NCBI RefSeq assembly: GCF_900089585.1 | Contig: NZ_FLRH01000003.1 | Span: 4,292,501 to 4,356,500 of the forward strand | Direction of reading: 5' to 3' | DNA length: 64,000 bases | From: Micromonospora sediminicola | GTDB taxonomy: Bacteria; Actinomycetota; Actinomycetes; Mycobacteriales; Micromonosporaceae | Part shown: positions 1 through 64,000 of the stretch, piece by piece | Layout of the letters: each line of letters begins with the position of its first letter | How positions within the stretch are numbered: position 1 is the first letter of the stretch | Notes under the pieces: generated by a model | Database searches by the model: none | What the model was told of the DNA's origin: nothing | The model's input: only the letters and a program-made list of their open reading frames with translations | Made by a program: the position numbers and the translations under genes

Positions 1-352
1 CGAAGGCCGCCTTCTCACCCGGCAGCTTCTTCGCGGCGGTGATGTCGCGGACCAGCTCGCGGAACGCGTAGTCGTTCGGCACGAACGCGGTCAGCGCGAC
101 CGTGCCGTCGGTGAGCACCTTCACCGGCGAGTCCGGCTTGGCCTGCAGCACCGTCAGGACCGCCTTGGTGAGCACGTCGAAGTCCCGCGAGTTGTGGTCG
201 AAGCCGCTCTTGTCGGCGGTGAGCACGGCGGCCAGCGACCGCGTGCCCGGCTGCTTCGCGCCGGCCTGGGCGGGAGCGGCGACGGCGGTGGTGGCCACCG
301 CCGCGGCCGTGGCGCCAACGGCCAGGCGGGCGGCGAGACGAGCGATGTTCAT
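1..352 (-). CDS. Secreted FAS1 (fasciclin-like) domain protein, 3' end cut by the window edge
   Basis: Starts with ATG at 352 and runs off the left edge, so only about 117 residues are visible. The N-terminus is a Sec signal peptide: Arg near the start, an Ala/Val core and a likely cleavage after Ala-30 (PAQA). Residues 85-97 read VALTAFVPNDYAF, which fits the first conserved block of FAS1 domains (usually T-hydrophobic-FAP-x-D-x-AF). FAS1 domains act in cell-surface adhesion or matrix binding. The upstream AAAGG may serve as ribosome binding site. The domain call is good; the substrate is unknown. Confidence 0.72.
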   Translation of the reverse strand, partial: MNIARLAARLAVGATAAAVATTAVAAPAQAGAKQPGTRSLAAVLTADKSGFDHNSRDFDVLTKAVLTVLQAKPDSPVKVLTDGTVALTAFVPNDYAFRELVRDITAAKKLPGEKAAF

Positions 353-442
353 CGGGGAGCCTTTCGTCGAGGCGACCAGGTCCGTGACTGTCGTCACGAC
401 CCTTGCTTCGCCCCGACCGTCCCCGGTGGATGCACCCGAACC

Positions 443-1486
443 TCAGAACGTGACGCGGACCTTCAGCGCGGTCCGCTCGTCCATCGCCCGGTAGCCCTCC
501 GGCACGCCGGAAAGCGGCACCGAGCGGTCGAACACCGGCGCCGGGTCGATCACGCCGGCCAGCACGTCGGCCAGCAGTTCCGGCAGGTACGCCCGGGCCG
601 GCGCCACCCCGCCGGCGAGCGTCACGTTGCGGTTGAACATCTGCCGGACGTCCACCCCGGCGCTGCCGCCGTGCGGCACCCCGACGTAGCCGACCGCGCC
701 GCCGTCACGGGCGATCGAGATCGCGGTACGCATCGACTCCTCCGTGCCCACCGCCTCCAGCACCGCGTGCGCGCCGTGACCGCCGGTCAGCTCGCGGACC
801 GCCTCGACCGCCGCCTCACCGCGCTGCGCCACCACGTCGGTCGCGCCGAACCGCCGGGCGATGTCGGTGCGGGCCGGGTGCCGGCCCAACGCGACGATCC
901 GCTCCGCGCCGAGCCGCCGCGCGGCCAGCACCCCGCACAGGCCGACCGCGCCGTCCCCGACCACGGCCACCGTCGCGCCCGGACGCACCCGGGCCGCCAG
1001 CGCGGCGTGGTGACCGGTGGCCATCACGTCCGACAGGGCCAGCAGCGCGGTCAGCAACCGGTCGTCGCCGGCCGCCTCGGCGGGCAGCCGCACCAGCGTG
1101 CCGTCGGCGTACGGGACGCGTACCGCCTCGCCCTGCCCACCGTCGGAGCCCGGCGTCCCCCAGAACCCGCCCCGCGGGCAGGACGTGTGCAGCCCCTCCC
1201 GGCAGAACTCGCACGTGCCGTCGGACCAGACGAACGGCGCGACCACCAGGTCACCGACCCGCACCGAGGTGACGTCCGCGCCGACCTCCTCGACCACGCC
1301 GAGGAACTCGTGCCCGATCCGCTGCCCCGGCGTTCGCCGCACCACCCCCCGGTAGGCCCACAGGTCACTGCCGCAGATGCACGCGAGCACGGTACGCACC
1401 ACGGCGTCGCCGGGTCCGCGGACGGCGGCGTCCGGCACCTCCTCGACGCGGACGTCGTTCGGGCCGTGGATGACGGTGGCGCGCAT
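443..1486 (-). CDS. Zinc-dependent alcohol dehydrogenase family protein (MDR)
   Basis: 347 residues, the usual length for medium-chain dehydrogenases. The N-terminal GroES-like part has the catalytic zinc Cys-38 in CICGSD and a GHEFLG block. A structural-zinc loop CEFCREGLHTSC shows three of the usual four cysteines. The Rossmann half has VVGDGAVGLCG (GxGxxG) for NAD(P). It should oxidise an alcohol or polyol; the substrate cannot be read. The ATG is preceded by GGAGG about 8 nt away. It is transcribed alone towards the FAS1 gene. Confidence 0.88.
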   Translation of the reverse strand: MRATVIHGPNDVRVEEVPDAAVRGPGDAVVRTVLACICGSDLWAYRGVVRRTPGQRIGHEFLGVVEEVGADVTSVRVGDLVVAPFVWSDGTCEFCREGLHTSCPRGGFWGTPGSDGGQGEAVRVPYADGTLVRLPAEAAGDDRLLTALLALSDVMATGHHAALAARVRPGATVAVVGDGAVGLCGVLAARRLGAERIVALGRHPARTDIARRFGATDVVAQRGEAAVEAVRELTGGHGAHAVLEAVGTEESMRTAISIARDGGAVGYVGVPHGGSAGVDVRQMFNRNVTLAGGVAPARAYLPELLADVLAGVIDPAPVFDRSVPLSGVPEGYRAMDERTALKVRVTF

Positions 1487-1592
1487 CGGTGGTTCCTCCG
1501 GGCGGTGCGGGCGGGTGGCTTCGCGCGAACACTAGACCGCGCGTCGCCCGCCCCCGCCCCACCGCCCGGAACCGGTGGTGGCGCTCACCCGA

Positions 1593-2294
1593 TCAGCGGA
1601 CGAGCAGCCGCTTGCTCAGCGAGGCGACCCCGTCGCCCTTGACCTTGAGCGTCCAGTTCCCGGCCGCGCCCAGCGTCACCACCGTCTCGGCGGTGCCGTT
1701 CGGCTCCGCCTTCAGCTCGGCGACCCGCTTGCCGTCCGGGTTGAGCAGGTAGAGCGTCCGCGCGCCGGCGGTCTTGTTGGCCACCTTCAGCGCGAGCTTC
1801 TCGCCCGGCTCGGCGATCAGCCCGTCGTCGACGCCGGTGAGCGTGTCACCGGACAGCTCGATGGTGAGCGCCCGGTCGTACGCGGTCTCGGCCGCGGCGC
1901 TGGCCACCGTGCCGTCGTCGGAGACGGTGATCCGGGTCCGCACCCCGTCGCCCTGCCGGCCCGGCTTGCAGGCCACCTCGTACGAGCCGGTCTCCAGCTG
2001 GGCCCGCAGGTCACCCGTGCGACCCGCCGGCACGTCGGCCACCTCGGCGACCACCTTGGTGAAGCCCGCACCCTCCCGGCCGTAGAGGTAGACCCCGGTG
2101 GCCTGCTGCCCCCGGTTGGTCACCGTGAAGGTGACCGTGCCCGGCGTGAACAGCGTGGTGGTGACCTCGCAGCTGGTGTCGGTGGCGGTCACCGGGACCT
2201 GCTCGCCCTTCGGCGCGGGCTCGTCGTCACCGCAGGCGGTGAGCGCGGTGGCGGCGCAGAGGGTGACAAGGACGGCGGCGGTACGGCTCTTCAT
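1593..2294 (-). CDS. Lipoprotein with EfeO-type cupredoxin domain
   Basis: 233 residues from ATG 2294; the frame stays open far upstream, but the signal sequence fixes this start. The lipobox LTAC puts the lipidated Cys at 21. Residues about 35-115 resemble the cupredoxin-like domain of EfeO (PGTVTFTVTNRG followed by LETGSYEVACKPG), and a second beta-rich region follows. EfeO homologues take part in ferrous iron uptake with EfeU and EfeB, but neither partner is adjacent and the EfeO peptidase-like M75 domain is absent. It is probably an envelope metal-binding or structural lipoprotein; the metal is a guess. Confidence 0.7.
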   Translation of the reverse strand: MKSRTAAVLVTLCAATALTACGDDEPAPKGEQVPVTATDTSCEVTTTLFTPGTVTFTVTNRGQQATGVYLYGREGAGFTKVVAEVADVPAGRTGDLRAQLETGSYEVACKPGRQGDGVRTRITVSDDGTVASAAAETAYDRALTIELSGDTLTGVDDGLIAEPGEKLALKVANKTAGARTLYLLNPDGKRVAELKAEPNGTAETVVTLGAAGNWTLKVKGDGVASLSKRLLVR

Positions 2295-2471
2295 CGGGCT
2301 CTCCGGAGCGGAGGTCAGCGTGCTGACCGGGGGTGGGGCGCCGACGCCACCCCGGGACACCGCCCCGGGGGACTCGGCGGAGTCAGCAGAGTCTAAGCGG
2401 GCGCGGCGTCCCGGCAAGGCCCGAGGGCAGCCGAATGTCCGCCTCCACGACGACCGGGCATGATGGGCGGC

Positions 2472-3356
2472 ATGCGGCTGGTCTCCCTGCTTCCCTCCGC
2501 CACCGAGATCGTGTACGCCCTGGGCCTCGGCGACGACCTGGTCGGGGTCACGTTCGAGTGCGAGGTGCCCCCGGCGTACCGCGCCGGCGTCGCCGTGGTC
2601 GTGGGTGGCCGGGACACCCGGGGCATGAGCCCCGGTGCGATCGACGCGTACGTCAGGGAGCAGCTCGCGGCCGGCGCCGACCTCTACACGCTGCACGCCG
2701 GCGCGCTGGCCGAACTGGACCCGGAGCTGATCCTCACCCAGGACCTGTGCCGCGTCTGCGCGCTTCCGTCCGGCACGGTCGCCGACGCCGTCGCGCATCT
2801 CGGCTGCCGGGCCGACGTGCTGTCGCTCGATCCGTACACCCTGGACGACGTGCTGGACTCGATCCGCGCGGTGGGTACGGCCGCCCGGGTGCCCGACCGC
2901 GCGGAGGCCCTGGTGGACGGGCTGCGCGCCCGGCTGGCGGCGATCCGCGCGGCGGTGGCCGGCCGGCCCCGTCGGCGGGTCGCCGTCGTCGAGTGGGTGG
3001 ACCCGCCGTTCGGCGCCGGCCACTGGATCCCGGACCTGGTCGACGTCGCCGGTGGCGAGCCGGTGGCCACCCACCCCGGGGCCCGGTCCGCGCCGACCAC
3101 GTGGGCCGACCTGCGGGCGGCCCGCCCCGAGGTGGTGCTCGTCGCGCCGTGTGGTTTCCACCTCGACGGGGCAGCCGACCAGGCGGCCTCGGTGGCCGGG
3201 CACTTCCCGGACGCGGAGGTGTGGGCGTTGGACGCGGACGGGCTGATCGTGCGGGCCGGCCCCCGGCTGGTCGACGGCGCGGAGACGATCGCTGCGATCC
3301 TGCACCCCGACGCCGTCCCCGCCGCCCGACCCGACGCGGCCCGCCGCATCGCCTGA
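2472..3356 (+). CDS. BtuF-like ABC-type periplasmic-binding-fold protein (cobalamin/iron-siderophore family)
   Basis: 294 residues. It opens with RLVSLLPSATEIVYALGLG, the standard start of the BtuF/FhuD TroA-like fold, and keeps the paired lobes (ILTQDLCRVCALPSG; RRRVAVVEWVDPPF). There is no signal peptide or lipobox and no permease or ATPase gene nearby, so it may act in the cytosol or with a distant transporter. ATGs at 2460 and 2463 are also in frame. I prefer 2472 because the family block begins at once and a CATGAT box lies 7 nt upstream, like other leaderless genes here. Confidence 0.75.
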   Translation: MRLVSLLPSATEIVYALGLGDDLVGVTFECEVPPAYRAGVAVVVGGRDTRGMSPGAIDAYVREQLAAGADLYTLHAGALAELDPELILTQDLCRVCALPSGTVADAVAHLGCRADVLSLDPYTLDDVLDSIRAVGTAARVPDRAEALVDGLRARLAAIRAAVAGRPRRRVAVVEWVDPPFGAGHWIPDLVDVAGGEPVATHPGARSAPTTWADLRAARPEVVLVAPCGFHLDGAADQAASVAGHFPDAEVWALDADGLIVRAGPRLVDGAETIAAILHPDAVPAARPDAARRIA

Positions 3357-3410
3357 CCGCCCACCCCGCCTCGCTCCGTCGCCCGAGCCCCGCCCCAGCC
3401 TGCCCAGCCC

Positions 3411-3455
3411 GGTTCGGCTCGGTTCGGTTCGGTTCGGTTCGGTTCGGTTCGGTTC
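3411..3455. repeat. GGTTC pentanucleotide tandem repeat
   Basis: Nine units, of which eight are perfect GGTTC and the second is GGCTC; the last seven (3421-3455) are uninterrupted. It lies 55 bases after the stop of the BtuF-like gene and is in no real gene. Confidence 0.95.
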
Positions 3456-3480
3456 GGAGTGATGATCAACACCAGGTCCC

Positions 3481-3521
3481 CGAAGTGGTGGCATCACCGC
3501 GCCCCTGATACCGCCACTTCG
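3481..3521. repeat. Imperfect inverted repeat, hairpin after BtuF-like gene
   Basis: Two 15-base arms (3481-3495 and 3507-3521) with two non-Watson-Crick positions and an 11-base loop. It could terminate the upstream gene, but no T tract follows. Its right arm is part of a 23-base motif that recurs at 11600-11622. Confidence 0.6.
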
Positions 3522-3764
3522 CCGATCTGGCTCCGCCCCCGGCCCAGCCAGTCCCCCGTCACGAACTCGCATCCCTCCCGCCCGCCGTCACCGACCCGGC
3601 AACCACACATCGGCCCGCCGACGCGTTGACCTGGGGGTTGCGGCAGGGAGCAACGTGCACCTCCGAGATCCTTCGAGGCGCCACAAGTCCACGATCGGCT
3701 GCACGAGGGCTGATTGATGCCGGGAGGGGGCACCGGGATGCGCCTGCTTGCGGACCGGGATGCG

Positions 3765-3798
3765 CGAACGCCGTCCCCGTTGCCGGGGACGGCGTTCG
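3765..3798 (-). terminator. Strong hairpin downstream of tatC
   Basis: A perfect 14-bp stem (CGAACGCCGTCCCC and its complement) around a 6-base loop, 23 bases beyond the tatC stop codon. There is no U-run, as is common for actinobacterial terminators. Confidence 0.75.
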
Positions 3799-3820
3799 TG
3801 GTGCGGCGCGACGGGACCGG

Positions 3821-4774
3821 TCAGGTCATGTCGTCGTAGCGGCGTTCGATCGGCGCGGGCGCGGCGACCGGCTCGGGAGCCTCGACCGGGGCGGACGCCT
3901 CGATCCGGGCACCGGTCGGTACCGGCTCGCTCGACAGGTCCAGCGGCGAAACCTCGTCGTCGGCGATGCCCGCGTAGACCTCCTGCCCACGCCCGCGCCG
4001 CCGGTCGTTGAGGAACGCCACCCCGACCGCGGCGAAGTAGAGCGCGGAGAGGCAGAGGGCCAGCGCGGTCATGCCGAACGGGTCGGGCGTCGGCGTGACC
4101 ACCGCGGAGAACGCGAAGAACACGAAGATCGCCACCCGCCACCAGCTCAGCAGCCGCTTGGCGCTGGCCAGGCCGACGAAGTTGAGCATCAACACGATCA
4201 GCGGGAACTCGAACGCGACGCCGAACAGCAGGACCAGGTTCGTGACGAACGAGATGTAACGGGTGACCTCGAGGGTCGTCGAGATGTCGTCGCCGGAGAC
4301 GTTGAGCAGGAACTCCAGGCCCTTGGTGGTGACGAAGAACGCCAGCACCGCACCGGCGGCGAACAGCGGCGCCGCCAGCGCGGTGAAGACGTACGCGTAG
4401 CGCCGCTCGTGCCGGTGCAGGCCGGGCGCGATGAACGCCCAGAGCTGGTAGAGCCAGATCGGAGCCGCGATGATCAGGCCGACCCAGAGGCCGATCTTGA
4501 GGTTCAGCAGGAAGACGTCGGCGACGCCGAGCTGCACGAACAGGCACTTGCCGGTTTTCGGATCGATCGCCTGCGGCAGGTCGCAGTAAGGTTTCGACAG
4601 CAACAACCGGACCGGCGTGGCCAGCCAGATGCCGAAACCGAAGCCGACCAGGATCGCCAGCGACGCCCGGAACAGCCGGTTACGCAACTCCCGGATGTGC
4701 TCCATCAGGGTCATGGAGCCGTCGGCGGCGCGTTCGAACGTGCTCGGGCCGCGCTTCCTCAACGCGAAGGCCAC
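3821..4774 (-). CDS. tatC: Sec-independent protein translocase TatC
   Basis: 317 residues. The N-terminal MTLMEHIRELRNRLFRA block is the TatC signature that contacts twin-arginine signal peptides, and it is followed by about six membrane segments. The last 90 residues are a hydrophilic tail rich in Ala, Pro and Glu that is longer than in enterobacteria. With TatA it exports folded proteins across the plasma membrane. It lies 21 bases after tatA, and the two form an operon downstream of pafBC, an order also known in Mycobacterium. Confidence 0.95.
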   Translation of the reverse strand: MAFALRKRGPSTFERAADGSMTLMEHIRELRNRLFRASLAILVGFGFGIWLATPVRLLLSKPYCDLPQAIDPKTGKCLFVQLGVADVFLLNLKIGLWVGLIIAAPIWLYQLWAFIAPGLHRHERRYAYVFTALAAPLFAAGAVLAFFVTTKGLEFLLNVSGDDISTTLEVTRYISFVTNLVLLFGVAFEFPLIVLMLNFVGLASAKRLLSWWRVAIFVFFAFSAVVTPTPDPFGMTALALCLSALYFAAVGVAFLNDRRRGRGQEVYAGIADDEVSPLDLSSEPVPTGARIEASAPVEAPEPVAAPAPIERRYDDMT

Positions 4775-4795
4775 GGTGGTGGGGGCCCTTCCGGA

Positions 4796-5137
4796 TCAGT
4801 TCTCGCGGACGCGCTGCACCGGGTCGACCGGCGGGGCGACCGGCTGCTGCGGCTGCGGGGCGTACCCCGGCTGCGGCTGCGGCGCGTAGCCCGGCTGCGG
4901 CGCGTACTGCTGCTGGCCCTGGATCGGCTGCTGCGGCGGGAGCGGCTGGTAGCCGTTCTGCGCGTCGGCCTTCTCGGCCAGGTCGCGGTCGTCGTCGTGC
5001 AGGCTCTTCGTCTCGGCCTTGATGATCCGCAGCGAACGGCCCAGCGAGCGGGCCGCGTCGGGGAGCCGCTTCGCGCCGAACAGCAGGATCAGCACGACCA
5101 CGAGTACGGCGATGTGCCACGGCTTGAGGGCACCCAT
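4796..5137 (-). CDS. tatA: Twin-arginine translocase subunit TatA
   Basis: 113 residues from ATG 5137, where the protein begins MGALKPWHIAVLVVV, the expected short periplasmic end and single membrane helix; the reading frame upstream is not TatA-like. FGAKRLPDAARSLGRS is the amphipathic helix with the FGxxRLP motif. The C-terminal half is disordered and rich in Q and P, with repeated GYAPQPQ units. It forms the protein-conducting oligomer with TatC, encoded just downstream. Confidence 0.94.
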   Translation of the reverse strand: MGALKPWHIAVLVVVLILLFGAKRLPDAARSLGRSLRIIKAETKSLHDDDRDLAEKADAQNGYQPLPPQQPIQGQQQYAPQPGYAPQPQPGYAPQPQQPVAPPVDPVQRVREN

Positions 5138-5354
5138 GGGAAGCTCCAGTCGCTCTGTGTCGGTGAGGGTGGGGTCGCCGCCCATCGTACGTGCGTCGCA
5201 GCGGCTTGCCACCCCCGGCGGGCCTGCTGGTGCGGGCCGGCCGGTGAAGTCTCGACCAACCCGAGTTGTCCCGTCAACCACCCACGGGGGCGCATTCGTG
5301 CTCGCAACCGCCCCGGATCGCGCAGCTATCGCTCACCGGACCGACCGGCGTCGA

Positions 5355-5603
5355 TCACTCGCCGCGCCTGGCCTTGATCAACGCGATCCGGTCCTGCGCC
5401 ACGGCCGCCCGCTCCTGCAACGACTCGGCGCGGGCCTGCAACTCCTCGGCGGCGGACCGCAGCGACTCCGCCTCGGCCTGCCGGCTCTGCAACGCCAGCG
5501 CCGAACGGCGCAACCGGGGCAGCCGCGCCACCACCGGGCGGATCGCCAGGGCCAGCACGACCAGCGCGAACACCACGACCCCGAGCACGATCCACATCAC
5601 CAC
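5355..5603 (-). CDS. Small membrane-anchored coiled-coil protein
   Basis: 82 residues: one N-terminal transmembrane helix (residues 2-25, IVLGVVVFALVVLALAI) and a long charged helix with heptad-like spacing of Leu and Ala. I recognise no family with a known function; similar small proteins sit between tat and paf genes in relatives, as far as I recall. A TAGGCT box seven bases before GTG 5603 suggests a leaderless transcript, and that box overlaps the pafC stop codon. It may equally start at the ATG two codons later. Confidence 0.7.
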   Translation of the reverse strand: MVMWIVLGVVVFALVVLALAIRPVVARLPRLRRSALALQSRQAEAESLRSAAEELQARAESLQERAAVAQDRIALIKARRGE

Positions 5604-5613
5604 GGCGGTCAGC

Positions 5614-6639
5614 CTAGCGGGTGACGCCGGTGGCCGCCGGGTCGGCGCTGCCGGCCGGGGTGGCGCTGCCGGCCGGGCTGGCGTACGCGTCGAGCGCGGC
5701 GACGGCCTGGGCGCGGACCTGCTCGGCCAGCTCGGCCGGGGCCACCACGGTCACCTCGGGGCCCAGCCCGAGCACGAACCGGCGGGCCCAGCCCAGGTCG
5801 GTGACGCGCAGCGACACCAGCCACTGCTCGCCGTCGGCCTCGACCCGCTCGCACGGATAGTATTCGGTGATCCACCGCTCGCCCCGGCCGATGCGCAGCG
5901 TGATCAGCGGCAGGTCCGCCGAGGGCCGGAACACACCGTCGCTGAGGTCGTGCGGGCGGGCCTGCGGCGGCACCACGGCCTGCTCCGGCAGCTCGGTGAC
6001 CGCGTCGATGCGGTCGGCCCGGAACAACCGGACCGCCTCGGCCCGACGGCACCACGCCTCCACGTACGCGCGGCCGCCGACCATCAGCATCCGCAGCGGG
6101 TCGATCGTGCGCTCGGTGGTCTCGTCCCGGGCCGGCGTGTAGTAGGTGATCCGCAACGCCCGGCCCCGCTCGACGGCGGCGCGCAGCTCGCGTACCCGGG
6201 CATTGTCGCCGGGCAGGCGGACCTCGACCGGCGCTCCGGCCAGGTCGCCCGCGGCGCTCTCGATCTTGGCCAGGGCCCGCTCCACCGCCTCGCGGTTGGC
6301 CACCCCCGGCGTCTCGGCGAGCATCCGCAACGCCACCACCAGGGCCAACGCCTCGTCCGGGGTCAGCCGCAGCGGGCGGTCGATGCCGGCGTCGTAGGTG
6401 ATCGTCACCCGGTCACCGTCGAACGCCATGTCGATCAGGTCACCGGGGCCGTAACCGGGCAGCCCACACACCCAGAGCAGCTCCAGGTCCTCGCGGAGCT
6501 GCCGCTCGGTCACGCCGAGGTCGTGCGCCGCCTCGGCGATCTCGATGCCGGGGCGGGCCAACAGGTAGGGCACCAGGTTGAGCAGCCGGGCCAGCCGGTC
6601 GGCGGACGCGCGGCCGGCGCGGGCCGCGGGGCGGGTCAC
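5614..6639 (-). CDS. pafC: WYL-domain transcriptional regulator PafC
   Basis: 341 residues from GTG 6639. The reading frame extends upstream, but this GTG overlaps the pafB stop (GTGA), which fixes the start and implies coupled translation. It has an N-terminal winged helix (DRLARLLNLVPYLLARPG), a central WYL domain (RALRITYYTPARDETTERTIDPLRM) and a C-terminal WCX extension. In mycobacteria PafB and PafC form a heteromeric activator of the LexA/RecA-independent DNA-damage regulon. The last 20 residues are an Ala/Ser/Gly-rich tail with repeated AGSA. Confidence 0.92.
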   Translation of the reverse strand: MTRPAARAGRASADRLARLLNLVPYLLARPGIEIAEAAHDLGVTERQLREDLELLWVCGLPGYGPGDLIDMAFDGDRVTITYDAGIDRPLRLTPDEALALVVALRMLAETPGVANREAVERALAKIESAAGDLAGAPVEVRLPGDNARVRELRAAVERGRALRITYYTPARDETTERTIDPLRMLMVGGRAYVEAWCRRAEAVRLFRADRIDAVTELPEQAVVPPQARPHDLSDGVFRPSADLPLITLRIGRGERWITEYYPCERVEADGEQWLVSLRVTDLGWARRFVLGLGPEVTVVAPAELAEQVRAQAVAALDAYASPAGSATPAGSADPAATGVTR

Positions 6640-7637
6640 CGGGCACCTCCCCCGGCCACCGCCAGCTCGTCGTGCCGGGCGGCAACCTCCTTCAACCGCT
6701 GGATGACCGCCTCGCGCACCTCCGGCGGTTCGAGCACCCGCACGTCCGGGCCGTAGCCGACGATCTGGCCGGCCAGGAAGTCGGCGTCGGCGTACGGCAG
6801 GACCAGCCGGTCGCCGTCCGGGCCGGCGTGGCTCTCCACCGCCCACCGGCGCAGCCCGGCGGCGCGCCCCGGCGCGGCAAGCACGGTCGCCCGGCCGGTG
6901 CGTTCCACCGGCCCGGACCAGCGGGCCACGTGGCTGATCAGGTCCACCCCGGCGGGCGGCTCGTAGGCGCCGGCGTCACCGGTCGCGCGGACCGTGCCGA
7001 CCACCCGGGACAGCCGGAAGCAGCGGGTCGCCGCACGGTCGAGGTCGTGGCCGACCACATACCACCGGCCGCGCCAGCAGACCACGCCCCACGGCTGCAC
7101 CCGGCGGCGGGTCGGTGCGTCCCGATCCGGCACCCGGTAGTCGAAGCTGACCTCGCGCCGGTCCCGCGCGGCGGCGGTCAGCGGCGCGAACGCGGGGTCG
7201 ACCGTCACCATCGGCTCCAGGCCCAGCGTGGCCTGCGGGTCCACGTCGATGCCGGCGGCCCGCAGCTTCGCCAGGCCGGACGACGCGGCGGCGGCCAGGC
7301 CGGCGTGCTGCCACAGCCGGGCGGCGATCCCCACCGCGGCGGCCTCGTCCGGTTCGAGTGGGATGTCGGGCAACGCGTATTCCCGGTGGGCGATCCGGTA
7401 GCCCGGCTCGGCGTCGAAGACGCTGGCCGTGCCCGTCTCCAGCGGCACCCCCAGCTCCCGCAGCTCGGCCTTGTCCCGCTCGAACTTGCGCTGGAACGCC
7501 TCGTGGTCCTTGGCGTCCTCCGGGTCGTGCTCGTAGCCGGGCACGGTCGCGGCGATCTGGGCGGCGGTCAGGAAACGCCGCGTGGACAGCAGGCAGATCA
7601 CCAGGTTGACCAGGCGTTCGGTACGGGTCCGGGACAC
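6636..7637 (-). CDS. pafB: WYL-domain transcriptional regulator PafB
   Basis: 333 residues with N-terminal RTERLVNLVICLLSTRRFLTA (winged helix) and a WYL domain (RREVSFDYRVPD...VVCWRGRWYVVGHD). It partners PafC as the DNA-damage response activator known from mycobacteria. GTG 7637 is chosen over TTG 7643 because TAGCGT lies exactly six bases upstream, giving a leaderless start. It is the first gene of the pafBC unit, and its stop overlaps the pafC start. Confidence 0.92.
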   Translation of the reverse strand: MSRTRTERLVNLVICLLSTRRFLTAAQIAATVPGYEHDPEDAKDHEAFQRKFERDKAELRELGVPLETGTASVFDAEPGYRIAHREYALPDIPLEPDEAAAVGIAARLWQHAGLAAAASSGLAKLRAAGIDVDPQATLGLEPMVTVDPAFAPLTAAARDRREVSFDYRVPDRDAPTRRRVQPWGVVCWRGRWYVVGHDLDRAATRCFRLSRVVGTVRATGDAGAYEPPAGVDLISHVARWSGPVERTGRATVLAAPGRAAGLRRWAVESHAGPDGDRLVLPYADADFLAGQIVGYGPDVRVLEPPEVREAVIQRLKEVAARHDELAVAGGGAR

Positions 7638-7752
7638 GAGCAAACGCTAGCAGCCCGCGCGTCCGACGCGGGCACCCGCGCGGGCGCGGCGCGGGCATCG
7701 ACCCGTTCGTCTCCGCCCGGCGGCCGGACGGGGCCGGCCCTAGGGTGATCGC

Positions 7753-8706
7753 ATGGCGGATGCGGAAGTCAAGTCCGAGAGCGTCGGCACCGTCGTGGTG
7801 GCCGGCGCGGCGAACCTCGCCATCGCGGTCGCCAAACTGGTCGCGGGCCTGATCTCCGGTTCCGCCGCGATGCTCTCCGAAGCCGCCCACTCGGTGGCCG
7901 ACACCACCACCGAGGTGTTGCTCTACCTGGCGCTGCGGCGGGGCGCGCGGCCCGCCGACACCCGGCACCCCTTCGGGTACGGCAAGGAGAGCTACGTCTG
8001 GGCCTTCCTCGCCGCGCTGTTCACCTTCGTCGCCGGCGCCGGCTTCGCCATCACCCACGGCGTCACCACGATCCTCGTGCACGAGCACACCGGCGACTAC
8101 CTGATCTCGTACGTGGTGCTGGCGGTGTCGTTCGCCATCGAGTCGGTGTCGCTGGCCCGGGCGGTACGGCAGGTGCGCCGGGAGTCCCGCCGCTGGCGCG
8201 CCACCCCCCGCCGCTACCTGCGGCTGACCGCCGACACCACGGTCAAGGCGGTCTTCCTGGAGGACACCGCCGCCCTGATCGGCCTGCTCATCGCCGCCGC
8301 CGGGCTCACCCTGTCCCACCTCACCGGCGACGAGCTCTACGACGGGATCGCCTCCATCCTCATCGGCGCGCTGCTGCTGGTGGTCGCCGGCATCCTGGCC
8401 CGCAGCAACATCTCGCTGCTGGTCGGCCGCGCCGTCTCCGAACGGGTGCACCGGCAGATCGAACGGGAGCTGGAGGGGGTGCCGACGGTGGACCGCGTCG
8501 ACACCCTGATGACCATGTTCCTCGGCCCGGAGGACATCCTCGTCGCCGCCAAGGTCGACTTTCGCGACGACGCCACCGGCGCCGACATCGAGGCCGCCTC
8601 CGACGAGGCCGAACGCCGGCTCACCGACCGGTTCCCGGAGATCGCGTACGTCTTCCTCGACCCCACCCGCTCCCGCGGGCCCGGCGGGCGCGCCCGGACC
8701 ACGTAG
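7753..8706 (+). CDS. Cation diffusion facilitator (CDF) metal transporter
   Basis: 317 residues. The N-terminal membrane domain has SGSAAMLSEAAHSVADTTTE, the CDF segment with the metal-site residues S-x3-D/E and H-x3-D (HSVAD). RHPFGYGKE follows after the second helix, and a cytosolic domain (ILVAAKVDF) closes the protein. CDF proteins export divalent metals such as Zn, Mn, Fe or Co in exchange for protons; the metal cannot be read. ATG 7753 follows TAGGGT by six bases, so it is probably leaderless. It diverges from pafB. Confidence 0.9.
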   Translation: MADAEVKSESVGTVVVAGAANLAIAVAKLVAGLISGSAAMLSEAAHSVADTTTEVLLYLALRRGARPADTRHPFGYGKESYVWAFLAALFTFVAGAGFAITHGVTTILVHEHTGDYLISYVVLAVSFAIESVSLARAVRQVRRESRRWRATPRRYLRLTADTTVKAVFLEDTAALIGLLIAAAGLTLSHLTGDELYDGIASILIGALLLVVAGILARSNISLLVGRAVSERVHRQIERELEGVPTVDRVDTLMTMFLGPEDILVAAKVDFRDDATGADIEAASDEAERRLTDRFPEIAYVFLDPTRSRGPGGRARTT

Positions 8707-8779
8707 GAGGAGCCCCCGCCCGGCCGGGACGGCTGACCCGGCCTCGGGCCGCCCCGACGCCGGCCGATAGCGTGCCGGC

Positions 8780-9865
8780 ATGGTGCGATGGCGGTCCGGC
8801 ACGGTCACGACGGTACGGCGGCGGTGGGCCGGCGCCGTCGAACTCGACGTCGACCTGCCCGACGGCGCCCGGATGCGCGCGCTGGCCTACCCGGCCCTGG
8901 TCGGCGACCCGCAGCCCGGCGACCGGGTGCTGCTCAACGCCGGCGCGCTGCTGATGGGCCTCGGCACCGGTGGCTACGCCCTGGTCGTCGCGCTGCCCGA
9001 CCGGCTTCCCGCCGACCCTCCGCAGGCCGGCGACAGCCGCGACGCCGGGCACCTGGTCAAGGCCCGCTACACGCCGCTGCAACCGATCCTGCTCGGCGTC
9101 GACGAGGAAGCCTCCCCGCACCACGACCGGCTGGCCGCCGCCGAGTCCGTCGACGGGATGCCGGTGGTCACCGCCGACCTGCACTCCGCGCTGCCGGCGA
9201 TCCTCGCCGGCGTGCACGCCGACGCCCCCCGCGCCCGGGTCGCCTACCTGCTCACCGACGGCGGCGCGCTGCCGGCCTGGTTCTCCCGCACGCTGGCCGG
9301 CCTCGCCGACCGTCTCGTCGGCACGGTCAGCGTGGGGCAGGCGTTCGGCGGTGACCTGGAGGCCAGCACGCTGCACAGCGGCCTGCTCGCCGCCCGGCAC
9401 GTGCTCGACGCCGACGTGGCGATCGTCGCGCAGGGGCCGGGCAACCTCGGCACCGGCACCCGCTGGGGCTTCTCCGGCGTGGCCGTCGGCGAGGCCGTCA
9501 ACGCCGTCGCCACGCTGGGCGGCCGCGCGGTCGGCTCACTGCGGATCTCCGCGGCCGACCCCCGCCCCCGACACCGGGGCGTCTCGCACCACAGCCTCAC
9601 CGCGTACGGCCGGGTGGCGCTGGCCCCCGCGGAGCTGGTCGTGCCCGACGGCCTCGACCCCGACCTGGCCGCCGACGTGACCGCGGCGCTCGCGCCCCTG
9701 ACCGACCGGCACCGGATCGTCACCGTGCCCGTCGACGGCCTCGACGCCGCACTGCGGGCCAGCCCGGTCGGACTGTCGACGATGGGTCGCGGGCTCGACG
9801 CCGACCACGCCTACTTCCTGGCCGCGGCCGCCGCCGGCCGGTACGCCGCCGCCCTGCTGCGCTGA
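8780..9865 (+). CDS. DUF3866 family protein
   Basis: 361 residues. The beginning (RWRSGTVTTVRRRWAGAVEL), the GDRVLLNAGALLMGLGTGGYALV block and the AQGPGNLGTGTRWGFSG block match my recollection of actinobacterial DUF3866, a family with no assigned activity. A Gly-rich internal segment suggests a nucleotide- or sugar-binding fold. The ATG lies six bases after TAGCGT (leaderless). It is probably read after the CDF gene but has its own promoter. Confidence 0.78.
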   Translation: MVRWRSGTVTTVRRRWAGAVELDVDLPDGARMRALAYPALVGDPQPGDRVLLNAGALLMGLGTGGYALVVALPDRLPADPPQAGDSRDAGHLVKARYTPLQPILLGVDEEASPHHDRLAAAESVDGMPVVTADLHSALPAILAGVHADAPRARVAYLLTDGGALPAWFSRTLAGLADRLVGTVSVGQAFGGDLEASTLHSGLLAARHVLDADVAIVAQGPGNLGTGTRWGFSGVAVGEAVNAVATLGGRAVGSLRISAADPRPRHRGVSHHSLTAYGRVALAPAELVVPDGLDPDLAADVTAALAPLTDRHRIVTVPVDGLDAALRASPVGLSTMGRGLDADHAYFLAAAAAGRYAAALLR

Positions 9866-9877
9866 GCGGGAGCGTCC

Positions 9878-10108
9878 TCAGCCCAGGAAGAAGATCAGGC
9901 CCAGCCAGACGCCCACGATCAGCGCCAGCGCCACCGCCAGCACCCACGTCGGCACGGTGTACTCACCGCGGCGGTTGCGTTCGACCTCGGCGCGGATCTT
10001 CTCCCGCCGCCGGTCGATCCAGTTGAGCTTCTCGGTGCCGCCGTCCCGCTCGCGGCCGGAGGTCCGGCCGGGCTCGCGGCCGTGAGGTTGCGGTTCGGAA
10101 GTGTCCAT
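9878..10108 (-). CDS. Small C-tail-anchored membrane protein
   Basis: 76 residues from ATG 10108. A charged N-terminal half (KLNWIDRRREKIRAEVERNRR) precedes one C-terminal transmembrane helix (VPTWVLAVALALIVGVWL). No known family. It lies just downstream of pafA but behind a terminator-like hairpin, so it is probably transcribed alone. A TACGCT box lies nine bases before the start. Confidence 0.68.
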   Translation of the reverse strand: MDTSEPQPHGREPGRTSGRERDGGTEKLNWIDRRREKIRAEVERNRRGEYTVPTWVLAVALALIVGVWLGLIFFLG

Positions 10109-10132
10109 GGCGACGCCAGCGTACCGGTGCCC

Positions 10133-10164
10133 CGGCGGCCGGCGCCCGCAGGCACCGGCCGCCG
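10133..10164 (-). terminator. Hairpin downstream of pafA
   Basis: Arms of 14 bases with two mismatches around a CGCA loop, immediately after the pafA stop codon. Very GC-rich, with no U-run. Confidence 0.6.
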
Positions 10165-10170
10165 CCGGCC

Positions 10171-11529
10171 TCACATGCTCGCGATCAGCCGCTCCACCCG
10201 CTCGTCGTACGCCCGGAACGGGTCCTTGCACAACACCGTGCGTTGCGCCTGGTCGTTCAGCTTCAGGTGCACCCAGTCCACCGTGAAGTCACGCCGCTTC
10301 TCCTGCGCGTGCCGGATGAACTCGCCGCGCAGCCGCGCCCGGGTGGTCTGCGGCGGCGTCTCCTTCGCCTCGAAGATCTCCGGGTCGGTGGCCACCCGGT
10401 CCACCTCGCCCCGACGCTCCAGCAACCCGTAGAGGCCCCGCCCGCGCCGCAGGTCGTGGTAGGCCAGGTCCATCTGCGCCACCCGCGGGTGCGACAGCGG
10501 CAGGTCGTGCTTGCGCTGGTAACGCTCGATCAGCTTCAGCTTCGTGATCCAGTCGATCTCCCGGGCCACCGGGTCCAGGTCGCCGGTCTCCACCGCGCGC
10601 AGCACCCGCGCCCACAGGTCCACCACCCGCTTGGCGGTCTGGTCGCCGCCCCGACGCTCCACGAACTCGGTCGCCTTGGCCAGGTATTCCTGCTGGATCT
10701 CCAGCGCCGACACCTCCTTGCCGGAGGACAGGCGCACCTTGCGCCGCCCGGTGATGTCGTGCGACACCTCGCGGATGGCCCGGATCGGGTTCTCCAACGT
10801 CAGGTCCCGCATCACCACGCCGGCCTCGATCATCCGCAGCACGATGTCGGCCGTGCCGACCTTCAGCAGCGTGGTGACCTCGTTCATGTTCGAGTCACCG
10901 ACGATCACGTGCAGCCGGCGGTAGCGCTCCGCGTCCGCGTGCGGCTCGTCCCGGGTGTTGATGATCGGCCGGCTCCGGGTGGTCGCCGAGGAGACACCCT
11001 CCCAGATGTGCTCCGCCCGCTGGGACAGGCAGTAGACCGCGCCGCGCGGCGTCTGCAACACCTTGCCCGCGCCGCAGATCAACTGCCGGGTGACCAGGAA
11101 CGGGATCAGCACGTCGGCCAGCCGGCCGAACTCGCCGTGCCGGGACACCAGGTAGTTCTCGTGGCAGCCGTACGAGTTGCCGGCCGAGTCGGTGTTGTTC
11201 TTGAACAGGTAGATCTCGCCCGCGATGCCCTCGTCGTGCAGCCGCTTCTCCGCGTCGACGAGCAGGCCCTCCAGGATCCGCTCACCGGCCCGGTCGTGGG
11301 CCACCAGGTCGGTCACCGAGTCGCACTCCGGCGTCGCATATTCCGGGTGCGAGCCCACGTCCAGATAGAGGCGGGCGCCGTTGCGCAGGAACACGTTGCT
11401 CGACCGGCCCCACGACACCACCCGCCGGAACAGGTACCGCGCGACCTCGTCGGGGGAAAGCCGGCGTTGCCCGCGATAGGTGCAGGTGACGCCGTACTCG
11501 GTTTCGAGGCCGAAGATTCGCCGCTCCAT
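10171..11529 (-). CDS. pafA: Pup-protein ligase PafA
   Basis: 452 residues, the normal length. It begins [13 protein letters not shown] with the catalytic Glu-9 and has [11 protein letters not shown] (Asp-57), both expected of the carboxylate-amine ligase fold that binds ATP and Mg. It joins the C-terminal Glu of deamidated Pup to lysines of target proteins. The start is supported by TAATGT six bases before the ATG (leaderless). It is separated from prcA by a strong terminator, so it forms its own unit in the proteasome locus. Confidence 0.96.
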
Positions 11530-11633
11530 GATGAGACATTAGCCGCCCGGAGCCCCCGATGGGCAGCGCCGACGCTCACCGCTTGCGATCTCCCCCACGC
11601 AGATCGGTGAGGTGGCGGCATCCGTACGCGCAA

Positions 11634-11664
11634 GACCCCGCCACCTCGGCGAGGTGGCGGGGTC
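11634..11664 (-). terminator. Perfect hairpin downstream of prcA
   Basis: A 14-bp perfect stem (GACCCCGCCACCTC with its complement) and a 3-base loop. It lies 13 bases beyond the prcA stop codon and ends the pup-prcB-prcA operon before pafA. Confidence 0.82.
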
Positions 11665-11676
11665 CGCAAGCAGACG

Positions 11677-12510
11677 TCACTCGGCGGGCCGGTCCTCCGC
11701 GTTGCCCTCCAGATCGGCCGAACCCGCCGACGTGGTCGGCTTCTTCGCCTCCTCCGTCGGCACCGTCGGGGTCTTCGCCCGGCCCGGCGCCGGCGCGGTG
11801 TCCGCAGCCGCGTCACCCTCCAGCAACCCGGTCAGCGCCGCCCCGGTGACCCGGCGGAACGTCCGCCCGACCCGGCCCCGGTCCAGGACCGCCACCTCCA
11901 GCTGGTTCGCGGCGATCGTCCGGGCCGCCCCGCCCTCGCCACCGACGCTGCTGAGCGCCTTCATCGCGGCGCGCACCGCCTCGGACAGCGACATCTCCGG
12001 CCGGTGCTCGTTCTTCAGCACCCCGGCGATCGCCTCGGACTGGCCACCCATCGCCATCCGGCCCGGCTCGTCGTTCACCGAACCGTCGTAGGTCACCCGG
12101 TAGAGGGAGTCGTCGTCCGGCGTGGCGCCCACCTCGGCCACGCAGATCTCCACCTCGAACGGCTTCGACTGCTCGGTGAAGATCGCACCCAGCGTCTGCG
12201 CGTACGCGTTGGCCAACGCCAGACCGGTCACGTCCCGCCGGTCGTAGCTCAGTCCGTTGAGGTCGGCCATCCGCACACCCGCGCGCCGCAGGTTCTCGAA
12301 CTCGTTGTACCGGCCCACGGCGGCGAAGCCGATCCGGTCGTAGATCTCACTGACCTTGTGCAGCGTGCTGGACAGGTTCTCGGCGACGAAGAGCACCCCA
12401 CCGGCGTAGCTCAGGACCACCGCGCTGCGGCCCCGGGCGATGCCCTTGCGGGCCAGCTCGGAACGGTCGCGCATGATCTGCTCGGGCGAGGCGTAGAACT
12501 GCATGGCCAC
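11677..12510 (-). CDS. prcA: 20S proteasome alpha subunit PrcA
   Basis: 277 residues. It starts [20 protein letters not shown], the alpha-subunit N-terminal gate and H0 helix, and contains GYAxx-type core blocks such as [16 protein letters not shown]. Alpha rings cap the beta rings and dock Arc through its C-terminal QYL. GTG 12510 is preferred over ATG 12504 because the AAGGAG site is 10 bases from it. The C-terminal 45 residues are a low-complexity Pro/Thr/Glu tail. It is the third proteasome-linked gene of the operon after prcB. Confidence 0.96.
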
Positions 12511-12564
12511 GGCGGCGGTTCTCCTTCTTGCGGGACTGCTGACTCGATGGACGTGGGAGCGGCG

Positions 12565-13404
12565 TCAGCCGCCGGGGTTCTCCATCCGGCCGGACACCAC
12601 GCCCTCCGCGATCGTCGCCGTCTCGGCGTCGGTGAGCCGGTGGGTGCCGTCGGCCGTCGCGGTCATCACGACCGGGTAGATCCGCCGGGTCAGGTCGGGG
12701 CCGCCGGTGGCGGTGTCGTCGTCCGCCGCGTCGTAGAGCGCCTCGACGGCCAGCCGGGTCGCGTCGTCGATCGACAGGCCCGCCCGGAAGCGCTTCTTCA
12801 GCGCGGACTTGGCGAACAGCGAGCCGGAGCCGATCGCGTCGTAGCCGGTCTCCTCGTAGGGGCCGCCGGTCACGTCGAAGCTGAAGATCCGCCCGGCCCG
12901 CGCCGGGTCGCTCGCGGCCAGGTCGAAGCCGGCGAAGAGCGGCACCACGGCCAGGCCCTGCATCGCCGCGCCCAGGTTGCCGCGGATCATCGAGGCCAGC
13001 CGGTTGGCCTTGCCGTCGAGCGAGAGCATCGCGCCCTCGATCTTCTCGTAGTGCTCCAGCTCCACCTGGAACAGTCGCATCAGCTCGATGCCGATGCCGG
13101 CGGTGCCGGCGATGCCGACCAGCGAGTACGCATCGGCCGGGTGCACCTTCTCGATGTCGCGCTGGGCGATCAGGTTGCCCATCGTGGCGCGCCGGTCGCC
13201 GGCCATGACCACGCCGCCGGCGGCCGCGATGGCCACGATGGTGGTCGCGTGCGGCGCCATGTCGGCGGCCATGCCGGGCGGCAACGGCCGACGCCCGGGC
13301 AGCATCTCCGGGGCGACCTTGCTCAGGAACGTTGTGAAGGAGGACGTCCCCGCGTTGGTGAACACATCTGGAAGACGCCCGGATGGATCAAAACCCGCTG
13401 CCAC
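12565..13404 (-). CDS. prcB: 20S proteasome beta subunit PrcB
   Basis: 279 residues from GTG 13404, which has GAGAGG six bases upstream. Residues 1-53 are the propeptide. The [11 protein letters not shown] junction exposes Thr-54 as the catalytic N-terminal nucleophile, and DRRATMG and the internal Lys region follow as in active beta subunits. It forms the inner rings that degrade pupylated proteins. Its first 82 bases overlap the 3' end of the endonuclease VII-like gene in another frame, which is unusual. Longer in-frame starts run into that gene and were rejected. Confidence 0.95.
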
Positions 13405-14000
13405 GTGGTTCCTCTCAGGTATGTGATCGCCCCGGCCAGGTTGTCGAGGTCGTCCTTGAACTGGCCGAGACCGCCGTTGCAGTTGAAGCAGAGTATCCCG
13501 CGCACCCACCCGGTGCGATGATCGTGGTCCAGATGTTCCGGATCGGGGCGCCGGCAGATCGCGCACACACCGCCCTGCTCGGCCAGGAGCTCCTGGAACT
13601 CCTTCTCGCCGACCCCGTAGCGGCGACGCAGGTGGTACTCGCGGTTGCCGCCGTAGAGCCGCTGCTTGCTCTCGTTACCGCGGGCGATGTGGCACGGCTT
13701 GCAGTAGCTGTGCCGACCGCTCGCGTTCGTCGTTCGGGGGAAGTCCTCGACCGGTTTGATCTGCTCGCAGTCGGGACACCACTTCAGGCCGTCCGCGACC
13801 GGCACAGGCGCTTTGCGCTGCGGCGCGATCCCCCGCTTTCGTCGGCTCGCCTCGGAGCGAACTGAAGCACACGTCTTGCAGTAGAAGGCCAGCCCGTCCG
13901 GGCGCCGCCGGTTACGGTGAAACGCCGACGCCGGCAACGAGCGGCCACACTGGGGGCAGAGCTTGTCCGAAGCCTCCGGCAAATCGGACATAGGCCTCAT
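13323..14000 (-). CDS. Endonuclease VII-like (T4 gp49 type) protein inside the proteasome operon
   Basis: 225 residues. Two N-terminal zinc-finger-like units ([13 protein letters not shown]...YCKTC at 15-44 and [13 protein letters not shown]...YCKPC near 74-103) precede a recombination endonuclease VII domain. That domain has [16 protein letters not shown] and [15 protein letters not shown], which keep the zinc cysteines, the DHDH catalytic block and the CN motif of T4 endonuclease VII. The ATG overlaps the pup stop (ATGA), and the 3' end overlaps prcB by 82 bases, so it is translated within the pup-prcB-prcA operon. A link to protein degradation is unexplained; resolving DNA junctions is the family activity. 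Confidence 0.85.
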
Positions 14001-14203
14001 TGACCGCCCTTCTGCACATATCCTCTCACGAACTCCTCGGCGTTCTCCTCCAGGACGGAGTCGATCTCGTCGAGCAGGTCGTCGACGTCCTCGGTGATCT
14101 CGGCGTGCCGCTCGGCCACCTCGGGGTTGGCCTGCGCGGTGACCTCCTCGACCTCCTCGTGGGACTTGCCGGATTGGGTCTGACCACCCTCTTGCGTCGC
14201 CAT
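13997..14203 (-). CDS. pup: Prokaryotic ubiquitin-like protein Pup
   Basis: 68 residues, the normal size. Mostly acidic and disordered, with the Arc-binding helix in VDDLLDEIDSVLEENAEEFV and the C-terminal GGQ. The terminal Gln means that Dop must deamidate it to Glu before PafA can ligate it. The ATG follows a strong GGAGGAGG site. The dop terminator lies upstream, so pup needs its own promoter in the 55 bases before it; TAAGTT is one candidate -10. The stop overlaps the next gene. Confidence 0.97.
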   Translation of the reverse strand: MATQEGGQTQSGKSHEEVEEVTAQANPEVAERHAEITEDVDDLLDEIDSVLEENAEEFVRGYVQKGGQ

Positions 14204-14258
14204 GGTGGTGCCTCCTCCACGATCGCCTGCGATCAACTTACCTCGCGGGAGCGACGAA

Positions 14259-14297
14259 AAGCCCGTCGCGCGCCGGGTTCCGGCACACGACGGGCCT
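14259..14297 (-). terminator. Intrinsic terminator downstream of dop
   Basis: An 18-base imperfect stem (AAGCCCGTCG arm) with a GTTC loop and, on the minus strand, a short TTTT run just after the stem. It is one of the few hairpins here with a U-tract and separates dop from pup. Confidence 0.8.
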
Positions 14298-14310
14298 TCC
14301 GGCATCCGGG

Positions 14311-15828
14311 TCACCCGCCGGTGAGCATCTCCAGCAGGTCCTTGGCGCTCTCGCAGCGGTCGAAGAGCTGCCCGACGTGCGCGCGGGTGCCCCGCTCGGG
14401 CTCCATCATCGGCACCCGGACCAGCGACTCCCGGCCCACGTCGAAGATGACCGAGTCCCAGCTCGCGGCCACCACCTCGGAGGCGTACTGGGCCAGGCAG
14501 CGGCCCCGGAAGTAGGCCCGGGTGTCCTCCGGCGGCTCGGTCATCGCGGTGCGGGTCTGCTCGTCGGTCAGCAGCGTCTTCATCGAGCCGCGCTGGACCA
14601 GGCGGTGGTAGAGCCCCTTCTCCGGACGCACGTCGGAATACTGCAGGTCGACCAGCTGCAGCTTGTGCGAGCCCCAGGCGAGCTTCTCCCGCTCCCGGTA
14701 GCCCTCCAGCACGCGCAGCTTGGCCACCCAGTCCAGCTCGTCGGCGCACTCGAACGCGTCGCGGCCGAGACGGTCCAGCACGCTCTCCCAGCGGTCGAGC
14801 ACGTCGGCCGTCTGCGCGTCGACGTCCTGGCCGTACCGGTCGTCCACGAAGGAACGGACCCGCTCCAGGTAGGCCCACTGCACGTCCAGCGCGGTGAGCC
14901 GGCGCCCGTCCCGCAGCCGCATCAGGTGCTTCAGCGACGGGTCGTGGCTGACCGCGCGCAGCTCCCCGACCGGGTCGGCGATGCCCAGGTCCGCGCCGAG
15001 CGCCTTCTCCTCGATCATGGCGAGGATCAGCGACGTGGTGCCGACCTTCAGGAACGTGGAGATCTCGGAGAGGTTGGCGTCGCCGATGATGACGTGCAGC
15101 CGGCGGTACTTGTCGGCGTCGGCGTGCGGCTCGTCGCGGGTGTTGATGATCGGCCGCTTGAGGGTGGTCTCCAGCCCGACCTCGACCTCGAAGAAGTCGG
15201 CGCGCTGGGAGATCTGGAAGCCGCTCTGGCCGCCGTCCTGGCCGATGCCGACGCGGCCCGCGCCGCAGACGATCTGCCGGGTGACGAAGAACGGCGTCAG
15301 GTACGCCACGATGTCGGCGAACGGCGTCTGCCGGCGCATCAGGTAGTTCTCGTGCGCGCCGTAGCTGGCGCCCTTGTTGTCGGTGTTGTTCTTGTACAGG
15401 TGGATGGGGTGGGTGCCCGGGATGGTGGCCGCCCGGCGGGCCGCCTCGGCCATCACCCGCTCCCCCGCCTTGTCCCACCGCACCACGTCGAGGGGGGTGG
15501 TCACCTCGGGGGTGGAGTATTCCGGGTGGGCGTGGTCGACGTAGAGCCGCGCGCCGTTGGTGAGTATGACGTTGGCCAGTCCGAGGTCCTCGTCGGCGAG
15601 CGCCTCGGCCGGGTCGTAGGCCGCCCCGGAGTAGGTGAAGCCGCGGGCGTCGCGCAGCGGCGACTCCTCCTCGTAGTCCCAGCGCGCCCGCCCGCCCCGG
15701 TTGAGTTCCGGTCGGGCCCCGTACGCGTTGACCACCTGCGAGGAGGTGACCATCGGGTTGGCTCCGGCCTGGCCGGGCACGGAGATGCCGTACTCGACCT
15801 CGGTGCCCATGATCCGTCTGACGCTCAT
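14311..15828 (-). CDS. dop: Pup deamidase/depupylase Dop
   Basis: 505 residues from ATG 15828, matching the usual length of about 500. It starts [14 protein letters not shown] with the Mg-binding Glu-10 and has [16 protein letters not shown] with the nucleophilic Asp. It is a paralogue of PafA with the same fold; it converts Pup-Gln to Pup-Glu and removes Pup from proteins. The frame is open to a GTG at 15885, but the family block begins at 15828. It is the gene before pup and has its own terminator. Confidence 0.95.
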
Positions 15829-15991
15829 CGACCTGCCCGCTCCGCTCGCCGTCCCGGTCCCCGTCACGTCGAGCGTAGTCGGCACTTCGACGGTAGGTGG
15901 CGCGCCGGGCCCCGGCGGGCGCCGTTCGCCGTCCTCGGCGGCGGCCGGAGCGGTGCGGTCCGTCCGGCCGTCGCCGTGCCGAACTCGACGG

Positions 15992-16750
15992 TCAGAAGAA
16001 GCGGTACGCCTCCGCGGCGGCGTCCTCGGTCTGTGCCGCGGGCGGCGCGGTGATGCTGACCGGCTCGCCGAAGCTGTGCATCTTCATCTCGTTGTCGATC
16101 TTCCCGGCCGCGGTGTCGAACGTGTAGGTGAGCAGCGTGAGTCGACCCTCGGCGTCCAGGGTGGCCTCGAACGGCACCGTCTTCGTCTTGAGCACCTTGA
16201 ACGCGTTGCGCAGGGTGGCCTTCTCGGCGTCGCTGGAGGCCGCTGCGATGGCCTTCTCCGGGTCGGCGACGCCGGTGTAGCGGCCGTCGCCGGCCGGTTC
16301 GGCGGAGACGACTCCGCCGAGGATGCCGGCCTGTGCCCGGACGTCGAGGCCCTGGGCCAGCTGCCCGTCGGGGCGCAGCCGGCTGCGGTCGAGCCTCATC
16401 CAGGGCTTGCCGTCGGACGCGTCCTGCTTGACGTAGACGGCGTCGGTGGTGACGACCATGCTGACCGGCTCGGGCGTGCGCATGTCGAGCGTCATCGCGC
16501 CCGTGGCGGGTTCGACGGCCGACCGCATGGTGACGGTCTGGTTGCCCGCCTTGATGGTGACGTCCATCTTGAGGGTCTTCTCCAGGCTCCGCTGGAAGCC
16601 CTGGCGGATCGCGGTGGGCGCGTCGGCGGTGGTGGGCGCGGAGGCGGACGCCGAGGTGGTCGGCGCGGAGGCGGTGTCGGTGGTGGTGCCGCAGGCGGTG
16701 AGCAGGGCGGTCAGGCAGCCGAGCAGGGCCGGGGCAAGTGATCTACGCAC
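15992..16750 (-). CDS. LppX/LprG-like lipoprotein
   Basis: 252 residues. A signal peptide with lipobox LTAC (Cys-20) and a Ser/Thr/Ala linker lead into a beta-rich body, where [19 protein letters not shown] and [17 protein letters not shown] resemble the LppX_LprAFG fold known to carry lipids or glycolipids in mycobacteria. It lies between dop and arc on the same strand. A role in the Pup pathway is not implied. The function is inferred from fold resemblance only. Confidence 0.75.
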
Positions 16751-16841
16751 GGGCAGACCCTAGCGGGCGGGGCCCGGTTTCGTGGCCCCGTCGAGGACCG
16801 ACCGGGGCGGCGCCTGCGCGGCACCGCCCCGGTGGGCGATC

Positions 16842-18623
16842 TCAGAGGTATTGACCGGTGTTGCTGGCCGTTTCGATGGACCGGCCGGCCTCGGCGCCCT
16901 TGCCGCCGGAGACGAGCGTGCGGATGTAGACGATCCGCTCGCCCTTCTTGCCGGAGATGCGCGCCCAGTCGTCCGGGTTGGTGGTGTTGGGCAGGTCCTC
17001 GTTCTCCCGGAACTCGTCGACGCACGCGTCGAGCAGGTGCTGCAGTCGCAGCCCCTTGCGCCCGGAGGTGAGGAACTCCTTGATGGCCATCTTCTTGCCT
17101 CGGTCGACGATGTTCTGGATCATCGCGCCGGAGTTGAAGTCCTTGAAGTAGAGGACTTCCTTGTCGCCGTTGGCGTAGGTGACCTCGAGGAAGCGGTTCT
17201 CCTCGGTCTCGGAGTACATCCGCAGGACCACCGCGTCGATCATGGCAGCCACCGTGGCCTGCGGGTCGCTGCCGTGTTCGGCCAGGTCGTCGGCGTGCAG
17301 CGGCAGGCCGGCGAGGATGTACTTGGAGAAGATGTCCTTGGCCGCCTCGGCGTCCGGACGCTCGATCTTGATCTTCACGTCGAGTCGGCCGGGGCGCAGG
17401 ATCGCCGGGTCGATCATGTCTTCCCGGTTGGAGGCGCCGATGACGATGACGTTCTCCAGGCCCTCCACGCCGTCGATCTCGCTGAGCAGCTGCGGGACGA
17501 TGGTGTTCTCCACGTCGGAGGAGACGCCGGAACCGCGGGTGCGGAAGACGGAGTCCATCTCGTCGAAGAACACGATCACCGGCGTGCCCTCACCGGCCTT
17601 CTCCCGCGCCCGCTGGAAGATCAGCCGGATGTGCCGCTCGGTCTCGCCGACGTACTTGTTGAGCAGCTCGGGGCCCTTGATGTTGAGGAAGAAGCTGGTG
17701 TGCCGCTCCTTGCCCTCCCGCTCGGCGATCTTCTTGGCCAGCGAGTTGGCCACCGCCTTGGCGATCAGCGTCTTGCCGCAGCCGGGCGGGCCGTAGAGCA
17801 GGATGCCCTTCGGCGGCCGGAGCTGGTGCTCGCGGAACAGGTCGGCGTGCAGGAAGGGCAGCTCCACCGCGTCGCGGATCTGCTCGATCTGCGCCTGGAG
17901 GCCACCGATGTCCTCGTAGTTGACGTCGGGCACCTCCTCCAGGACCAGTTCCTCGACCTCGCTCTTGGGAATCCGCTCGTACGCGTACGCCGAGCGGGGT
18001 TCGATCATGAGCGAGTCGCCGGCCCGGATCGCGCTGCCGATCAGGGTCTCCGCGAGGTGGACGATGCGCTCCTCGTCCGAGTGGGAGACCACCAGCGCCC
18101 GGTCACCCGGCGCGCCGTCGGGACCCGCCAGGATCTCCTTGAGCATCACCACCTCGCCGACCCGCTCGTAGCCGAACGCGTCGACGATGTTGAGGGCGTC
18201 GTTGAGCAGGACCTCCTGGCCCCGGCGCAGCTCGTCGACCTCCAGCGAGGGCGAGACGGCCACCCGGAGCTTGCGCCCGCCGGTGAACACGTCCACCGTG
18301 CCGTCGTCGTGCCTGGCCAGGAAGACGCCGTAGCCACTGGGCGGCTGGGCGAGCCGGTCGATCTCCTCCTTGAGCGTCACGATCTGCGCGCGGGCCTCCT
18401 TGAGGGTGCCCACGAGCCGTTCGTTGTTCTCGGTCAGCCGCGCCAACTGCGCCTGGGTGGCCGCCAGCCGCTCTTCGAGCTGCCGGACGTGTCGGGGGCT
18501 TTCGGTCAACTTGCGCCGCACCAGAGCGAGTTCCTCTTGCAGGAACGCGACCTGCGTGGAGAGATCGTGGGCTTCCTTTTCCCACCGTGCGGCGCGCGAG
18601 TCCGCGTCGTCGCTGCGTGCCAC
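16842..18623 (-). CDS. arc: Proteasome-associated AAA+ ATPase Arc (Mpa)
   Basis: 593 residues from GTG 18623 with GGAGGTGG upstream. It has an N-terminal coiled coil (residues about 10-80) that captures Pup and then OB domains. The AAA+ module carries Walker A GPPGCGKT (near 278), Walker [10 protein letters not shown] and the SRH arginines. The protein ends TGQYL; the exposed QYL inserts into the PrcA pockets. It unfolds pupylated substrates into the 20S core. The upstream region holds TAGTGT as a candidate -10, divergent from the ferredoxin gene. Confidence 0.96.
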
Positions 18624-18800
18624 GTCCCACCTCCCCGGGGGGCTTGAACGTTCTGACCTAACACTAGCCGCTATGAGCCCGATTCGGTCCTCCGCAACGC
18701 GCTCGTCACCGAAGCTTGATCGCCAAGGGCTGGTCGCGGGGTGGGTACGGGCGTTCGGGTACCGTCGGAGTGTGGGACGGGAGAACATGGGGGGTGCTTC

Positions 18801-19094
18801 GTGACCGACGTCGCGACCGACCAGTTGCAGGTCTGGGTGGATCAGGACCTCTGCACCGGCGACGGGCTCTGCGTGCAGTACGCGCCGGAGGTGTTCGAGT
18901 TCGACGTCGACGGCCTGGCGTACGTCAAGGGCCCGGACGGCGAGCTGCGGCAGGCCGCCGGCGCCCGGGTGGACGTGCCGGAGCACCTGCGCCTCGAGGT
19001 GATCGACTCGGCGAAGGAGTGCCCGGGCGAGTGCATCCACGTCGTACGCGGCAGCGACGGCGTCGAGGTGGCCGGCCCGGAGGCCGAGGACTGA
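18801..19094 (+). CDS. Single-cluster ferredoxin
   Basis: 97 residues from GTG 18801. CTGDGLC near residue 17 and CPGEC near the C-terminus supply four cysteines in the pattern of short ferredoxins with one Fe-S cluster. The middle Cys position of the first motif is Asp/Gly, which suggests a [3Fe-4S] type like those serving cytochromes P450. No P450 or reductase gene is near. A TACCGT box lies about 35 bases upstream. It diverges from arc. Confidence 0.85.
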
Positions 19095-19105
19095 CCAGTG
19101 ACGGA

Positions 19106-19142
19106 CACGACGGGCCGGGGACGACGTCCCCGGCCCGTCGTG
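19106..19142. terminator. Bidirectional terminator between ferredoxin and convergent gene
   Basis: A perfect 17-bp stem (arms 19106-19122 and 19126-19142) with a GAC loop and further pairing outside a one-base bulge. It fills the gap between two convergent genes. Confidence 0.88.
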
Positions 19143-19148
19143 CGTCCG

Positions 19149-19721
19149 TCAGAGCAGGGGCCGGCCGACCACCGAGGCGACCAGCCGGGCGAACTCCTCC
19201 AGCCGGGCGATCTGCCCGGCGCCGCCGTCGTCGAGGGTCTTGCCGAAGCGCAGCGCGTCGTGCCGGGGCGTGCCCGCCACCTCGTCGCTGGGCGGCGCCT
19301 CGTCCAGCGAGCTGAGCAGCAGGTAGACGTCGATGCTGTCGATCCGGACGGTGCCGTCGTCGGTCCGGGTGAGCCGACGCCGGCAGCCGACCTCGGTGAC
19401 GGTGGAGACCGGCACCACGCGCAGCGAGGAGGTCATCGCGCCGGGTGGCCCCTCCCCCGGCGGGACGTCCTCGCCGTGCCAGAGCACCAGCCGGCTGCCG
19501 TCGCAGACGACGACCTCCTGCCACACCCCGTTCACCTCGTTGACGAAGCGTTCCAGGGTGAAGCCGAGGACGGAGGCGCCGCGCAGCACCCCGCCGAGCG
19601 CCTCCAGGGCGATGTCGGGGTCCCGCAGGTAGGCACGGGCCGCCGACTCCAGGTCGGTGTAGGGCGACCAGTCGGGGAAGACGGCGGGCAGGTCACCGTT
19701 GCCGTAGCCGGGGTTGCTCAC
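19149..19721 (-). CDS. Conserved actinobacterial protein of unknown function
   Basis: 190 residues, soluble, with no signal or clear motif. It has a beta-rich middle (FVNEVNGVWQEVVVCDGSRL; RIDSIDVYLLLSSLDE). I do not recognise a family. GTG 19721 has GGGAGGTGGC directly upstream. It lies between the ferredoxin and trmI. Confidence 0.72.
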   Translation of the reverse strand: MSNPGYGNGDLPAVFPDWSPYTDLESAARAYLRDPDIALEALGGVLRGASVLGFTLERFVNEVNGVWQEVVVCDGSRLVLWHGEDVPPGEGPPGAMTSSLRVVPVSTVTEVGCRRRLTRTDDGTVRIDSIDVYLLLSSLDEAPPSDEVAGTPRHDALRFGKTLDDGGAGQIARLEEFARLVASVVGRPLL

Positions 19722-19912
19722 GCCACCTCCCGTCGGCCCGAACCGCCGTCACCGCCCGTGCGCCGCCGTCGGCTCCGGTGACCGGGACGGGCGCGCCGCC
19801 CGCCGCGCGCTCCGATCCGCTCGCTCATGCCCACCGTCTCCACCCACCTCGGTGTCGTCGTCCCCACGGGCACACATGATCCGCCCGCCCGCCGCCGTGC
19901 GCGCGGCGGGGG

Positions 19913-22006
<2,094 letters not shown>

Positions 22007-22077
22007 CTACGCGGCGCCGATCATGGCCCGGTGCGGCGACGACCGACCTGTCACACGGGTGGCCTAACCTTCCGGGC

Positions 22078-22995
22078 ATGACGGCGGAACCGGTGATCGA
22101 CGCGCAGGGCGACCAGACGGCGGCACGGGTGCCGGTCACGGTGCGGGCGTCGCTGTCGCCGTCCCGGGCGGCCGACTTCAAGACCTGCCCGCTGCTCTAC
22201 CGGTTCCGCAGCATCGACCGGCTGCCCGAGCGGCCGACGGTCGAGCAGGCCCGGGGCACGCTCGTGCACGCCGTGCTGGAGCGGCTGTTCGACCTGCCGG
22301 CCCCGGCGCGCACCCCGGAGTCGGCGGGCGACCTGGTCGCCCCGCAGTGGGACCGCCTGGTCACCGAGGAGCCGGAGCTGGCGACGTTGTTCGCCGACGG
22401 CGACGCCGCGGCCGCGCAGGAGTTCCTGCGTTCGGCGGCGGCGCTGCTGGAGGGCTACTTCGCGGTGGAGGACCCGCAGCGGCTGGAGCCCGCCGAGCGG
22501 GAGGCGCTGATCTCCGCCGTGGTCGACGACGAGCTGCTGATCCGGGGCTATCTCGACCGGCTCGACGTGGCCCCGGACGGTGCGCTGCGGGTGGTCGACT
22601 ACAAGACCGGCGGCGCGCCGCGCGAGGCGTTCGAGGCGCGGGCGCTGTTCCAGCTGAAGTTCTACGCCCTGGTGCTGTGGCGCACCCGGGGCGTGGTGCC
22701 ACGGGTGCTGCGCCTGCTCTACCTCAAGGACGCGGAGGTGTGCGACTACGCCCCCGACGCCGAGGAGCTGGTGCGCTTCGAGCGCACCGTGGTGGCGTTG
22801 TGGCGGGCGATCGAGCAGGCCACCGCGCGGCAGGATTTCCGGCCCCGGCCGAGCCGGCTCTGCGACTGGTGCAGCCACCAGGCGCTCTGCCCGAGCTTCG
22901 GTGGCACGCCGCCGCCGTTCCCGGTGGCCGGTGCCGCGCCCGACCCGCTCGTGGACGCCCGTTCCCGCCCGGCCACCCCGGGGGCCGACGAGTGA
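22078..22995 (+). CDS. RecB/AddB-type PD-(D/E)xK exonuclease with Fe-S cluster motif
   Basis: 305 residues. SLSPSRAADFKTCPLLYRFR supplies the first cluster Cys. The nuclease core reads GTLVHAVLERLF, LIRGYLDRLD and VVDYKTG (the catalytic D-x-K). The C-terminal CDWCSHQALC supplies the other three cysteines, the arrangement seen in AddB-like 4Fe-4S nucleases. No helicase part is present. ATG 22078 follows TAACCT by seven bases, so it is leaderless and divergent from the protease gene. It probably acts in DNA repair. Confidence 0.9.
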   Translation: MTAEPVIDAQGDQTAARVPVTVRASLSPSRAADFKTCPLLYRFRSIDRLPERPTVEQARGTLVHAVLERLFDLPAPARTPESAGDLVAPQWDRLVTEEPELATLFADGDAAAAQEFLRSAAALLEGYFAVEDPQRLEPAEREALISAVVDDELLIRGYLDRLDVAPDGALRVVDYKTGGAPREAFEARALFQLKFYALVLWRTRGVVPRVLRLLYLKDAEVCDYAPDAEELVRFERTVVALWRAIEQATARQDFRPRPSRLCDWCSHQALCPSFGGTPPPFPVAGAAPDPLVDARSRPATPGADE

Positions 22996-23055
22996 TCCTC
23001 CTCCTCGGGGAGGAGACCGGGTTCGGCGCCGGCGACGACGGGACGCGCCCCGTGC

Positions 23056-23448
23056 CGGCCTGACGTTCGCGCGCTCGTCGAGCGGGCCCGCCGGGCCGGG
23101 CTGCCGGTCACGCTGCGGATGGAGGGCACGTCCACCGCGGTGGCCGAGGGGGTGGCGCTCACCGCCCACCGCATCGTCGCCGAGGCGCTGCGCAACGTCC
23201 TCGCCCACGCCGGGCCGGCCACCGCGCTGGTCCGGATCACCGTCGGCGGCGGCGTGCTGACCGTCGAGGTGGTCGACACCGGGCGCGGGCCGGGACGCCC
23301 ACCCGACCGGATCGGGCACGGACTGGTCGGCATGCGGGAGCGGGTGGCCCTCTACGGTGGGATCCTGCGGACCGGACCGGCGCCGGGCGGCGGCTTCCGG
23401 GTGTACGCGCGGATCCCGCTGGACCCGGCCGGTGCGGTTCCCGCCTGA
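23056..23448 (+). pseudogene. Remnant of a NarL-type sensor histidine kinase (ATPase domain only)
   Basis: The frame contains only the catalytic ATP-binding end of a two-component kinase: LVERARRAGLPVTLRMEG linker, N box EALRNVLAHAG, G1 box VVDTGRGPG and G2 box GHGLVGMRERVALYGG. The sensor and the phospho-accepting His region are missing, and the upstream sequence joins the RecB-like stop codon in the same frame. The longest ORF with a normal start (ATG 23119) gives 109 residues. I read it as a 5'-deleted kinase, although a stand-alone ATPase protein cannot be excluded. Confidence 0.7.
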
Positions 23449-23477
23449 CCGCGGCCGGGCACGACGAGGGGGATCTG

Positions 23478-24161
23478 ATGACAGACGGCGCCGCGCCCCG
23501 ACCGGTCCGGGTCCTGCTCGCCGACGACCAGCCGTTGCTGCGCACCGGGTTCCGGATGGTGCTGGGCGTCGAGGACGACCTGGACATCGTGGGTGAGGCC
23601 GGCGACGGCGTGGAGGCGGTGGAGCTGGCCCGGCGGCTGCTGCCCGACGTGGTGCTGATGGACATCCGGATGCCGCGGATGGACGGGGTCGCCGCCACCC
23701 GGGCGATCGTGGACGCCCGGCTGCCGGTGCGGGTGCTCGTCCTCACCACGTTCGAGTTGGACGAGTACGTGGTCGGGGCGCTGCGCGCCGGGGCGAGCGG
23801 CTTCCTGGCCAAGGACGTGCCGGCCGAGGACCTGGTGACCGCGATCCGCACGGTGGCGGCCGGGGAGGCGGTGGTGGCGCCGCGGATCCTGCGCCGGCTG
23901 CTGGACCGGTTCGCCGACGTGCTGCCGGACCCGGTGACCGCCCCGCCGCGGGTGCTGGACCCGCTGACCGAGCGGGAGCGGGAGGTGCTGACCCAGGTGG
24001 CGCGCGGGCTGTCGAACGCCGAGATCGCCCGGGAGCTGTCGGTCAGCGAGACCACGGTGAAGACGCACGTCGGGCACGTACTGACCAAGCTGCGGCTGCG
24101 GGACCGGGTGCAGGCGGTGGTGCTGGCCTACGAGACGGGGCTGGTACGGCCGGGGAAATAG
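23478..24161 (+). CDS. NarL/LuxR-family response regulator
   Basis: 227 residues. The receiver domain has DD at 16-17, phospho-acceptor Asp-62 in VLMDIRMP, and Lys in FLAKDVPAEDLV; the C-terminal LuxR helix-turn-helix is LTEREREVLTQVARGLSNAEIA. All key residues are present. It lies 29 bases after the kinase remnant, so its own kinase seems lost and it may answer to another kinase or act unphosphorylated. It precedes an ABC exporter operon that it might control. Confidence 0.92.
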   Translation: MTDGAAPRPVRVLLADDQPLLRTGFRMVLGVEDDLDIVGEAGDGVEAVELARRLLPDVVLMDIRMPRMDGVAATRAIVDARLPVRVLVLTTFELDEYVVGALRAGASGFLAKDVPAEDLVTAIRTVAAGEAVVAPRILRRLLDRFADVLPDPVTAPPRVLDPLTEREREVLTQVARGLSNAEIARELSVSETTVKTHVGHVLTKLRLRDRVQAVVLAYETGLVRPGK

Positions 24162-24204
24162 GTGGCGGCCCTCACGTACCGTGACCAACGGCGGCGGCGC
24201 GGGG

Positions 24205-24235
24205 TTGACCATGACGCGACGTGAGGTCCTACCGT
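24205..24235 (+). promoter_or_regulatory. Possible promoter of the ABC exporter operon
   Basis: TTGACC (24205-24210) and TACCGT (24230-24235) are separated by 19 bases. A small GC hairpin (TGGGGG/CCCCCA near 24276-24292) follows in the leader. The spacer is longer than ideal, so this is tentative. Confidence 0.4.
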
Positions 24236-24417
24236 CGGCGCCACCGGCCGGTCAGGGATCACCCTGAACCGGCCTGGGGGGCGACCCCCACCGGAAATTC
24301 GGCACGGATTCCGCCCAGGGTCGGACGGTTCCGCCGCCGGTGGCACCGAGGATGGAACCGCCGCACCGACCAGCGGGGGCGGTGCGGATCAGCAGCCAGA
24401 CGGAAGAGGTAGATGAC

Positions 24418-25185
24418 GTGACCGCGACGGTAGGCCGGCAAGCGCAGGCCGCGGCCCGGGCGAACGACGTGTGGAAGGTGTACGGCAGCGGTGAGGCGCA
24501 GGTCATCGCGCTGCGGGGGGTGAGCGCCGAGTTCGAACGCGGCCGGTTCACCGCGATCATGGGGCCGTCCGGCTCCGGCAAGTCGACGCTGATGCACTGC
24601 CTCGCCGGTCTGGACTCGGTGACCCGGGGCACCGTGATGATCGGCGACACCACCGTGACCGGGCTCAACGACTCGGGCCTGACGAAGCTGCGCCGGGACA
24701 AGGTCGGCTTCATCTTCCAGCAGTTCAACCTGCTGCCCACGCTCACCGCGCAGGAGAACATCCTGCTGCCGCTGTCGATCGCCGGGCGCAAGGCCGACCC
24801 GGCCTGGTACGACACGGTGATCGACACGGTCGGGCTGCGGGAGCGGCTCGGGCACCGCCCGGCGCAGCTCTCCGGCGGTCAGCAGCAGCGGGTGGCGTGC
24901 GCCCGGGCCCTGGTCGCCCGCCCCGACGTGATCTTCGCGGACGAGCCGACCGGCAACCTGGACTCCCGCTCCGGCGCGGAGGTGCTCAACTTCCTGCGCA
25001 ACTCGGTGCGCGAGCACGGCCAGACCATCGTCATGGTCACCCACGACCCGACCGCCGCCGCGTACGCCGACCGGGTGGTCTTCCTCGCCGACGGCCAGAT
25101 CGTCTCGGAGCTGATCGAGCCGACCGCCGACACGGTGCTGGACACCATGAAGAAGCTGGACGCTCCGGTCGAGGTGGGCAACTGA
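24418..25185 (+). CDS. ABC transporter ATP-binding protein (MacB/LolD type)
   Basis: 255 residues from GTG 24418, which follows GAAGAGG; the frame is open to 24340 but without a family block. It shows Walker [11 protein letters not shown]-loop [14 protein letters not shown], signature [15 protein letters not shown] and Walker [14 protein letters not shown], all typical of ATPases that drive FtsX-type permeases. It shares one base with the permease gene (TGATG), so the two form an operon. Confidence 0.94.
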
Positions 25186-27734
25186 TGTTGCGGGCAACGC
25201 TGAAGAGCCTGCTGGCGCGCAAGCTGCGCCTGCTGCTGTCCGGCCTGGCGGTGGTGCTCGGCGTCATGTTCGTCTCGGGCGCGTTCGTGCTCACCGACAC
25301 CCTCGGCCGGTCCTTCGACGCGGTCTTCGCCGACGCGTACGCCGAGGTCGACGTGAACGTCGCGGCGAAGCCGAAGGTGGAGCTGTCCGAGACCGAGGGC
25401 GAGCAGGTGGCCGCCCCGGTGCCGGCGTCGCTGGTCGAGCGGGTGAAGGCGGCGCCCGGCGCGGCGGACGTGCAGGGCGTGGTCGCCACCGACGGCGCCC
25501 GTCTGATCGGCGCCAACGGCAAGGTGGTCACCTCGTTCGGCCCGCCGCAGCTGGGCGAGAACTGGCTCGGCGAGAGCGACCTGGTGAAGCTGCGCGAGGG
25601 CCGGGAGCCGCGCGCGGACGACGAGATCGTGGTCAACGCCGCGCTGGCCAAGGCCGCGAACGTGAAGGTCGGCGACCGGGTCGGCGTGCTGACCCTGGCG
25701 CCGAAGAAGGAGTTCACGCTGGTCGGCGTGTTCGGCTACAGCGGCGGCCGGGACTCCGTGGGCGGCGCGAACGAGGTCGCCTTCACCACCCCGGTGGCGC
25801 AGCAGCTGATGCTCGGCAAGCCGGACGTGTTCAGCAACATCACCGCGCGGGCCGCCGACGGCACCACCCCGGAGGCGCTGCGCGACGAGGTGTCCCGCGC
25901 GGTGGGCGGCGGCTACGACGTGAAGACCGGTGAGCAGCTCGCCGACGACGCGTCGGCCGGGCTGAAGGAGGGGCTGTCCTTCTTCAACAAGATCCTGCTC
26001 GGCTTCGCCGCGGTGGCGCTGCTGGTCGGCACGTTCCTGATCCTCAACACCTTCTCGATCATCGTGGCCCAGCGCACCCGCGAGCTGGCCCTGATGCGGG
26101 CCATCGGCGCCAGCGGCCGGCAGGTCATCGGCTCGGTGGTGCTGGAGGCGGTCGCGGTCGGCCTGATCGCCTCGGTGCTCGGGCTGGCCGCCGGCATCGG
26201 GGTGGGTGCGCTGCTGGCGTACCTGTTCGGCAAGCTCGCCGGCGGTCTGAGCCTGGCCGGGCTGGGCGTGCCGCCGGCGGCGGTGATCGGCGCGTTCGCG
26301 GTCGGTCTGGTGATCACGGTGGTCGCGGCGCTGTTGCCGGCGCTGCGCGCCGCGCGCATCCCGCCGATCGCGGCGATGCAGGACGTGGCCACGCCGGACC
26401 GTCCGCTGACCAAGGTGACCGTCGGCGGCGCGGTGGTCACCACCATCGGGGCGGTGCTGCTCTTCCTCGGTCTCAGCGGCAACGCCGGCGACAACACCCT
26501 CGCGACCATCCTCGGTGGGGTGCTCTTCGCGTTCATCGGGGTGGCGCTGCTGACGCCGGTGATCAGCCGGCCGGTGGTCTCGCTGCTCGGCGCGATCTTC
26601 TCCTGGTCGGTCCCGGGCAAGCTGGGCCGGCTCAACTCGGGTCGTAACCCCCGCCGGACGGCGATCACCGCCGCAGCGCTGATGGTGGGCATCGCGCTGG
26701 TGACCGGGGTGACCGTGATCCTCGACTCGGCCAAGGGCAGCATCAGCGCGCTGGCCGAGGACACGATCAAGGCCGAGCTGGTGATCTCCGGATCCGCGTC
26801 CGGGCCCCGCCCGCCGAGCTTCGACCCGGCGGTGCTGGACAAGACCGCCGCGATCCCCGGGGTGCAGCTGGTCGACGGCGAGTACGGCGACATGGCCACG
26901 GTCGGCGGCAAGCGGACCTGGGTGGCGGCGTCGAGCAACGTGGCGGCGCTGGAGCGGATCTTCGGGGCGAAGGCCACCGCCGGTGACATCAGCCGGCTGG
27001 CCCCCGACCAGATGCTGCTCAGCTCCGACACCGCGAAGGACCGCAACCTGTCGGTCGGCTCGACCGTGCCGGTGCAGCTGTCCCGCGGCGACGCCCGCAC
27101 CTACACGGTCAGCGGCATCTACGAGAGCTCGCAGTTGACCAACCCGGTGGTGCTGCCGCCGCAGGCGGCCGCCGACTTCGCCATCCCGCAGCCCATCCAG
27201 GGTTTCGTGCAGCTCGCCCCGGGCACGTCGGTCGGCGCGGTGCAGCCGCAGGTCGAGCGGCTGCTGGCGGACAGTCCCGAGGTGTCGGTGGCGGACCGGG
27301 CCGCGTTCATCAAGCAGCAGACCAGTCAGCTGGACACGCCGCTGCGGATGATCCAGATCCTGTTGGCGCTGGCCATCGTGATCGCGGTGCTGGGCATCAT
27401 CAACACGCTCGCCCTGTCGGTGCTGGAGCGGACCCGCGAGTTGGGTCTGCTGCGGGCGATCGGCCTGCGCCGGGCGCAGACCATGCGGATGATCACCGTC
27501 GAGGCGGTGGTGATCTCGATCTTCGGGGCGCTGCTCGGCGTCGTGGTCGGCACCGGCCTCGGCGCGGCGGTGGTCCGGGCGCTCAAGGACGAGGGCATCA
27601 CCGACCTGGTCCTGCCCTGGGGTCAGATGGTGACGTTCCTGGTGCTGGCCGCGATCATCGGCGTGGTGGCGGCGGTGCTGCCGGCGATCCGCGCCGCGCG
27701 GATCAACGTGCTCGGTGCCATCGCCCACGACTGA
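25185..27734 (+). CDS. FtsX-family ABC transporter permease
   Basis: 849 residues. One N-terminal membrane helix ([21 protein letters not shown]) and a large extracytoplasmic domain lead to a first FtsX membrane domain (about residues 260-390). A second extracytoplasmic domain and a C-terminal FtsX domain (about 720-845) follow. This is the double-FtsX layout of actinobacterial exporters of the MacB mechanotransmission class. The substrate may be a lipid, peptide or antibiotic; nothing here decides. Confidence 0.92.
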
Positions 27735-27740
27735 GGTGCA

Positions 27741-27788
27741 AGGAAGGGGCCCTTCTTATCGCCTGAGCGATAGGAAGGGCCCCTTCCT
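27741..27788. terminator. 22-bp palindrome between convergent genes, dispersed-repeat type
   Basis: Arms 27741-27762 and 27767-27788 match at 21 of 22 positions around a CTGA loop, with core AAGGGGCCCTTC. It begins six bases after the permease stop, and its right end overlaps the TAG stop of the HAD gene. The same core recurs at 48701-48718. It probably terminates both genes. Confidence 0.85.
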
Positions 27789-28539
27789 AACGGTTGAGCA
27801 GGGCCGCGAGCAGCTCCAGGTCCGCCGACGTCAGGCTCTCCACCTGGTGCACGCCGTCGGTCGCCGGCAGCGGCACCTCGGCCGGCACGGCGAGTACGGC
27901 GGCCCCGGCGGCGAGCGCGCTCGCCACGCCGGTCGGCGAGTCCTCGATCGCCACGCACCGCTCAATCGGCACGTCGAGCAGCCGCGCGGCGGTCAGATAG
28001 GGCTCCGGGTGCGGCTTGGGGTCGCCCACCTCGTCGCCGCAGACCACCGCGTCGAAGCTGTCCCGGCCCAGCGTGTCCAGGGCGACCTCGACCAGGGGCC
28101 GCCCGCTGGAGGTGACCAGCGCGGTGGGGATCCCGGCGGTCCGGACGGCCCGCAGCAGCGCGAGCGCGCCGGGCCGCCACCGCAACCCGGTGCGGAACAG
28201 GTCGAGGATGCGCGCGCTGATCCAGTCGGCGCTGGCCTGCGGGTCCCGCTCCGGTTGGCCCAGGTCGTCGTGCACGATCCGCATGGCGTCGGCCATCCCG
28301 GTGCCGACGATCGCGCGGCGGGCCGCGGCGGACAACGTGCCGCCGTAGACGGCGGCCAGTTCCTGCAACGCGACGTCCCACAGCTTCTCGCTGTCGACCA
28401 GGGTGCCGTCCATGTCGAAGAGCACGGCGGCGGGGCGTGGGCTGTTCAGCGGGGCCTCCTTCGGTACGCGTACCCGCCGATCCTGCCAGCCCACCCGGGC
28501 CCGGCCGGCACCGTCCCCGATCGAGGTGACCTGCGGCAT
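27787..28539 (-). CDS. HAD-superfamily hydrolase (beta-phosphoglucomutase-like)
   Basis: Nucleophile motif FDMDGTLVDSE, motif II LVTSSGR and motif III/IV GDPKPHPEPYL with IEDSPTG are all present, so it should be an active phosphatase or phosphomutase. ATG 28539 overlaps the stop of the upstream metallopeptidase gene (TGATG) and gives 250 residues. However, a perfect AAGGAGG at 28461-28455 stands five bases before a CTG at 28449 that would start LNSPRPAAVLFDMDG, a more usual N-terminus. The true start is open. Confidence 0.88.
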   Translation of the reverse strand: MPQVTSIGDGAGRARVGWQDRRVRVPKEAPLNSPRPAAVLFDMDGTLVDSEKLWDVALQELAAVYGGTLSAAARRAIVGTGMADAMRIVHDDLGQPERDPQASADWISARILDLFRTGLRWRPGALALLRAVRTAGIPTALVTSSGRPLVEVALDTLGRDSFDAVVCGDEVGDPKPHPEPYLTAARLLDVPIERCVAIEDSPTGVASALAAGAAVLAVPAEVPLPATDGVHQVESLTSADLELLAALLNR

Positions 28540-29285
28540 CAACCGAGATCGCACGCCTTCAACGAATTCTCGTAGCCGCTGAAGAACTTCTCGCTGCGCT
28601 GCTCGGCGGTGCCGTGCGCGCCCTCGGCGAACCAGGGCTGGTCGGGGTCGTCGCCGACGGCGAGCAGCCCCTCCCGGAACTCGTCCAGGTCACCGTCGGC
28701 CAGGGTCAGCGCCCCGGAGCGCACGCTGTCGCCGAGGTACGCCCCGGCCATGCAGTCGGCCTGCAGCTCCTGCTGGATGGTGAAGTCGTAGCGGATGCCG
28801 AGGCGGACCTGCACCCCGTGGGCGTACTCGTGGCCGAGCAGGTAGAACAGGAACGCGTCGCCGATCTCCCGGAACGCCGAGACGGACCAGTTCACGTCGT
28901 AGGCGATGAAGTCGCCGGCCGAGCAGTAGACCGCGTTGTTGCGGGGCAGTCCCTGCCCGCCGCAGGACACCTCGCCGGCCCGGCTGTACGGCACCACCCG
29001 CCGGATCGGCCGGAACCGCTCCCCGGAGGCGCGGAACTGCGCCGTCCAGTACTTCTCGGCCAGCGCGACGGCGTCCTCGAAGTCCTGCTTGAACTCGGCG
29101 ACGCTGGTGGTGCCGTCGGCCCGGGTGGTCCGCGCTTCCGGCTCCGACCGGCCGCTCTCGCGCGGGGCGGGCTGCTGCGGCTCACCCTGGTCGAGCCCGC
29201 CGCCCATGCAGCCGGCGGCCACCACCACGGCCACCACCAGCCCGGCGAGCGGCCCGAGCCGCCGCCGTCGTGCCCTGTCCCCCAC
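28539..29285 (-). CDS. Neutral zinc metallopeptidase lipoprotein (YpfJ/PF04228 family)
   Basis: 248 residues. A membrane signal with lipobox VAAGC (near Cys-26) and an acidic Pro/Ser linker precede the peptidase domain. That domain has YYCS-like AVYCSAGDFIAYD, the zinc motif HEYAHGVQ and the third ligand region QQELQADCMAGAY. Lipid-anchored on the outer face of the membrane. The substrate is unknown. Its stop overlaps the next gene's ATG. Confidence 0.88.
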   Translation of the reverse strand: MGDRARRRRLGPLAGLVVAVVVAAGCMGGGLDQGEPQQPAPRESGRSEPEARTTRADGTTSVAEFKQDFEDAVALAEKYWTAQFRASGERFRPIRRVVPYSRAGEVSCGGQGLPRNNAVYCSAGDFIAYDVNWSVSAFREIGDAFLFYLLGHEYAHGVQVRLGIRYDFTIQQELQADCMAGAYLGDSVRSGALTLADGDLDEFREGLLAVGDDPDQPWFAEGAHGTAEQRSEKFFSGYENSLKACDLG

Positions 29286-29382
29286 GGCTACCTCCCGGCT
29301 GTCGAACCCGTGTCCCGCAGCAGTACCCCCGGCCGGCGCCGGTGATGCCCACCGGCTCTCACGTACCGGAGCCGGGAAACGT

Positions 29383-29883
29383 TCACGTGTCGACGGCGGT
29401 GAACAGCAGCAGCGACCGCTCGGGGGCGAACCACGCCTCGGCGGCGCCGGCGGCGTCGTGGTCGGCGCTGCGCCGCCAGCGCACGCCGTCCGGCACGTGT
29501 CCGGTCAGGCCGGGCCAGACCTCGGGCGCCGCGCCGGTCACCGGCGTCCAGGCGTACGTGGTGGCCAGGGCGCGCGCGTCGGCCGGCGCGAGCCGCACCA
29601 CGCCCTGGTAGCGCAGGTCGGTGGGGCCGGGGGCCCGGGAGCAGGCGAAGCTCGGGTAGTCGACCTGCCAGTGGATCTCCGGGTACGCCCCGACGCCGGG
29701 CACGTCCCGGTCGGTCCAGCGCCGGTCGGTGCGGACCGTCGACTCCTCGGCGGCGACCCGGGCCACGCAGTCCCGCTCCTCGGCGTGGTCGGTCCGGGTC
29801 AGCCAGAGCGCTCCCGCGCCGCCGGTCAGCAGGACGACGCCGAGCACGGTGGACGCGGCCAACAGCCAGGAACGTCGGGTCAC
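29383..29883 (-). CDS. Membrane-anchored protein of unknown function
   Basis: 166 residues from GTG 29883: RRSWLLAASTVLGVVLLTGGAGAL is an N-terminal membrane anchor or uncleaved signal. The rest is an extracytoplasmic domain with two cysteines (DCVARVA; FACSRAPG) that could pair. I recognise no family. It lies upstream of the metallopeptidase on the same strand. Confidence 0.65.
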   Translation of the reverse strand: MTRRSWLLAASTVLGVVLLTGGAGALWLTRTDHAEERDCVARVAAEESTVRTDRRWTDRDVPGVGAYPEIHWQVDYPSFACSRAPGPTDLRYQGVVRLAPADARALATTYAWTPVTGAAPEVWPGLTGHVPDGVRWRRSADHDAAGAAEAWFAPERSLLLFTAVDT

Positions 29884-30032
29884 CCGGGCAGGGTAGCCAC
29901 CGCCGGCCACCGTGGACCGCCCCCGGTACAGTCGCCGCCGTGCATCCGCGGGTGGCCCACGCCGGCGTGCGGCTGCGCTGGCCGGGTCCGGCAGGGCACC
30001 GCGCCACGGCCGCGGGTCGTAGGCTCCGGCAC

Positions 30033-30848
30033 ATGATCGAGTTCGACTACGACGCCCACGAGCGCTCCCGCTGGGCCGGGCGGGCGCGGGCCTACCGGCG
30101 CAGCTTCGGCGGGCTCTGCGCGTACCCGACGGCGGCGCTGCTGGACGCGGCGCGGGTGCGGGCCGGGCAGCGCGTGCTCGACGTCGGCACCGGCCCCGGC
30201 ACCGTCGCGGCGGTCGCGCTCGGCCGTGGCGCCGCCGTGGTGGCGGTCGACGCGGAGGCCAGCATGCTGGCGGAGGCCCGGGCGACCGCGGCCGGCGCTG
30301 GCCTGGTCGGCGCCGCGCTGCCGCGGTTGCCCCTCCCCGACGACCGGTTCGACGCGGCGGTGGCCAACTTCGTGCTCAACCACGTCGGCGACCCGGCCGC
30401 CGCGCTGGTGGAGCTGCGCCGGGTGGTACGCCCCGGCGGGCGGGTGGCGGTGACGCTCTGGCCGTCGCCGCATCCGCCGCTGCAACGCCTGTGGGGCGAG
30501 GCGATCAGCGCCGCCGGGGTGATTCCGCCGGCGGACCTGCCTCGACTGGCGCCCGGGCGGGACTTCCCGCGCACCGAGGCCGGCGTGACCGGCCTGCTGA
30601 GCGCCGCCGGGCTGACCGACGTCGCGTGCACGACCCTGACCTGGACCCATCGCACGGATCCGGAGGACTGGTGGGCCGGGCCGGCGGCCGGCATCAGCGC
30701 GGTCGGCCTCGTCGTGCAACGGCAGGAGCCGGCGGCGCGGGAGCGCATCCGCCGGGAGTACGACCGGCTCACCGCCGGGTTCCGGGACGCGGACGGGCGG
30801 TTGGCGCTGCCGACGGCCGCGCTGCTCGGTTCGGCCTCGGTCGCCTGA
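30033..30848 (+). CDS. Class I SAM-dependent methyltransferase
   Basis: 271 residues. Motif I VLDVGTGPGTVAAVAL, acidic VVAVDAEASML, motif II DDRFDAAVANFVLNHV and motif III VVRPGGRVAV define a UbiE/COQ5-like small-molecule methyltransferase. ATG 30033 follows TAGGCT by seven bases (leaderless); the frame upstream has no family sequence. The substrate is unknown. Confidence 0.9.
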   Translation: MIEFDYDAHERSRWAGRARAYRRSFGGLCAYPTAALLDAARVRAGQRVLDVGTGPGTVAAVALGRGAAVVAVDAEASMLAEARATAAGAGLVGAALPRLPLPDDRFDAAVANFVLNHVGDPAAALVELRRVVRPGGRVAVTLWPSPHPPLQRLWGEAISAAGVIPPADLPRLAPGRDFPRTEAGVTGLLSAAGLTDVACTTLTWTHRTDPEDWWAGPAAGISAVGLVVQRQEPAARERIRREYDRLTAGFRDADGRLALPTAALLGSASVA

Positions 30849-30860
30849 TCGCCGGCGCGG

Positions 30861-31040
30861 TCAGTCCAGGCCGCGCATGATGTGCGGCTCGCCGTCGTCG
30901 TCGCCGAAGCAGCGGTGCAGCACCTGGGCGCGGGCCCACAGGTCGAGGCTGCTGGGCGGCCCGACCGGCGGTGGCCCGGCCGGCGCGCTCAGCACGGGGG
31001 CCGGGTCCGGCGGAACCTTCGACGTCACCTCGTCGGTCAT
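30861..31040 (-). CDS. Small Pro-rich protein of unknown function
   Basis: 59 residues from ATG 31040 with AAAGGGG upstream. A Pro/Ala-rich N-terminal half is followed by SSLDLWARAQVLHRCFGDD. No family recognised and no signal peptide. Convergent with the methyltransferase. Confidence 0.5.
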   Translation of the reverse strand: MTDEVTSKVPPDPAPVLSAPAGPPPVGPPSSLDLWARAQVLHRCFGDDDGEPHIMRGLD

Positions 31041-31313
31041 CTCCGCCCCTTTCGTCGTACCCATGCTCGCCCTCGGGCGTCTCCGCCGCATCAACCGGAC
31101 GGCGCGGGCGTGGACGCGGCGCTCCTGACCGGGCGCCGGCCCGTACTCCGGTGACGGTAGCCCGCCGGGCCGGCCGGCACAGCCGTATTCCCGACGTCCG
31201 AGCAGGTGGCGGCCGATCGTCATCCGAAGTTCACGGAAGTTGATCTGGCTCATTACTTCAACGTCTGTCTATATGGGTGCAGGTATTCGCCACCCCCGTC
31301 GGACGGAGTTCCC
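31041..31313. other. Divergent intergenic region with an AT-richer patch
   Basis: The 273 bases before the secreted nuclease gene. The stretch 31205-31280 is clearly lower in GC than its surroundings and carries a repeated GAAGTT (31217 and 31227 region) and TTGATC with TATATG about 30 bases later. It probably holds the nuclease promoter, but exact boxes are not certain. Confidence 0.4.
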
Positions 31314-31973
31314 ATGTCCCGCACCCTGCGCGCCTCGGCCATCAGCCTGGCCGCCATCGTGGCCGCCACCCTCGGCCTCACCGCCCCCGCCCCGGCCGCC
31401 GGCTACTCGGCCCCGCTCACCACCGCCGTCGCCGGCCTCACCGTCGCCACCGAGGTCCGCACCGGATACAGCCGCGACCTGTTCCCGCACTGGATCGACG
31501 CCGACGGCGACGGCTGCCACACCCGCAACGAGGTGCTCTACGCCGAGGCCACCACCAAACCGACGGTCAGCGGCACCTGCACGCTCTCCGGCGGACGTTG
31601 GTACTCCTACTACGACGCCGCGACCTGGACGGCCACCGGCGACCTGGACATCGACCACATGGTGCCGTTGGCCGAGGCGTGGGACTCCGGCGCGCGGAAC
31701 TGGACCACCAGCCGCCGCCAGGCGTACGCGAACGACCTGGGTGACGCCCGCGCGCTGGCGGCGGTCACCGACAACGTCAACCAGGCCAAGGGCGACCAGG
31801 ACCCGGCGACGTGGCTGCCGCCGTACGCCTCGGCCCGGTGCCGTTACGTCGGCGAGTGGGTGGCGGTGAAGATCCGGTGGCGGCTCACCGTGGACAGCGC
31901 GGAGAAGAGCGCGCTGACCAGTTGGGCGAACAACTGCCCGGCGGCGACGATCTCCGTCACCTACGCGTACTGA
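31314..31973 (+). CDS. Secreted HNH nuclease (DUF1524/GmrSD C-terminal type)
   Basis: 219 residues with a Sec signal peptide (cut near APAPAAG, residue 29). The catalytic block is DLDIDHMVPLAEAWDSGA, the D-x-DHxVPL form of the HNH fold. DGDGCHTRNEVL and CRYVGEW supply cysteines, and ALAAVTDNVNQAKGD completes the ββα-metal site. Such proteins are extracellular DNases, for nutrient recovery or competition. GGACGGAG precedes the ATG. Transcribed alone. Confidence 0.88.
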   Translation: MSRTLRASAISLAAIVAATLGLTAPAPAAGYSAPLTTAVAGLTVATEVRTGYSRDLFPHWIDADGDGCHTRNEVLYAEATTKPTVSGTCTLSGGRWYSYYDAATWTATGDLDIDHMVPLAEAWDSGARNWTTSRRQAYANDLGDARALAAVTDNVNQAKGDQDPATWLPPYASARCRYVGEWVAVKIRWRLTVDSAEKSALTSWANNCPAATISVTYAY

Positions 31974-31981
31974 CCCGCCGG

Positions 31982-32015
31982 GCCCGCCCCCGGGCCGTCC
32001 GGTCCGGGGGCGGGC
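31982..32015 (+). terminator. Hairpin downstream of the secreted nuclease
   Basis: A perfect 12-bp GC stem (GCCCGCCCCCGG with its complement) and a 10-base loop, nine bases beyond the stop codon. Confidence 0.75.
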
Positions 32016-32113
32016 ACCCGGCATGACGCGGCGACAGCCCCGCGGAGCACGAGGAACCGACCACCGCGCGGCTGTCGCTGCGCCGCCCCACCGCCGTGAC
32101 CTCGCCCCGCGAC

Positions 32114-32145
32114 TTGCATCCGGTACCCGGGTACGGGCTTACCGT
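32114..32145 (+). promoter_or_regulatory. MerR-type promoter with 20-bp spacer and palindromic operator
   Basis: TTGCAT (32114-32119) and TACCGT (32140-32145) are 20 bases apart, the lengthened spacer typical of promoters activated by MerR proteins. The spacer holds the perfect palindrome GTACCCGGGTAC (32123-32134) with outer CC/GG pairs. The start codon GTG 32152 follows the -10 by six bases. The merR gene is the second gene of the operon, so autoregulation is likely. Confidence 0.7.
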
Positions 32146-32151
32146 CGAGGA

Positions 32152-32496
32152 GTGAGCGACGAAGACGGATCCTCCTGGGTGCCCGACGCCTGCACCCTGC
32201 CGACCACCGAACGGCCGCTGCGGCTGGCCGAGTTCGACACGCTGTTCCGCGACGCCGTCCGCGCCGTCGACCGGCCGTCGGCCCGGCACCTGCGGCTGCT
32301 CCTCGACGGGGCCGACCAGGTCGAACGCACGGCTCGCGACCTCGCCGCGCGCGAATCGGCGTGCTGCTCGTTCTTCACCTTCGACCTCACCCGGCCGGAC
32401 GGCGGGTCGCTGACCCTCGACATCCGGGTGCCGGCGGCCCACACCGACGTCCTCGACGCCCTCGCCGCCCGGGCCGCGTCCCGCCACGACCGATGA
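32152..32496 (+). CDS. Unknown small protein encoded with a MerR regulator
   Basis: 114 residues. Contains DACTLPTTERPLRLAEFD and ARESACCSFFTFDL with adjacent cysteines, and a C-terminal helix. I recall this as a widespread actinobacterial family next to merR genes, with no assigned activity; the CC pair could bind a metal or thiol reagent. GTG 32152 is preceded by GAGGAG and a -10 box. Its stop overlaps merR (ATGA). Confidence 0.75.
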   Translation: MSDEDGSSWVPDACTLPTTERPLRLAEFDTLFRDAVRAVDRPSARHLRLLLDGADQVERTARDLAARESACCSFFTFDLTRPDGGSLTLDIRVPAAHTDVLDALAARAASRHDR

Positions 32497-32960
32497 CCAC
32501 CGAGCCCGAGCTGCGCAGCGGCCAGCTCGCCGCCGCGGTGGGGGTCAACGTGCAGACGTTGCGCTACTACGAGCGGCGCGGGCTGCTCGCCGCACCCCGC
32601 CGTTCGCCGGGCGGACACCGCCTCTACCCCGCCGAGGCCGTCACCCTGCTGCGGATGGTCAAGGCCGCGCAACGCCTCGGCTTCACCCTCGCCGAGGTCA
32701 CCGACCTGATCCCGGCGGCCCGGCGCACGCCCCACGCCGACAGCGGCCTCCGGGCCCGCGCCCGGGACAAGCTCGCCGAGGTGGAGCAGCGGCTCGCCGA
32801 CCTCACGGTCGCGCGCGACACGCTCCGCGCCGCCGTCGCGGCCGGCTGCGACGACCTGGTCGCCTGCGCCGCCAGTCCCCGCTGCCCCCTGCCCTTCGAC
32901 CAGCTCGCCGAGCCCGCTGACCTGCGCCGCGCGACCGTCACGCTACGGTCGGACGCATGA
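32493..32960 (+). CDS. MerR-family transcriptional regulator
   Basis: 155 residues. N-terminal winged helix with [21 protein letters not shown] and GGHRLY, a dimerisation helix, and a C-terminal [19 protein letters not shown] with three cysteines, like metal- or mercury-sensing MerR proteins. Coupled by ATGA overlaps to the genes on both sides. Probably senses a thiophilic metal or reactive species at the promoter just upstream; the inducer is a guess. Confidence 0.88.
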
Positions 32961-33292
32961 CGGTCGCGCGTTCCATCCTGCTGTTCCTGGTCGCCGCGCT
33001 GGCCGAGATCGGCGGCGCCTGGCTGGTCTGGCAGGGCTGGCGGGAGAACCGGGGGCTGCTCTGGATCGCCGCCGGGGTGATCGCGCTCGGCCTCTACGGA
33101 TTCGTGGCCACCTTCCAACCCGACCCGAACTTCGGCCGGATCCTCGCCGCCTACGGCGGCATCTTCGTCGCCGGCTCGCTGGCCTGGGGCATGGTGGTCG
33201 ACAGGTTCCGCCCCGACCGTTACGACCTGGTCGGCGCGGCCATCTGCCTGGTCGGCGTCGCCGTCATCATGTACGCGCCGCGAGCGAGCTGA
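32957..33292 (+). CDS. YnfA-family (UPF0060) small membrane protein
   Basis: 111 residues, four membrane helices. [40 protein letters not shown] and [13 protein letters not shown] are the family blocks, and the family is related in fold to small multidrug-resistance transporters. It overlaps merR by four bases. In this setting it may export the compound or ion sensed by the MerR protein. Confidence 0.9.
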
Positions 33293-33297
33293 CCGCG

Positions 33298-34203
33298 ATG
33301 CTGTTCCTGCCCGAGGTGGCGGAACTGACGTTCCGCCACGGCGACGACACCCTGGTCGGCGACCTGGTCCGGCCGCCCTGGCCCGGGCCGTACCCGGCGG
33401 TCGTGTTCGTCGAGGGCTCCGGGCCCGGCGGGCGCGACCAGCGCGACTGGCAGACCGGGCTGGCCGCCGCCGGCTTCGCGAGCCTCGCCTACGACAAGCC
33501 CGGCTCCGGGGCCTCCACCGGGGACTGGACCCGGCAGACCCTGACCGACCGGGCCGGCGAGACGCTGGCCGCGGTGGGCGCGCTGCGGACGCGGGCGGAG
33601 GTGCTTCCGCACGCCGTCGCGCTGGTCGGCGGCAGCCAGGGCGGCTGGGTCGCGCCGCTCGCCGCGTCCCTCTCCCCCGCCGCCGTCGCCGCCGTGGTGA
33701 TCGTGTCCGGCCCGGCGGTGGGGCTGGTGCCGCAGGAGGAATACCGACTCCGGCGCCAACTGCCCGCGGCGGGCTTCTCCGACGACGACGTGCGACAGGC
33801 GACGGTGCTGCTGCGCGAGCAGGTGCACCGGGTCCGCGCCGGCGACGACCCGGCCGACGTCCACACCGCGCAGGCGAGCTGGCACGACGCACCCTGGTAC
33901 CCGCTGCTCGCCGGCACCTCGCCCGCGACGATCGGCTTCCTCGCGGGCATCGCCGACCACGACCCGGAGCCGGCGCTGGCCGCCCTGCGCTGCCCGTTGC
34001 TGGCGATCTACGGCGCGGACGACGTGCAGGTGCCGGTCGAGGCGAGCGTACGGGCCCTGGAGCGCATCCTCGGCGGGACCGGTCACGCCGACCACACGGT
34101 CATGGTCTTCCCCGACGCCGACCACGGCATCCGGGTACGGGGCACGCGGGCGCCCGGCTTCGACGAACTGGTGGTGACCTGGCTGCACCGTCGGCTGCGC
34201 TAG
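33298..34203 (+). CDS. Alpha/beta-hydrolase family protein
   Basis: 301 residues. Nucleophile elbow GGSQGGW, acid GADDVQVP and His in FPDADHGI give a full triad. A helical lid lies between residues about 140 and 220. The GxGPGGRDQ oxyanion-region loop is typical of dienelactone-hydrolase-like or acyl-peptidase-like esterases. It starts five bases after the ynfA-like gene and is probably the last gene of the MerR-controlled operon. Confidence 0.86.
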   Translation: MLFLPEVAELTFRHGDDTLVGDLVRPPWPGPYPAVVFVEGSGPGGRDQRDWQTGLAAAGFASLAYDKPGSGASTGDWTRQTLTDRAGETLAAVGALRTRAEVLPHAVALVGGSQGGWVAPLAASLSPAAVAAVVIVSGPAVGLVPQEEYRLRRQLPAAGFSDDDVRQATVLLREQVHRVRAGDDPADVHTAQASWHDAPWYPLLAGTSPATIGFLAGIADHDPEPALAALRCPLLAIYGADDVQVPVEASVRALERILGGTGHADHTVMVFPDADHGIRVRGTRAPGFDELVVTWLHRRLR

Positions 34204-34217
34204 CCCGGCGTCCGCCG

Positions 34218-34904
34218 TCACCGCGCCGGCCGCTCCGGAGCGCATCGGTCACGGGTGGACCCGACCGGTCGACGCACGGCGGGCGTCAGCAGCACCACGA
34301 CCGCCGCGGTGACCGCCGTGCCCAGGAGCAGCCCGGCGACGACGTCGTGCGGGTAGTGCACTCCGGCGACCACGCGCGCCGCCGCGGCGAGCAGGCCGGC
34401 CGGCACCGCGAACCCGGCCAGCCGGGGCGCGGCCAGCACCAACCCGGTCGCGAGGGCGCCGGCGACGGTCGAGTGGTTGCTGGGGAACGACCAGTCCCCG
34501 GCCGGCGGACACGGCACCCAGCCCGGTACGTCGGCGATGGCCCGACAGGGCCGCTCCTGATCCACGACGAGCTTGAGCGCCTCGCTCGTGACGTACGCCA
34601 GGACGGCACCCGCGCCCGTGAGCGCGACGACGGCGGTCGCTCCGGTGCGCCGCCGCCGTCCGACCCAGCCGACCCACGCGAGCGCGGCGAGGAGGAGCAG
34701 CGGCGCGCCGAGCGCCGCGTGCTCACCGAGGCGGACGACCCCCGCCGGCACCCCGACGACGGCGCGGTACAGGTCGGCCGAGACGCCTTCGGTCACCACC
34801 TCCGGCCGGGGGTCGCCGAGGCCACCCGGAGCGAGCGCCGCCACGGCCCCGGCGCCGACGGTGAGGATCAGCACGGCCAGCATCAGCCTGCGAGAAGAGG
34901 TCAT
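34218..34904 (-). CDS. PAP2-family phosphatase
   Basis: 228 residues from ATG 34904. Membrane protein with the three phosphatase motifs KLVVDQERPC, PSNHS (in place of PSGH) and ARVVAGVHYPHDVVAG. It probably dephosphorylates a lipid phosphate such as phosphatidic acid or a polyprenyl phosphate at the outer face. Convergent with the hydrolase gene. Confidence 0.88.
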   Translation of the reverse strand: MTSSRRLMLAVLILTVGAGAVAALAPGGLGDPRPEVVTEGVSADLYRAVVGVPAGVVRLGEHAALGAPLLLLAALAWVGWVGRRRRTGATAVVALTGAGAVLAYVTSEALKLVVDQERPCRAIADVPGWVPCPPAGDWSFPSNHSTVAGALATGLVLAAPRLAGFAVPAGLLAAAARVVAGVHYPHDVVAGLLLGTAVTAAVVVLLTPAVRRPVGSTRDRCAPERPAR

Positions 34905-35152
34905 CGGGAGACGGTAGGGACGGTCAACGGTCCGGCGCACCGTCCGGACGGCAGGCCCGCACCCTCACTTTCGTCAGGGTCCGAGGTCCGGAACCGGCAC
35001 TTCGCGCACCCCCTACGTCGGCTTCCCACCGTTGCGGGCGATGTGCCGTCGGGTGCCGGGCCGGAGTCCGTCGCGGGTCCGCTGCCCCACCGGTGCGGCG
35101 TGGGTCCTCTACGCTGGATCGACGACCGTCGTCGACAGTGGGGAGCCTCCGC
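34905..35152. other. Divergent intergenic region
   Basis: The 248 bases between the PAP2 gene and the two-gene RIYQV unit. TACGCT at 35110-35115 is a candidate -10 for the rightward genes. No repeat or RNA gene seen. Confidence 0.4.
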
Positions 35153-35587
35153 GTGGATCCGCAGATGTGGGCCCTGGCCAACACCGCGGGCACGACCGTC
35201 GTCGCGCTGCTGGCCACCGATGCGTGGTCGACGGCGAAGTCGGCTGTCGACACCGTCTGGCGGCGCTTCCATCCGGAACGCGCCGAGGTCGTCGAGGCCG
35301 AACTGGTGGACACCCGCGCGGATCTCGTCGCCGCCTCCGAAGAGGACCGCTCCGCCCTGGAGGCAGAGCTGGCCCAGCAGTGGCAGCATCGACTCCGCCG
35401 TCTTCTGACGCACGACCCGGAGGCCGCCGTCGCACTGCGGCACCTCTTGGACGACGACCTCGTTCCCGCCCTGCGGGCAACCGGCCGGACGTGGCGGGGT
35501 GACGTGACCCAGCGGGCCACGGCCAGCGACCACAGCCGGATCTACCAGGTGGGGCAGGGCGACCTCCACGTGCGGGGCGATGGCTGA
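35153..35587 (+). CDS. Small regulator-like protein with N-terminal hydrophobic segment and C-terminal RIYQV motif
   Basis: 144 residues from GTG 35153 with GGGGAG upstream. Residues 5-20 (ALANTAGTTVVALLA) form a hydrophobic helix, followed by DAWSTAKSAVDTVWRRF, a charged helical middle (EEDRSALEAELAQQWQHRL) and a C-terminal strand-like SRIYQVGQGDLHV. I recall many similar Streptomyces proteins next to signalling or conflict genes, with no known role. It overlaps the next gene by eight bases, and that protein carries the same motif near its N-terminus. Confidence 0.72.
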   Translation: MDPQMWALANTAGTTVVALLATDAWSTAKSAVDTVWRRFHPERAEVVEAELVDTRADLVAASEEDRSALEAELAQQWQHRLRRLLTHDPEAAVALRHLLDDDLVPALRATGRTWRGDVTQRATASDHSRIYQVGQGDLHVRGDG

Positions 35588-36971
35588 CGAGACGGGCCCG
35601 ACCGGCGCCGACCGGGTCGAGATGAACGCCGCCGCCCAGGACGGCGCACGGATCTACCAGGTGGCGCAGGGCACCATCTACGTCGACGCCGGGCAGGCGC
35701 GCTCGGCCGCGCAGCGGCTGGCGAGCATGCCGGTCCACCAGTCGGTCGACCAGCTCATGACGATGAGCCAGAATGACGCCTGCTGGGTCCTCACGGAGAT
35801 GGACGAGGCGTCCGCCGCACGGCGTCTCGCCGCGCTGCCCCGCGACCGGTGCGCGGCACTGCTGGCCGGCATGGACGAGGGGCTGGCCGCCAAGCGGCTG
35901 GTGCTACTCCCCCAGGAGCTGGCGGTCCACGTCCTCGGCGCGATGCCGGCCGTACGGGCCGCCGACCTGCTGGTGGAGATCCCGCCGGACCGGGTCCCGG
36001 GGCTGCTCGACGGGATCCCGCCGGACCGGTCGGCCGCGCTGCTGGGCAAGACGTCCGACGACCGGCTCTCCGCGCTCCTGCACCTCGAATCCTGGACGAC
36101 GGCGGACACCCTGCTGCGGCGTCTTCCCGCCGCGCGGGTGCTCGCCCTGTCGTGGCCGCCTCCGGCCGACACGGACCACCTGCCGCGGCGCAACCGCGAG
36201 TTGTGGGCCAGGCGCGTCGGAGCCGCGCACAGTCACGCCGCGCGCCGGATGGCCGCTGACCTGGCCGCCGTGCCGGACGACCGGGCACTCGCCGAGTTGT
36301 CCGCGCTTCCGGCCGGATCGGCCGTCCTCGTGGTCAACCGGCTCGACGAGACCCGGGCCACCGACCTGCTGTCCCGAGCCCCTCGGCCGTGGGTGGCCGG
36401 GCTGCTCGACCACGGCCTCTCGCAGGGGGCGAAGTTCCTGGTGCGGATGCCGCCGGAGCGGGCCGAGGCGGTGCTGGCGGCGATGTCGCCGCGACGGGCG
36501 GACCTCCTGCACGGGCCCCTGCGGATCGGCCGCCTGTCCCCGAGGGACGCCGCCGCCGAGCTGGCCACGGCTACTGTCGACGACGTCGTCCAGCTGGAGG
36601 CCCACCTCGGCAGCGCCTGGCTCTACGCCACGCTGTCCGCCATGGAACCGGCCCGGGTGGCCGCGATCCTCAGTGACAGGATGCTCTTCGACCACGTACC
36701 CGCCGACGTGCAGGTCTTCGTCGAGGCGATGCCGACGCCCCGCCAGGCGACGGTGCTGGCCTGGCTGCCACCGGCGCGGGCCGCCGCCGTGGTCGCCCGC
36801 CTCGGCGACGAACAGGTACGGCGCCTGCTGACCGAAATGCCCGCACAGTGGGGGGCCGTGCTCGCGGCGGGGATGCCCGTCGAGCGCCGCCGGCACATCC
36901 TGGACGGCCTGCCGAGGCAGATCCGGCAGCCGCTGACGGACGCCGCCCGGGCCCGGGGCACGGCGCTGTGA
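35580..36971 (+). CDS. Soluble MgtE-N-like helical repeat protein with RIYQV motif
   Basis: 463 residues. Residues 24-35 (RIYQVAQGTIYV) copy the C-terminal motif of the preceding protein. The rest is a superhelix of roughly 24-residue units of the type MPxxxAAxLLxxMPPDRxAxLL (examples IPPDRVPGLLDGIPPDRSA and MPPERAEAVLAAMSPRRA), as in the N-terminal domain of MgtE magnesium channels. The CBS and channel domains are absent and there is no membrane segment. It may be a scaffold or binding protein that works with the small partner. Function unknown. Confidence 0.75.
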   Translation: MADETGPTGADRVEMNAAAQDGARIYQVAQGTIYVDAGQARSAAQRLASMPVHQSVDQLMTMSQNDACWVLTEMDEASAARRLAALPRDRCAALLAGMDEGLAAKRLVLLPQELAVHVLGAMPAVRAADLLVEIPPDRVPGLLDGIPPDRSAALLGKTSDDRLSALLHLESWTTADTLLRRLPAARVLALSWPPPADTDHLPRRNRELWARRVGAAHSHAARRMAADLAAVPDDRALAELSALPAGSAVLVVNRLDETRATDLLSRAPRPWVAGLLDHGLSQGAKFLVRMPPERAEAVLAAMSPRRADLLHGPLRIGRLSPRDAAAELATATVDDVVQLEAHLGSAWLYATLSAMEPARVAAILSDRMLFDHVPADVQVFVEAMPTPRQATVLAWLPPARAAAVVARLGDEQVRRLLTEMPAQWGAVLAAGMPVERRRHILDGLPRQIRQPLTDAARARGTAL

Positions 36972-37043
36972 GCGGGCCGCCGCTTCCCGAAACACCGACC
37001 ACAGCCTCTGAGAGAACGGCCGGCCGAGGGCGTCGTCGCGCGG

Positions 37044-37547
37044 CTACCACGGCCAGTGGCGGGCCAGGTCGGCCGGATCGTCGCCCGGCGACACCGCGAC
37101 CGCGTGCGCCCCACCGTCGTCGAACACCAGCAGCGGGCCCGCCCGCGACGCCAGCGCCACCACCGCGGCCAGCGCCGCGGCGCCGGACGGCTTGCGGAAC
37201 CCGACGTCACGCACGGCCCGGTCCGGCTCCACCAGTTCGTCATCGTCCGCGCCGTCGACGCCCAGACTGACCTCGCCCAGGTCCCTGCCGCCCGTCGAGG
37301 CACAGGTGGCAGGCTCCGGGCAGCCCGGAAGATCCCGGGCCGGATCGGGCCCGACGACCCGGAACCACGGCACGCCGTGACACCCGGCCTCCCGGAACGC
37401 GGACAGGACCTGCGCCACCGTCGGTAACTCGCGGTCGGGCGGAAGCTCCTCGGGCAGGCCGAAGGACGACCCGGCGTCGGCGGCCCACCCGAGTGCGCCG
37501 TCCGCCGCCGCGACGTGCAGCGGCATGACCAGCAACGTCCAACTCAC
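37044..37547 (-). CDS. Protein of unknown function
   Basis: 167 residues from GTG 37547 (GTG 37550 is next to it). Opens SWTLLVMPLHVAAADGAL; the middle has three cysteines (CHGVPWF; CPEPATCAST) and the end is acidic with DDGGAHAVAVSPGDD. I do not recognise a family. It diverges from the next gene. Confidence 0.6.
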   Translation of the reverse strand: MSWTLLVMPLHVAAADGALGWAADAGSSFGLPEELPPDRELPTVAQVLSAFREAGCHGVPWFRVVGPDPARDLPGCPEPATCASTGGRDLGEVSLGVDGADDDELVEPDRAVRDVGFRKPSGAAALAAVVALASRAGPLLVFDDGGAHAVAVSPGDDPADLARHWPW

Positions 37548-37642
37548 CACACGTATGGTGCCATCCGGACGTGGACCCCGCCCCGAGCGCCGCACGGCCT
37601 CAGCCCATGGGCCGGCCGGGGGCCGTCTGGCATCCTTCTCCG

Positions 37643-38008
37643 ATGGCCAGCGTGTCGATAGATCGCAGCGGGGACGATCCCGCCGTCGTGGTGGTGATGC
37701 TGCAGACGCCCACGTGGGAGTTCCACTTCTGGGCCCACCTCAGCGAACTCGCGCGCCTGCGGTCCATCCGCCAGGCCGACTGGTCCGCTCGACGCGCACT
37801 GCAGATCGGCGACGCCGCCGGCATACCGGTGCACTGGGCCATCAACGACGACACCGTCACCGCCCTGATCGGCCACGACGACGAGACCTGGCACATCGCC
37901 TTCTCCATGCCCGTCGAGACGATCGACCGTCTCGCCGCCGAGGCCCTGGAGCTCCTGCCGGAACCGGATCCGCCCACTCCGTACCCCGGCCAGCTCGAGA
38001 TCTTCTAG
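37643..38008 (+). CDS. Protein of unknown function
   Basis: 121 residues from ATG 37643. A small alpha/beta protein (VVVVMLQTPTWEFHFWAHL; VTALIGHDDETWHIAFSMP) with no signal or known motif. CATCCT lies six bases before the ATG. It has its own transcript direction, with no operon partner. Confidence 0.6.
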   Translation: MASVSIDRSGDDPAVVVVMLQTPTWEFHFWAHLSELARLRSIRQADWSARRALQIGDAAGIPVHWAINDDTVTALIGHDDETWHIAFSMPVETIDRLAAEALELLPEPDPPTPYPGQLEIF

Positions 38009-38077
38009 CCGGACGCGGCGTCGACACCGATCGTCAGCAGAGGGCTGGCGCCGTCTCGGCTCGACCCACGCGTTCGG

Positions 38078-38719
38078 TCAACTCCGCGCGAGTCGACCGG
38101 CCAGTTCGGTGGTGATCTCCTCCGCCGGCCGGGCGGCGTCGACGCTGATCAGGGAACCCGCGAAGCGGTAGCGGGCCAGCACGGGAGCGCTGTGCAGGTG
38201 GTGGACGCCCAGTTGGCGGGCGACGGCCGGAGGGCGATCGTCCTCGCGATGGACCAACCCGCTACCGCAGCGGTCGCACACACCGTCGACCTGCGTCGGC
38301 GCCGACTCGACGTGCCAGACCCTGCCGCAGCCCCGGCACAGGCGGCGCCCCGTCAACCGCCGGGCCGCCTCGGCATCGGCCAGGACCAGCTCGACCACGT
38401 GGAACCCCGACGTCTCCAGCGCCCGCAACACCGCCAGCACCGGAGACTCCGTCCAGAAGACGAAGCCGTCGACCGCGTCAGGCTCGCCGAGCCGGCGCCG
38501 TACGATCGCGACGACCAGGTCGATCGGTGGCGCCTGCTCGGCGTTCATGAATCTACGCAGCTCGTCGCCCAGCGCCGATCCCGTACGCACCGCTGACTGC
38601 ACCGCGTCCACCATGGAGATCGAGGGGACGCCGAGCCGGCCGGCGAGGCGGTACGCCACCTCGGCCGTCTCCGCGCCGGGTGGCCCGATCAGGGCCAGCC
38701 TCGCCACCGCCGTCGCCAC
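38078..38719 (-). CDS. Adenylate kinase homologue with zinc LID but degenerate active site
   Basis: 213 residues aligned over the whole length with adenylate kinases. LALIGPPGAETAEVAYRLA replaces the P-loop GPPGAGKGTQ, losing the lysine. SMVDAVQSAV lacks the AMP-binding Arg of TGDxxR, and FWTESP stands where GFPRT should be. The zinc LID (CRGCGRVWH...CDRCGSGLVHREDD) is intact. It is therefore probably not a working kinase but a binding or regulatory relative. TAGGAT lies six bases before GTG 38719. Confidence 0.82.
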   Translation of the reverse strand: MATAVARLALIGPPGAETAEVAYRLAGRLGVPSISMVDAVQSAVRTGSALGDELRRFMNAEQAPPIDLVVAIVRRRLGEPDAVDGFVFWTESPVLAVLRALETSGFHVVELVLADAEAARRLTGRRLCRGCGRVWHVESAPTQVDGVCDRCGSGLVHREDDRPPAVARQLGVHHLHSAPVLARYRFAGSLISVDAARPAEEITTELAGRLARS

Positions 38720-38881
38720 ATCCGGATCCTATTGTCCGGAGTCGACGACGCCCAGCGACGTGGGCTGGTGCTCTGACCGGGAAGGTTCACCGGGGCGGTC
38801 GTCCGGGCTGACGAATCTACTCGGTCACCGCACCGGCGAGCAGGGGCTCACCGGGCAGACGAACCGCTCGTGACCATGGAC

Positions 38882-39295
38882 TCATGCGGGCGAGAGCATC
38901 TCCTTGAGGATGCGCTGCAACTCCGTGCGGTCCTGGGGGGTGACCCTCGCCAACCTGCGGTCGTACTCCGCTGCGAGGGCGGCAAGTGCTCGATCGCGTG
39001 CTTTCGTGCCCTCGTCGGTCAGTACGAGCCGGTGACGCCGCAGGTCCGCCTCGTCGATCTCGCGGCGGATGAAGCCCTTGGCGACGAGGTTGCGCACGTA
39101 GACCGTCACGCTCGCCTTGGGCAGCAGCAGTGCCGTGGCGATCTCGGCCGGGTACGGCGATGCCTCCACCTCGGCCAGGACGAAGAACTCCTTCGTCTCC
39201 AGCCCGAGCTCGGCCAACTCCTCCGTGCAGGCGTCCATCACGACTGCCAGCAGCCGCTGGTTCAGCGTCCACAGCTGCGCGCCGTCGACCGACAT
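38882..39295 (-). CDS. MarR-family transcriptional regulator
   Basis: 137 residues from ATG 39295, with GGAGGG upstream. Winged helix: EFFVLAEVEASPYPAEIATALLLPKASVTVYVRNL, then RREIDEADLRRHRLVLTDEG (wing). It diverges from a dienelactone-hydrolase-like gene across a perfect palindrome that is probably its operator, so it likely represses that gene and itself. Confidence 0.9.
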   Translation of the reverse strand: MSVDGAQLWTLNQRLLAVVMDACTEELAELGLETKEFFVLAEVEASPYPAEIATALLLPKASVTVYVRNLVAKGFIRREIDEADLRRHRLVLTDEGTKARDRALAALAAEYDRRLARVTPQDRTELQRILKEMLSPA

Positions 39296-39343
39296 GCGGT
39301 CCCTCCATCCCCCTTTGGTACAGTTTCGTATTAGTTTCAGATC

Positions 39344-39364
39344 GTACAATAGGCAGTATTGTAC
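39344..39364. promoter_or_regulatory. Palindromic operator for the MarR/hydrolase pair
   Basis: GTACAATA, five bases, TATTGTAC: a perfect 8-bp inverted repeat in an AT-rich gap between two divergent starts. It contains TACAAT, a good -10, readable in both directions. The size and place fit a MarR dimer site. Confidence 0.75.
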
Positions 39365-39405
39365 TGGACTTCTATGGAACAACAATCTCACGAAGGAAGC
39401 CGAGC

Positions 39406-40320
39406 ATGATTCAGCACCTCACGATCCCGCGCGGTCCCATCAACCTCGCCGCGGACCTCCACCTGCCCGACAGCGCCGACGGCAGCGCACCGCTGCGCGC
39501 CGTGGTGCTCTCCACCCCGGGCAGCAGCGTGAAGGAGCAGATCGGCGCCAACTACGCCTCCCGTCTCGCCGCCCGGGGCATCGCCGCGCTCGTCCTCGAC
39601 CCCGCCCATCAGGGCCGGAGCGAGGGCGAGCCCCGCGACCTCGAAGACCCCTACCGCCGAGGTGAGGACATCTCCTACGCCATCGACATGCTCACCGCGG
39701 CCCCCGGCATCGACCCGCGGCGCATCGGCGTCCTCGGCATCTGCGCCGGTGGGGGCTACGCCGTGCACACCGCCCGCACTGATCACCGCATCAAGGCGGT
39801 CGGCACGGTCGTCCCCGTCGACATCGGCGCCGCGTTCCGCAGCTTCTCCCCGGACGGTCCGGCCGCAGCACTCGACACCCTCGCGGACGCACGGACCGAA
39901 GAGGCCCGCTCCGGCGAGACGACCCGCGTGAACTGGCTGCCCGACACCCTTGCGGACGCCACGGCAGCGGGCCTGACCGACATCGACACCACTCAGGCCG
40001 TCACCTACTACCGCACCGCGCGCGGCGGTAACGAACACTCCACGAACCGGCGCCTCCTGCGCAGCGACTCCCTCCTGCTGGGCTATGACGCCTTCCACCT
40101 GGCCGATCAGCTCATGACCCAGCCGCTGCAGGTCATCCTCGCCGGACGCCTCGGCAACACCGGCTCCTACGACACCGGCATGCAGCTGTGGAAACTGGCC
40201 CCCAACCCGGTCGACCTCATGGTGATCGACGGCGCCGGCCACTACGAGATGTACGACGAGCCCGCACACGTCGACGCCGCCGTCGAAAGGCTCACCAACT
40301 TCTACGTCAACAACCTGTGA
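39406..40320 (+). CDS. Dienelactone hydrolase-like alpha/beta-hydrolase
   Basis: 304 residues from ATG 39406 (AAGGAAG upstream). The nucleophile elbow is GICAGGG with Cys instead of Ser, as in dienelactone hydrolases, with His in GAGHYEMYD and oxyanion region STPGSSVKEQ. The insertion at 150-220 may be a lid. Such genes next to MarR regulators often detoxify esters or aromatic breakdown products. Divergent from marR. Confidence 0.86.
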   Translation: MIQHLTIPRGPINLAADLHLPDSADGSAPLRAVVLSTPGSSVKEQIGANYASRLAARGIAALVLDPAHQGRSEGEPRDLEDPYRRGEDISYAIDMLTAAPGIDPRRIGVLGICAGGGYAVHTARTDHRIKAVGTVVPVDIGAAFRSFSPDGPAAALDTLADARTEEARSGETTRVNWLPDTLADATAAGLTDIDTTQAVTYYRTARGGNEHSTNRRLLRSDSLLLGYDAFHLADQLMTQPLQVILAGRLGNTGSYDTGMQLWKLAPNPVDLMVIDGAGHYEMYDEPAHVDAAVERLTNFYVNNL

Positions 40321-40372
40321 GGCATCCAACCGGGCGACCCTGTGCGGTCACAGCACCAGAGCATCGAGGCAA

Positions 40373-40417
40373 TGTTCCCGCAGATCAGGCGCGGTGACGG
40401 CGTCACTTAACGTTGAA
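40373..40417. repeat. Direct repeat, left copy (possible attachment site)
   Basis: Matches 43054-43098 at 35 of 45 positions without gaps. The right copy spans the last five codons and stop of metH; this copy, read on the minus strand, still spells FNVK-stop against FNAK-stop in metH. It marks the left end of a small accessory segment. Confidence 0.6.
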
Positions 40418-40534
40418 CTGTCGCCGGGTGCCAGGCCGGCCGGGCAAAGGGCACCCAACCCCCGTTTGAGCTGCGCGAACATCAAAGGCATGCCGGGGCC
40501 CGCGGGACTGGCTCCAACCGACTACCGTCGACCC

Positions 40535-41029
40535 GTGCTCGATCCCGCAACTGTCTTCGACGGATCCGGTCCCCTTGAGGATCCGCTCACCGACGAGACT
40601 CTACGGGCGGTGGAAGCGCAGCTTGGATACCAGTTGCCGGCCGCGTACGTGGACCTCGCTCGTCGACACAACGGCGGCGCCTTCGCCCGTGACGCCCATC
40701 CTGCACCCAGCCGGACCTCATGGGCTCGGGACCACGTCGGCGTGTACACGCTCGCGGCGATCGGTCGAACTGCTGACTTCAGCCTCTGCGGCGAGCTCGG
40801 CAGTGCGTTCTGGGTAGCCGAATGGGGCTACCCCGCCATCGGCATCTACATGGCCGACTGCCCATCGGCGGGTCACGACATGATCGCCCTCGACTACCGC
40901 TCGCCAGGAGAGCCGGCCGTCGTACACGTCGACCAGGAGCGGAACTACCAGATCGCGGTCCTCGCCCCCGACTTCGAAACCTTCGTGGCAGGTCTCGTCG
41001 AGGAGTCCGAGTACGACGTGGACGACTGA
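40535..41029 (+). CDS. SMI1/KNR4 (SUKH) family protein
   Basis: 164 residues from GTG 40535, six bases after TACCGT (ATG 40490 is an in-frame alternative). LRAVEAQLGYQLPAAYVDLARRHNGGAF is the family start, with YTLAAIGR and PAIGIYMADCPSAGHDMIALDY following. SUKH proteins are often immunity partners of secreted nuclease toxins, but no toxin gene is next to it. It lies inside the segment bounded by metH-end repeats. Confidence 0.82.
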   Translation: MLDPATVFDGSGPLEDPLTDETLRAVEAQLGYQLPAAYVDLARRHNGGAFARDAHPAPSRTSWARDHVGVYTLAAIGRTADFSLCGELGSAFWVAEWGYPAIGIYMADCPSAGHDMIALDYRSPGEPAVVHVDQERNYQIAVLAPDFETFVAGLVEESEYDVDD

Positions 41030-41133
41030 TCGTCCGATCCGCGACGGTGTAGTTCAGCCGGCCAGACGTCGAAGCGGAACTTCGGGCGACTGTCCCGCTA
41101 CCAGCGTAGCGAACCGCCCGCGATCCAATCACG

Positions 41134-41535
41134 TCACATCGTCTTGGGCGCCGATCGGCGGCGTCTGCGCTCTTCCCAACGGGCTTGTCGCTCGGCATAG
41201 GCACGCCGCGCATCCGCCAGGCTGACCGGCCGTTCGGCGTAGGCACGCCGGGCATCCGTCAGACTGAGCGAACCGTTGGGGCCGCCTCGCACCGTGTCAG
41301 CGTCTTCGTCATCCTGCCCGTCGTCCTCCCAGCCGCAGGCGAAGCAAATCTCGAACTGACCTCGCCCCTCAAGCGTCGGGTGCCGACAGCAGGGACACGC
41401 GTACGGTTCGCCCCCCGCTTCAGCGACTACAGATCGCTGGTTCAACGCCTCGACGTACTGCTCAAACCACCTGGTGCGGCTCGTGAGTTCTTCCGCGGAC
41501 GGCCCCTCCTGCTGACCGGCATGCTCGTCCGTCAT
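41134..41535 (-). CDS. CPCC-family cysteine-rich protein with duplicated tail
   Basis: 133 residues from ATG 41535. The zinc-binding core is CPCCRHPTLEGRGQFEICFACGWEDDGQDD (residue 56 on), the CPCC domain. After it SLTDARRAYAER is followed by a second copy SLADARRAYAER, a 14-codon tandem duplication. CPCC proteins occur as immunity-like or accessory genes. Function unknown. Confidence 0.8.
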   Translation of the reverse strand: MTDEHAGQQEGPSAEELTSRTRWFEQYVEALNQRSVVAEAGGEPYACPCCRHPTLEGRGQFEICFACGWEDDGQDDEDADTVRGGPNGSLSLTDARRAYAERPVSLADARRAYAERQARWEERRRRRSAPKTM

Positions 41536-41766
41536 CTGCACCTCTCGCGTGTCGATCCAGTTCACGTATCGAGCTCAGCACAGAAGGGCTCCACCGCCGC
41601 AGGGAGGTGGTGCTACCGCGTTCGCTGAAACGTACCGTTCGCAACTCTGTCGACATGAACTGCCCGAGGCAGACAAGATCGTCTAGCCGGACGTGACACG
41701 CACGTCCTGAGACCCGCGGACCAATCTCGATAGACGGCCAAGAGCCAGCGTGGGTAGCTTCGCGCC

Positions 41767-42281
41767 GTGACGCGGCTCAAGCGGTATCGGTACGTCGGAC
41801 CACCAGAGATCTTGGCCCGACAGGTCGGTCCGGTGGGGATCGTCGTCGCCGACACACCAAGTGCGCTCGATATGTGGCTCGATGATCGGCGGACGACTGG
41901 GCTCGAAGAGCCTGCCACCTTCGTCGTCGACCGTCATGGCACGCTCCGGGTCGCGCCTCGCCAAAACGAGCATGTTGCCTGTGCTGCCGGGCAGGACGTC
42001 TTGGCCGCCGGAGAGATCACCTTCGCCGCGAGCAACACCGGATACGTCGTCCAAGCGGTCAGTAACCAGTCGACCGGCTACTGCCCAGACCCTGACTGTT
42101 GGCGGCAGTCGCCGCAGCACTTGATCGTCTCGGCATCCCACATCCAGGCGGCTTCACCGCCGCACTGACCTTCAGATGGTGCACAGCCTGCGGGCAACGC
42201 AACATCGTGCGAGACGACGACTTCGCCTGCGCTCTCTGCGATGGTGCCCTGCCACCTCACTGGAACTTCGACCCTGCGTGA
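41767..42281 (+). pseudogene. Frameshifted conserved zinc-ribbon protein
   Basis: The first frame (GTG 41767) encodes MTRLKRYRYVGPPEI... to NQSTGYCPDPDCW, then runs into unrelated sequence. The second frame (from 42099) continues with AAVAAALDRLGIPHPGGF and a zinc ribbon CTACGQRNIV...CALCDGALP to a stop at 42281. I recall these halves as one protein of about 170 residues in other actinobacteria. Total length 515 is not a multiple of three, so one base is missing or extra near 42100. The start is leaderless (TAGCTT six bases before). Confidence 0.78.
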
Positions 42282-42354
42282 CATTCCGTCAAGCCATGTG
42301 CCGGATAGACGCGGACAGCCGATGCCCAGGGCCTGCTCCACCCAGGAGCATGAG

Positions 42355-42834
42355 ATGGTGCCGTACGAGTATGAGAACCGGGACAGAGGGCGCGACGCGC
42401 TGAGAAGGGCACTGGCTCTCCTCACCGACCTCGATCCGCGGGTCCGTGAGCACGGTGCCGATGAAGTCGGCGACTGCCTTCGACGCTGCGCCGGCGACCA
42501 GGACGACACGGAGGTCGCCACGGCACGGCTGGTCGCGCTGACCGTCGCCGAGACGGATGAGCGTGTGCGCGAGTCAGCGTTGAATGCCTGCGCTGACGCG
42601 GCCACCACGTACGCGATGCCGCTGGCGGTGTTCCAGCCGCTAGCGCCGCTGTTGCCCAACCTGTCGGCAGAACTCACCGGGTATGTGCTGCTCATCCTTG
42701 GCCTGACACACGACCCGGCCGCCCGGCCGATCATCACGCCGTACCTCAACCATCCAGAGGCGTCTGTTCGGTTGGAGGCCAACGATGCGTTGACGGAGCT
42801 GTCAGCGCGGCGGCCGACGATCATCTATCCATAG
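42355..42834 (+). CDS. HEAT-repeat-like protein
   Basis: 159 residues from ATG 42355 with AGGAG seven bases upstream. Helical repeats (LLTDLDPRVREHGADEVGDCL; TVAETDERVRESALNACAD; YLNHPEASVRLEANDALTEL) match HEAT units. Probably protein-binding; no partner known. It lies inside the accessory segment, before the recombinase remnant. Confidence 0.75.
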   Translation: MVPYEYENRDRGRDALRRALALLTDLDPRVREHGADEVGDCLRRCAGDQDDTEVATARLVALTVAETDERVRESALNACADAATTYAMPLAVFQPLAPLLPNLSAELTGYVLLILGLTHDPAARPIITPYLNHPEASVRLEANDALTELSARRPTIIYP

Positions 42835-42869
42835 TTTTCACCCTTGCCCTGAGCCTGATCTTCACGCAC

Positions 42870-43025
42870 GTCCTGAGGCCCGAGGCGCTGTCCCTGTGCC
42901 TCGGCCACGCCGACCCCGGCTTCACGCTGCGGGTCTACACCCACCTGTTGCGCACCAGCGAGGACCGTACCCGCTGGGCGATCGACACTGCCTTCGGGCA
43001 GGGCCCCACGGCCCCGACGGCCTGA
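42870..43025 (+). pseudogene. C-terminal remnant of a tyrosine recombinase (phage-type integrase)
   Basis: The frame ending at 43025 reads VLRPEALSLCLGHADPGFTLRVYTHL followed by RTSEDRTRWAIDTAF (quoted in two parts). This is the LGHxDxxxTxxxYTH end of integrases, with the catalytic Tyr. The first part of the enzyme, including the R-K-HxxR residues, is missing. It lies 28 bases before the right-hand repeat at the metH 3' end, the usual place of an integrase next to its attachment site. Confidence 0.8.
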
Positions 43026-43053
43026 CCACGGCCTGAACGCCCCATCGGGAAAG

Positions 43054-43098
43054 TGTTTGCGCAGCTCAAGCCGGGTGATGGGGTCACTTGGCGTTGAA
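43054..43098. repeat. Direct repeat, right copy, across the metH 3' end
   Basis: Counterpart of the copy at 40373-40417. It covers the metH stop and last five codons, so insertion here would leave metH whole. Confidence 0.6.
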
Positions 43099-46000
43099 GT
43101 AGCTCGCCTCCGGGTGGTGGACGACGATCGCGTCGGTGGCCTGCTCCGGCACCAGCTGGAACTCCTCCGACAGCTGCACCCCGATCCGCTCCGCGCCCAA
43201 CAGCTCCACGATCTTCGCCCGGTCCTCCAGGTCCGGGCAGGCCGGATAGCCGAACGCGTACCGGCAGCCCCGGTAGTCGGTGCGCAGCAGACCCGCGAGG
43301 TCGGCCGGGTCGTCGTCGGCGACCGTGCCGCCGCCGGGCAGCACCAGCTCGGCCCGGATCCGCCGGTGCCAGTACTCGGCGAGCGCCTCGGTGAGCTGCA
43401 CGGACAGGCCGTGCACCTCCAGGTAGTCGCGGTACTCGTTGGCGGCGAACATCTTCGCCGTGTACTCGCTGATCGGCTGCCCGACAGTGACCAGCTGCAA
43501 CGCCACCACGTCGAGCTGCTCGCCCCGCGGCCGGAAGAAGTCGGCCAGGCACAGCCGGCGTTCCTGCCGCTGCCGGGGGAACGAGAACCGGGCCCGCTCG
43601 CTGTGCCCGTTCTCGTCCAGCACCACCAGGTCGTTGCCCTCGGAGTACGCCGGGAAGTAGCCGTACACCACGGCCGCCTCCAGCACCTGGTCGGAGATGA
43701 GCCGGTCCAGCCAGTAGCGCAGCCGGGGCCGCCCCTCGGTCTCCACCAGCTCCTCGTACGACGGGCCCTTGCCGCCCCGGGCGCCGCGCAGCCCCCACTG
43801 GCCCAGGAACGTGGCCCGCTCGTCGAGCAGCGCCGCGTAGTCGGCCAGCGGCACACCCTTGACCACCCGGGTGCCGAAGAACGGCGGCGTGGGCACGCCC
43901 ACCTCCACGGCCACGTCGGACCGCACGGAGGCGTCGTCCAGCTCGGGCAGCGCCTCGCGGACCATGGCCCGCTGCCGCTCGCGCCGTTCCCGGCGGGCCG
44001 CCAGCGCGGCCTCCCGCTCCGGGTCGACCATCGGCGCGCCGCCCCGCTTGGCCGCCATCACCCGGTCCATCAGGGACAGCCCCTCGAACGCGTCCCGCGC
44101 GTAGTGCACCTGGCCCGGGTAGACCGAACGCAGGTCGTCCTCGACGTACGCCCGGGTCAGCGCCGCCCCGCCGAGCAGCACCGGCCAGCGCTCGGCGACA
44201 CCCCGCTCGGCCATCTCGGCCAGGTTCTCCTTCATGATGACCGTGCTCTTGACCAGCAGCCCGGACATGCCGATGGCGTCGGCCCGGTGTTCCTCGGCCG
44301 CGTCGAGGATCGCGGCGATCGGCTGCTTGATGCCGATGTTGACCACGTCGTAGCCGTTGTTGGACAGGATGATGTCGACCAGGTTCTTGCCGATGTCGTG
44401 CACGTCGCCCTTCACGGTGGCGAGCACGATCCGACCCTTGCCGTCGTCGTCGGTCTTCTCCATGTGCGGCTCCAGGTAGGCCACCGCGGTCTTCATCACC
44501 TCGGCGGACTGGAGCACGAACGGCAGCTGCATCTGCCCGGAGCCGAACAGCTCGCCGACCACCTTCATGCCGTCCAGCAGCAGGTCGTTGATGATGGACA
44601 GCGGCGTGCGGCCCTCGGCCATCGCGGTGTCCAGGTCGGCCTCCAGGCCGTTGCGCTCGCCGTCGACGATCCGCCGCTTGAGTCGCTCGTCCAGCGGCAG
44701 CGCGGCCAGCTCCTCGGCCCGGGTGGCCCGCGCCGACGAGGCGTCCACGCCCTCGAAGACCTCGATGAACCGCTGCACCGGGTCGTAGCCCTCACGGCGG
44801 CGGTCGTAGACCAGGTCCAGCGCCACCTCGCGCTGCTCGTCGGGGATCTTCGACATCGGCAGGATCTTGCTGGCGTGCACGATGGCGGAGCTGAGGCCGG
44901 CCTGGGCGCACTCGTGCAGGAACACCGAGTTGAGCACCTGTCGGGCCGCCGGGTTCAGACCGAACGACACGTTGGAGATGCCGGCGGTGAAGTTGACGCC
45001 CGGGTAGCGGGCGGCGATCTCCCGGATCGCCTCGATCGTCTCGATGCCGTCGCGGCGGGTCTCCTCCTGCCCGGTGGCGATCGGGAAGGTCAGCGCGTCG
45101 ATGAGGATGTCCTCCCGGCGCAGCCCCCACCGGCCGGTCAGGTCGTCGATCAGGCGGGCGGCCACCCGTACCTTCCACTCTCGCGTGCGGGCCTGGCCCT
45201 CCTCGTCGATGAGCAGCGCCACGACGGCGGCGCCGTGCTCCCGGACCACCGGCATGACCCGCGCGTAGCGGGAGTCGGGGCCGTCGCCGTCCTCGAAGTT
45301 GACCGAGTTGACCACGCACCGGCCGCCGAGCATCTCCAGCCCGGCCTCGACGACCGCCGGCTCGGTGGAGTCCAGCATGATCGGCAGGGTGGACGCGGTG
45401 GCGAACCGACCGGCCAGCTCCCGCATGTCCTGCGTGCCGTCGCGCCCGACGTAGTCGACGCAGAGGTCGAGCAGGTGCGAGCCGTCCCGGGCCTGGCTGC
45501 GGGCGATCTCCACGCAGGCCTGCCAGTCGCCGGCGAGCATCGCCTCGCGGAACGCCTTCGAACCGTTGGCGTTGGTCCGCTCCCCCACCATCAGGATGCT
45601 GGCGTCCTGGGCGAACGGCACGTGGTGGTAGATCGAGGAGACGCCGGCCTCCGGCTGGGGCTCCCGGGCCGCCGGCCGGCGCCCGCCCAGGCGCTCCACC
45701 AGCATCCGGATGTGCTCCGGCGTGGTGCCGCAGCAGCCGCCGATCAGCCCGACGCCGTAGTCGTCGACGAACCGCTCCAGCGCGTCGGCCATCTCCTCCG
45801 GGCCGAGCGGGAAGTAGGCGCCGTCGGCCGTCAGCACCGGCAGGCCGGCGTTCGGCATCACCGACACCGGGATACGCGAGTGCTGCGCCAGGTAGCGCAG
45901 GTGCTCGCCCATCTCGGCCGGGCCGGTGGAGCAGTTGAGCCCGATCAGGTCGACCCCGAGCGGCTCGATCGCGGTCAGCGCCGCCCCGATCTCGCTGCCC

Positions 46001-46599
46001 AGCAGCATGGTGCCGGTGGTCTCGACCGCCACCTGGCAGATGATCGGCACGTCCCGGCCCGCCGCGTCCCGGGCCCGCTTCGACCCGACCACCGCGGCCT
46101 TGACCTGGAGCAGGTCCTGGCAGGTCTCGATGATCAGCGCGTCCGCCCCGCCGGCGATCAGGCCGGCGGCGTTCTCCTGGTACGCGTCGCGCAGCGAGGC
46201 GTAGCTCGCGTGCCCCAGCGTGGGCAGCTTGGTGCCCGGCCCCATCGAGCCGAGCACGAAACGCGGCTGCTCCGGCGTGGCGAAGGCGTCGGCCGCCTCC
46301 CGGGCGATCCGCGCCCCCGCCTCGGAGAGCTCCCGGATCCGCTCGGCGATGCCGTACTCGGCGAGGTTGGGCAGGTTGGCCCCGAACGTGTTGGTCTCCA
46401 CGCAGTCCGCGCCGGCGGCCAGGTAGGCCTCGTGCACGCCGCGGACCACGTCCGGCCGGGTGACGTTGAGGATCTCGTTGCAGCCCTCGAGGCCGTCGAA
46501 GTCGTCCAGGGTGAGGTCGGCTGCCTGGAGCATCGTCCCCATCGCGCCGTCGGCGATCAGGATCCGGTCCGCCAGCAGGTCACGCAACGAAGTAGGCAC
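43084..46599 (-). CDS. metH: Cobalamin-dependent methionine synthase MetH
   Basis: 1171 residues. The homocysteine domain has the zinc cysteines in NCSTGP and GGCCGTTPEH. The methyltetrahydrofolate domain begins VGERTNANGSKAFR. The B12 domain has DVHDIG with the lower-ligand His-734. The activation domain has YFPAYSEGND and CRYAFGYPACPD for SAM. It transfers methyl groups from methyl-THF to homocysteine via B12. GTG 46599 follows TAACCT by six bases, so the mRNA seems leaderless, and no cobalamin riboswitch is visible. Confidence 0.97.
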   Translation of the reverse strand: MPTSLRDLLADRILIADGAMGTMLQAADLTLDDFDGLEGCNEILNVTRPDVVRGVHEAYLAAGADCVETNTFGANLPNLAEYGIAERIRELSEAGARIAREAADAFATPEQPRFVLGSMGPGTKLPTLGHASYASLRDAYQENAAGLIAGGADALIIETCQDLLQVKAAVVGSKRARDAAGRDVPIICQVAVETTGTMLLGSEIGAALTAIEPLGVDLIGLNCSTGPAEMGEHLRYLAQHSRIPVSVMPNAGLPVLTADGAYFPLGPEEMADALERFVDDYGVGLIGGCCGTTPEHIRMLVERLGGRRPAAREPQPEAGVSSIYHHVPFAQDASILMVGERTNANGSKAFREAMLAGDWQACVEIARSQARDGSHLLDLCVDYVGRDGTQDMRELAGRFATASTLPIMLDSTEPAVVEAGLEMLGGRCVVNSVNFEDGDGPDSRYARVMPVVREHGAAVVALLIDEEGQARTREWKVRVAARLIDDLTGRWGLRREDILIDALTFPIATGQEETRRDGIETIEAIREIAARYPGVNFTAGISNVSFGLNPAARQVLNSVFLHECAQAGLSSAIVHASKILPMSKIPDEQREVALDLVYDRRREGYDPVQRFIEVFEGVDASSARATRAEELAALPLDERLKRRIVDGERNGLEADLDTAMAEGRTPLSIINDLLLDGMKVVGELFGSGQMQLPFVLQSAEVMKTAVAYLEPHMEKTDDDGKGRIVLATVKGDVHDIGKNLVDIILSNNGYDVVNIGIKQPIAAILDAAEEHRADAIGMSGLLVKSTVIMKENLAEMAERGVAERWPVLLGGAALTRAYVEDDLRSVYPGQVHYARDAFEGLSLMDRVMAAKRGGAPMVDPEREAALAARRERRERQRAMVREALPELDDASVRSDVAVEVGVPTPPFFGTRVVKGVPLADYAALLDERATFLGQWGLRGARGGKGPSYEELVETEGRPRLRYWLDRLISDQVLEAAVVYGYFPAYSEGNDLVVLDENGHSERARFSFPRQRQERRLCLADFFRPRGEQLDVVALQLVTVGQPISEYTAKMFAANEYRDYLEVHGLSVQLTEALAEYWHRRIRAELVLPGGGTVADDDPADLAGLLRTDYRGCRYAFGYPACPDLEDRAKIVELLGAERIGVQLSEEFQLVPEQATDAIVVHHPEASYFNAK

Positions 46600-46768
46600 A
46601 GGGCCAGGTTAGTGCGCGCGGGGACGGCCCGGTCACACCAACGGAGGCATCCCACATAGTGTCAGGCGGATCACGGCGTACCCTTCGTCCGGTTCGCCCG
46701 GGTGGTCCGGCCGGGCGACCGGCGCGGCCGACGGGCCGGCTCCCGCGGCGGCACGTAGGCTGACGGAC

Positions 46769-46843
46769 GTGAAGGACATCAGGGACGCGACGGGTCGATC
46801 ACGCGGCGCCGCTCCCGACGAGCAGGGTGAGGTGACGGCGTGA
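46769..46843 (+). CDS. Possible 24-codon leader ORF before the PAC2 gene
   Basis: A GTG at 46769 sits seven bases after TAGGCT (46756-46761) and starts VKDIRDATGRSRGAAPDEQG; the frame ends in a TGA that overlaps the GTG of the PAC2 gene (GTGA). It would be the first ORF on a leaderless mRNA and couple translation to the next gene. The peptide has no known relatives that I can name. Confidence 0.45.
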   Translation: MKDIRDATGRSRGAAPDEQGEVTA

Positions 46844-47709
46844 CCGAGTTCGACGGGCTGCCGGTTCTGCGCTCCCCGGTCGCCATCGCGGCCTTCGAGG
46901 GCTGGAACGACGCCGCGGACGCCTCGACCGCCGCCGTGGAGCATCTGGAGCAGGTCTGGCAGGCGCGGCAGGTGACCGAGCTGGACCCGGAGGACTTCTA
47001 CGACTTCCAGGTCAGCCGGCCGACCATCACCATGGCTGACGGGGAGACCCGCCGGGTCGAGTGGCCGACCACCCGTTTCATGGTGGCCAGCCCGGACGGC
47101 ACCGAGCGCGACGTGGTGCTGATCCGGGGCATCGAGCCGAGCATGCGCTGGCGCACCTTCTGCGAGCAGGTGCTGGAGATCTGCCACAGCCTGGAGGTCG
47201 AGCGGGTGGTGCTGCTCGGCGCGTTGCTGGCCGACGTCCCCTACACCCGGCCGCTGCCGATCAGCGGCAGCGCGTCGGACGCCGACGCGGCCAAGCGCTA
47301 CCAGCTCACCCCCACCCGGTACGACGGCCCGACGGGCATCGTCGGCGTGCTGCACGACGCCTGCACCCGGGCCGAGGTCGACGCCGTGTCGTTCTGGGTG
47401 CACGTGCCGCACTACGCCAACAACCCGCCCTGCCCGAAGGCGACGCTCGCGCTGCTGCACCGGGTCGAGGAGGTGCTCGACCTGCCGGTGCCGATGGCCG
47501 ACCTGGCCGAGGAGGCCGCCGAGTGGGAGCAGCGGGTGCGCAGCGCTGCCGAGCAGGACGCCGAGCTCGGTGAGTACGTGCGCGAGCTGGAGGAACGGGT
47601 CGGCGACGCCGGCATCACCCCGTTGACCGGGGACGAGATCGCCCAGGAGTTCGAGAAGTACCTGCGCCGCCGCGGCGGTTCCGCCGGCCCGACCGCGGGC
47701 TCCTGGTAG
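46840..47709 (+). CDS. PAC2-family protein (proteasome assembly chaperone-like)
   Basis: 289 residues. LRSPVAIAAFEGWNDAADAS, VVLIRGIEPSMRWRTF, VVLLGALLADVPYTRP and SFWVHVPHYANNPPCPKA are blocks of the PAC2 family, named after a eukaryotic proteasome assembly factor. The bacterial members have no proven role in assembly. GTG 46840 overlaps a short leader ORF. A terminator hairpin follows. It lies 33 kb from prcBA but in the same window. Confidence 0.88.
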   Translation: MTEFDGLPVLRSPVAIAAFEGWNDAADASTAAVEHLEQVWQARQVTELDPEDFYDFQVSRPTITMADGETRRVEWPTTRFMVASPDGTERDVVLIRGIEPSMRWRTFCEQVLEICHSLEVERVVLLGALLADVPYTRPLPISGSASDADAAKRYQLTPTRYDGPTGIVGVLHDACTRAEVDAVSFWVHVPHYANNPPCPKATLALLHRVEEVLDLPVPMADLAEEAAEWEQRVRSAAEQDAELGEYVRELEERVGDAGITPLTGDEIAQEFEKYLRRRGGSAGPTAGSW

Positions 47710-47720
47710 CTCTTTTCGTC

Positions 47721-47752
47721 GAAGCCGGGCCCTCTTGCCGGGGCCCGGCTTC
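47721..47752 (+). terminator. Terminator after the PAC2 gene
   Basis: A perfect 12-bp stem (GAAGCCGGGCCC with complement) and an 8-base loop, 11 bases beyond the stop codon, preceded by CTCTTTT. Confidence 0.8.
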
Positions 47753-47782
47753 TTCGTGTCCGGGGTGGCGCCGTCACACCCT

Positions 47783-47804
47783 CTAGGGCATCCTAGGAAC
47801 CTAG
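47783..47804. promoter_or_regulatory. Three CTAG-centred half-sites before the gntR gene
   Basis: CTAG occurs at 47783, 47793 and 47801, giving CCTAGG and CTAG repeats directly before the GntR start region. CTAG is rare in this genome, so the cluster may be the autoregulatory operator. Confidence 0.5.
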
Positions 47805-47823
47805 CTGTTCTGAGGAGGCGGGC

Positions 47824-48615
47824 ATGCAGATCAACCCGGGCGCGGCCGAGTTCCCGCACCGGCAGATCGCCGCGCAGCTCAAGGCGCAGGTGCGCCGCGG
47901 CGACTGGGCGCCGGGCGAGCGGCTGCCGTCCATCCCGGCCATCGCCGAGATGTTCGGCGTCGCCAAGCAGACCGTGCAGCGCGCCGTCGACCAGCTGCGG
48001 GTCGAGGGCGTCCTGATCACCAAACCCGGCTCGGGTACGTACGTCCGGGGCACCCGGCGCCGCCTCAACCGCCTGGCCCGGGGCCGGTACGGCGGCTTCC
48101 GCGGCTACCACACCGACCTGGCCGCGCGGTACCGCCAGCAACTGGTCTCGGTCGGCCGCTCCCCCGCCCCGGCGGAGGTGGCCGACGCGTTCGGCGTCGC
48201 CGACGGCACCGACCTGCTCTGCCGGCGGCACCTGGTCCGCACGGACGACTCCCCGGTCGAGGTCGGCGCGTCCTGGTTCCTGCCCGCCGACACCGCCGGC
48301 ACCTCGCTGGAGCGCGCCGAGGCGTTCGGCCGGCCGCTCTACCAGGAGGCCGAGGAGGCGACCGGCCGCCGGTACGTCACCGCGACGGACACGATCAGCG
48401 CCCGGCAGCCCAGCCGGGAGGAGGCGGAGATCCTGCAGATCCGCCCGGACACGCCGGTGCTGCACCTGCTGCACGTCGCCTTCGACGAGCGGCACAAGCC
48501 GATCGAGGTCGCCCAGGCCACCTGGCCCGGCCCGATGACCACGCTCACCGAGGAGTACAGGATTCCCGCTCCGGCGCCCGAGCGGGACCCGGATCCCGGC
48601 CTCGTCCTGGGCTGA
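47824..48615 (+). CDS. GntR-family regulator with UTRA domain (HutC type)
   Basis: 263 residues. N-terminal winged helix (HRQIAAQLKAQVRRGDWAPGERLPS; FGVAKQTVQRAVDQLRVEG) and a C-terminal UTRA ligand domain (LLCRRHLVRTDDSPVEVGASWF; LHLLHVAFDERHKPIEVAQ). The ligand is unknown. ATG 47824 follows GAGGAGG. Three CTAG half-sites lie just before it. It is convergent with mshC. Confidence 0.92.
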   Translation: MQINPGAAEFPHRQIAAQLKAQVRRGDWAPGERLPSIPAIAEMFGVAKQTVQRAVDQLRVEGVLITKPGSGTYVRGTRRRLNRLARGRYGGFRGYHTDLAARYRQQLVSVGRSPAPAEVADAFGVADGTDLLCRRHLVRTDDSPVEVGASWFLPADTAGTSLERAEAFGRPLYQEAEEATGRRYVTATDTISARQPSREEAEILQIRPDTPVLHLLHVAFDERHKPIEVAQATWPGPMTTLTEEYRIPAPAPERDPDPGLVLG

Positions 48616-48670
48616 TCCGCCACCGCGACACCCCGACGACAGCCGGGCCGGCGCGCGATCGGCAGGTGTT

Positions 48671-48720
48671 AAGCGGGGGCCCCTCCTCTACCGCAGGCGT
48701 TAAGAAGGGGCCCTTCCTTA
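48671..48720. repeat. GC-rich palindromic element at the mshC 3' end
   Basis: Two GGGGCCC-centred palindromes: AAGCGGGGGCCCCTCCT (48671-48687) and TAAGAAGGGGCCCTTCCTTA (48701-48720), joined by CTACCGCAGGCGT-like sequence. The last bases form the TAA stop of mshC. It shares the AAGGGGCCCTTC core with the element at 27741-27788. Confidence 0.8.
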
Positions 48721-49956
48721 CAGCCGGATGCCGAGCAGGGCGTCGACGGTGTCGGCGAACAGCGTCGGGGCGTCCTTGTCGTCGGCCACGCCGGCGAGGG
48801 TCTGGGCGGCCCAGGCGTCGGCCACCGCCAGGGCGCCCGGCGTGTCCAGGTCGTCGGCGAGGCGCTCGCGCACCCCGGCCAGCAGCGCCGCGCCCGACGG
48901 TCCGGCGGGCGCGGCGGCGGCCCGTCGCCACCGGCCCAGCCGCTCCTGCGCCTCGACGAGCAGCTCGTCGGTCCAGGAGCGGTCGCTGCGGTAGTGGCCG
49001 CTGATCAGCGCCAGACGCACCGCCATCGGGTCGACCCGGTCGGCCCGCAGCCGCGACACGAAGACCAGGTTGCCCTTGGACTTCGACATCTTCTCGCCGT
49101 CCAGGCCGATCATGCCGGCGTGCACGTAGTGGTCGGCGAACGGCGCCTCGCCGGTCAGCCGCTCGGCGTGCGCCGCGGAGCACTCGTGGTGCGGGAAGAG
49201 CAGGTCGTTGCCGCCGCCCTGCACGTCGATCCGGTCGCCGAGCAGGTTGAGTGCGATCACCGCGCACTCGATGTGCCAGCCGGGGCGGCCGGGGCCCAGG
49301 TCGCCGCCGGGCCAGGACGGCTCGCCCTCGCGGGCGCCGCGCCACAGCAGCGGGTCGAGCGGGTCCCGCTTGCCGGGGCGGTCGGGGTCGCCGCCGCGCT
49401 CCGGGAAGATCTCCAGCATCTGCTCGCGGGACAGGTTCGACTCGTAGCCGAACTCCGGGGCGGCGGAGATGTCGAAGTAGACGTCGCCGGTGCCGTCGTC
49501 GAGCCGGTACGCCGCGCCGTCCTTGAGCAGCACGAGCACCTTCTCGGCGATGTCCGGGATGGACTCGACCGCGCCCACGTAGTGCGCCGGCGGGATGATC
49601 CGCAACGCCTCCATGTCCTCGCGGAACAACGCGGTCTCCCGCATGGCCAGGACCTTCCAGTCCTCGCCGTCGCGCTCGGCCCGCTCCAGCAGCGGATCGT
49701 CGATGTCGGTGACGTTCTGCACGTAGCTCACGGTCAGGCCGGCGTCGCGCCACATCCGCTGCACCAGGTCGAACGTGATCATCGTCGCGGCGTGCCCGAG
49801 ATGGGTGGCGTCGTACGGGGTGATGCCGCAGACGTACATCGAGGCGGCGCTGTCGGGCCGGCTGACGTGGGGCCCCTGTCGCGCCGAGTCGTACAACCTC
49901 AGCGGTGCGCCCTCACCTGGCAGCCGTGGCACCTCGTGCCCTACCCAAGACTCCAT
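48718..49956 (-). CDS. mshC: Mycothiol cysteine ligase MshC
   Basis: 412 residues, the MshC length. CysRS-like Rossmann core with zinc Cys in [10 protein letters not shown], the HIGH equivalent [29 protein letters not shown] and the KMSKS loop in [10 protein letters not shown]. It attaches cysteine to GlcN-inositol in mycothiol synthesis. The short anticodon-free C-terminus separates it from cysS. ATG 49956 follows TAGGCT by six bases (leaderless). Mycothiol is specific to Actinobacteria. Confidence 0.95.
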
Positions 49957-50022
49957 AACGCCAGCCTAACGACCGCGCGGACGCTCAGGAGCCGGCCCAC
50001 GGGTGATCAACGCGACAGCGGC

Positions 50023-50841
50023 TCACATCGGCGGCCAGGGCATCGCCGGCCACTCCTCCGGCGGCTGCGGGAAGCGGCCGGTGTCGCGCAACCGCCGCAC
50101 CCGGGCGGCCAGCGCCGTCACCTCGCCGATGGTGAGGTGCTCGGACAACTCCTCGCCCAACGCGCCGCCGAGCTGACCGGTGAGGCAGTCGAGCATCTCG
50201 ACCGCGTCCGGCGGCAGGTGGCGGCCGGCCCAGCCCCAGAGCACCGTGCGCAGCTTCTCCTCGGCGTGGAAGGTCACGCCGTGGTCGACGCCGTAGATCC
50301 GGTCGTCCGGCCCGACGAGCACGTGGCCGCCCTTGCGGTCGGCGTTGTTGATCACCGCGTCGAGGACGGCCAGCCGGGCCAGCCGGGGATCGTCGGCGTG
50401 CGCCAGCGCGTACGGCGTCCCGTCGTCGTCGCGGGCCGCGGCGATCGGGAACCAGCGCGGCGGCACCGACTCGGCCGGGACGAACCCGACCAGCGGCTCG
50501 GCGTCGGACGGCTCGTCGATCCAGAGCTGGCACGAGCCGGGCCCGAAGGGGCCGTCGCGCAGCACGGTCGGCGGCACCAGGTCCCATCCGGTGGCGTGGG
50601 AGACCAGGTAGGCGGCGACCTCCCGGCCGGCGAGCGTGCCGTCCGGGAAGTCCCAGAGCGGGCGCTCACCGCGTACCGGCTTGTAGACGCAGTGGGCGGT
50701 GAGCCCGCCGAGGGCGAGGACACCGCGCAGCGTGGCGTTGGAGGCGTCGACCAGCCGCCCCTCCAGGGTCAGCTCACCGTCGGCGAGCAACCGCAGCGCC
50801 TCGGCGCCGTCCTGGCGGGGCTGCAGTTCCGACGAGGTCAC
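50023..50841 (-). CDS. SCO1664-type protein (PI3/4-kinase-like fold)
   Basis: 272 residues. VYKPVRGERPLWDFPDGTLAG, VLDAVINNADRKGGHVLV (catalytic-loop-like NNxDRKxGH) and IYGVDHGVTF (DHG) are kinase-like motifs, similar to HipA and PI4-kinase folds, and match my recollection of the SCO1664 family beside mshC. Substrate unknown. The ATG overlaps the stop of the DUF3090 gene (ATGA), so the two are coupled. Confidence 0.88.
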   Translation of the reverse strand: MTSSELQPRQDGAEALRLLADGELTLEGRLVDASNATLRGVLALGGLTAHCVYKPVRGERPLWDFPDGTLAGREVAAYLVSHATGWDLVPPTVLRDGPFGPGSCQLWIDEPSDAEPLVGFVPAESVPPRWFPIAAARDDDGTPYALAHADDPRLARLAVLDAVINNADRKGGHVLVGPDDRIYGVDHGVTFHAEEKLRTVLWGWAGRHLPPDAVEMLDCLTGQLGGALGEELSEHLTIGEVTALAARVRRLRDTGRFPQPPEEWPAMPWPPM

Positions 50842-51419
50842 CGGTGATAGCCGTTGTGCCGGGGGCAGAGGTGACCGGCCGGGTCGAGCGGTTGCCCGCA
50901 GAGCGGGCAGGGGGGCCGGCCGGCGTTGACCACCCGCTTGGCCCGTTCGATGAACTCGCGGGTCGCCTCGGGCGTCAGCCGCACCCGGAGCCGGTCGAGG
51001 TCGTCGTCCGGCTCCTCCGGCTCGTCCTCGACGTCGTCGTCCGCGTCGCCCAACTCGACCTCGACCTCGGCCTCACCGACGGCGATCGCCTCGATCACCA
51101 CGGTGGCGGTGTCCACGTCGAAGGCCAACCCCAGCGTGCCGACCCGGAACTCCTCGTCGACCGGGGTGTCCAGCGGCTCGTTGTCGCCGCCCACCGGCGG
51201 GGCCGCCTCCGGCAGCTGCACGCCGAACCGGCGTTGCGCCTCGGAGAGCAGTTCCTCGAGCTTCTCGGCGAGCAGCGACACCTGGACCTTCTCCAGCGCG
51301 ACGCTGACCAGCCGGCCGCCGCCCCGCGCCTGGAGGAAGAACGTACGCTCCCCCGGCGGGCCGACCGTTCCGGCGACGAACCGCTCCGGCGGCTCGAAGG
51401 CGTGCACCTGGTGCGTCAT
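50838..51419 (-). CDS. DUF3090 family protein
   Basis: 193 residues from ATG 51419, seven bases after TAGGGT. Begins MTHQVHAFEPPERFVAGTVG; contains a very acidic stretch (DADDDVEDEPEEPDDD) and a C-terminal zinc-ribbon-like CPLCGQPLDPAGHLCPRHNGY. No known activity; regularly next to the SCO1664 and phosphatase genes in actinobacteria as far as I recall. Confidence 0.88.
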   Translation of the reverse strand: MTHQVHAFEPPERFVAGTVGPPGERTFFLQARGGGRLVSVALEKVQVSLLAEKLEELLSEAQRRFGVQLPEAAPPVGGDNEPLDTPVDEEFRVGTLGLAFDVDTATVVIEAIAVGEAEVEVELGDADDDVEDEPEEPDDDLDRLRVRLTPEATREFIERAKRVVNAGRPPCPLCGQPLDPAGHLCPRHNGYHR

Positions 51420-51522
51420 ACCCACGACCCTATCCGGCGCGCGGAAGCACCGCGCAGCCCACCGACGCCGAATCCGCCCAGAGCGCAACGCCCCGGTCGC
51501 GCCCGGTCCCGCCGCCTCCGCC

Positions 51523-52224
51523 TCACCCGGCCGCCCCGGCGCCGCCACCGACCGCCGCGTCCGAGGTGGTGGGCCGGGCCGTCCGCCGACGCCGCCGGCG
51601 CGGCGGGACCAGCGACGACAGGTCGCCGCCAGTGTCGTTGAGCCGGACCAGGAACGGCCGCAGCGGCGTGTAACGGATCGCCGTCACCGACGCCGGGTCG
51701 GCCACGATCCGCTGAAAGAGATCCAGGTGTACGCCGAGCGCGTCCGCCACGATCGCCTTGATCACATCGCCGTGGCTGCACGCCAGCCAGACCGCCTCGG
51801 GCCCGTGCTCGGCGGTGACCCGCGCGTCCCACGCCCGCACCGCGGCGACCGCGCGCGCGGACATCGCCGCCATCGACTCGCCCTCGGGGAAGGCCGCGGC
51901 GCTCGGGTGCTGCTGGACCACCGGCCAGAGCGGCTCCTTCGCCAGCTTCTTCAGCGACTGCCCCTCCCAGGCGCCGTAGCCGCACTCGATCAACCCGTCC
52001 TCGACCACCGGCTCGACGCCGGGCAGCGCCAGGTCGAGGGTCTGTCGGCACCGGATCAGCGGACTGCTCACAACCGCCGCGAGCGGCAGCCCGGCGAGCC
52101 GTCCGCCGACCGCCGTGGCCTGGGCCCGCCCGGTGTCGTCCAGCTCGACCGGTTGCCGGCCGGCCAGGCCGCCGTCGGCGTTCGCGGTGGTCCGGCCGTG
52201 TCGCAGAAGCAGAAGGGTCGCCAC
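51523..52224 (-). CDS. Histidine phosphatase family protein (MSMEG_4193-like)
   Basis: 233 residues from GTG 52224, seven bases after TAGGGT. RHGRTTAN holds the catalytic His, SSPLIRCRQT the Arg, CGYGAWEGQSL the Glu region, and SHGDVIKAI the second His. A phosphatase of the phosphoglycerate-mutase fold, with an Arg-rich C-terminal tail. Heads the DUF3090/SCO1664 group but has its own promoter. Substrate unknown. Confidence 0.9.
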   Translation of the reverse strand: MATLLLLRHGRTTANADGGLAGRQPVELDDTGRAQATAVGGRLAGLPLAAVVSSPLIRCRQTLDLALPGVEPVVEDGLIECGYGAWEGQSLKKLAKEPLWPVVQQHPSAAAFPEGESMAAMSARAVAAVRAWDARVTAEHGPEAVWLACSHGDVIKAIVADALGVHLDLFQRIVADPASVTAIRYTPLRPFLVRLNDTGGDLSSLVPPRRRRRRTARPTTSDAAVGGGAGAAG

Positions 52225-52758
52225 GCTGACCACCCTAGGCGGTGCCACCCCGGCCACCCGTCCCCCACCACCGCGGCGACGGGCACCGAGCGCCGGGCGA
52301 CCGGCATGTCGCGCAGGGCTGGCGGGAACGCACCCCACCGCACTCCCGTACTCCGCAGACCATCCAGCACACCGTAAATGGGACATCCGTCCCGGATCGC
52401 AGGAACCGGGAAGATCTTGGAAGCGGAAGGCCCCCGGAGGGGCCGTTTCCTACCAAGATCTCGAAGGCGGCACCGGAGGCCTGGGCGGCGTGTCTGGTTC
52501 GGGCGTGGTCGGGGACACCGGCCGGGCGGAATGGGTCCACGGGCCGAGGCGTTGTACCGGGTGCACGGCTGAGCAGCGGAAACGCCACCACCCCGCGGAA
52601 TGACGGCGGGTCGCCGGTCGTTGCACAGGGTTCCGCCGCCACCACGAGGCCCCCGGCCCGGTGAGCCGGTCGGATCCTTCCCCCGAAGACTTCTCCGAGC
52701 GCCTGACGGCTGCTCGCGTGCCCACCCCCGGGCGCGTCGACCCCCGAACGGAGCCCCC
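52225..52758. other. 534-base divergent intergenic region
   Basis: No gene. It holds a long palindrome (52412-52461), a short GGGAC/GTCCC hairpin near 52380, and a GC-rich leader of about 200 bases before the secreted protein gene. I compared the leader with the c-di-AMP riboswitch common before actinobacterial wall enzymes and did not find its GGGTGAAT block. Confidence 0.5.
52412..52461. repeat. Long interrupted palindrome
   Basis: Outer arms AGATCTTGG (52412-52420) and CCAAGATCT (52453-52461) are perfect; inside, GGCCCC and GGGGCC pair around CGGA with mismatches between. It could be a terminator-like or dispersed element; it is outside any gene. Confidence 0.7.
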
Positions 52759-53340
52759 ATGAACACCATGCTGCGCAAGAGCATCCTCGGTATCGCCGGT
52801 CTGACCGTCGCCGGTGGCCTCGCCGCCGGCCCGCTCAACCACTCCGACGGCACCCCCGCGCCGCGGGAGAGCGCCGTGGCCGTGCAGAGCCGCCTCGACA
52901 CCGCCGCGCTGATCCCGCACGGCGTGCAGGGCGCCCAGTCGCGCATCGACCTCACCGACGAGCAGACCGCCAACGCCAAGGCGATCATCGCCGCCACGAA
53001 GAAGGCCGGCATGGACGAGCGCGCCGCGGTCGTGTCGATCGCCACCGCCCTGCAGGAGTCGAAGCTGGAGAACCTCGGGCACCTCGGCGACCGCAACGAC
53101 CACGACTCCCAGGGCCTGTTCCAGCAGCGCCCCTCCTCCGGCTGGGGCACGGTCGAGCAGATCACCGACCCCGAGTACTCGACCACCGCGTTCCTCAAGG
53201 CCCTGAAGCAGGTCGACGGCTGGCAGGACATGCCGCTGACCGTCGCCGCGCAGACCGTCCAGGTCTCGGCCTACCCCGACCACTACGCCCAGTGGGAGCA
53301 GCAGGCCGCCGACATCGTCGCCGCCCACTGGAACAGCTGA
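52759..53340 (+). CDS. Secreted lysozyme-like (lytic transglycosylase-type) protein
   Basis: 193 residues. N-terminal signal (MLRKSILGIAGLTVAGGLAAG). The body has IIAATKKAGMDERAAVVSIA, TALQESKLENL (a Glu where SLT enzymes have the catalytic acid), DHDSQGLFQQRP and TAFLKALKQVDGW, the layout of small actinobacterial transglycosylase-like proteins. It probably trims peptidoglycan; activity is inferred. GAACGGAG precedes the ATG; the leader is long. Confidence 0.78.
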   Translation: MNTMLRKSILGIAGLTVAGGLAAGPLNHSDGTPAPRESAVAVQSRLDTAALIPHGVQGAQSRIDLTDEQTANAKAIIAATKKAGMDERAAVVSIATALQESKLENLGHLGDRNDHDSQGLFQQRPSSGWGTVEQITDPEYSTTAFLKALKQVDGWQDMPLTVAAQTVQVSAYPDHYAQWEQQAADIVAAHWNS

Positions 53341-53349
53341 GAGACCGAC

Positions 53350-53389
53350 ACGAAGGCCGGCTCCCCCGAGAGGGGGTGCCGGCCTTCGT
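53350..53389. terminator. Bidirectional terminator between convergent genes
   Basis: A 12-bp perfect outer stem (ACGAAGGCCGGC with complement) with inner CCCCC/GGGGG pairing. It separates the transglycosylase-like gene from uppP. Confidence 0.85.
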
Positions 53390-53404
53390 CGGGTCCGGGC
53401 GCGG

Positions 53405-54241
53405 TCAGGTGGCGCTGATCGTGCCGGTGAGCAGCAGGCAGAGTACGAGAGTGCCGAGCGCCACCCGGTAGAGCACGAAGACGTACAGCGTGTGGTGGGC
53501 GACGTAGCGCAGCAGCCAGGCGATGGCCGCGTACCCGATCGCGAACGCGATGAGCGTCGCGACCACCATCTGCGCCACGCTCGGCGCGGCGGTGCCCGGC
53601 GCGGAGGGTTCGAACACGTCCGGCAGGCTGAACACGCCGGAGATGACCACGGCGGGGATGGCCAGCAGGAACGAGTACCGGGCCGCGGTCTCCCGGGTGA
53701 GGTTGAGGAACAGGCCGACGGTCAGGGTGCCGCCGGAACGGGACACACCCGGGATGAGGGCCATCGCCTGGCCCAACCCCATCGCCACACCGTCACGCAT
53801 CCGGAAGTTCTCCAGCGTGCGGGTCTGCCGTCCCCAGTACTCGGCGAAGGCGAGCACCAGAGCGAAGAAGATCAACGTGAAGGAGATCAGGTAGAGGTTC
53901 CGGCCGGCGGTGCGGATCTGGTCCTTGAAGAGCAGCCCCAGAATGCCGATCGGGATGGTGCCGACGATGACGTACCAGCCCATCCGGTAGTCGAGGCTGG
54001 AGCGCACCGAGCGGTCGACCAGGCCGAGGCACCAGGTGCGGACGATCCGCCAGATGTCCTTGAAGAAGTAGATGAGCACGGCGGCCTCGGTGCCGAGCTG
54101 GGTCACCGCGGTGAACGACGCGCCCGCGTCCCGGCCGAAGAAGATCGCCGAGGTGATCCGCAGGTGCCCCGACGACGACACCGGCAGGAACTCGGTGAGC
54201 CCCTGGACGATGCCCAGGACGATGGCCTCGACCCAGGTCAC
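53405..54241 (-). CDS. uppP: Undecaprenyl-diphosphatase UppP (BacA)
   Basis: 278 residues, membrane protein. [11 protein letters not shown] and PGVSRSGGT are the two active-site motifs. It recycles undecaprenyl pyrophosphate for cell-wall synthesis and can confer bacitracin tolerance. Its ATG overlaps the stop of the LLM oxidoreductase gene (ATGA), so the two are cotranscribed. Confidence 0.95.
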
Positions 54242-55290
54242 TCGCCGACCCCGGACAGGTCGAGGGCCTCGGCGACGGTGCGCAGCGTCTGCACGCCGCT
54301 GTCCCGGTCGGCCACGAACAGCGTCACCGACAGGGTGGTGACGCCGGCGGCGGCGTACTCCCGCATCCGCTCGGCGATGCGCTCCTTCGGACCGAGCAGC
54401 GAGGTGCGGTCGATGAACTCCATCGGCACGGCGGCGGCGGCGTCGCGCTGCCGCTTGGCCAGGTAGAGGTCCTGCACCTCGCGGGCCGCGTCGCCGTAGC
54501 CCATCCGGGTGGCGAGCTGGTTGTAGAAGTTCTGCTGCCGGCTGCCCATGCCGCCCACGTAGAGCGCGGCGTACCAGCGGACCAGCTCGGCGCAGGTGGC
54601 GATGTCGTCACCGACCACCACCGGCACGGATGGGACCACGTCGAAGCCGGCCAGCTCCTTGCCGGCCTTGGCCCGACCGGCCCGGACGGAGGCGAGCTGC
54701 TCCTCGGCGAACTCGGGGGCGTAGAAGACGGCCAGCCAGCCGTCGGCGATCTCGCCGGCCAGTTCCAGGTTCTTCGGGCCGACCGCGGCCAGGTAGATCG
54801 GGATGTGCTCGCGCGGCGGGTGGAAGCCCAGCCGCAGCGCCTTGCCCGGCCCGTCGGGCAGCGGCAGCGTGTAGTGCTCGCCGTCGTACGCGACCTCCTT
54901 GCGGGCCACCGCGAGCTTGACGATGTCGACGTACTCCCGGGTGCGGGCCAGCGGCTTGGCGAACCGGACGCCGTGCCAGCCCTCGGAGACCTGCGGGCCG
55001 GAGACACCCAGGCCGAGGCGGAACCGGCCGCCGGAGAGGGCGTCGATGGTCGCGGCGGTCATCGCGGTCATCGCCGGCGTACGGGCCGGGATCTGCATGA
55101 CCGCGGCACCGACGTCGATCCGTTCGGTCTGCCCCGCCATCCAGGCCAGCATGCTCGGCGAGTCGGAGCCGTAGGCCTCCGCGGCCCACACCACCGAGTA
55201 GCCGAGACGGTCCGCCTCCTGGGCGAGCGCCAGGTGGTCGGCCGGCGTGCTCCACGCCGTCTGGTATCCGAGGCTGAGCCCGAGTCGCAC
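54238..55290 (-). CDS. LLM-class F420-dependent oxidoreductase
   Basis: 350 residues from GTG 55290 with GGGAGG upstream. Begins [12 protein letters not shown]; contains [33 protein letters not shown] and [19 protein letters not shown], typical of F420-using flavin-like TIM barrels. The substrate is unknown. Coupled to uppP, which is a common order in actinobacteria. Confidence 0.9.
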
Positions 55291-55454
55291 TGGTCCTCCC
55301 ACCGTCCGCACCACAGGTCGCATCAGGTTACGCAATGAGGGTGGCACCCCCGACCACCGGCTCGCCCCGAACACGTCACACCGGTCTGCGGTCGCGCGGG
55401 AAGTTGACTGCGGCGAGGATATCCGTGACGCCGGGTTCGAAATAAGGTTCACGC

Positions 55455-56426
55455 ATGCAACAGCGACCGCTCGGCCGAAGCGGGCTGGCGGTTTCGCGGC
55501 TCGCGCTCGGCACCATGACCTGGGGACGGGACACCGACGCCGACGACGCGGCCGCCCAGCTGAAGAGCTACCTCGACGCGGGCGGCAACCTCGTCGACAC
55601 CGCCGACGTGTACGCCGACGGCGACGCCGAGTCGGTGATCGGTTCCCTGCTGGGCAGCCTGGTGGACCGCGACGAGCTGCTGATCGCCACCAAGGCCGGG
55701 CTGCGCCCGGGCAGCGGCCGCCGCCGCGACGGGTCGCGCGGGCACCTGCTGCGGACGCTGGACGCCTCGCTGCGTCGCCTCGGCACCGACCACGTCGACC
55801 TGTGGCAGGTCCACGGGTACGACCCGGACACGCCGCTGGAGGAGACGCTCACCGCGTTGGACCACGCCGTGTCCAGCGGGAAGGCCCGGTACGTCGGCGT
55901 GTCGAACTTCTCCGGCTGGCAGACCGCCCGGGCCGCCGCCTGGCAGGCCGCCTGGCCGGGACGCGCCCCGGTGGTCGCCGCCCAGGTGGAGTACTCGCTG
56001 CTGGAGCGCGGCGTCGAGCGTGAGGTGCTCCCGGCCTGCGCCGGGATGGGGCTGGGTGTGCTGCCCTGGTCGCCGCTGGGCCGGGGGGTGCTCACCGGCA
56101 AGTACCGCAACGGCCGCCCGGCGGACTCCCGCGCGGTGTCGCCGCACTTCGAGCGCTTCGTGGCCACCTACCTGGAGCCGCGCTGCTCCAGCATCGTGGA
56201 GGCGGTGGCGATCGCGGCCGGCGGCCTCGGCGTGTCGCCGCTGGAGGTGGCGCTGGCCTGGGTCCGGGACCGGCCGGGTGTGACCGCGCCGATCCTCGGC
56301 GCCCGCACGGTCGGGCAGCTGCTCGGCGCGCTCCAGGTGGAGCGGGTGACGCTGCCGGACGAGATCGTCACCGCGCTGGACGACGTCTCCGCCGTGCCGG
56401 TGGGCTACCCCGAGCGCGACGGCTGA
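55455..56426 (+). CDS. Aldo/keto reductase
   Basis: 323 residues. The catalytic tetrad is visible: Asp and Tyr in DTADVYADG, Lys in LLIATKAG, His in LWQVHGYD. The NADPH end reads GVTAPILGARTVGQL. TIM barrel of the AKR superfamily; the substrate is unknown. ATG 55455 follows TAAGGT by six bases (leaderless), divergent from the LLM gene. Confidence 0.93.
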   Translation: MQQRPLGRSGLAVSRLALGTMTWGRDTDADDAAAQLKSYLDAGGNLVDTADVYADGDAESVIGSLLGSLVDRDELLIATKAGLRPGSGRRRDGSRGHLLRTLDASLRRLGTDHVDLWQVHGYDPDTPLEETLTALDHAVSSGKARYVGVSNFSGWQTARAAAWQAAWPGRAPVVAAQVEYSLLERGVEREVLPACAGMGLGVLPWSPLGRGVLTGKYRNGRPADSRAVSPHFERFVATYLEPRCSSIVEAVAIAAGGLGVSPLEVALAWVRDRPGVTAPILGARTVGQLLGALQVERVTLPDEIVTALDDVSAVPVGYPERDG

Positions 56427-56530
56427 CCGGCGACCCCGCCGACGCGGCGTGCGGCGGGGGCGCACGCCGGTGCGGCCCGGGTCACCGTCAGGGGGTGGCG
56501 GAGGGCCCGCGAGCTGGGCAGCATAGGGGC

Positions 56531-56722
56531 ATGGACTACGAATACGCGCCGCTGCGGTTGCCGTCGAACGTCGATCGGCTGACCGCCGCGGCGCAGCTGG
56601 CGATCCAGGCGGAGTTCTCCGGCTGGGAGTTGGCCCGGGTGCAGCTCTACCGGGACGGCACGCGGCAGGTGCTGCTGCGGCGCCGCCGGGTGAACCAGCC
56701 GCAGCCGGGCCTGTCGTACTGA
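56531..56722 (+). CDS. DUF5703 family small protein
   Basis: 63 residues: MDYEYAPLRLPSNVDRLTAAA then IQAEFSGWELARVQLYRDGTRQV and a basic end. This fits my memory of actinobacterial DUF5703. No known role. AGGGG precedes the ATG. Confidence 0.75.
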   Translation: MDYEYAPLRLPSNVDRLTAAAQLAIQAEFSGWELARVQLYRDGTRQVLLRRRRVNQPQPGLSY

Positions 56723-56732
56723 CGTCGGCGTC

Positions 56733-56768
56733 GTCCCGGGGCCGCGCCGCGCGGTGCGGCCCCGGGAC
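56733..56768. terminator. Bidirectional terminator between convergent genes
   Basis: A perfect 13-bp stem (GTCCCGGGGCCGC with complement) and a 10-base loop between the DUF5703 gene and the acidic protein gene. Confidence 0.85.
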
Positions 56769-56777
56769 AACCACGGC

Positions 56778-57431
56778 CTAGTGGGCGTGGTCGTGCTCCT
56801 CGTCGAGTTCCAGGAACGGGTGCTCGTCGAGCCGGCCGACCAGCCGGTCGTCGGCGGCTGGCTGGAACGGGCCGACCGGGTCGTCGTCGTCGAACGACTC
56901 CAGGTCGACCGGGGTGCCGACCTCGCTGACCATGACCACGCCGTCGAGCGGCTCCAGCTCCGGCACGTCGAGCGCGGACAGCGAGCCGTCACCGCTCTGC
57001 AGCAGCTCCAGCACCGCCTCGCCGACGCCCTCGACCGGCGCCGGCTCGTCCTCCTCCGGGGTGCCCTCCCGGCGGGCCGCCTCGGCCGCCCGCAGCAGCG
57101 CGGCGACACTGGGCACCCGGTAGTCGCGGCGCTGCCGCACCGAGATCACCCGCGGGTGCGGGTCGGTGGGCTCGCCGCCCTCGACGGCGCCGAAGCGCTC
57201 GTCCGCCTCGTCCGGGTCGATCGACTCCACGTCCCAGGGCGTCACCTCGCCGAACGCGTCGAGCAGCTGCTCGTCGTAGGCGAACGAGGCGTTGTTCAAC
57301 GCCACGTACGCCTGCCAGACGGCGTCGTCGTCGATCCGGCCCTGGGCGGCCCGGACGGCGGCCAGGTGGGCGCGGGCGGCGTCGATCACGCGCTCGAGGG
57401 CGGCGTCCAGCTCACCGTGCTGGTCGGTCAT
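56778..57431 (-). CDS. Acidic conserved protein of unknown function
   Basis: 217 residues, rich in Asp and Glu, ending EEHDHAH, which could bind metal. Middle: HPRVISVRQRRDYRVPSVAAL; helical N-terminus. I do not recognise a domain. It lies between DUF5703 and the M20 peptidase, 61 bases after the latter. Confidence 0.7.
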   Translation of the reverse strand: MTDQHGELDAALERVIDAARAHLAAVRAAQGRIDDDAVWQAYVALNNASFAYDEQLLDAFGEVTPWDVESIDPDEADERFGAVEGGEPTDPHPRVISVRQRRDYRVPSVAALLRAAEAARREGTPEEDEPAPVEGVGEAVLELLQSGDGSLSALDVPELEPLDGVVMVSEVGTPVDLESFDDDDPVGPFQPAADDRLVGRLDEHPFLELDEEHDHAH

Positions 57432-57492
57432 GTGAGGCAGTCCCTTCGCGATGGGGGGAGGTTCCGCGCCGGCGGCGCCGCGGTGGGCGCGG

Positions 57493-58812
57493 TCAGCAGT
57501 TGCGGAGGAAGCGGTCGAGAACCCGCACGCCGAACTGTAGTCCGTCCAGCGGAACCCGCTCGTCGATGCCGTGGAACAGGCCGGAGAAATTGAGATCGGC
57601 GGGCAGCCGCAGCGGCGCGAAGCCGAAGCAGCGGATGCCGAGCTGGGAGAACGCCTTGGCGTCGGTGCCGCCGGAGAGCATGTACGGCACCGGGTGGGCG
57701 CCCGGGTCCTCGGCGCGCAGCGCGGCCGACATCTGCGCCACCAGGTCGCCGTCGAACGTGGTCTCCAGCGCCGGCTGGCGCTGGACGTACTCGATGGCGA
57801 TGTCCGGCCCGACCAGCTCGCGCAGCTGCCGCTCCAGCTCCTCGCTCTGCCCGGGCAGGCTGCGGCAGTCGATGGTGGCGGTGGCCCGGCCGGGGATGAC
57901 GTTGTCCTTGTAGCCGGCGGCGAGCCGGGTCGGGTTGGCGGTGTTGCGGATCGTGGCGCCGATGATGTTGGCGATCGGGCCGAGCTTCGCGATCGCCGTC
58001 TCCGGGTCGTCCGGGTCGATCTCGATGCCGAGGACGTCGGAGACCTCGGCCAGGAACGCCCGCACGGTGTCGGTCATCACCACCGGGAAGCGGTGCCGGC
58101 CGATCCGGGCGACCGCCTCGGCGAGCGCGGTCACCGCGTTGTCGTCGTGCACCATCGAGCCGTGGCCGGGCCGCCCCCTGGCGTGCAGGCGCAGCCAGTC
58201 GATGCCCTTCTCGGCGGTCTCGATCAGGTAGAGCCGGCGCTGCTCGTCGACCGAGTAGGAGAAACCGCCGACCTCGCCGATCGCCTCGGTGCAGCCGTCG
58301 AAGAGCCCGCGGTGCCGCTGGGTCAGGAAGTGCGCGCCGTAGTCGCTGCCGGCCTCCTCGTCGGCGGTGAAGGCGAGCACCACGTCGCGCCGGGGCCGTA
58401 CGCCGGTGCGCTGCCAGTCGCGCACCACGGCCAGCACCATGGCGTCGAAGTCCTTCATGTCGATCGCGCCCCGGCCCCACAGGTAGCCGTCGCGGATCTC
58501 GCCAGAGAACGGGTGCACCGACCACTCGTCGGGGTCGGCGGGCACCACGTCGAGGTGGCCGTGCACCAGCAGGGCGTCCCGCCCGGGCTCGGTGCCGGGG
58601 ATCCGGGCGACCAGGTTGGCCCGCCCGGGCGCGGACTCGTGGATCTCGGCGTCCACACCGACCTCGGCGAGCTTCTCCGCGACGTACTCCGCGGCGCGCC
58701 GCTCCCCCGCGCTGGTGTCGTTGTCCCCGGTGTTGGTGGTGTCGATGCGCAGCAGGTCGCGGCAGAGGTCCACGACCTCGTCGGTGGGCTCGGGTCGGGC
58801 GGAGGTCGTCAT
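57493..58812 (-). CDS. M20/M25/M40-family peptidase (ArgE/DapE-like)
   Basis: 439 residues from ATG 58812 (AAGGAAG upstream); the upstream open frame is not part of it. Zinc-site motifs: VHGHLDVVPA, WGRGAIDMKDFDA, FTADEEAGSDYGA (catalytic Glu pair) and SGGTDAKAFSQLG with the final His in GLFHGIDERV. A dipeptidase or amidohydrolase; substrate open. Confidence 0.92.
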   Translation of the reverse strand: MTTSARPEPTDEVVDLCRDLLRIDTTNTGDNDTSAGERRAAEYVAEKLAEVGVDAEIHESAPGRANLVARIPGTEPGRDALLVHGHLDVVPADPDEWSVHPFSGEIRDGYLWGRGAIDMKDFDAMVLAVVRDWQRTGVRPRRDVVLAFTADEEAGSDYGAHFLTQRHRGLFDGCTEAIGEVGGFSYSVDEQRRLYLIETAEKGIDWLRLHARGRPGHGSMVHDDNAVTALAEAVARIGRHRFPVVMTDTVRAFLAEVSDVLGIEIDPDDPETAIAKLGPIANIIGATIRNTANPTRLAAGYKDNVIPGRATATIDCRSLPGQSEELERQLRELVGPDIAIEYVQRQPALETTFDGDLVAQMSAALRAEDPGAHPVPYMLSGGTDAKAFSQLGIRCFGFAPLRLPADLNFSGLFHGIDERVPLDGLQFGVRVLDRFLRNC

Positions 58813-58926
58813 CGCTTCCTTATACCAGCCGGGCGGGACCCGACGGCCGGCGCGGTGCGCGCCGGTTTCGCGCCACGCGCGACCGGGTAACGCCGAACAT
58901 CGATTCCCCGTCCCGAGGAGGGCACC

Positions 58927-59544
58927 ATGACCGTCCCCCTGCCGCCGTTGCCGCCGGCCGCCGACGACGCGTACCGGCCGGGTGGGCGGAGCCTGGCCGA
59001 CCTCGTGGACGCCGAGCACCGCGCGCTGCTCGGGCTGGCCGACCAGGTCACCGATCCGACGCTGGACCCGGCCGGCCGCCGCGCCGTGCTCGACGTGCTC
59101 ACCGCCGCGGTGTCCCGGCACCTGTCCGCCGAGGAGCAGTACCTGTTCCCGGCGGCCCGCGCCGCGGTGCCGGAGAGCGAGGAGCTGGTCGCGCGGGAGA
59201 TCGAGGCCGACGCCGCCCTGCTCACCGCGTTGAAGGCACTGTCCGGTCCGGACGACCCGACGGTCGCCGAGGTGGCCGAGCGGGTGCGCCGGCACGTCAG
59301 CCGGGTCGCCGCCCTGGTCACGCCGCTGCGGGAGGTGGCCAGCGACGCCGAGCTGATCCGGCTGGGCAACCGGTGGGAGATTGCCGAGGAGGCCGCGCCG
59401 ACCCGGCCGCACCCGGGCACGCCGGCCACCCCGCCCTGGAACAAGATCGTCGAGCCGGCGGTGGGCGTGCTGGACAAGGTGCGCGACGCGGTGAGCGGTC
59501 GGCGTACCCGGCTGGCCGACCTGGAGCACCGCCGCGACGCCTGA
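58927..59544 (+). CDS. Hemerythrin HHE-domain protein
   Basis: 205 residues. DLVDAEHRALLGL, SRHLSAEEQYLFPAAR and RRHVSRVAAL provide His/Glu ligands of a di-iron four-helix bundle. A C-terminal extension of about 60 residues is basic and unstructured. It probably binds oxygen, NO or iron. GAGGAGGG precedes the ATG. Divergent from the peptidase. Confidence 0.85.
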   Translation: MTVPLPPLPPAADDAYRPGGRSLADLVDAEHRALLGLADQVTDPTLDPAGRRAVLDVLTAAVSRHLSAEEQYLFPAARAAVPESEELVAREIEADAALLTALKALSGPDDPTVAEVAERVRRHVSRVAALVTPLREVASDAELIRLGNRWEIAEEAAPTRPHPGTPATPPWNKIVEPAVGVLDKVRDAVSGRRTRLADLEHRRDA

Positions 59545-59591
59545 GCCGATCGCCCCTTCCGCACACCGGTTCGTGGTCCTACCGTCACCCT

Positions 59592-60578
59592 ATGAATCTG
59601 GAGCTGCGACACCTGCGTGTGGTCTGCGCGATCGCGGAGACGGGAAGCGTCACCAAGGCCGCCTCCACGCTCGGCCTGGCCCAGCCGGCGCTGACCGCCC
59701 AGCTCCAGCGGATCGAGCGGGCGCTCGGCGGGCCGCTGTTCGAGCGGGACCGGCGCGGCGCCCGACCCACCGCGCTGGGCGAGCTGGTGCTGGACCGGGC
59801 CCGGGTGCTGCTGCCGGCGATGAAGGGCCTGCAGGACGAGGCGGCGCGGCTGGCCGGCGCGGGTGATCCGCTGCGCCGTTACCGGTTCGGCGGGGTGAAC
59901 AGCCCGATCCTGGGCCGCCTGGTGCACCGGCTCGCCGCCGAGCGTCGCGACGTGCAGATCACCACGTACGCCTCCTGGTCGGTGGACGAACTCGCCCAGA
60001 TGGTCGCCGGCGGGCGGCTCGACTTCGCGTTGACCGGCGTGTGCGGTGACGCGGCGCCGTCGGCGATGTTCGGGTTGAGCTGGCGGGAGGTGGCCGTCGA
60101 CCCGGTCTTCGTGCTGCTGCCGCAGACCCACCCGCTGGCCGACCGGTGCGAGATCGACCTGGTCGACCTGCGCCGGGAGCAGTGGGTGGCGGCGCCGGGC
60201 GACGGCTGCTTCGGCGACTGCTTCGCCGCCGCCTGCTCCCGCGCCGGTTTCACCCCGCGCAAGGTCTACGAGGCGGACGTGCGGGCCGCCCTGGACCTGG
60301 TGGACGCGGGCGAGGCGGTGGCGCTGTGCCAGGCCACCTTCCGGCCGGTCGCCGGCCTGGTCACCCGCCGGCTGGCCGGTACGCCGCTGCGCTGGCGGCT
60401 GCTGCTCGGGTGGCACCCGGACGCGCCCGCCGCGGCGGTGGCCGAGCCGGTGCTGGAGAGCGCGGTGGCGGCGTACACCGACGCGCTGGCCCACCATCCG
60501 GACTATCTGACCTGGCTGCTGGCCCATCCGGACTTCGGGGTGCAGCCGACCGGGGCGGGCGGGGTGCGAACCGCCTGA
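59592..60578 (+). CDS. LysR-family transcriptional regulator
   Basis: 328 residues. NLELRHLRVVCAIAETGSVT and LAQPALTAQLQRIERALGG form the helix-turn-helix; the effector domain follows. ATG 59592 follows TACCGT by six bases (leaderless). No divergent target gene is adjacent; it follows the hemerythrin gene in the same direction, so the target is unclear. Confidence 0.92.
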   Translation: MNLELRHLRVVCAIAETGSVTKAASTLGLAQPALTAQLQRIERALGGPLFERDRRGARPTALGELVLDRARVLLPAMKGLQDEAARLAGAGDPLRRYRFGGVNSPILGRLVHRLAAERRDVQITTYASWSVDELAQMVAGGRLDFALTGVCGDAAPSAMFGLSWREVAVDPVFVLLPQTHPLADRCEIDLVDLRREQWVAAPGDGCFGDCFAAACSRAGFTPRKVYEADVRAALDLVDAGEAVALCQATFRPVAGLVTRRLAGTPLRWRLLLGWHPDAPAAAVAEPVLESAVAAYTDALAHHPDYLTWLLAHPDFGVQPTGAGGVRTA

Positions 60579-60598
60579 ACGCGGGTATCACCGCCGGC

Positions 60599-60835
60599 AT
60601 GACTGATCTGTATCCGGCCGCCGACGAGCGGGAGCTGCTGCGCCAGGCGGCCACCGCGCACACCGCCGCCGCCGCCGACGTGGAGGCGTTCCTGCGCCGG
60701 CTGCCGGAGGTGCCGGACCCGGCGGACGTCACCGAGTACGCCAACCTGCTCAGCCGCGAGGAGCGGGCCCGCGCGGACCGGCAGGCCGCGGCCGACGCGG
60801 CCGGCCTCCTGCTGCCCAGCCTGGAGTCGGAGTAG
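60599..60835 (+). CDS. Small helical protein of unknown function
   Basis: 78 residues from ATG 60599, all helical and Ala/Glu/Arg-rich (TAHTAAAADVEAFLRRLPEVPD). No recognised family. It lies 20 bases after lysR, so it may be cotranscribed. A terminator hairpin follows. Confidence 0.6.
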   Translation: MTDLYPAADERELLRQAATAHTAAAADVEAFLRRLPEVPDPADVTEYANLLSREERARADRQAAADAAGLLLPSLESE

Positions 60836-60839
60836 ACGC

Positions 60840-60871
60840 CGGTGCCCGGGCGGTCGTCCGCCCGGGCACCG
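60840..60871. terminator. Bidirectional terminator
   Basis: A perfect 14-bp stem (CGGTGCCCGGGCGG with complement) around TCGT, between convergent genes. Confidence 0.88.
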
Positions 60872-60881
60872 CCACGTCCGC

Positions 60882-61232
60882 TCAGCGTTCGACCAGCACG
60901 TCGTGACCCAGGTCGAGAAGCGCGTGCCGCCACTCGTCGTCGGCGTTGCCCCGGCGCGGCTTCTGCTCGCTGAGTTCCCGGATCCGGGTGATCGCGTCGC
61001 GCATCACCTCGATGTCCTCCGGCGTCAGGTCCACCTTGCGCTTGCGCAGCACGGCGAGGATCTGCCGGCCCGGTTCGGGCAGGTCCAGGTCCGGGTCCGG
61101 GCCGAACGCCTCCTCCCCCGACCCGCGGGTCAGCAGCCACTGCCGCAGCTGCTCGGAGGGGACGTTCACCTCGGCGTGGAAGTCGTCCCAGATCACCTCG
61201 ACCTCGGGGTCGAGTCGCGCCTCGCGTACCAT
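60882..61232 (-). CDS. DUF3140 family protein
   Basis: 116 residues from ATG 61232 (GTG 61235 is adjacent). VIWDDFHAEVNVPSEQLRQWL, ILAVLRKRKVDLTPEDIEVM and NADDEWRHALLDLGHD are the family blocks. The family is often called a DNA-binding or unknown protein; the function is not established. Its start overlaps the stop of the small upstream ORF (TGATG). Confidence 0.82.
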   Translation of the reverse strand: MVREARLDPEVEVIWDDFHAEVNVPSEQLRQWLLTRGSGEEAFGPDPDLDLPEPGRQILAVLRKRKVDLTPEDIEVMRDAITRIRELSEQKPRRGNADDEWRHALLDLGHDVLVER

Positions 61233-61405
61233 CACGCCTCCTCTCCCGGCGACGGCCCGGACACCTCCGGCTCGCCCTCGCCCTCCGGTCTCTGCTGGGT
61301 CAGTCCCTCCGGCGGCACCCGGACCCGGGACGGGTTGGCCGTCGGGGCCACCGTGATCGGCTCGCCGGCCGCGGTGTCCTCCCGGGTCTCCTCGGGCTCG
61401 GTCAT
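61232..61405 (-). CDS. Small acidic protein of unknown function
   Basis: 57 residues from ATG 61405 with a strong GGAGGG site. Rich in Glu, Pro and Thr, no predicted fold. It lies between the Clp ATPase and DUF3140 genes and is coupled to the latter, which supports translation. Confidence 0.5.
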   Translation of the reverse strand: MTEPEETREDTAAGEPITVAPTANPSRVRVPPEGLTQQRPEGEGEPEVSGPSPGEEA

Positions 61406-61467
61406 GTCCGCCCTCCGATCCGTCGGCGACGGGCCGCGCCGGCCCGTCGGGGATGGGCCGTCCCCCC

Positions 61468-64000
61468 TCACCGGGGGTGGGACGTGGTGGCGGCCGTGTA
61501 GCCGCGCTCGCCGGCGGACACCTCGAAGACGAGCTGGTCGTCCCGGGCGTCCACGGTGACCTTCTGCCCCGGCGAGATCTCGTTCTCCAGCAGCATCCGG
61601 GACAGCCGGTTGTCGACCTCGCGCTGGATCACCCGGCGCAGCGGGCGGGCGCCGAACTCCGGCTGGTAGCCGTGCTCGGCGAGCCAGTCGACGCCGGCGG
61701 TGGAGAACTCGACCTGGATGTCCTGGGCGTGCATCCGGCGGCGGGTCTCCTCCAGCAGCAGGCCGGTGATCTGCCGCAGCTGCTCGGCCTCCAGGCGCTG
61801 GAAGATGATGATCTCGTCGATCCGGTTGAGGAACTCCGGTCGGAAGTTCTCCTGCAACCGGCGCATCAGCCGTTCCCGCAGCTCGGTGGACTCCTGCTCG
61901 CCGGGCTCGCCGGTGGCGAAGCCGACGGTGCGCTGGGTGCCGGTGATCAGCTCCGAACCGAGGTTGCTCGTCATGATCAGCACGGTGTTCTTGAAGTTCA
62001 CCGTCCGGCCCTGGCTGTCGGTGAGCCGGCCGTCGTCGAGCACCTGGAGCAGGATGTTGAACACATCCGGGTGCGCCTTCTCGATCTCGTCCAGCAGCAC
62101 CACCGCGTACGGGCGGCGGCGGACCGCCTCGGTGAGCTGACCGGCCTCCTCGTAGCCGACGTACCCGGGCGGGGCGCCGACCAGCCGGCTGACCGTGTGC
62201 CGCTCCTGGAACTCGCTCATGTCCACCCGGACCATCCGGTCCGCCTCGCCGAACAGCGCCTCGGCGAGCGCGCGGGCCAGCTCGGTCTTGCCGACGCCGG
62301 TGGGGCCGAGGAACAGGAAGCTGCCCATCGGCCGGTTCGGGTCGGCCAGGCCGGTACGGGAGCGGCGCACCGCCTCGGCCACCGCGCTGACCGCGTCGTC
62401 CTGCCCGATCACCTTCTCGTGCAGGTGCCCCTCCAGGCGCAGCAACCGGTCGCGTTCCTCCTCGGTCAGCTGGTTGACCGGGATGCCGGTGGCCCGGGAG
62501 ACCACCTCGGCGATCTCCTTCGGCCCGACCTCGGGCACGTGGTTGGGTCCCTCGTCGCCCCGGGCGCGGCGGATCTGGTCCTCCAGCTCGGCGAGCCGGT
62601 CGCGCAGCGAGGAGGCCCGCTCGTACTGCTCGTCGGAGACGGCCTGCTCCTTGTCCCGGCGTACCTCGTCGAGCTGCTGCTCCAGCTCGCGCACGTCGGA
62701 GGCGGGCGTGCGGGTGCGCAGCCGGACCCGGGCACCGGCCTGGTCGATCAGGTCGATCGCCTTGTCCGGCAGGAACCGGTCGGTGACGTACCGGTCGGAC
62801 AGCTCCCCGGCGGCGACCAGCGCCTCGTCGGTGAACCGGACCTGGTGGTGGGCCTCGTAGCGGTCGCGCAGGCCGCGCAGGATGGCCACGGTGTCCTCGA
62901 CGGTCGGCTCGGGCACCAGCACCGGCTGGAACCGCCGGGCCAGCGCGGCGTCCTTCTCGATGCTGCGCCGGTACTCGTCCAGCGTGGTCGCGCCGATCAC
63001 CCGCAGCTCCCCGCGGGCGAGCGCCGGCTTGAGCATGTTGGACGCGTCCATCCCGCCCTCGCTGCCGGCGCCCCCGGCGCCGACCAGGGTGTGGATCTCG
63101 TCCAGGAAGATGATCAGCTCGTCGCGGTGGGCGCGGATCTCGTCGATGACCTTCTTCAGGCGTTCCTCGAAGTCGCCCCGGTAGCGGGTGCCGGCCACCA
63201 GGCCGGCCAGGTCGAGCTGGATGACGCGCTTGCCGATCAGCGTCTGCGGCACGTCGCCGTCGCAGATCCGCTCGGCCAGCCCCTCGACGATCGCGGTCTT
63301 GCCGACCCCGGCCTCGCCGATGAGCACCGGGTTGTTCTTGGTCCGCCGGGACAGGATCTCCACCGCCTGCTCGATCTCGTCGGCGCGGCCGATCACCGGG
63401 TCGATTTGGTCCATCCGGGCCAGCTCGGTGAGGTCCTGCCCGTACTGGTCGAGCGTGGGCGTGCCGCGGTCCGGGCGGGGGCCGTTGGCCGCGCCGCGTT
63501 CGGCGCTGGCCGCCTGCAACGACTCGGGCTGGATCCGGCCGGCGGCGAGCATCCGGCCGGCCGGCGACTCGGGGTTCAGCGGCAGGGCCATCAGGATGTG
63601 CTCGGGCCCGATGTAGTTCGCGCCCATGGCCCGGGAGAGCTGGTGGGCGTCCAGCAGCGCCCGCTTGGCCGCCGGGGTGAGCGACAGGTTCGGCGGCACG
63701 TCGCCGCCGGGCGCGCCGTCGCCGCGCCCGCCGAGCGCGTTCACCAGCGCGTCCGGGTCGGCGCCGGCGCGGCGGACCAGGTCCCGCAGCGGCTCGCGCT
63801 GCAACGCCGCCCAGAGCAGGTGGTCGGTGTCCAGGTCGTTGCTGTGCTTCTGGGCGGCCCGCCGGGCCGCGTCGGCCAGCATCTCCCGCGCGTCGGCGGT
63901 CATCAGGCGGGTGATGTCCACCCGGTGGGCCGGTCGGCGTCCCCCCTCGCCCCGGCCGAAGTAGCGGGCCAGGAACTCGTCCCACGGGTCGTTGCCGAAG
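61468..64000 (-). CDS. Clp/Hsp100 AAA+ ATPase (ClpC-like), 5' end beyond the window
   Basis: 844 residues visible; the start lies past the right edge. The visible beginning [15 protein letters not shown] is the short lead of actinobacterial Clp proteins, followed by two Clp-N repeats, AAA-1 (GEAGVGKTA), a short middle coil ([20 protein letters not shown]) as in ClpC rather than ClpB, and AAA-2 (GPTGVGKTE) with VGFATGE where ClpC has its ClpP-docking VGF loop. It unfolds proteins, probably for ClpP or for refolding. Confidence 0.92.

What the first reader, a model, noticed from the sequence alone, without database searches (positions are those of the whole stretch)
35153..36971. Two-gene unit sharing a duplicated RIYQV motif, with a soluble MgtE-N-like repeat protein
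The small first protein ends in SRIYQVGQGDLHV and the second begins with ARIYQVAQGTIYV; the DNA under the motif is nearly identical (about 35538-35560 and 35650-35672) and the genes overlap by eight bases. The second protein is then a long run of MgtE-N-like helical units without the CBS or channel parts. The shared motif may be a homotypic docking strand that joins a membrane-associated small sensor to a repeat scaffold. I know no described system of this layout. The sequence facts are direct; the docking idea is inference.
Basis: partly seen in the sequence, partly recalled or inferred. Interest (0 to 1): 0.72.

Follow-up and report, generated by a model that had tools for sequence, protein, structure and literature searches.

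The report
Amyloid-type signalling pair with MgtE-like receptor
Two neighbouring genes in a soil bacterium share a short sticky motif and look like a sensor and its effector, of a kind thought to signal by amyloid templating, but here the sensor is a coil of repeats borrowed from a magnesium-channel domain instead of the usual immune-type ATPase.

Summary
In detail: a 144-aa protein (35153-35587) ends, and the overlapping 463-aa protein (35580-36971) begins, with the same motif of about 24 residues. The second protein is MgtE_N-type repeats only.

Relatives explain it. The small protein belongs to an actinobacterial family: a predicted 5-helix bundle with a disordered tail. In other genomes it often precedes NLR-like genes (NTPase plus TPR or WD40; 19 of 30 partners have a Walker-A-like motif). 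Its tail matches the N-terminus of its own partner: 21 pairs, mean score 48.9 cognate against 26.2 non-cognate, reached by 0 of 100,000 permutations. This is the layout published as Bell effector plus BASS, bacterial amyloid signalling sequences.

Unusual is the receptor: no P-loop, only an MgtE_N alpha-solenoid. I rate it a new variant of a known kind, bearing on a question stated in print: does bacterial amyloid signalling exist without NLRs? Amyloid formation, membrane damage and the ligand are untested.

The parts
35153..35587 (+). Gene 1: 144-aa Bell-like putative effector; predicted 5-helix bundle (residues 3-109) with a disordered C-terminal tail
   Evidence: ORF; AF2 block means of pLDDT 91-97 for residues 1-110, about 33 for the tail 118-144; homologues next to NLR-like genes
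35501..35572 (+). Effector-side signalling motif DVTQRATASDHSRIYQVGQGDLHV
35580..36971 (+). Gene 2: 463-aa putative receptor; N-terminal motif followed by an MgtE_N-type alpha-solenoid, no P-loop
   Evidence: ORF; Pfam MgtE_N 5e-29; AF2; no Walker A
35607..35687 (+). Receptor-side signalling motif ADRVEMNAAAQDGARIYQVAQGTIYVD; modelled as strand-turn-strand (24-28, 32-36) at low confidence
   Evidence: Q27, A29, G31 invariant in 7 of 7 MgtE-type receptors
35700..36059 (+). Part of the solenoid that matches solved MgtE N domains (residues 41-160)
   Evidence: VIA-align Z 10.8-13.4, top seven rows all MgtE
36060..36953 (+). Remaining helical repeats (residues 161-458), less conserved among relatives; candidate sensing surface
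   Evidence: AF2, alignments; the role is inference
35580..35587 (+). Eight-base gene overlap (ATGGCTGA), consistent with coupled translation

Best explanation
The two genes form a receptor-effector module of the bacterial amyloid-signalling (BASS/Bell) type in which the usual NLR is replaced by an MgtE_N-type alpha-solenoid. Shown: gene neighbourhood, shared and partner-specific motif, receptor without a P-loop. Predicted: helical bundle plus disordered tail, solenoid fold. Inferred: at rest the receptor keeps its N-terminal motif from assembling; an unknown ligand binds the solenoid and lets several motifs come together in a cross-beta core; this templates the tail of the small protein; clustering then switches on its helical domain, most likely to damage the cell's own membrane (programmed death or defence).
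For: Tail/N-terminus motif matching is partner-specific: mean 48.9 cognate against 26.2 non-cognate in 21 pairs, 0 of 100,000 permutations, while the 50 residues before the tail give nothing (20.9 against 21.6; 82,672 of 100,000). Many partners of the small-protein family are NLR-like: of 17 non-MgtE partners scanned, 9 match an NTPase family at E <= 0.01 (5 above the curated cut-off) and 11 have TPR or WD40 above it; 19 of 30 partners have a Walker-A-like motif; three Streptomyces plasmid partners are NACHT or nSTAND1 proteins. Published description of Bell/BASS: small helical-bundle protein with a C-terminal motif, adjacent or overlapping gene with an N-terminal motif, mainly actinobacteria and cyanobacteria. 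AF2: ordered bundle with a disordered motif tail; receptor motif drawn as strand-turn-strand before the solenoid. The MgtE-type layout recurs at 7 loci, one on a Streptomyces plasmid. dN/dS 0.22 (gene 1) and 0.36 (gene 2) against the nearest relative, so both seem kept.
Against: No experiment shows amyloid formation or killing. The Bell and BASS profiles of the original paper were not available, so membership was not scored. Similarity to one published BASS3 peptide is weak for the window's own motifs (1,215 and 3,398 of 20,000 shuffles reach it; 26 of 20,000 for the Streptomyces homologue). No clear transmembrane helix in gene 1 and no confident structural match. Six of the 21 pairs score 30 or less (L053, L060, L065, L076, L079, L080), and the true partner ranks first for only 8 of 21 tails. 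Eight of 17 scanned non-MgtE partners show no NTPase family at E <= 0.01 in the rows listed. Nothing around the pair was recognised as defence; apart from three neighbours this rests on reading the ORF list, not on a scan.
Confidence: 0.67

Rival explanations
1. Static homotypic docking: the two motifs pair as ordinary beta-strands to tether gene 1 to the solenoid, with no polymerisation and no death function.
For: Same motif evidence; the model draws two short strands in the receptor motif.
Against: Relatives place the same tail beside NLR-like proteins with their own matching N-termini, which is the published amyloid-signalling arrangement. A static clamp does not need both partners to carry the same sequence.
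Confidence: 0.17
2. Magnesium or ion sensor: the MgtE_N solenoid senses intracellular Mg2+ and controls gene 1, whatever the motif does.
For: Residues 41-160 have the fold of the MgtE N domain, which in MgtE takes part in Mg2+ gating together with the CBS domains (recalled, not from a call).
Against: No CBS or channel part was found. The receptor diverges to 21-31% identity in four of the six relatives, and MgtE_N repeats also follow an HTH-like stretch in other proteins (HTH_31 below its cut-off in L082 and L096; L177 by reading), which looks like a generic sensing repeat. Mg2+ ligand residues were not mapped.
Confidence: 0.08
3. Toxin-antitoxin-like pair: one protein holds the other in check stoichiometrically.
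For: Small overlapping gene first; a sub-threshold Pfam hit to BrnA antitoxin (E 0.0013, 19.5 bits, cut-off 26.1).
Against: The BrnA hit lies below the curated cut-off and outside the motif (residues 71-115). Homologues stand beside large NLR-like proteins. One locus has the opposite gene order.
Confidence: 0.05
4. The motif similarity is only a recent local DNA duplication without function.
For: 56-nt direct repeat at 73%; over 16 pairs identical residues share a codon somewhat more often than expected (114 of 196, expected 98.3, s.d. 6.3).
Against: Motif retained in relatives at 21-55% receptor identity, in other genera too, and partner-specific over 21 pairs.
Confidence: 0.02

Closest known systems
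Bell-BASS / NLR amyloid signalosomes (Dyrka et al. 2020, PMID 33058872; not read, known only through passages of PMC7889193, PMC8086366 and PMC12261475)
   Same: Small helical effector with a C-terminal motif of about 20-40 residues, adjacent or overlapping neighbour with the same motif at its N-terminus, actinobacterial host
   Different: The receptor here has no NTPase; it is an MgtE_N-type solenoid. Bell and BASS family assignment could not be scored
RHIM and BASS3 motifs (RIPK1/RIPK3, fungal PP motif, Frankia BASS3)
   Same: The core [YF]Q[VIL][GA].G (most of the MgtE-type pairs; not L047) resembles the Q-x-G core of RHIM (recalled); QVG.G is shared with the published BASS3 peptide
   Different: The similarity is weak for the window's own motifs; an aromatic residue takes the first core position
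MgtE magnesium channel N domain (PF03448; e.g. 2yvy, 8gpv)
   Same: Fold of residues 41-160, Pfam family
   Different: No CBS, no channel; many more repeats; N-terminal signalling motif
HTH-like plus MgtE_N proteins (L082, L096, L177)
   Same: MgtE_N repeats as the C-terminal part of an actinobacterial protein without a recognised channel
   Different: HTH-like stretch in place of the motif, no small effector found next door

Membership tests
Bell/BASS amyloid signalosome | Adjacent or overlapping genes sharing one short motif, C-terminal in the effector and N-terminal in the receptor | tested here: met
   eight-base overlap
Bell/BASS amyloid signalosome | Effector is a small alpha-helical bundle | tested here: met
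   By prediction: AF2, five helices, residues 3-109, pLDDT mostly above 90
Bell/BASS amyloid signalosome | Effector has a hydrophobic transmembrane helix | tested here: inconclusive
   Best 19-residue hydropathy 1.03, residues 5-23; 1.2-1.4 in four homologues
Bell/BASS amyloid signalosome | Receptor is an NLR (NTPase plus repeats), as in the original definition | tested here: not met
   No NTPase family and no Walker A in the window's receptor or the six others; repeats only
Bell/BASS amyloid signalosome | Match to the published Bell and BASS1-10 profiles | not testable with these tools
   The profiles are not held and the original paper was not read
Bell/BASS amyloid signalosome | Motif forms cross-beta fibrils | not testable with these tools
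   Needs peptides; only a low-confidence strand-turn-strand model
MgtE Mg2+ channel | MgtE_N plus CBS pair plus transmembrane channel | tested here: not met
   Only MgtE_N is found above a cut-off
MgtE_N domain (PF03448) | Above the Pfam gathering score; fold of the MgtE N domain | tested here: met
   101.3 bits against 25.9; Z 10.8-13.4, best row after MgtE and FliG 7.2
PADLOC anti-phage systems | Match to any of 5027 models | tested here: not met
   No hit for either protein at E <= 1

The most novel reading that the evidence does not exclude
An NLR-independent amyloid-signalling receptor in bacteria: a repeat solenoid taken from the MgtE N domain senses its ligand directly and releases a self-templating motif without any nucleotide switch, and this receptor type has been exchanged for NLRs on the same effector family and moved between genera on plasmids.
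Probability: 0.5. Interest if true: 0.78.

Novelty: new variant of a known kind. Interest (0 to 1): 0.6.

Why it matters
[quoted passage not shown] This pair, with six further loci, is a compact test case: a receptor of 361-487 aa with no NTPase, simple enough to purify, to ask whether a plain repeat domain can gate amyloid templating. It also suggests a soluble signalling role for a domain otherwise known from a magnesium channel.

Tried and rejected
PADLOC and NCBIfam gave nothing useful. P1 was not found in phages and P2 not in plasmids (E <= 1e-5); the Streptomyces plasmid relative came through P1 (seven records; six of the seven read, H4 not). Of the six, four have a partner with a motif match (scores 54, 91, 57, 46); for L154 and L155, which carry no annotation there, my script found no partner. 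An alignment-based scan of viral contigs confirmed no relative. The single genome-contig scan gave only M. maritima.

Gene fusion in G152 (L045), at first taken as strong evidence, was rejected: one ambiguous base 'n' lies exactly at the junction, where the effector's tail is missing, so it is probably an assembly artefact. I do not count L045 as carrying the effector-side motif.

A first clustering of pairs was far too loose (3 clusters; no significance there) and was replaced by BLASTP clusters (21). G587 (L097) was rejected as a different MgtE-like repeat protein without motif or small partner. A weak P1-like fragment elsewhere in this genome was not counted: no motif seen, 98 aa. Fold searches of P1 gave no E-value below 3.0 and a best Z of 5.0; MLKL/HeLo did not appear among the rows listed, which shows nothing either way. 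phmmer of the MgtE-like part alone against PDB sequences gave no hit; the profile did, weakly (best 0.00078). Six genus genomes at E of about 1e-9 to 8e-9 match only the middle of the profile and were not read; the own-genome MgtE-like protein (L083) suggests a housekeeping relative. Excess codon sharing is modest, so gene conversion of the motif is not claimed. The Mg2+ sites were not mapped. The flanking PAP2 gene proved too variable for an empty-site test.

Rows dropped before the count: of 41 sources (40 loci plus the window), 5 had no P1 hit by my tblastn (L057, L059, L070, L082, L083; the first three did have one), 3 were set aside as fused or reversed (L045, L047, L051), 3 had no partner of 350 aa or more (L067, L073, L081), leaving 30 pairs, then 21 clusters, two of them MgtE-type (window with L044; L046).

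Full report
What is there. The window lies in a Micromonospora-type genome: the only named relative found for the second protein in genome contigs is M. maritima, at 91% identity. Two + strand genes, 35153-35587 and 35580-36971, overlap by eight bases. The end of the first protein and the start of the second align over 31 residues, TGRTWRGDVTQRATASDHSRIYQVGQGDLHV and TGPTGADRVEMNAAAQDGARIYQVAQGTIYV, at a score that 0 of 20,000 shuffles reach.

The second protein. Pfam gives MgtE_N at 5e-29 in four stretches and nothing else above a cut-off. AlphaFold2 with a five-sequence alignment gives an alpha-solenoid from residue 43 to 458 (mean pLDDT 84.2, pTM 0.68), preceded by a low-confidence strand-turn-strand at the motif (24-28, 32-36). 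Among solved structures the top seven VIA-align rows are all MgtE (Z 10.8-13.4, residues of about 41-160), followed by FliG (9.2-7.7) and then unrelated repeats (7.2 and below); for repeat proteins such Z values alone would be weak, so the Pfam match carries the assignment. There is no Walker A.

The first protein. No family is recognised at a cut-off. With a 30-sequence alignment AlphaFold2 gives five helices (3-109, block means of pLDDT 91-97) and a disordered tail, 118-144, that carries the motif. Foldseek and VIA-align give no confident match. The most hydrophobic stretch is the first helix, moderate at 1.03.

Relatives. In 300 related genomes the first protein has a match in 36 (E <= 0.001) and the second in 5 (E <= 1e-10), one of these (G180) without the small protein. 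I fetched stretches around all 38 places of the first protein outside the window, and two more, and looked at the gene behind each small protein that my tblastn recovered, 35 of the 38. Partners are often NLR-like: of 17 non-MgtE partners scanned, 9 match an NTPase family at E <= 0.01 (5 above the curated cut-off) and 11 have TPR or WD40 above it; four match no family at that E-value (L049, L056, L074, L080). Of 30 partners 19 have a Walker-A-like motif. On named Streptomyces plasmids the same small protein precedes a gene annotated as NACHT protein (S. anulatus), an AAA ATPase (S. cadmiisoli) and a WD40 protein; Pfam finds NACHT, nSTAND1 and nSTAND1 in them.

The key test. If the tail of the small protein and the head of its neighbour are a signalling joint, they should match within a pair better than between pairs, while the motif itself varies. 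In 21 non-redundant pairs (from 30; dropped rows are listed under Tried and rejected) the mean local score is 48.9 for true pairs and 26.2 for mismatched ones; no permutation of 100,000 reached it. The preceding 50 residues of the same proteins give 20.9 against 21.6, reached by 82,672 of 100,000. Examples: NAIQYNAPGGTMNI / QAAQYNAPGGSLTV (L061), SLNIFSGRDT / GTNIFSARDT (L056), ARIYQAGRDQHI / ARIYQAGRDLYV (L048). The true partner ranked first for 8 of 21 tails; several pairs share a motif class. Six pairs (L053, L060, L065, L076, L079, L080) score 30 or less.

The known kind. [quoted passage not shown] A methods paper lists a RHIM-like BASS3 peptide and reports its amyloid-like aggregation (PMC8086366, passages); PMC12261475 (passages) and PMC7885112 (passages) agree. 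The original paper (PMID 33058872) was not read. The present pair fits the features that I could test, except that the receptor is not an NLR and that a transmembrane helix in the effector is unclear.

The variant. All seven stand next to, or in L045 in one frame with, a homologue of the small protein. In six both proteins carry the motif; in L045 the effector end is lost at an ambiguous base, so I do not take it as a real fusion. Residues Q27, A29 and G31 of the motif are invariant in the seven receptors, and of the twelve invariant columns eleven lie before residue 108. None of the seven has a Walker A. Three other MgtE_N proteins (L082, L096, L177) have an HTH-like stretch in place of the motif and no small partner by tblastn. 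The type is rare: strong matches over most of the profile at 5 places in 4 of 160 genomes of the genus; in 394 genomes of the class one match besides this one, judged unrelated; 2 of 392 in the genus of G450, of which one carries the motif.

Surroundings. In M. maritima the same flanks surround the pair at about 92% identity; in G152 a stretch of the window's left flank (about 32940-33295) lies just before the pair, without the two genes that stand between them here. So the neighbourhood is shared but has gained or lost genes.

The motif elsewhere. A profile of the motif found 18 places in 10 of 160 genus genomes at E <= 0.05; 14 of the 18 form seven adjacent pairs. The profile was built from several of these, so only the G121 pair, G090, a G153 NLR (nSTAND1/WD40), G152 and a chance-like hit in G144 are independent. 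G121 and G090 (L146, L147) show partners of about 321 and 324-349 aa with no Pfam family, so MgtE_N may not be the only receptor type without an NTPase. In this genome only the two genes carry it.

Mechanism. I think it most likely that ligand binding to the solenoid frees the receptor's motif to nucleate a cross-beta core that templates the tail of the small protein, whose helical domain then acts, probably on the membrane. Shown: gene layout, pairing, covariation, conservation (dN/dS 0.22 and 0.36 against the nearest relative). Predicted: folds. Inferred: polymerisation, direction of the signal, outcome, ligand. Similarity to the published BASS3 peptide is suggestive only: 1,215 of 20,000 shuffles for the window's tail, 3,398 for its receptor head, 26 for the Streptomyces tail.

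Novelty. In the searched library no paper holds both 'MgtE' and 'amyloid signal...' (0 papers); four hold 'MgtE' and 'NACHT', on zeolites and Bacillus biocontrol by their titles (listing only). The wider listings showed nothing either, but were capped or ranked. [quoted passage not shown] Papers outside the library, the original BASS paper included, could hold this receptor type. I file the finding as a new variant of a known kind.

Noticed in passing
L051 (G129:C4), 4672-7251 minus strand: The small helical domain is fused directly to an NB-ARC/TPR NLR in one open frame.
   Followed up: partly
L047 (G023:C6), 6393-8279: Second MgtE-type pair in the same genome with reversed gene order: receptor first, small protein second.
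   Followed up: partly
L146 5046-6451 and L147 4592-6299 (G121, G090), minus strand: Pairs with RIYQ-type motifs whose partners (about 320-350 aa) match no Pfam family; in L147 the motif-bearing upstream ORF has two hydrophobic stretches by eye.
   Followed up: partly
L074 6699-7868 and L078 5295-6464: 390-aa partner of the small-protein family without a Walker-A-like motif (L074 scanned: no Pfam match): a further possible receptor without an NTPase.
   Followed up: no
L082, L096, L177: MgtE_N repeats behind an HTH-like stretch, without the motif: another use of these repeats in actinobacteria.
   Followed up: partly
L153 (NZ_CP108083.1 285241-295576): A small protein and nSTAND1/WD40 pair lies beside TniQ, TnsA-like and Mu-type transposase genes on a Streptomyces plasmid, which suggests carriage by a Tn7-like element.
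   Followed up: no
L045 position 7140: A single ambiguous base at the junction of the two genes in G152 makes them appear fused; probable assembly collapse at the repeat.
   Followed up: yes
L098 6161-6457 minus strand (own genome, C4): 98-aa ORF weakly similar to the small helical family (E 6.9e-5 by profile) without a motif tail.
   Followed up: partly
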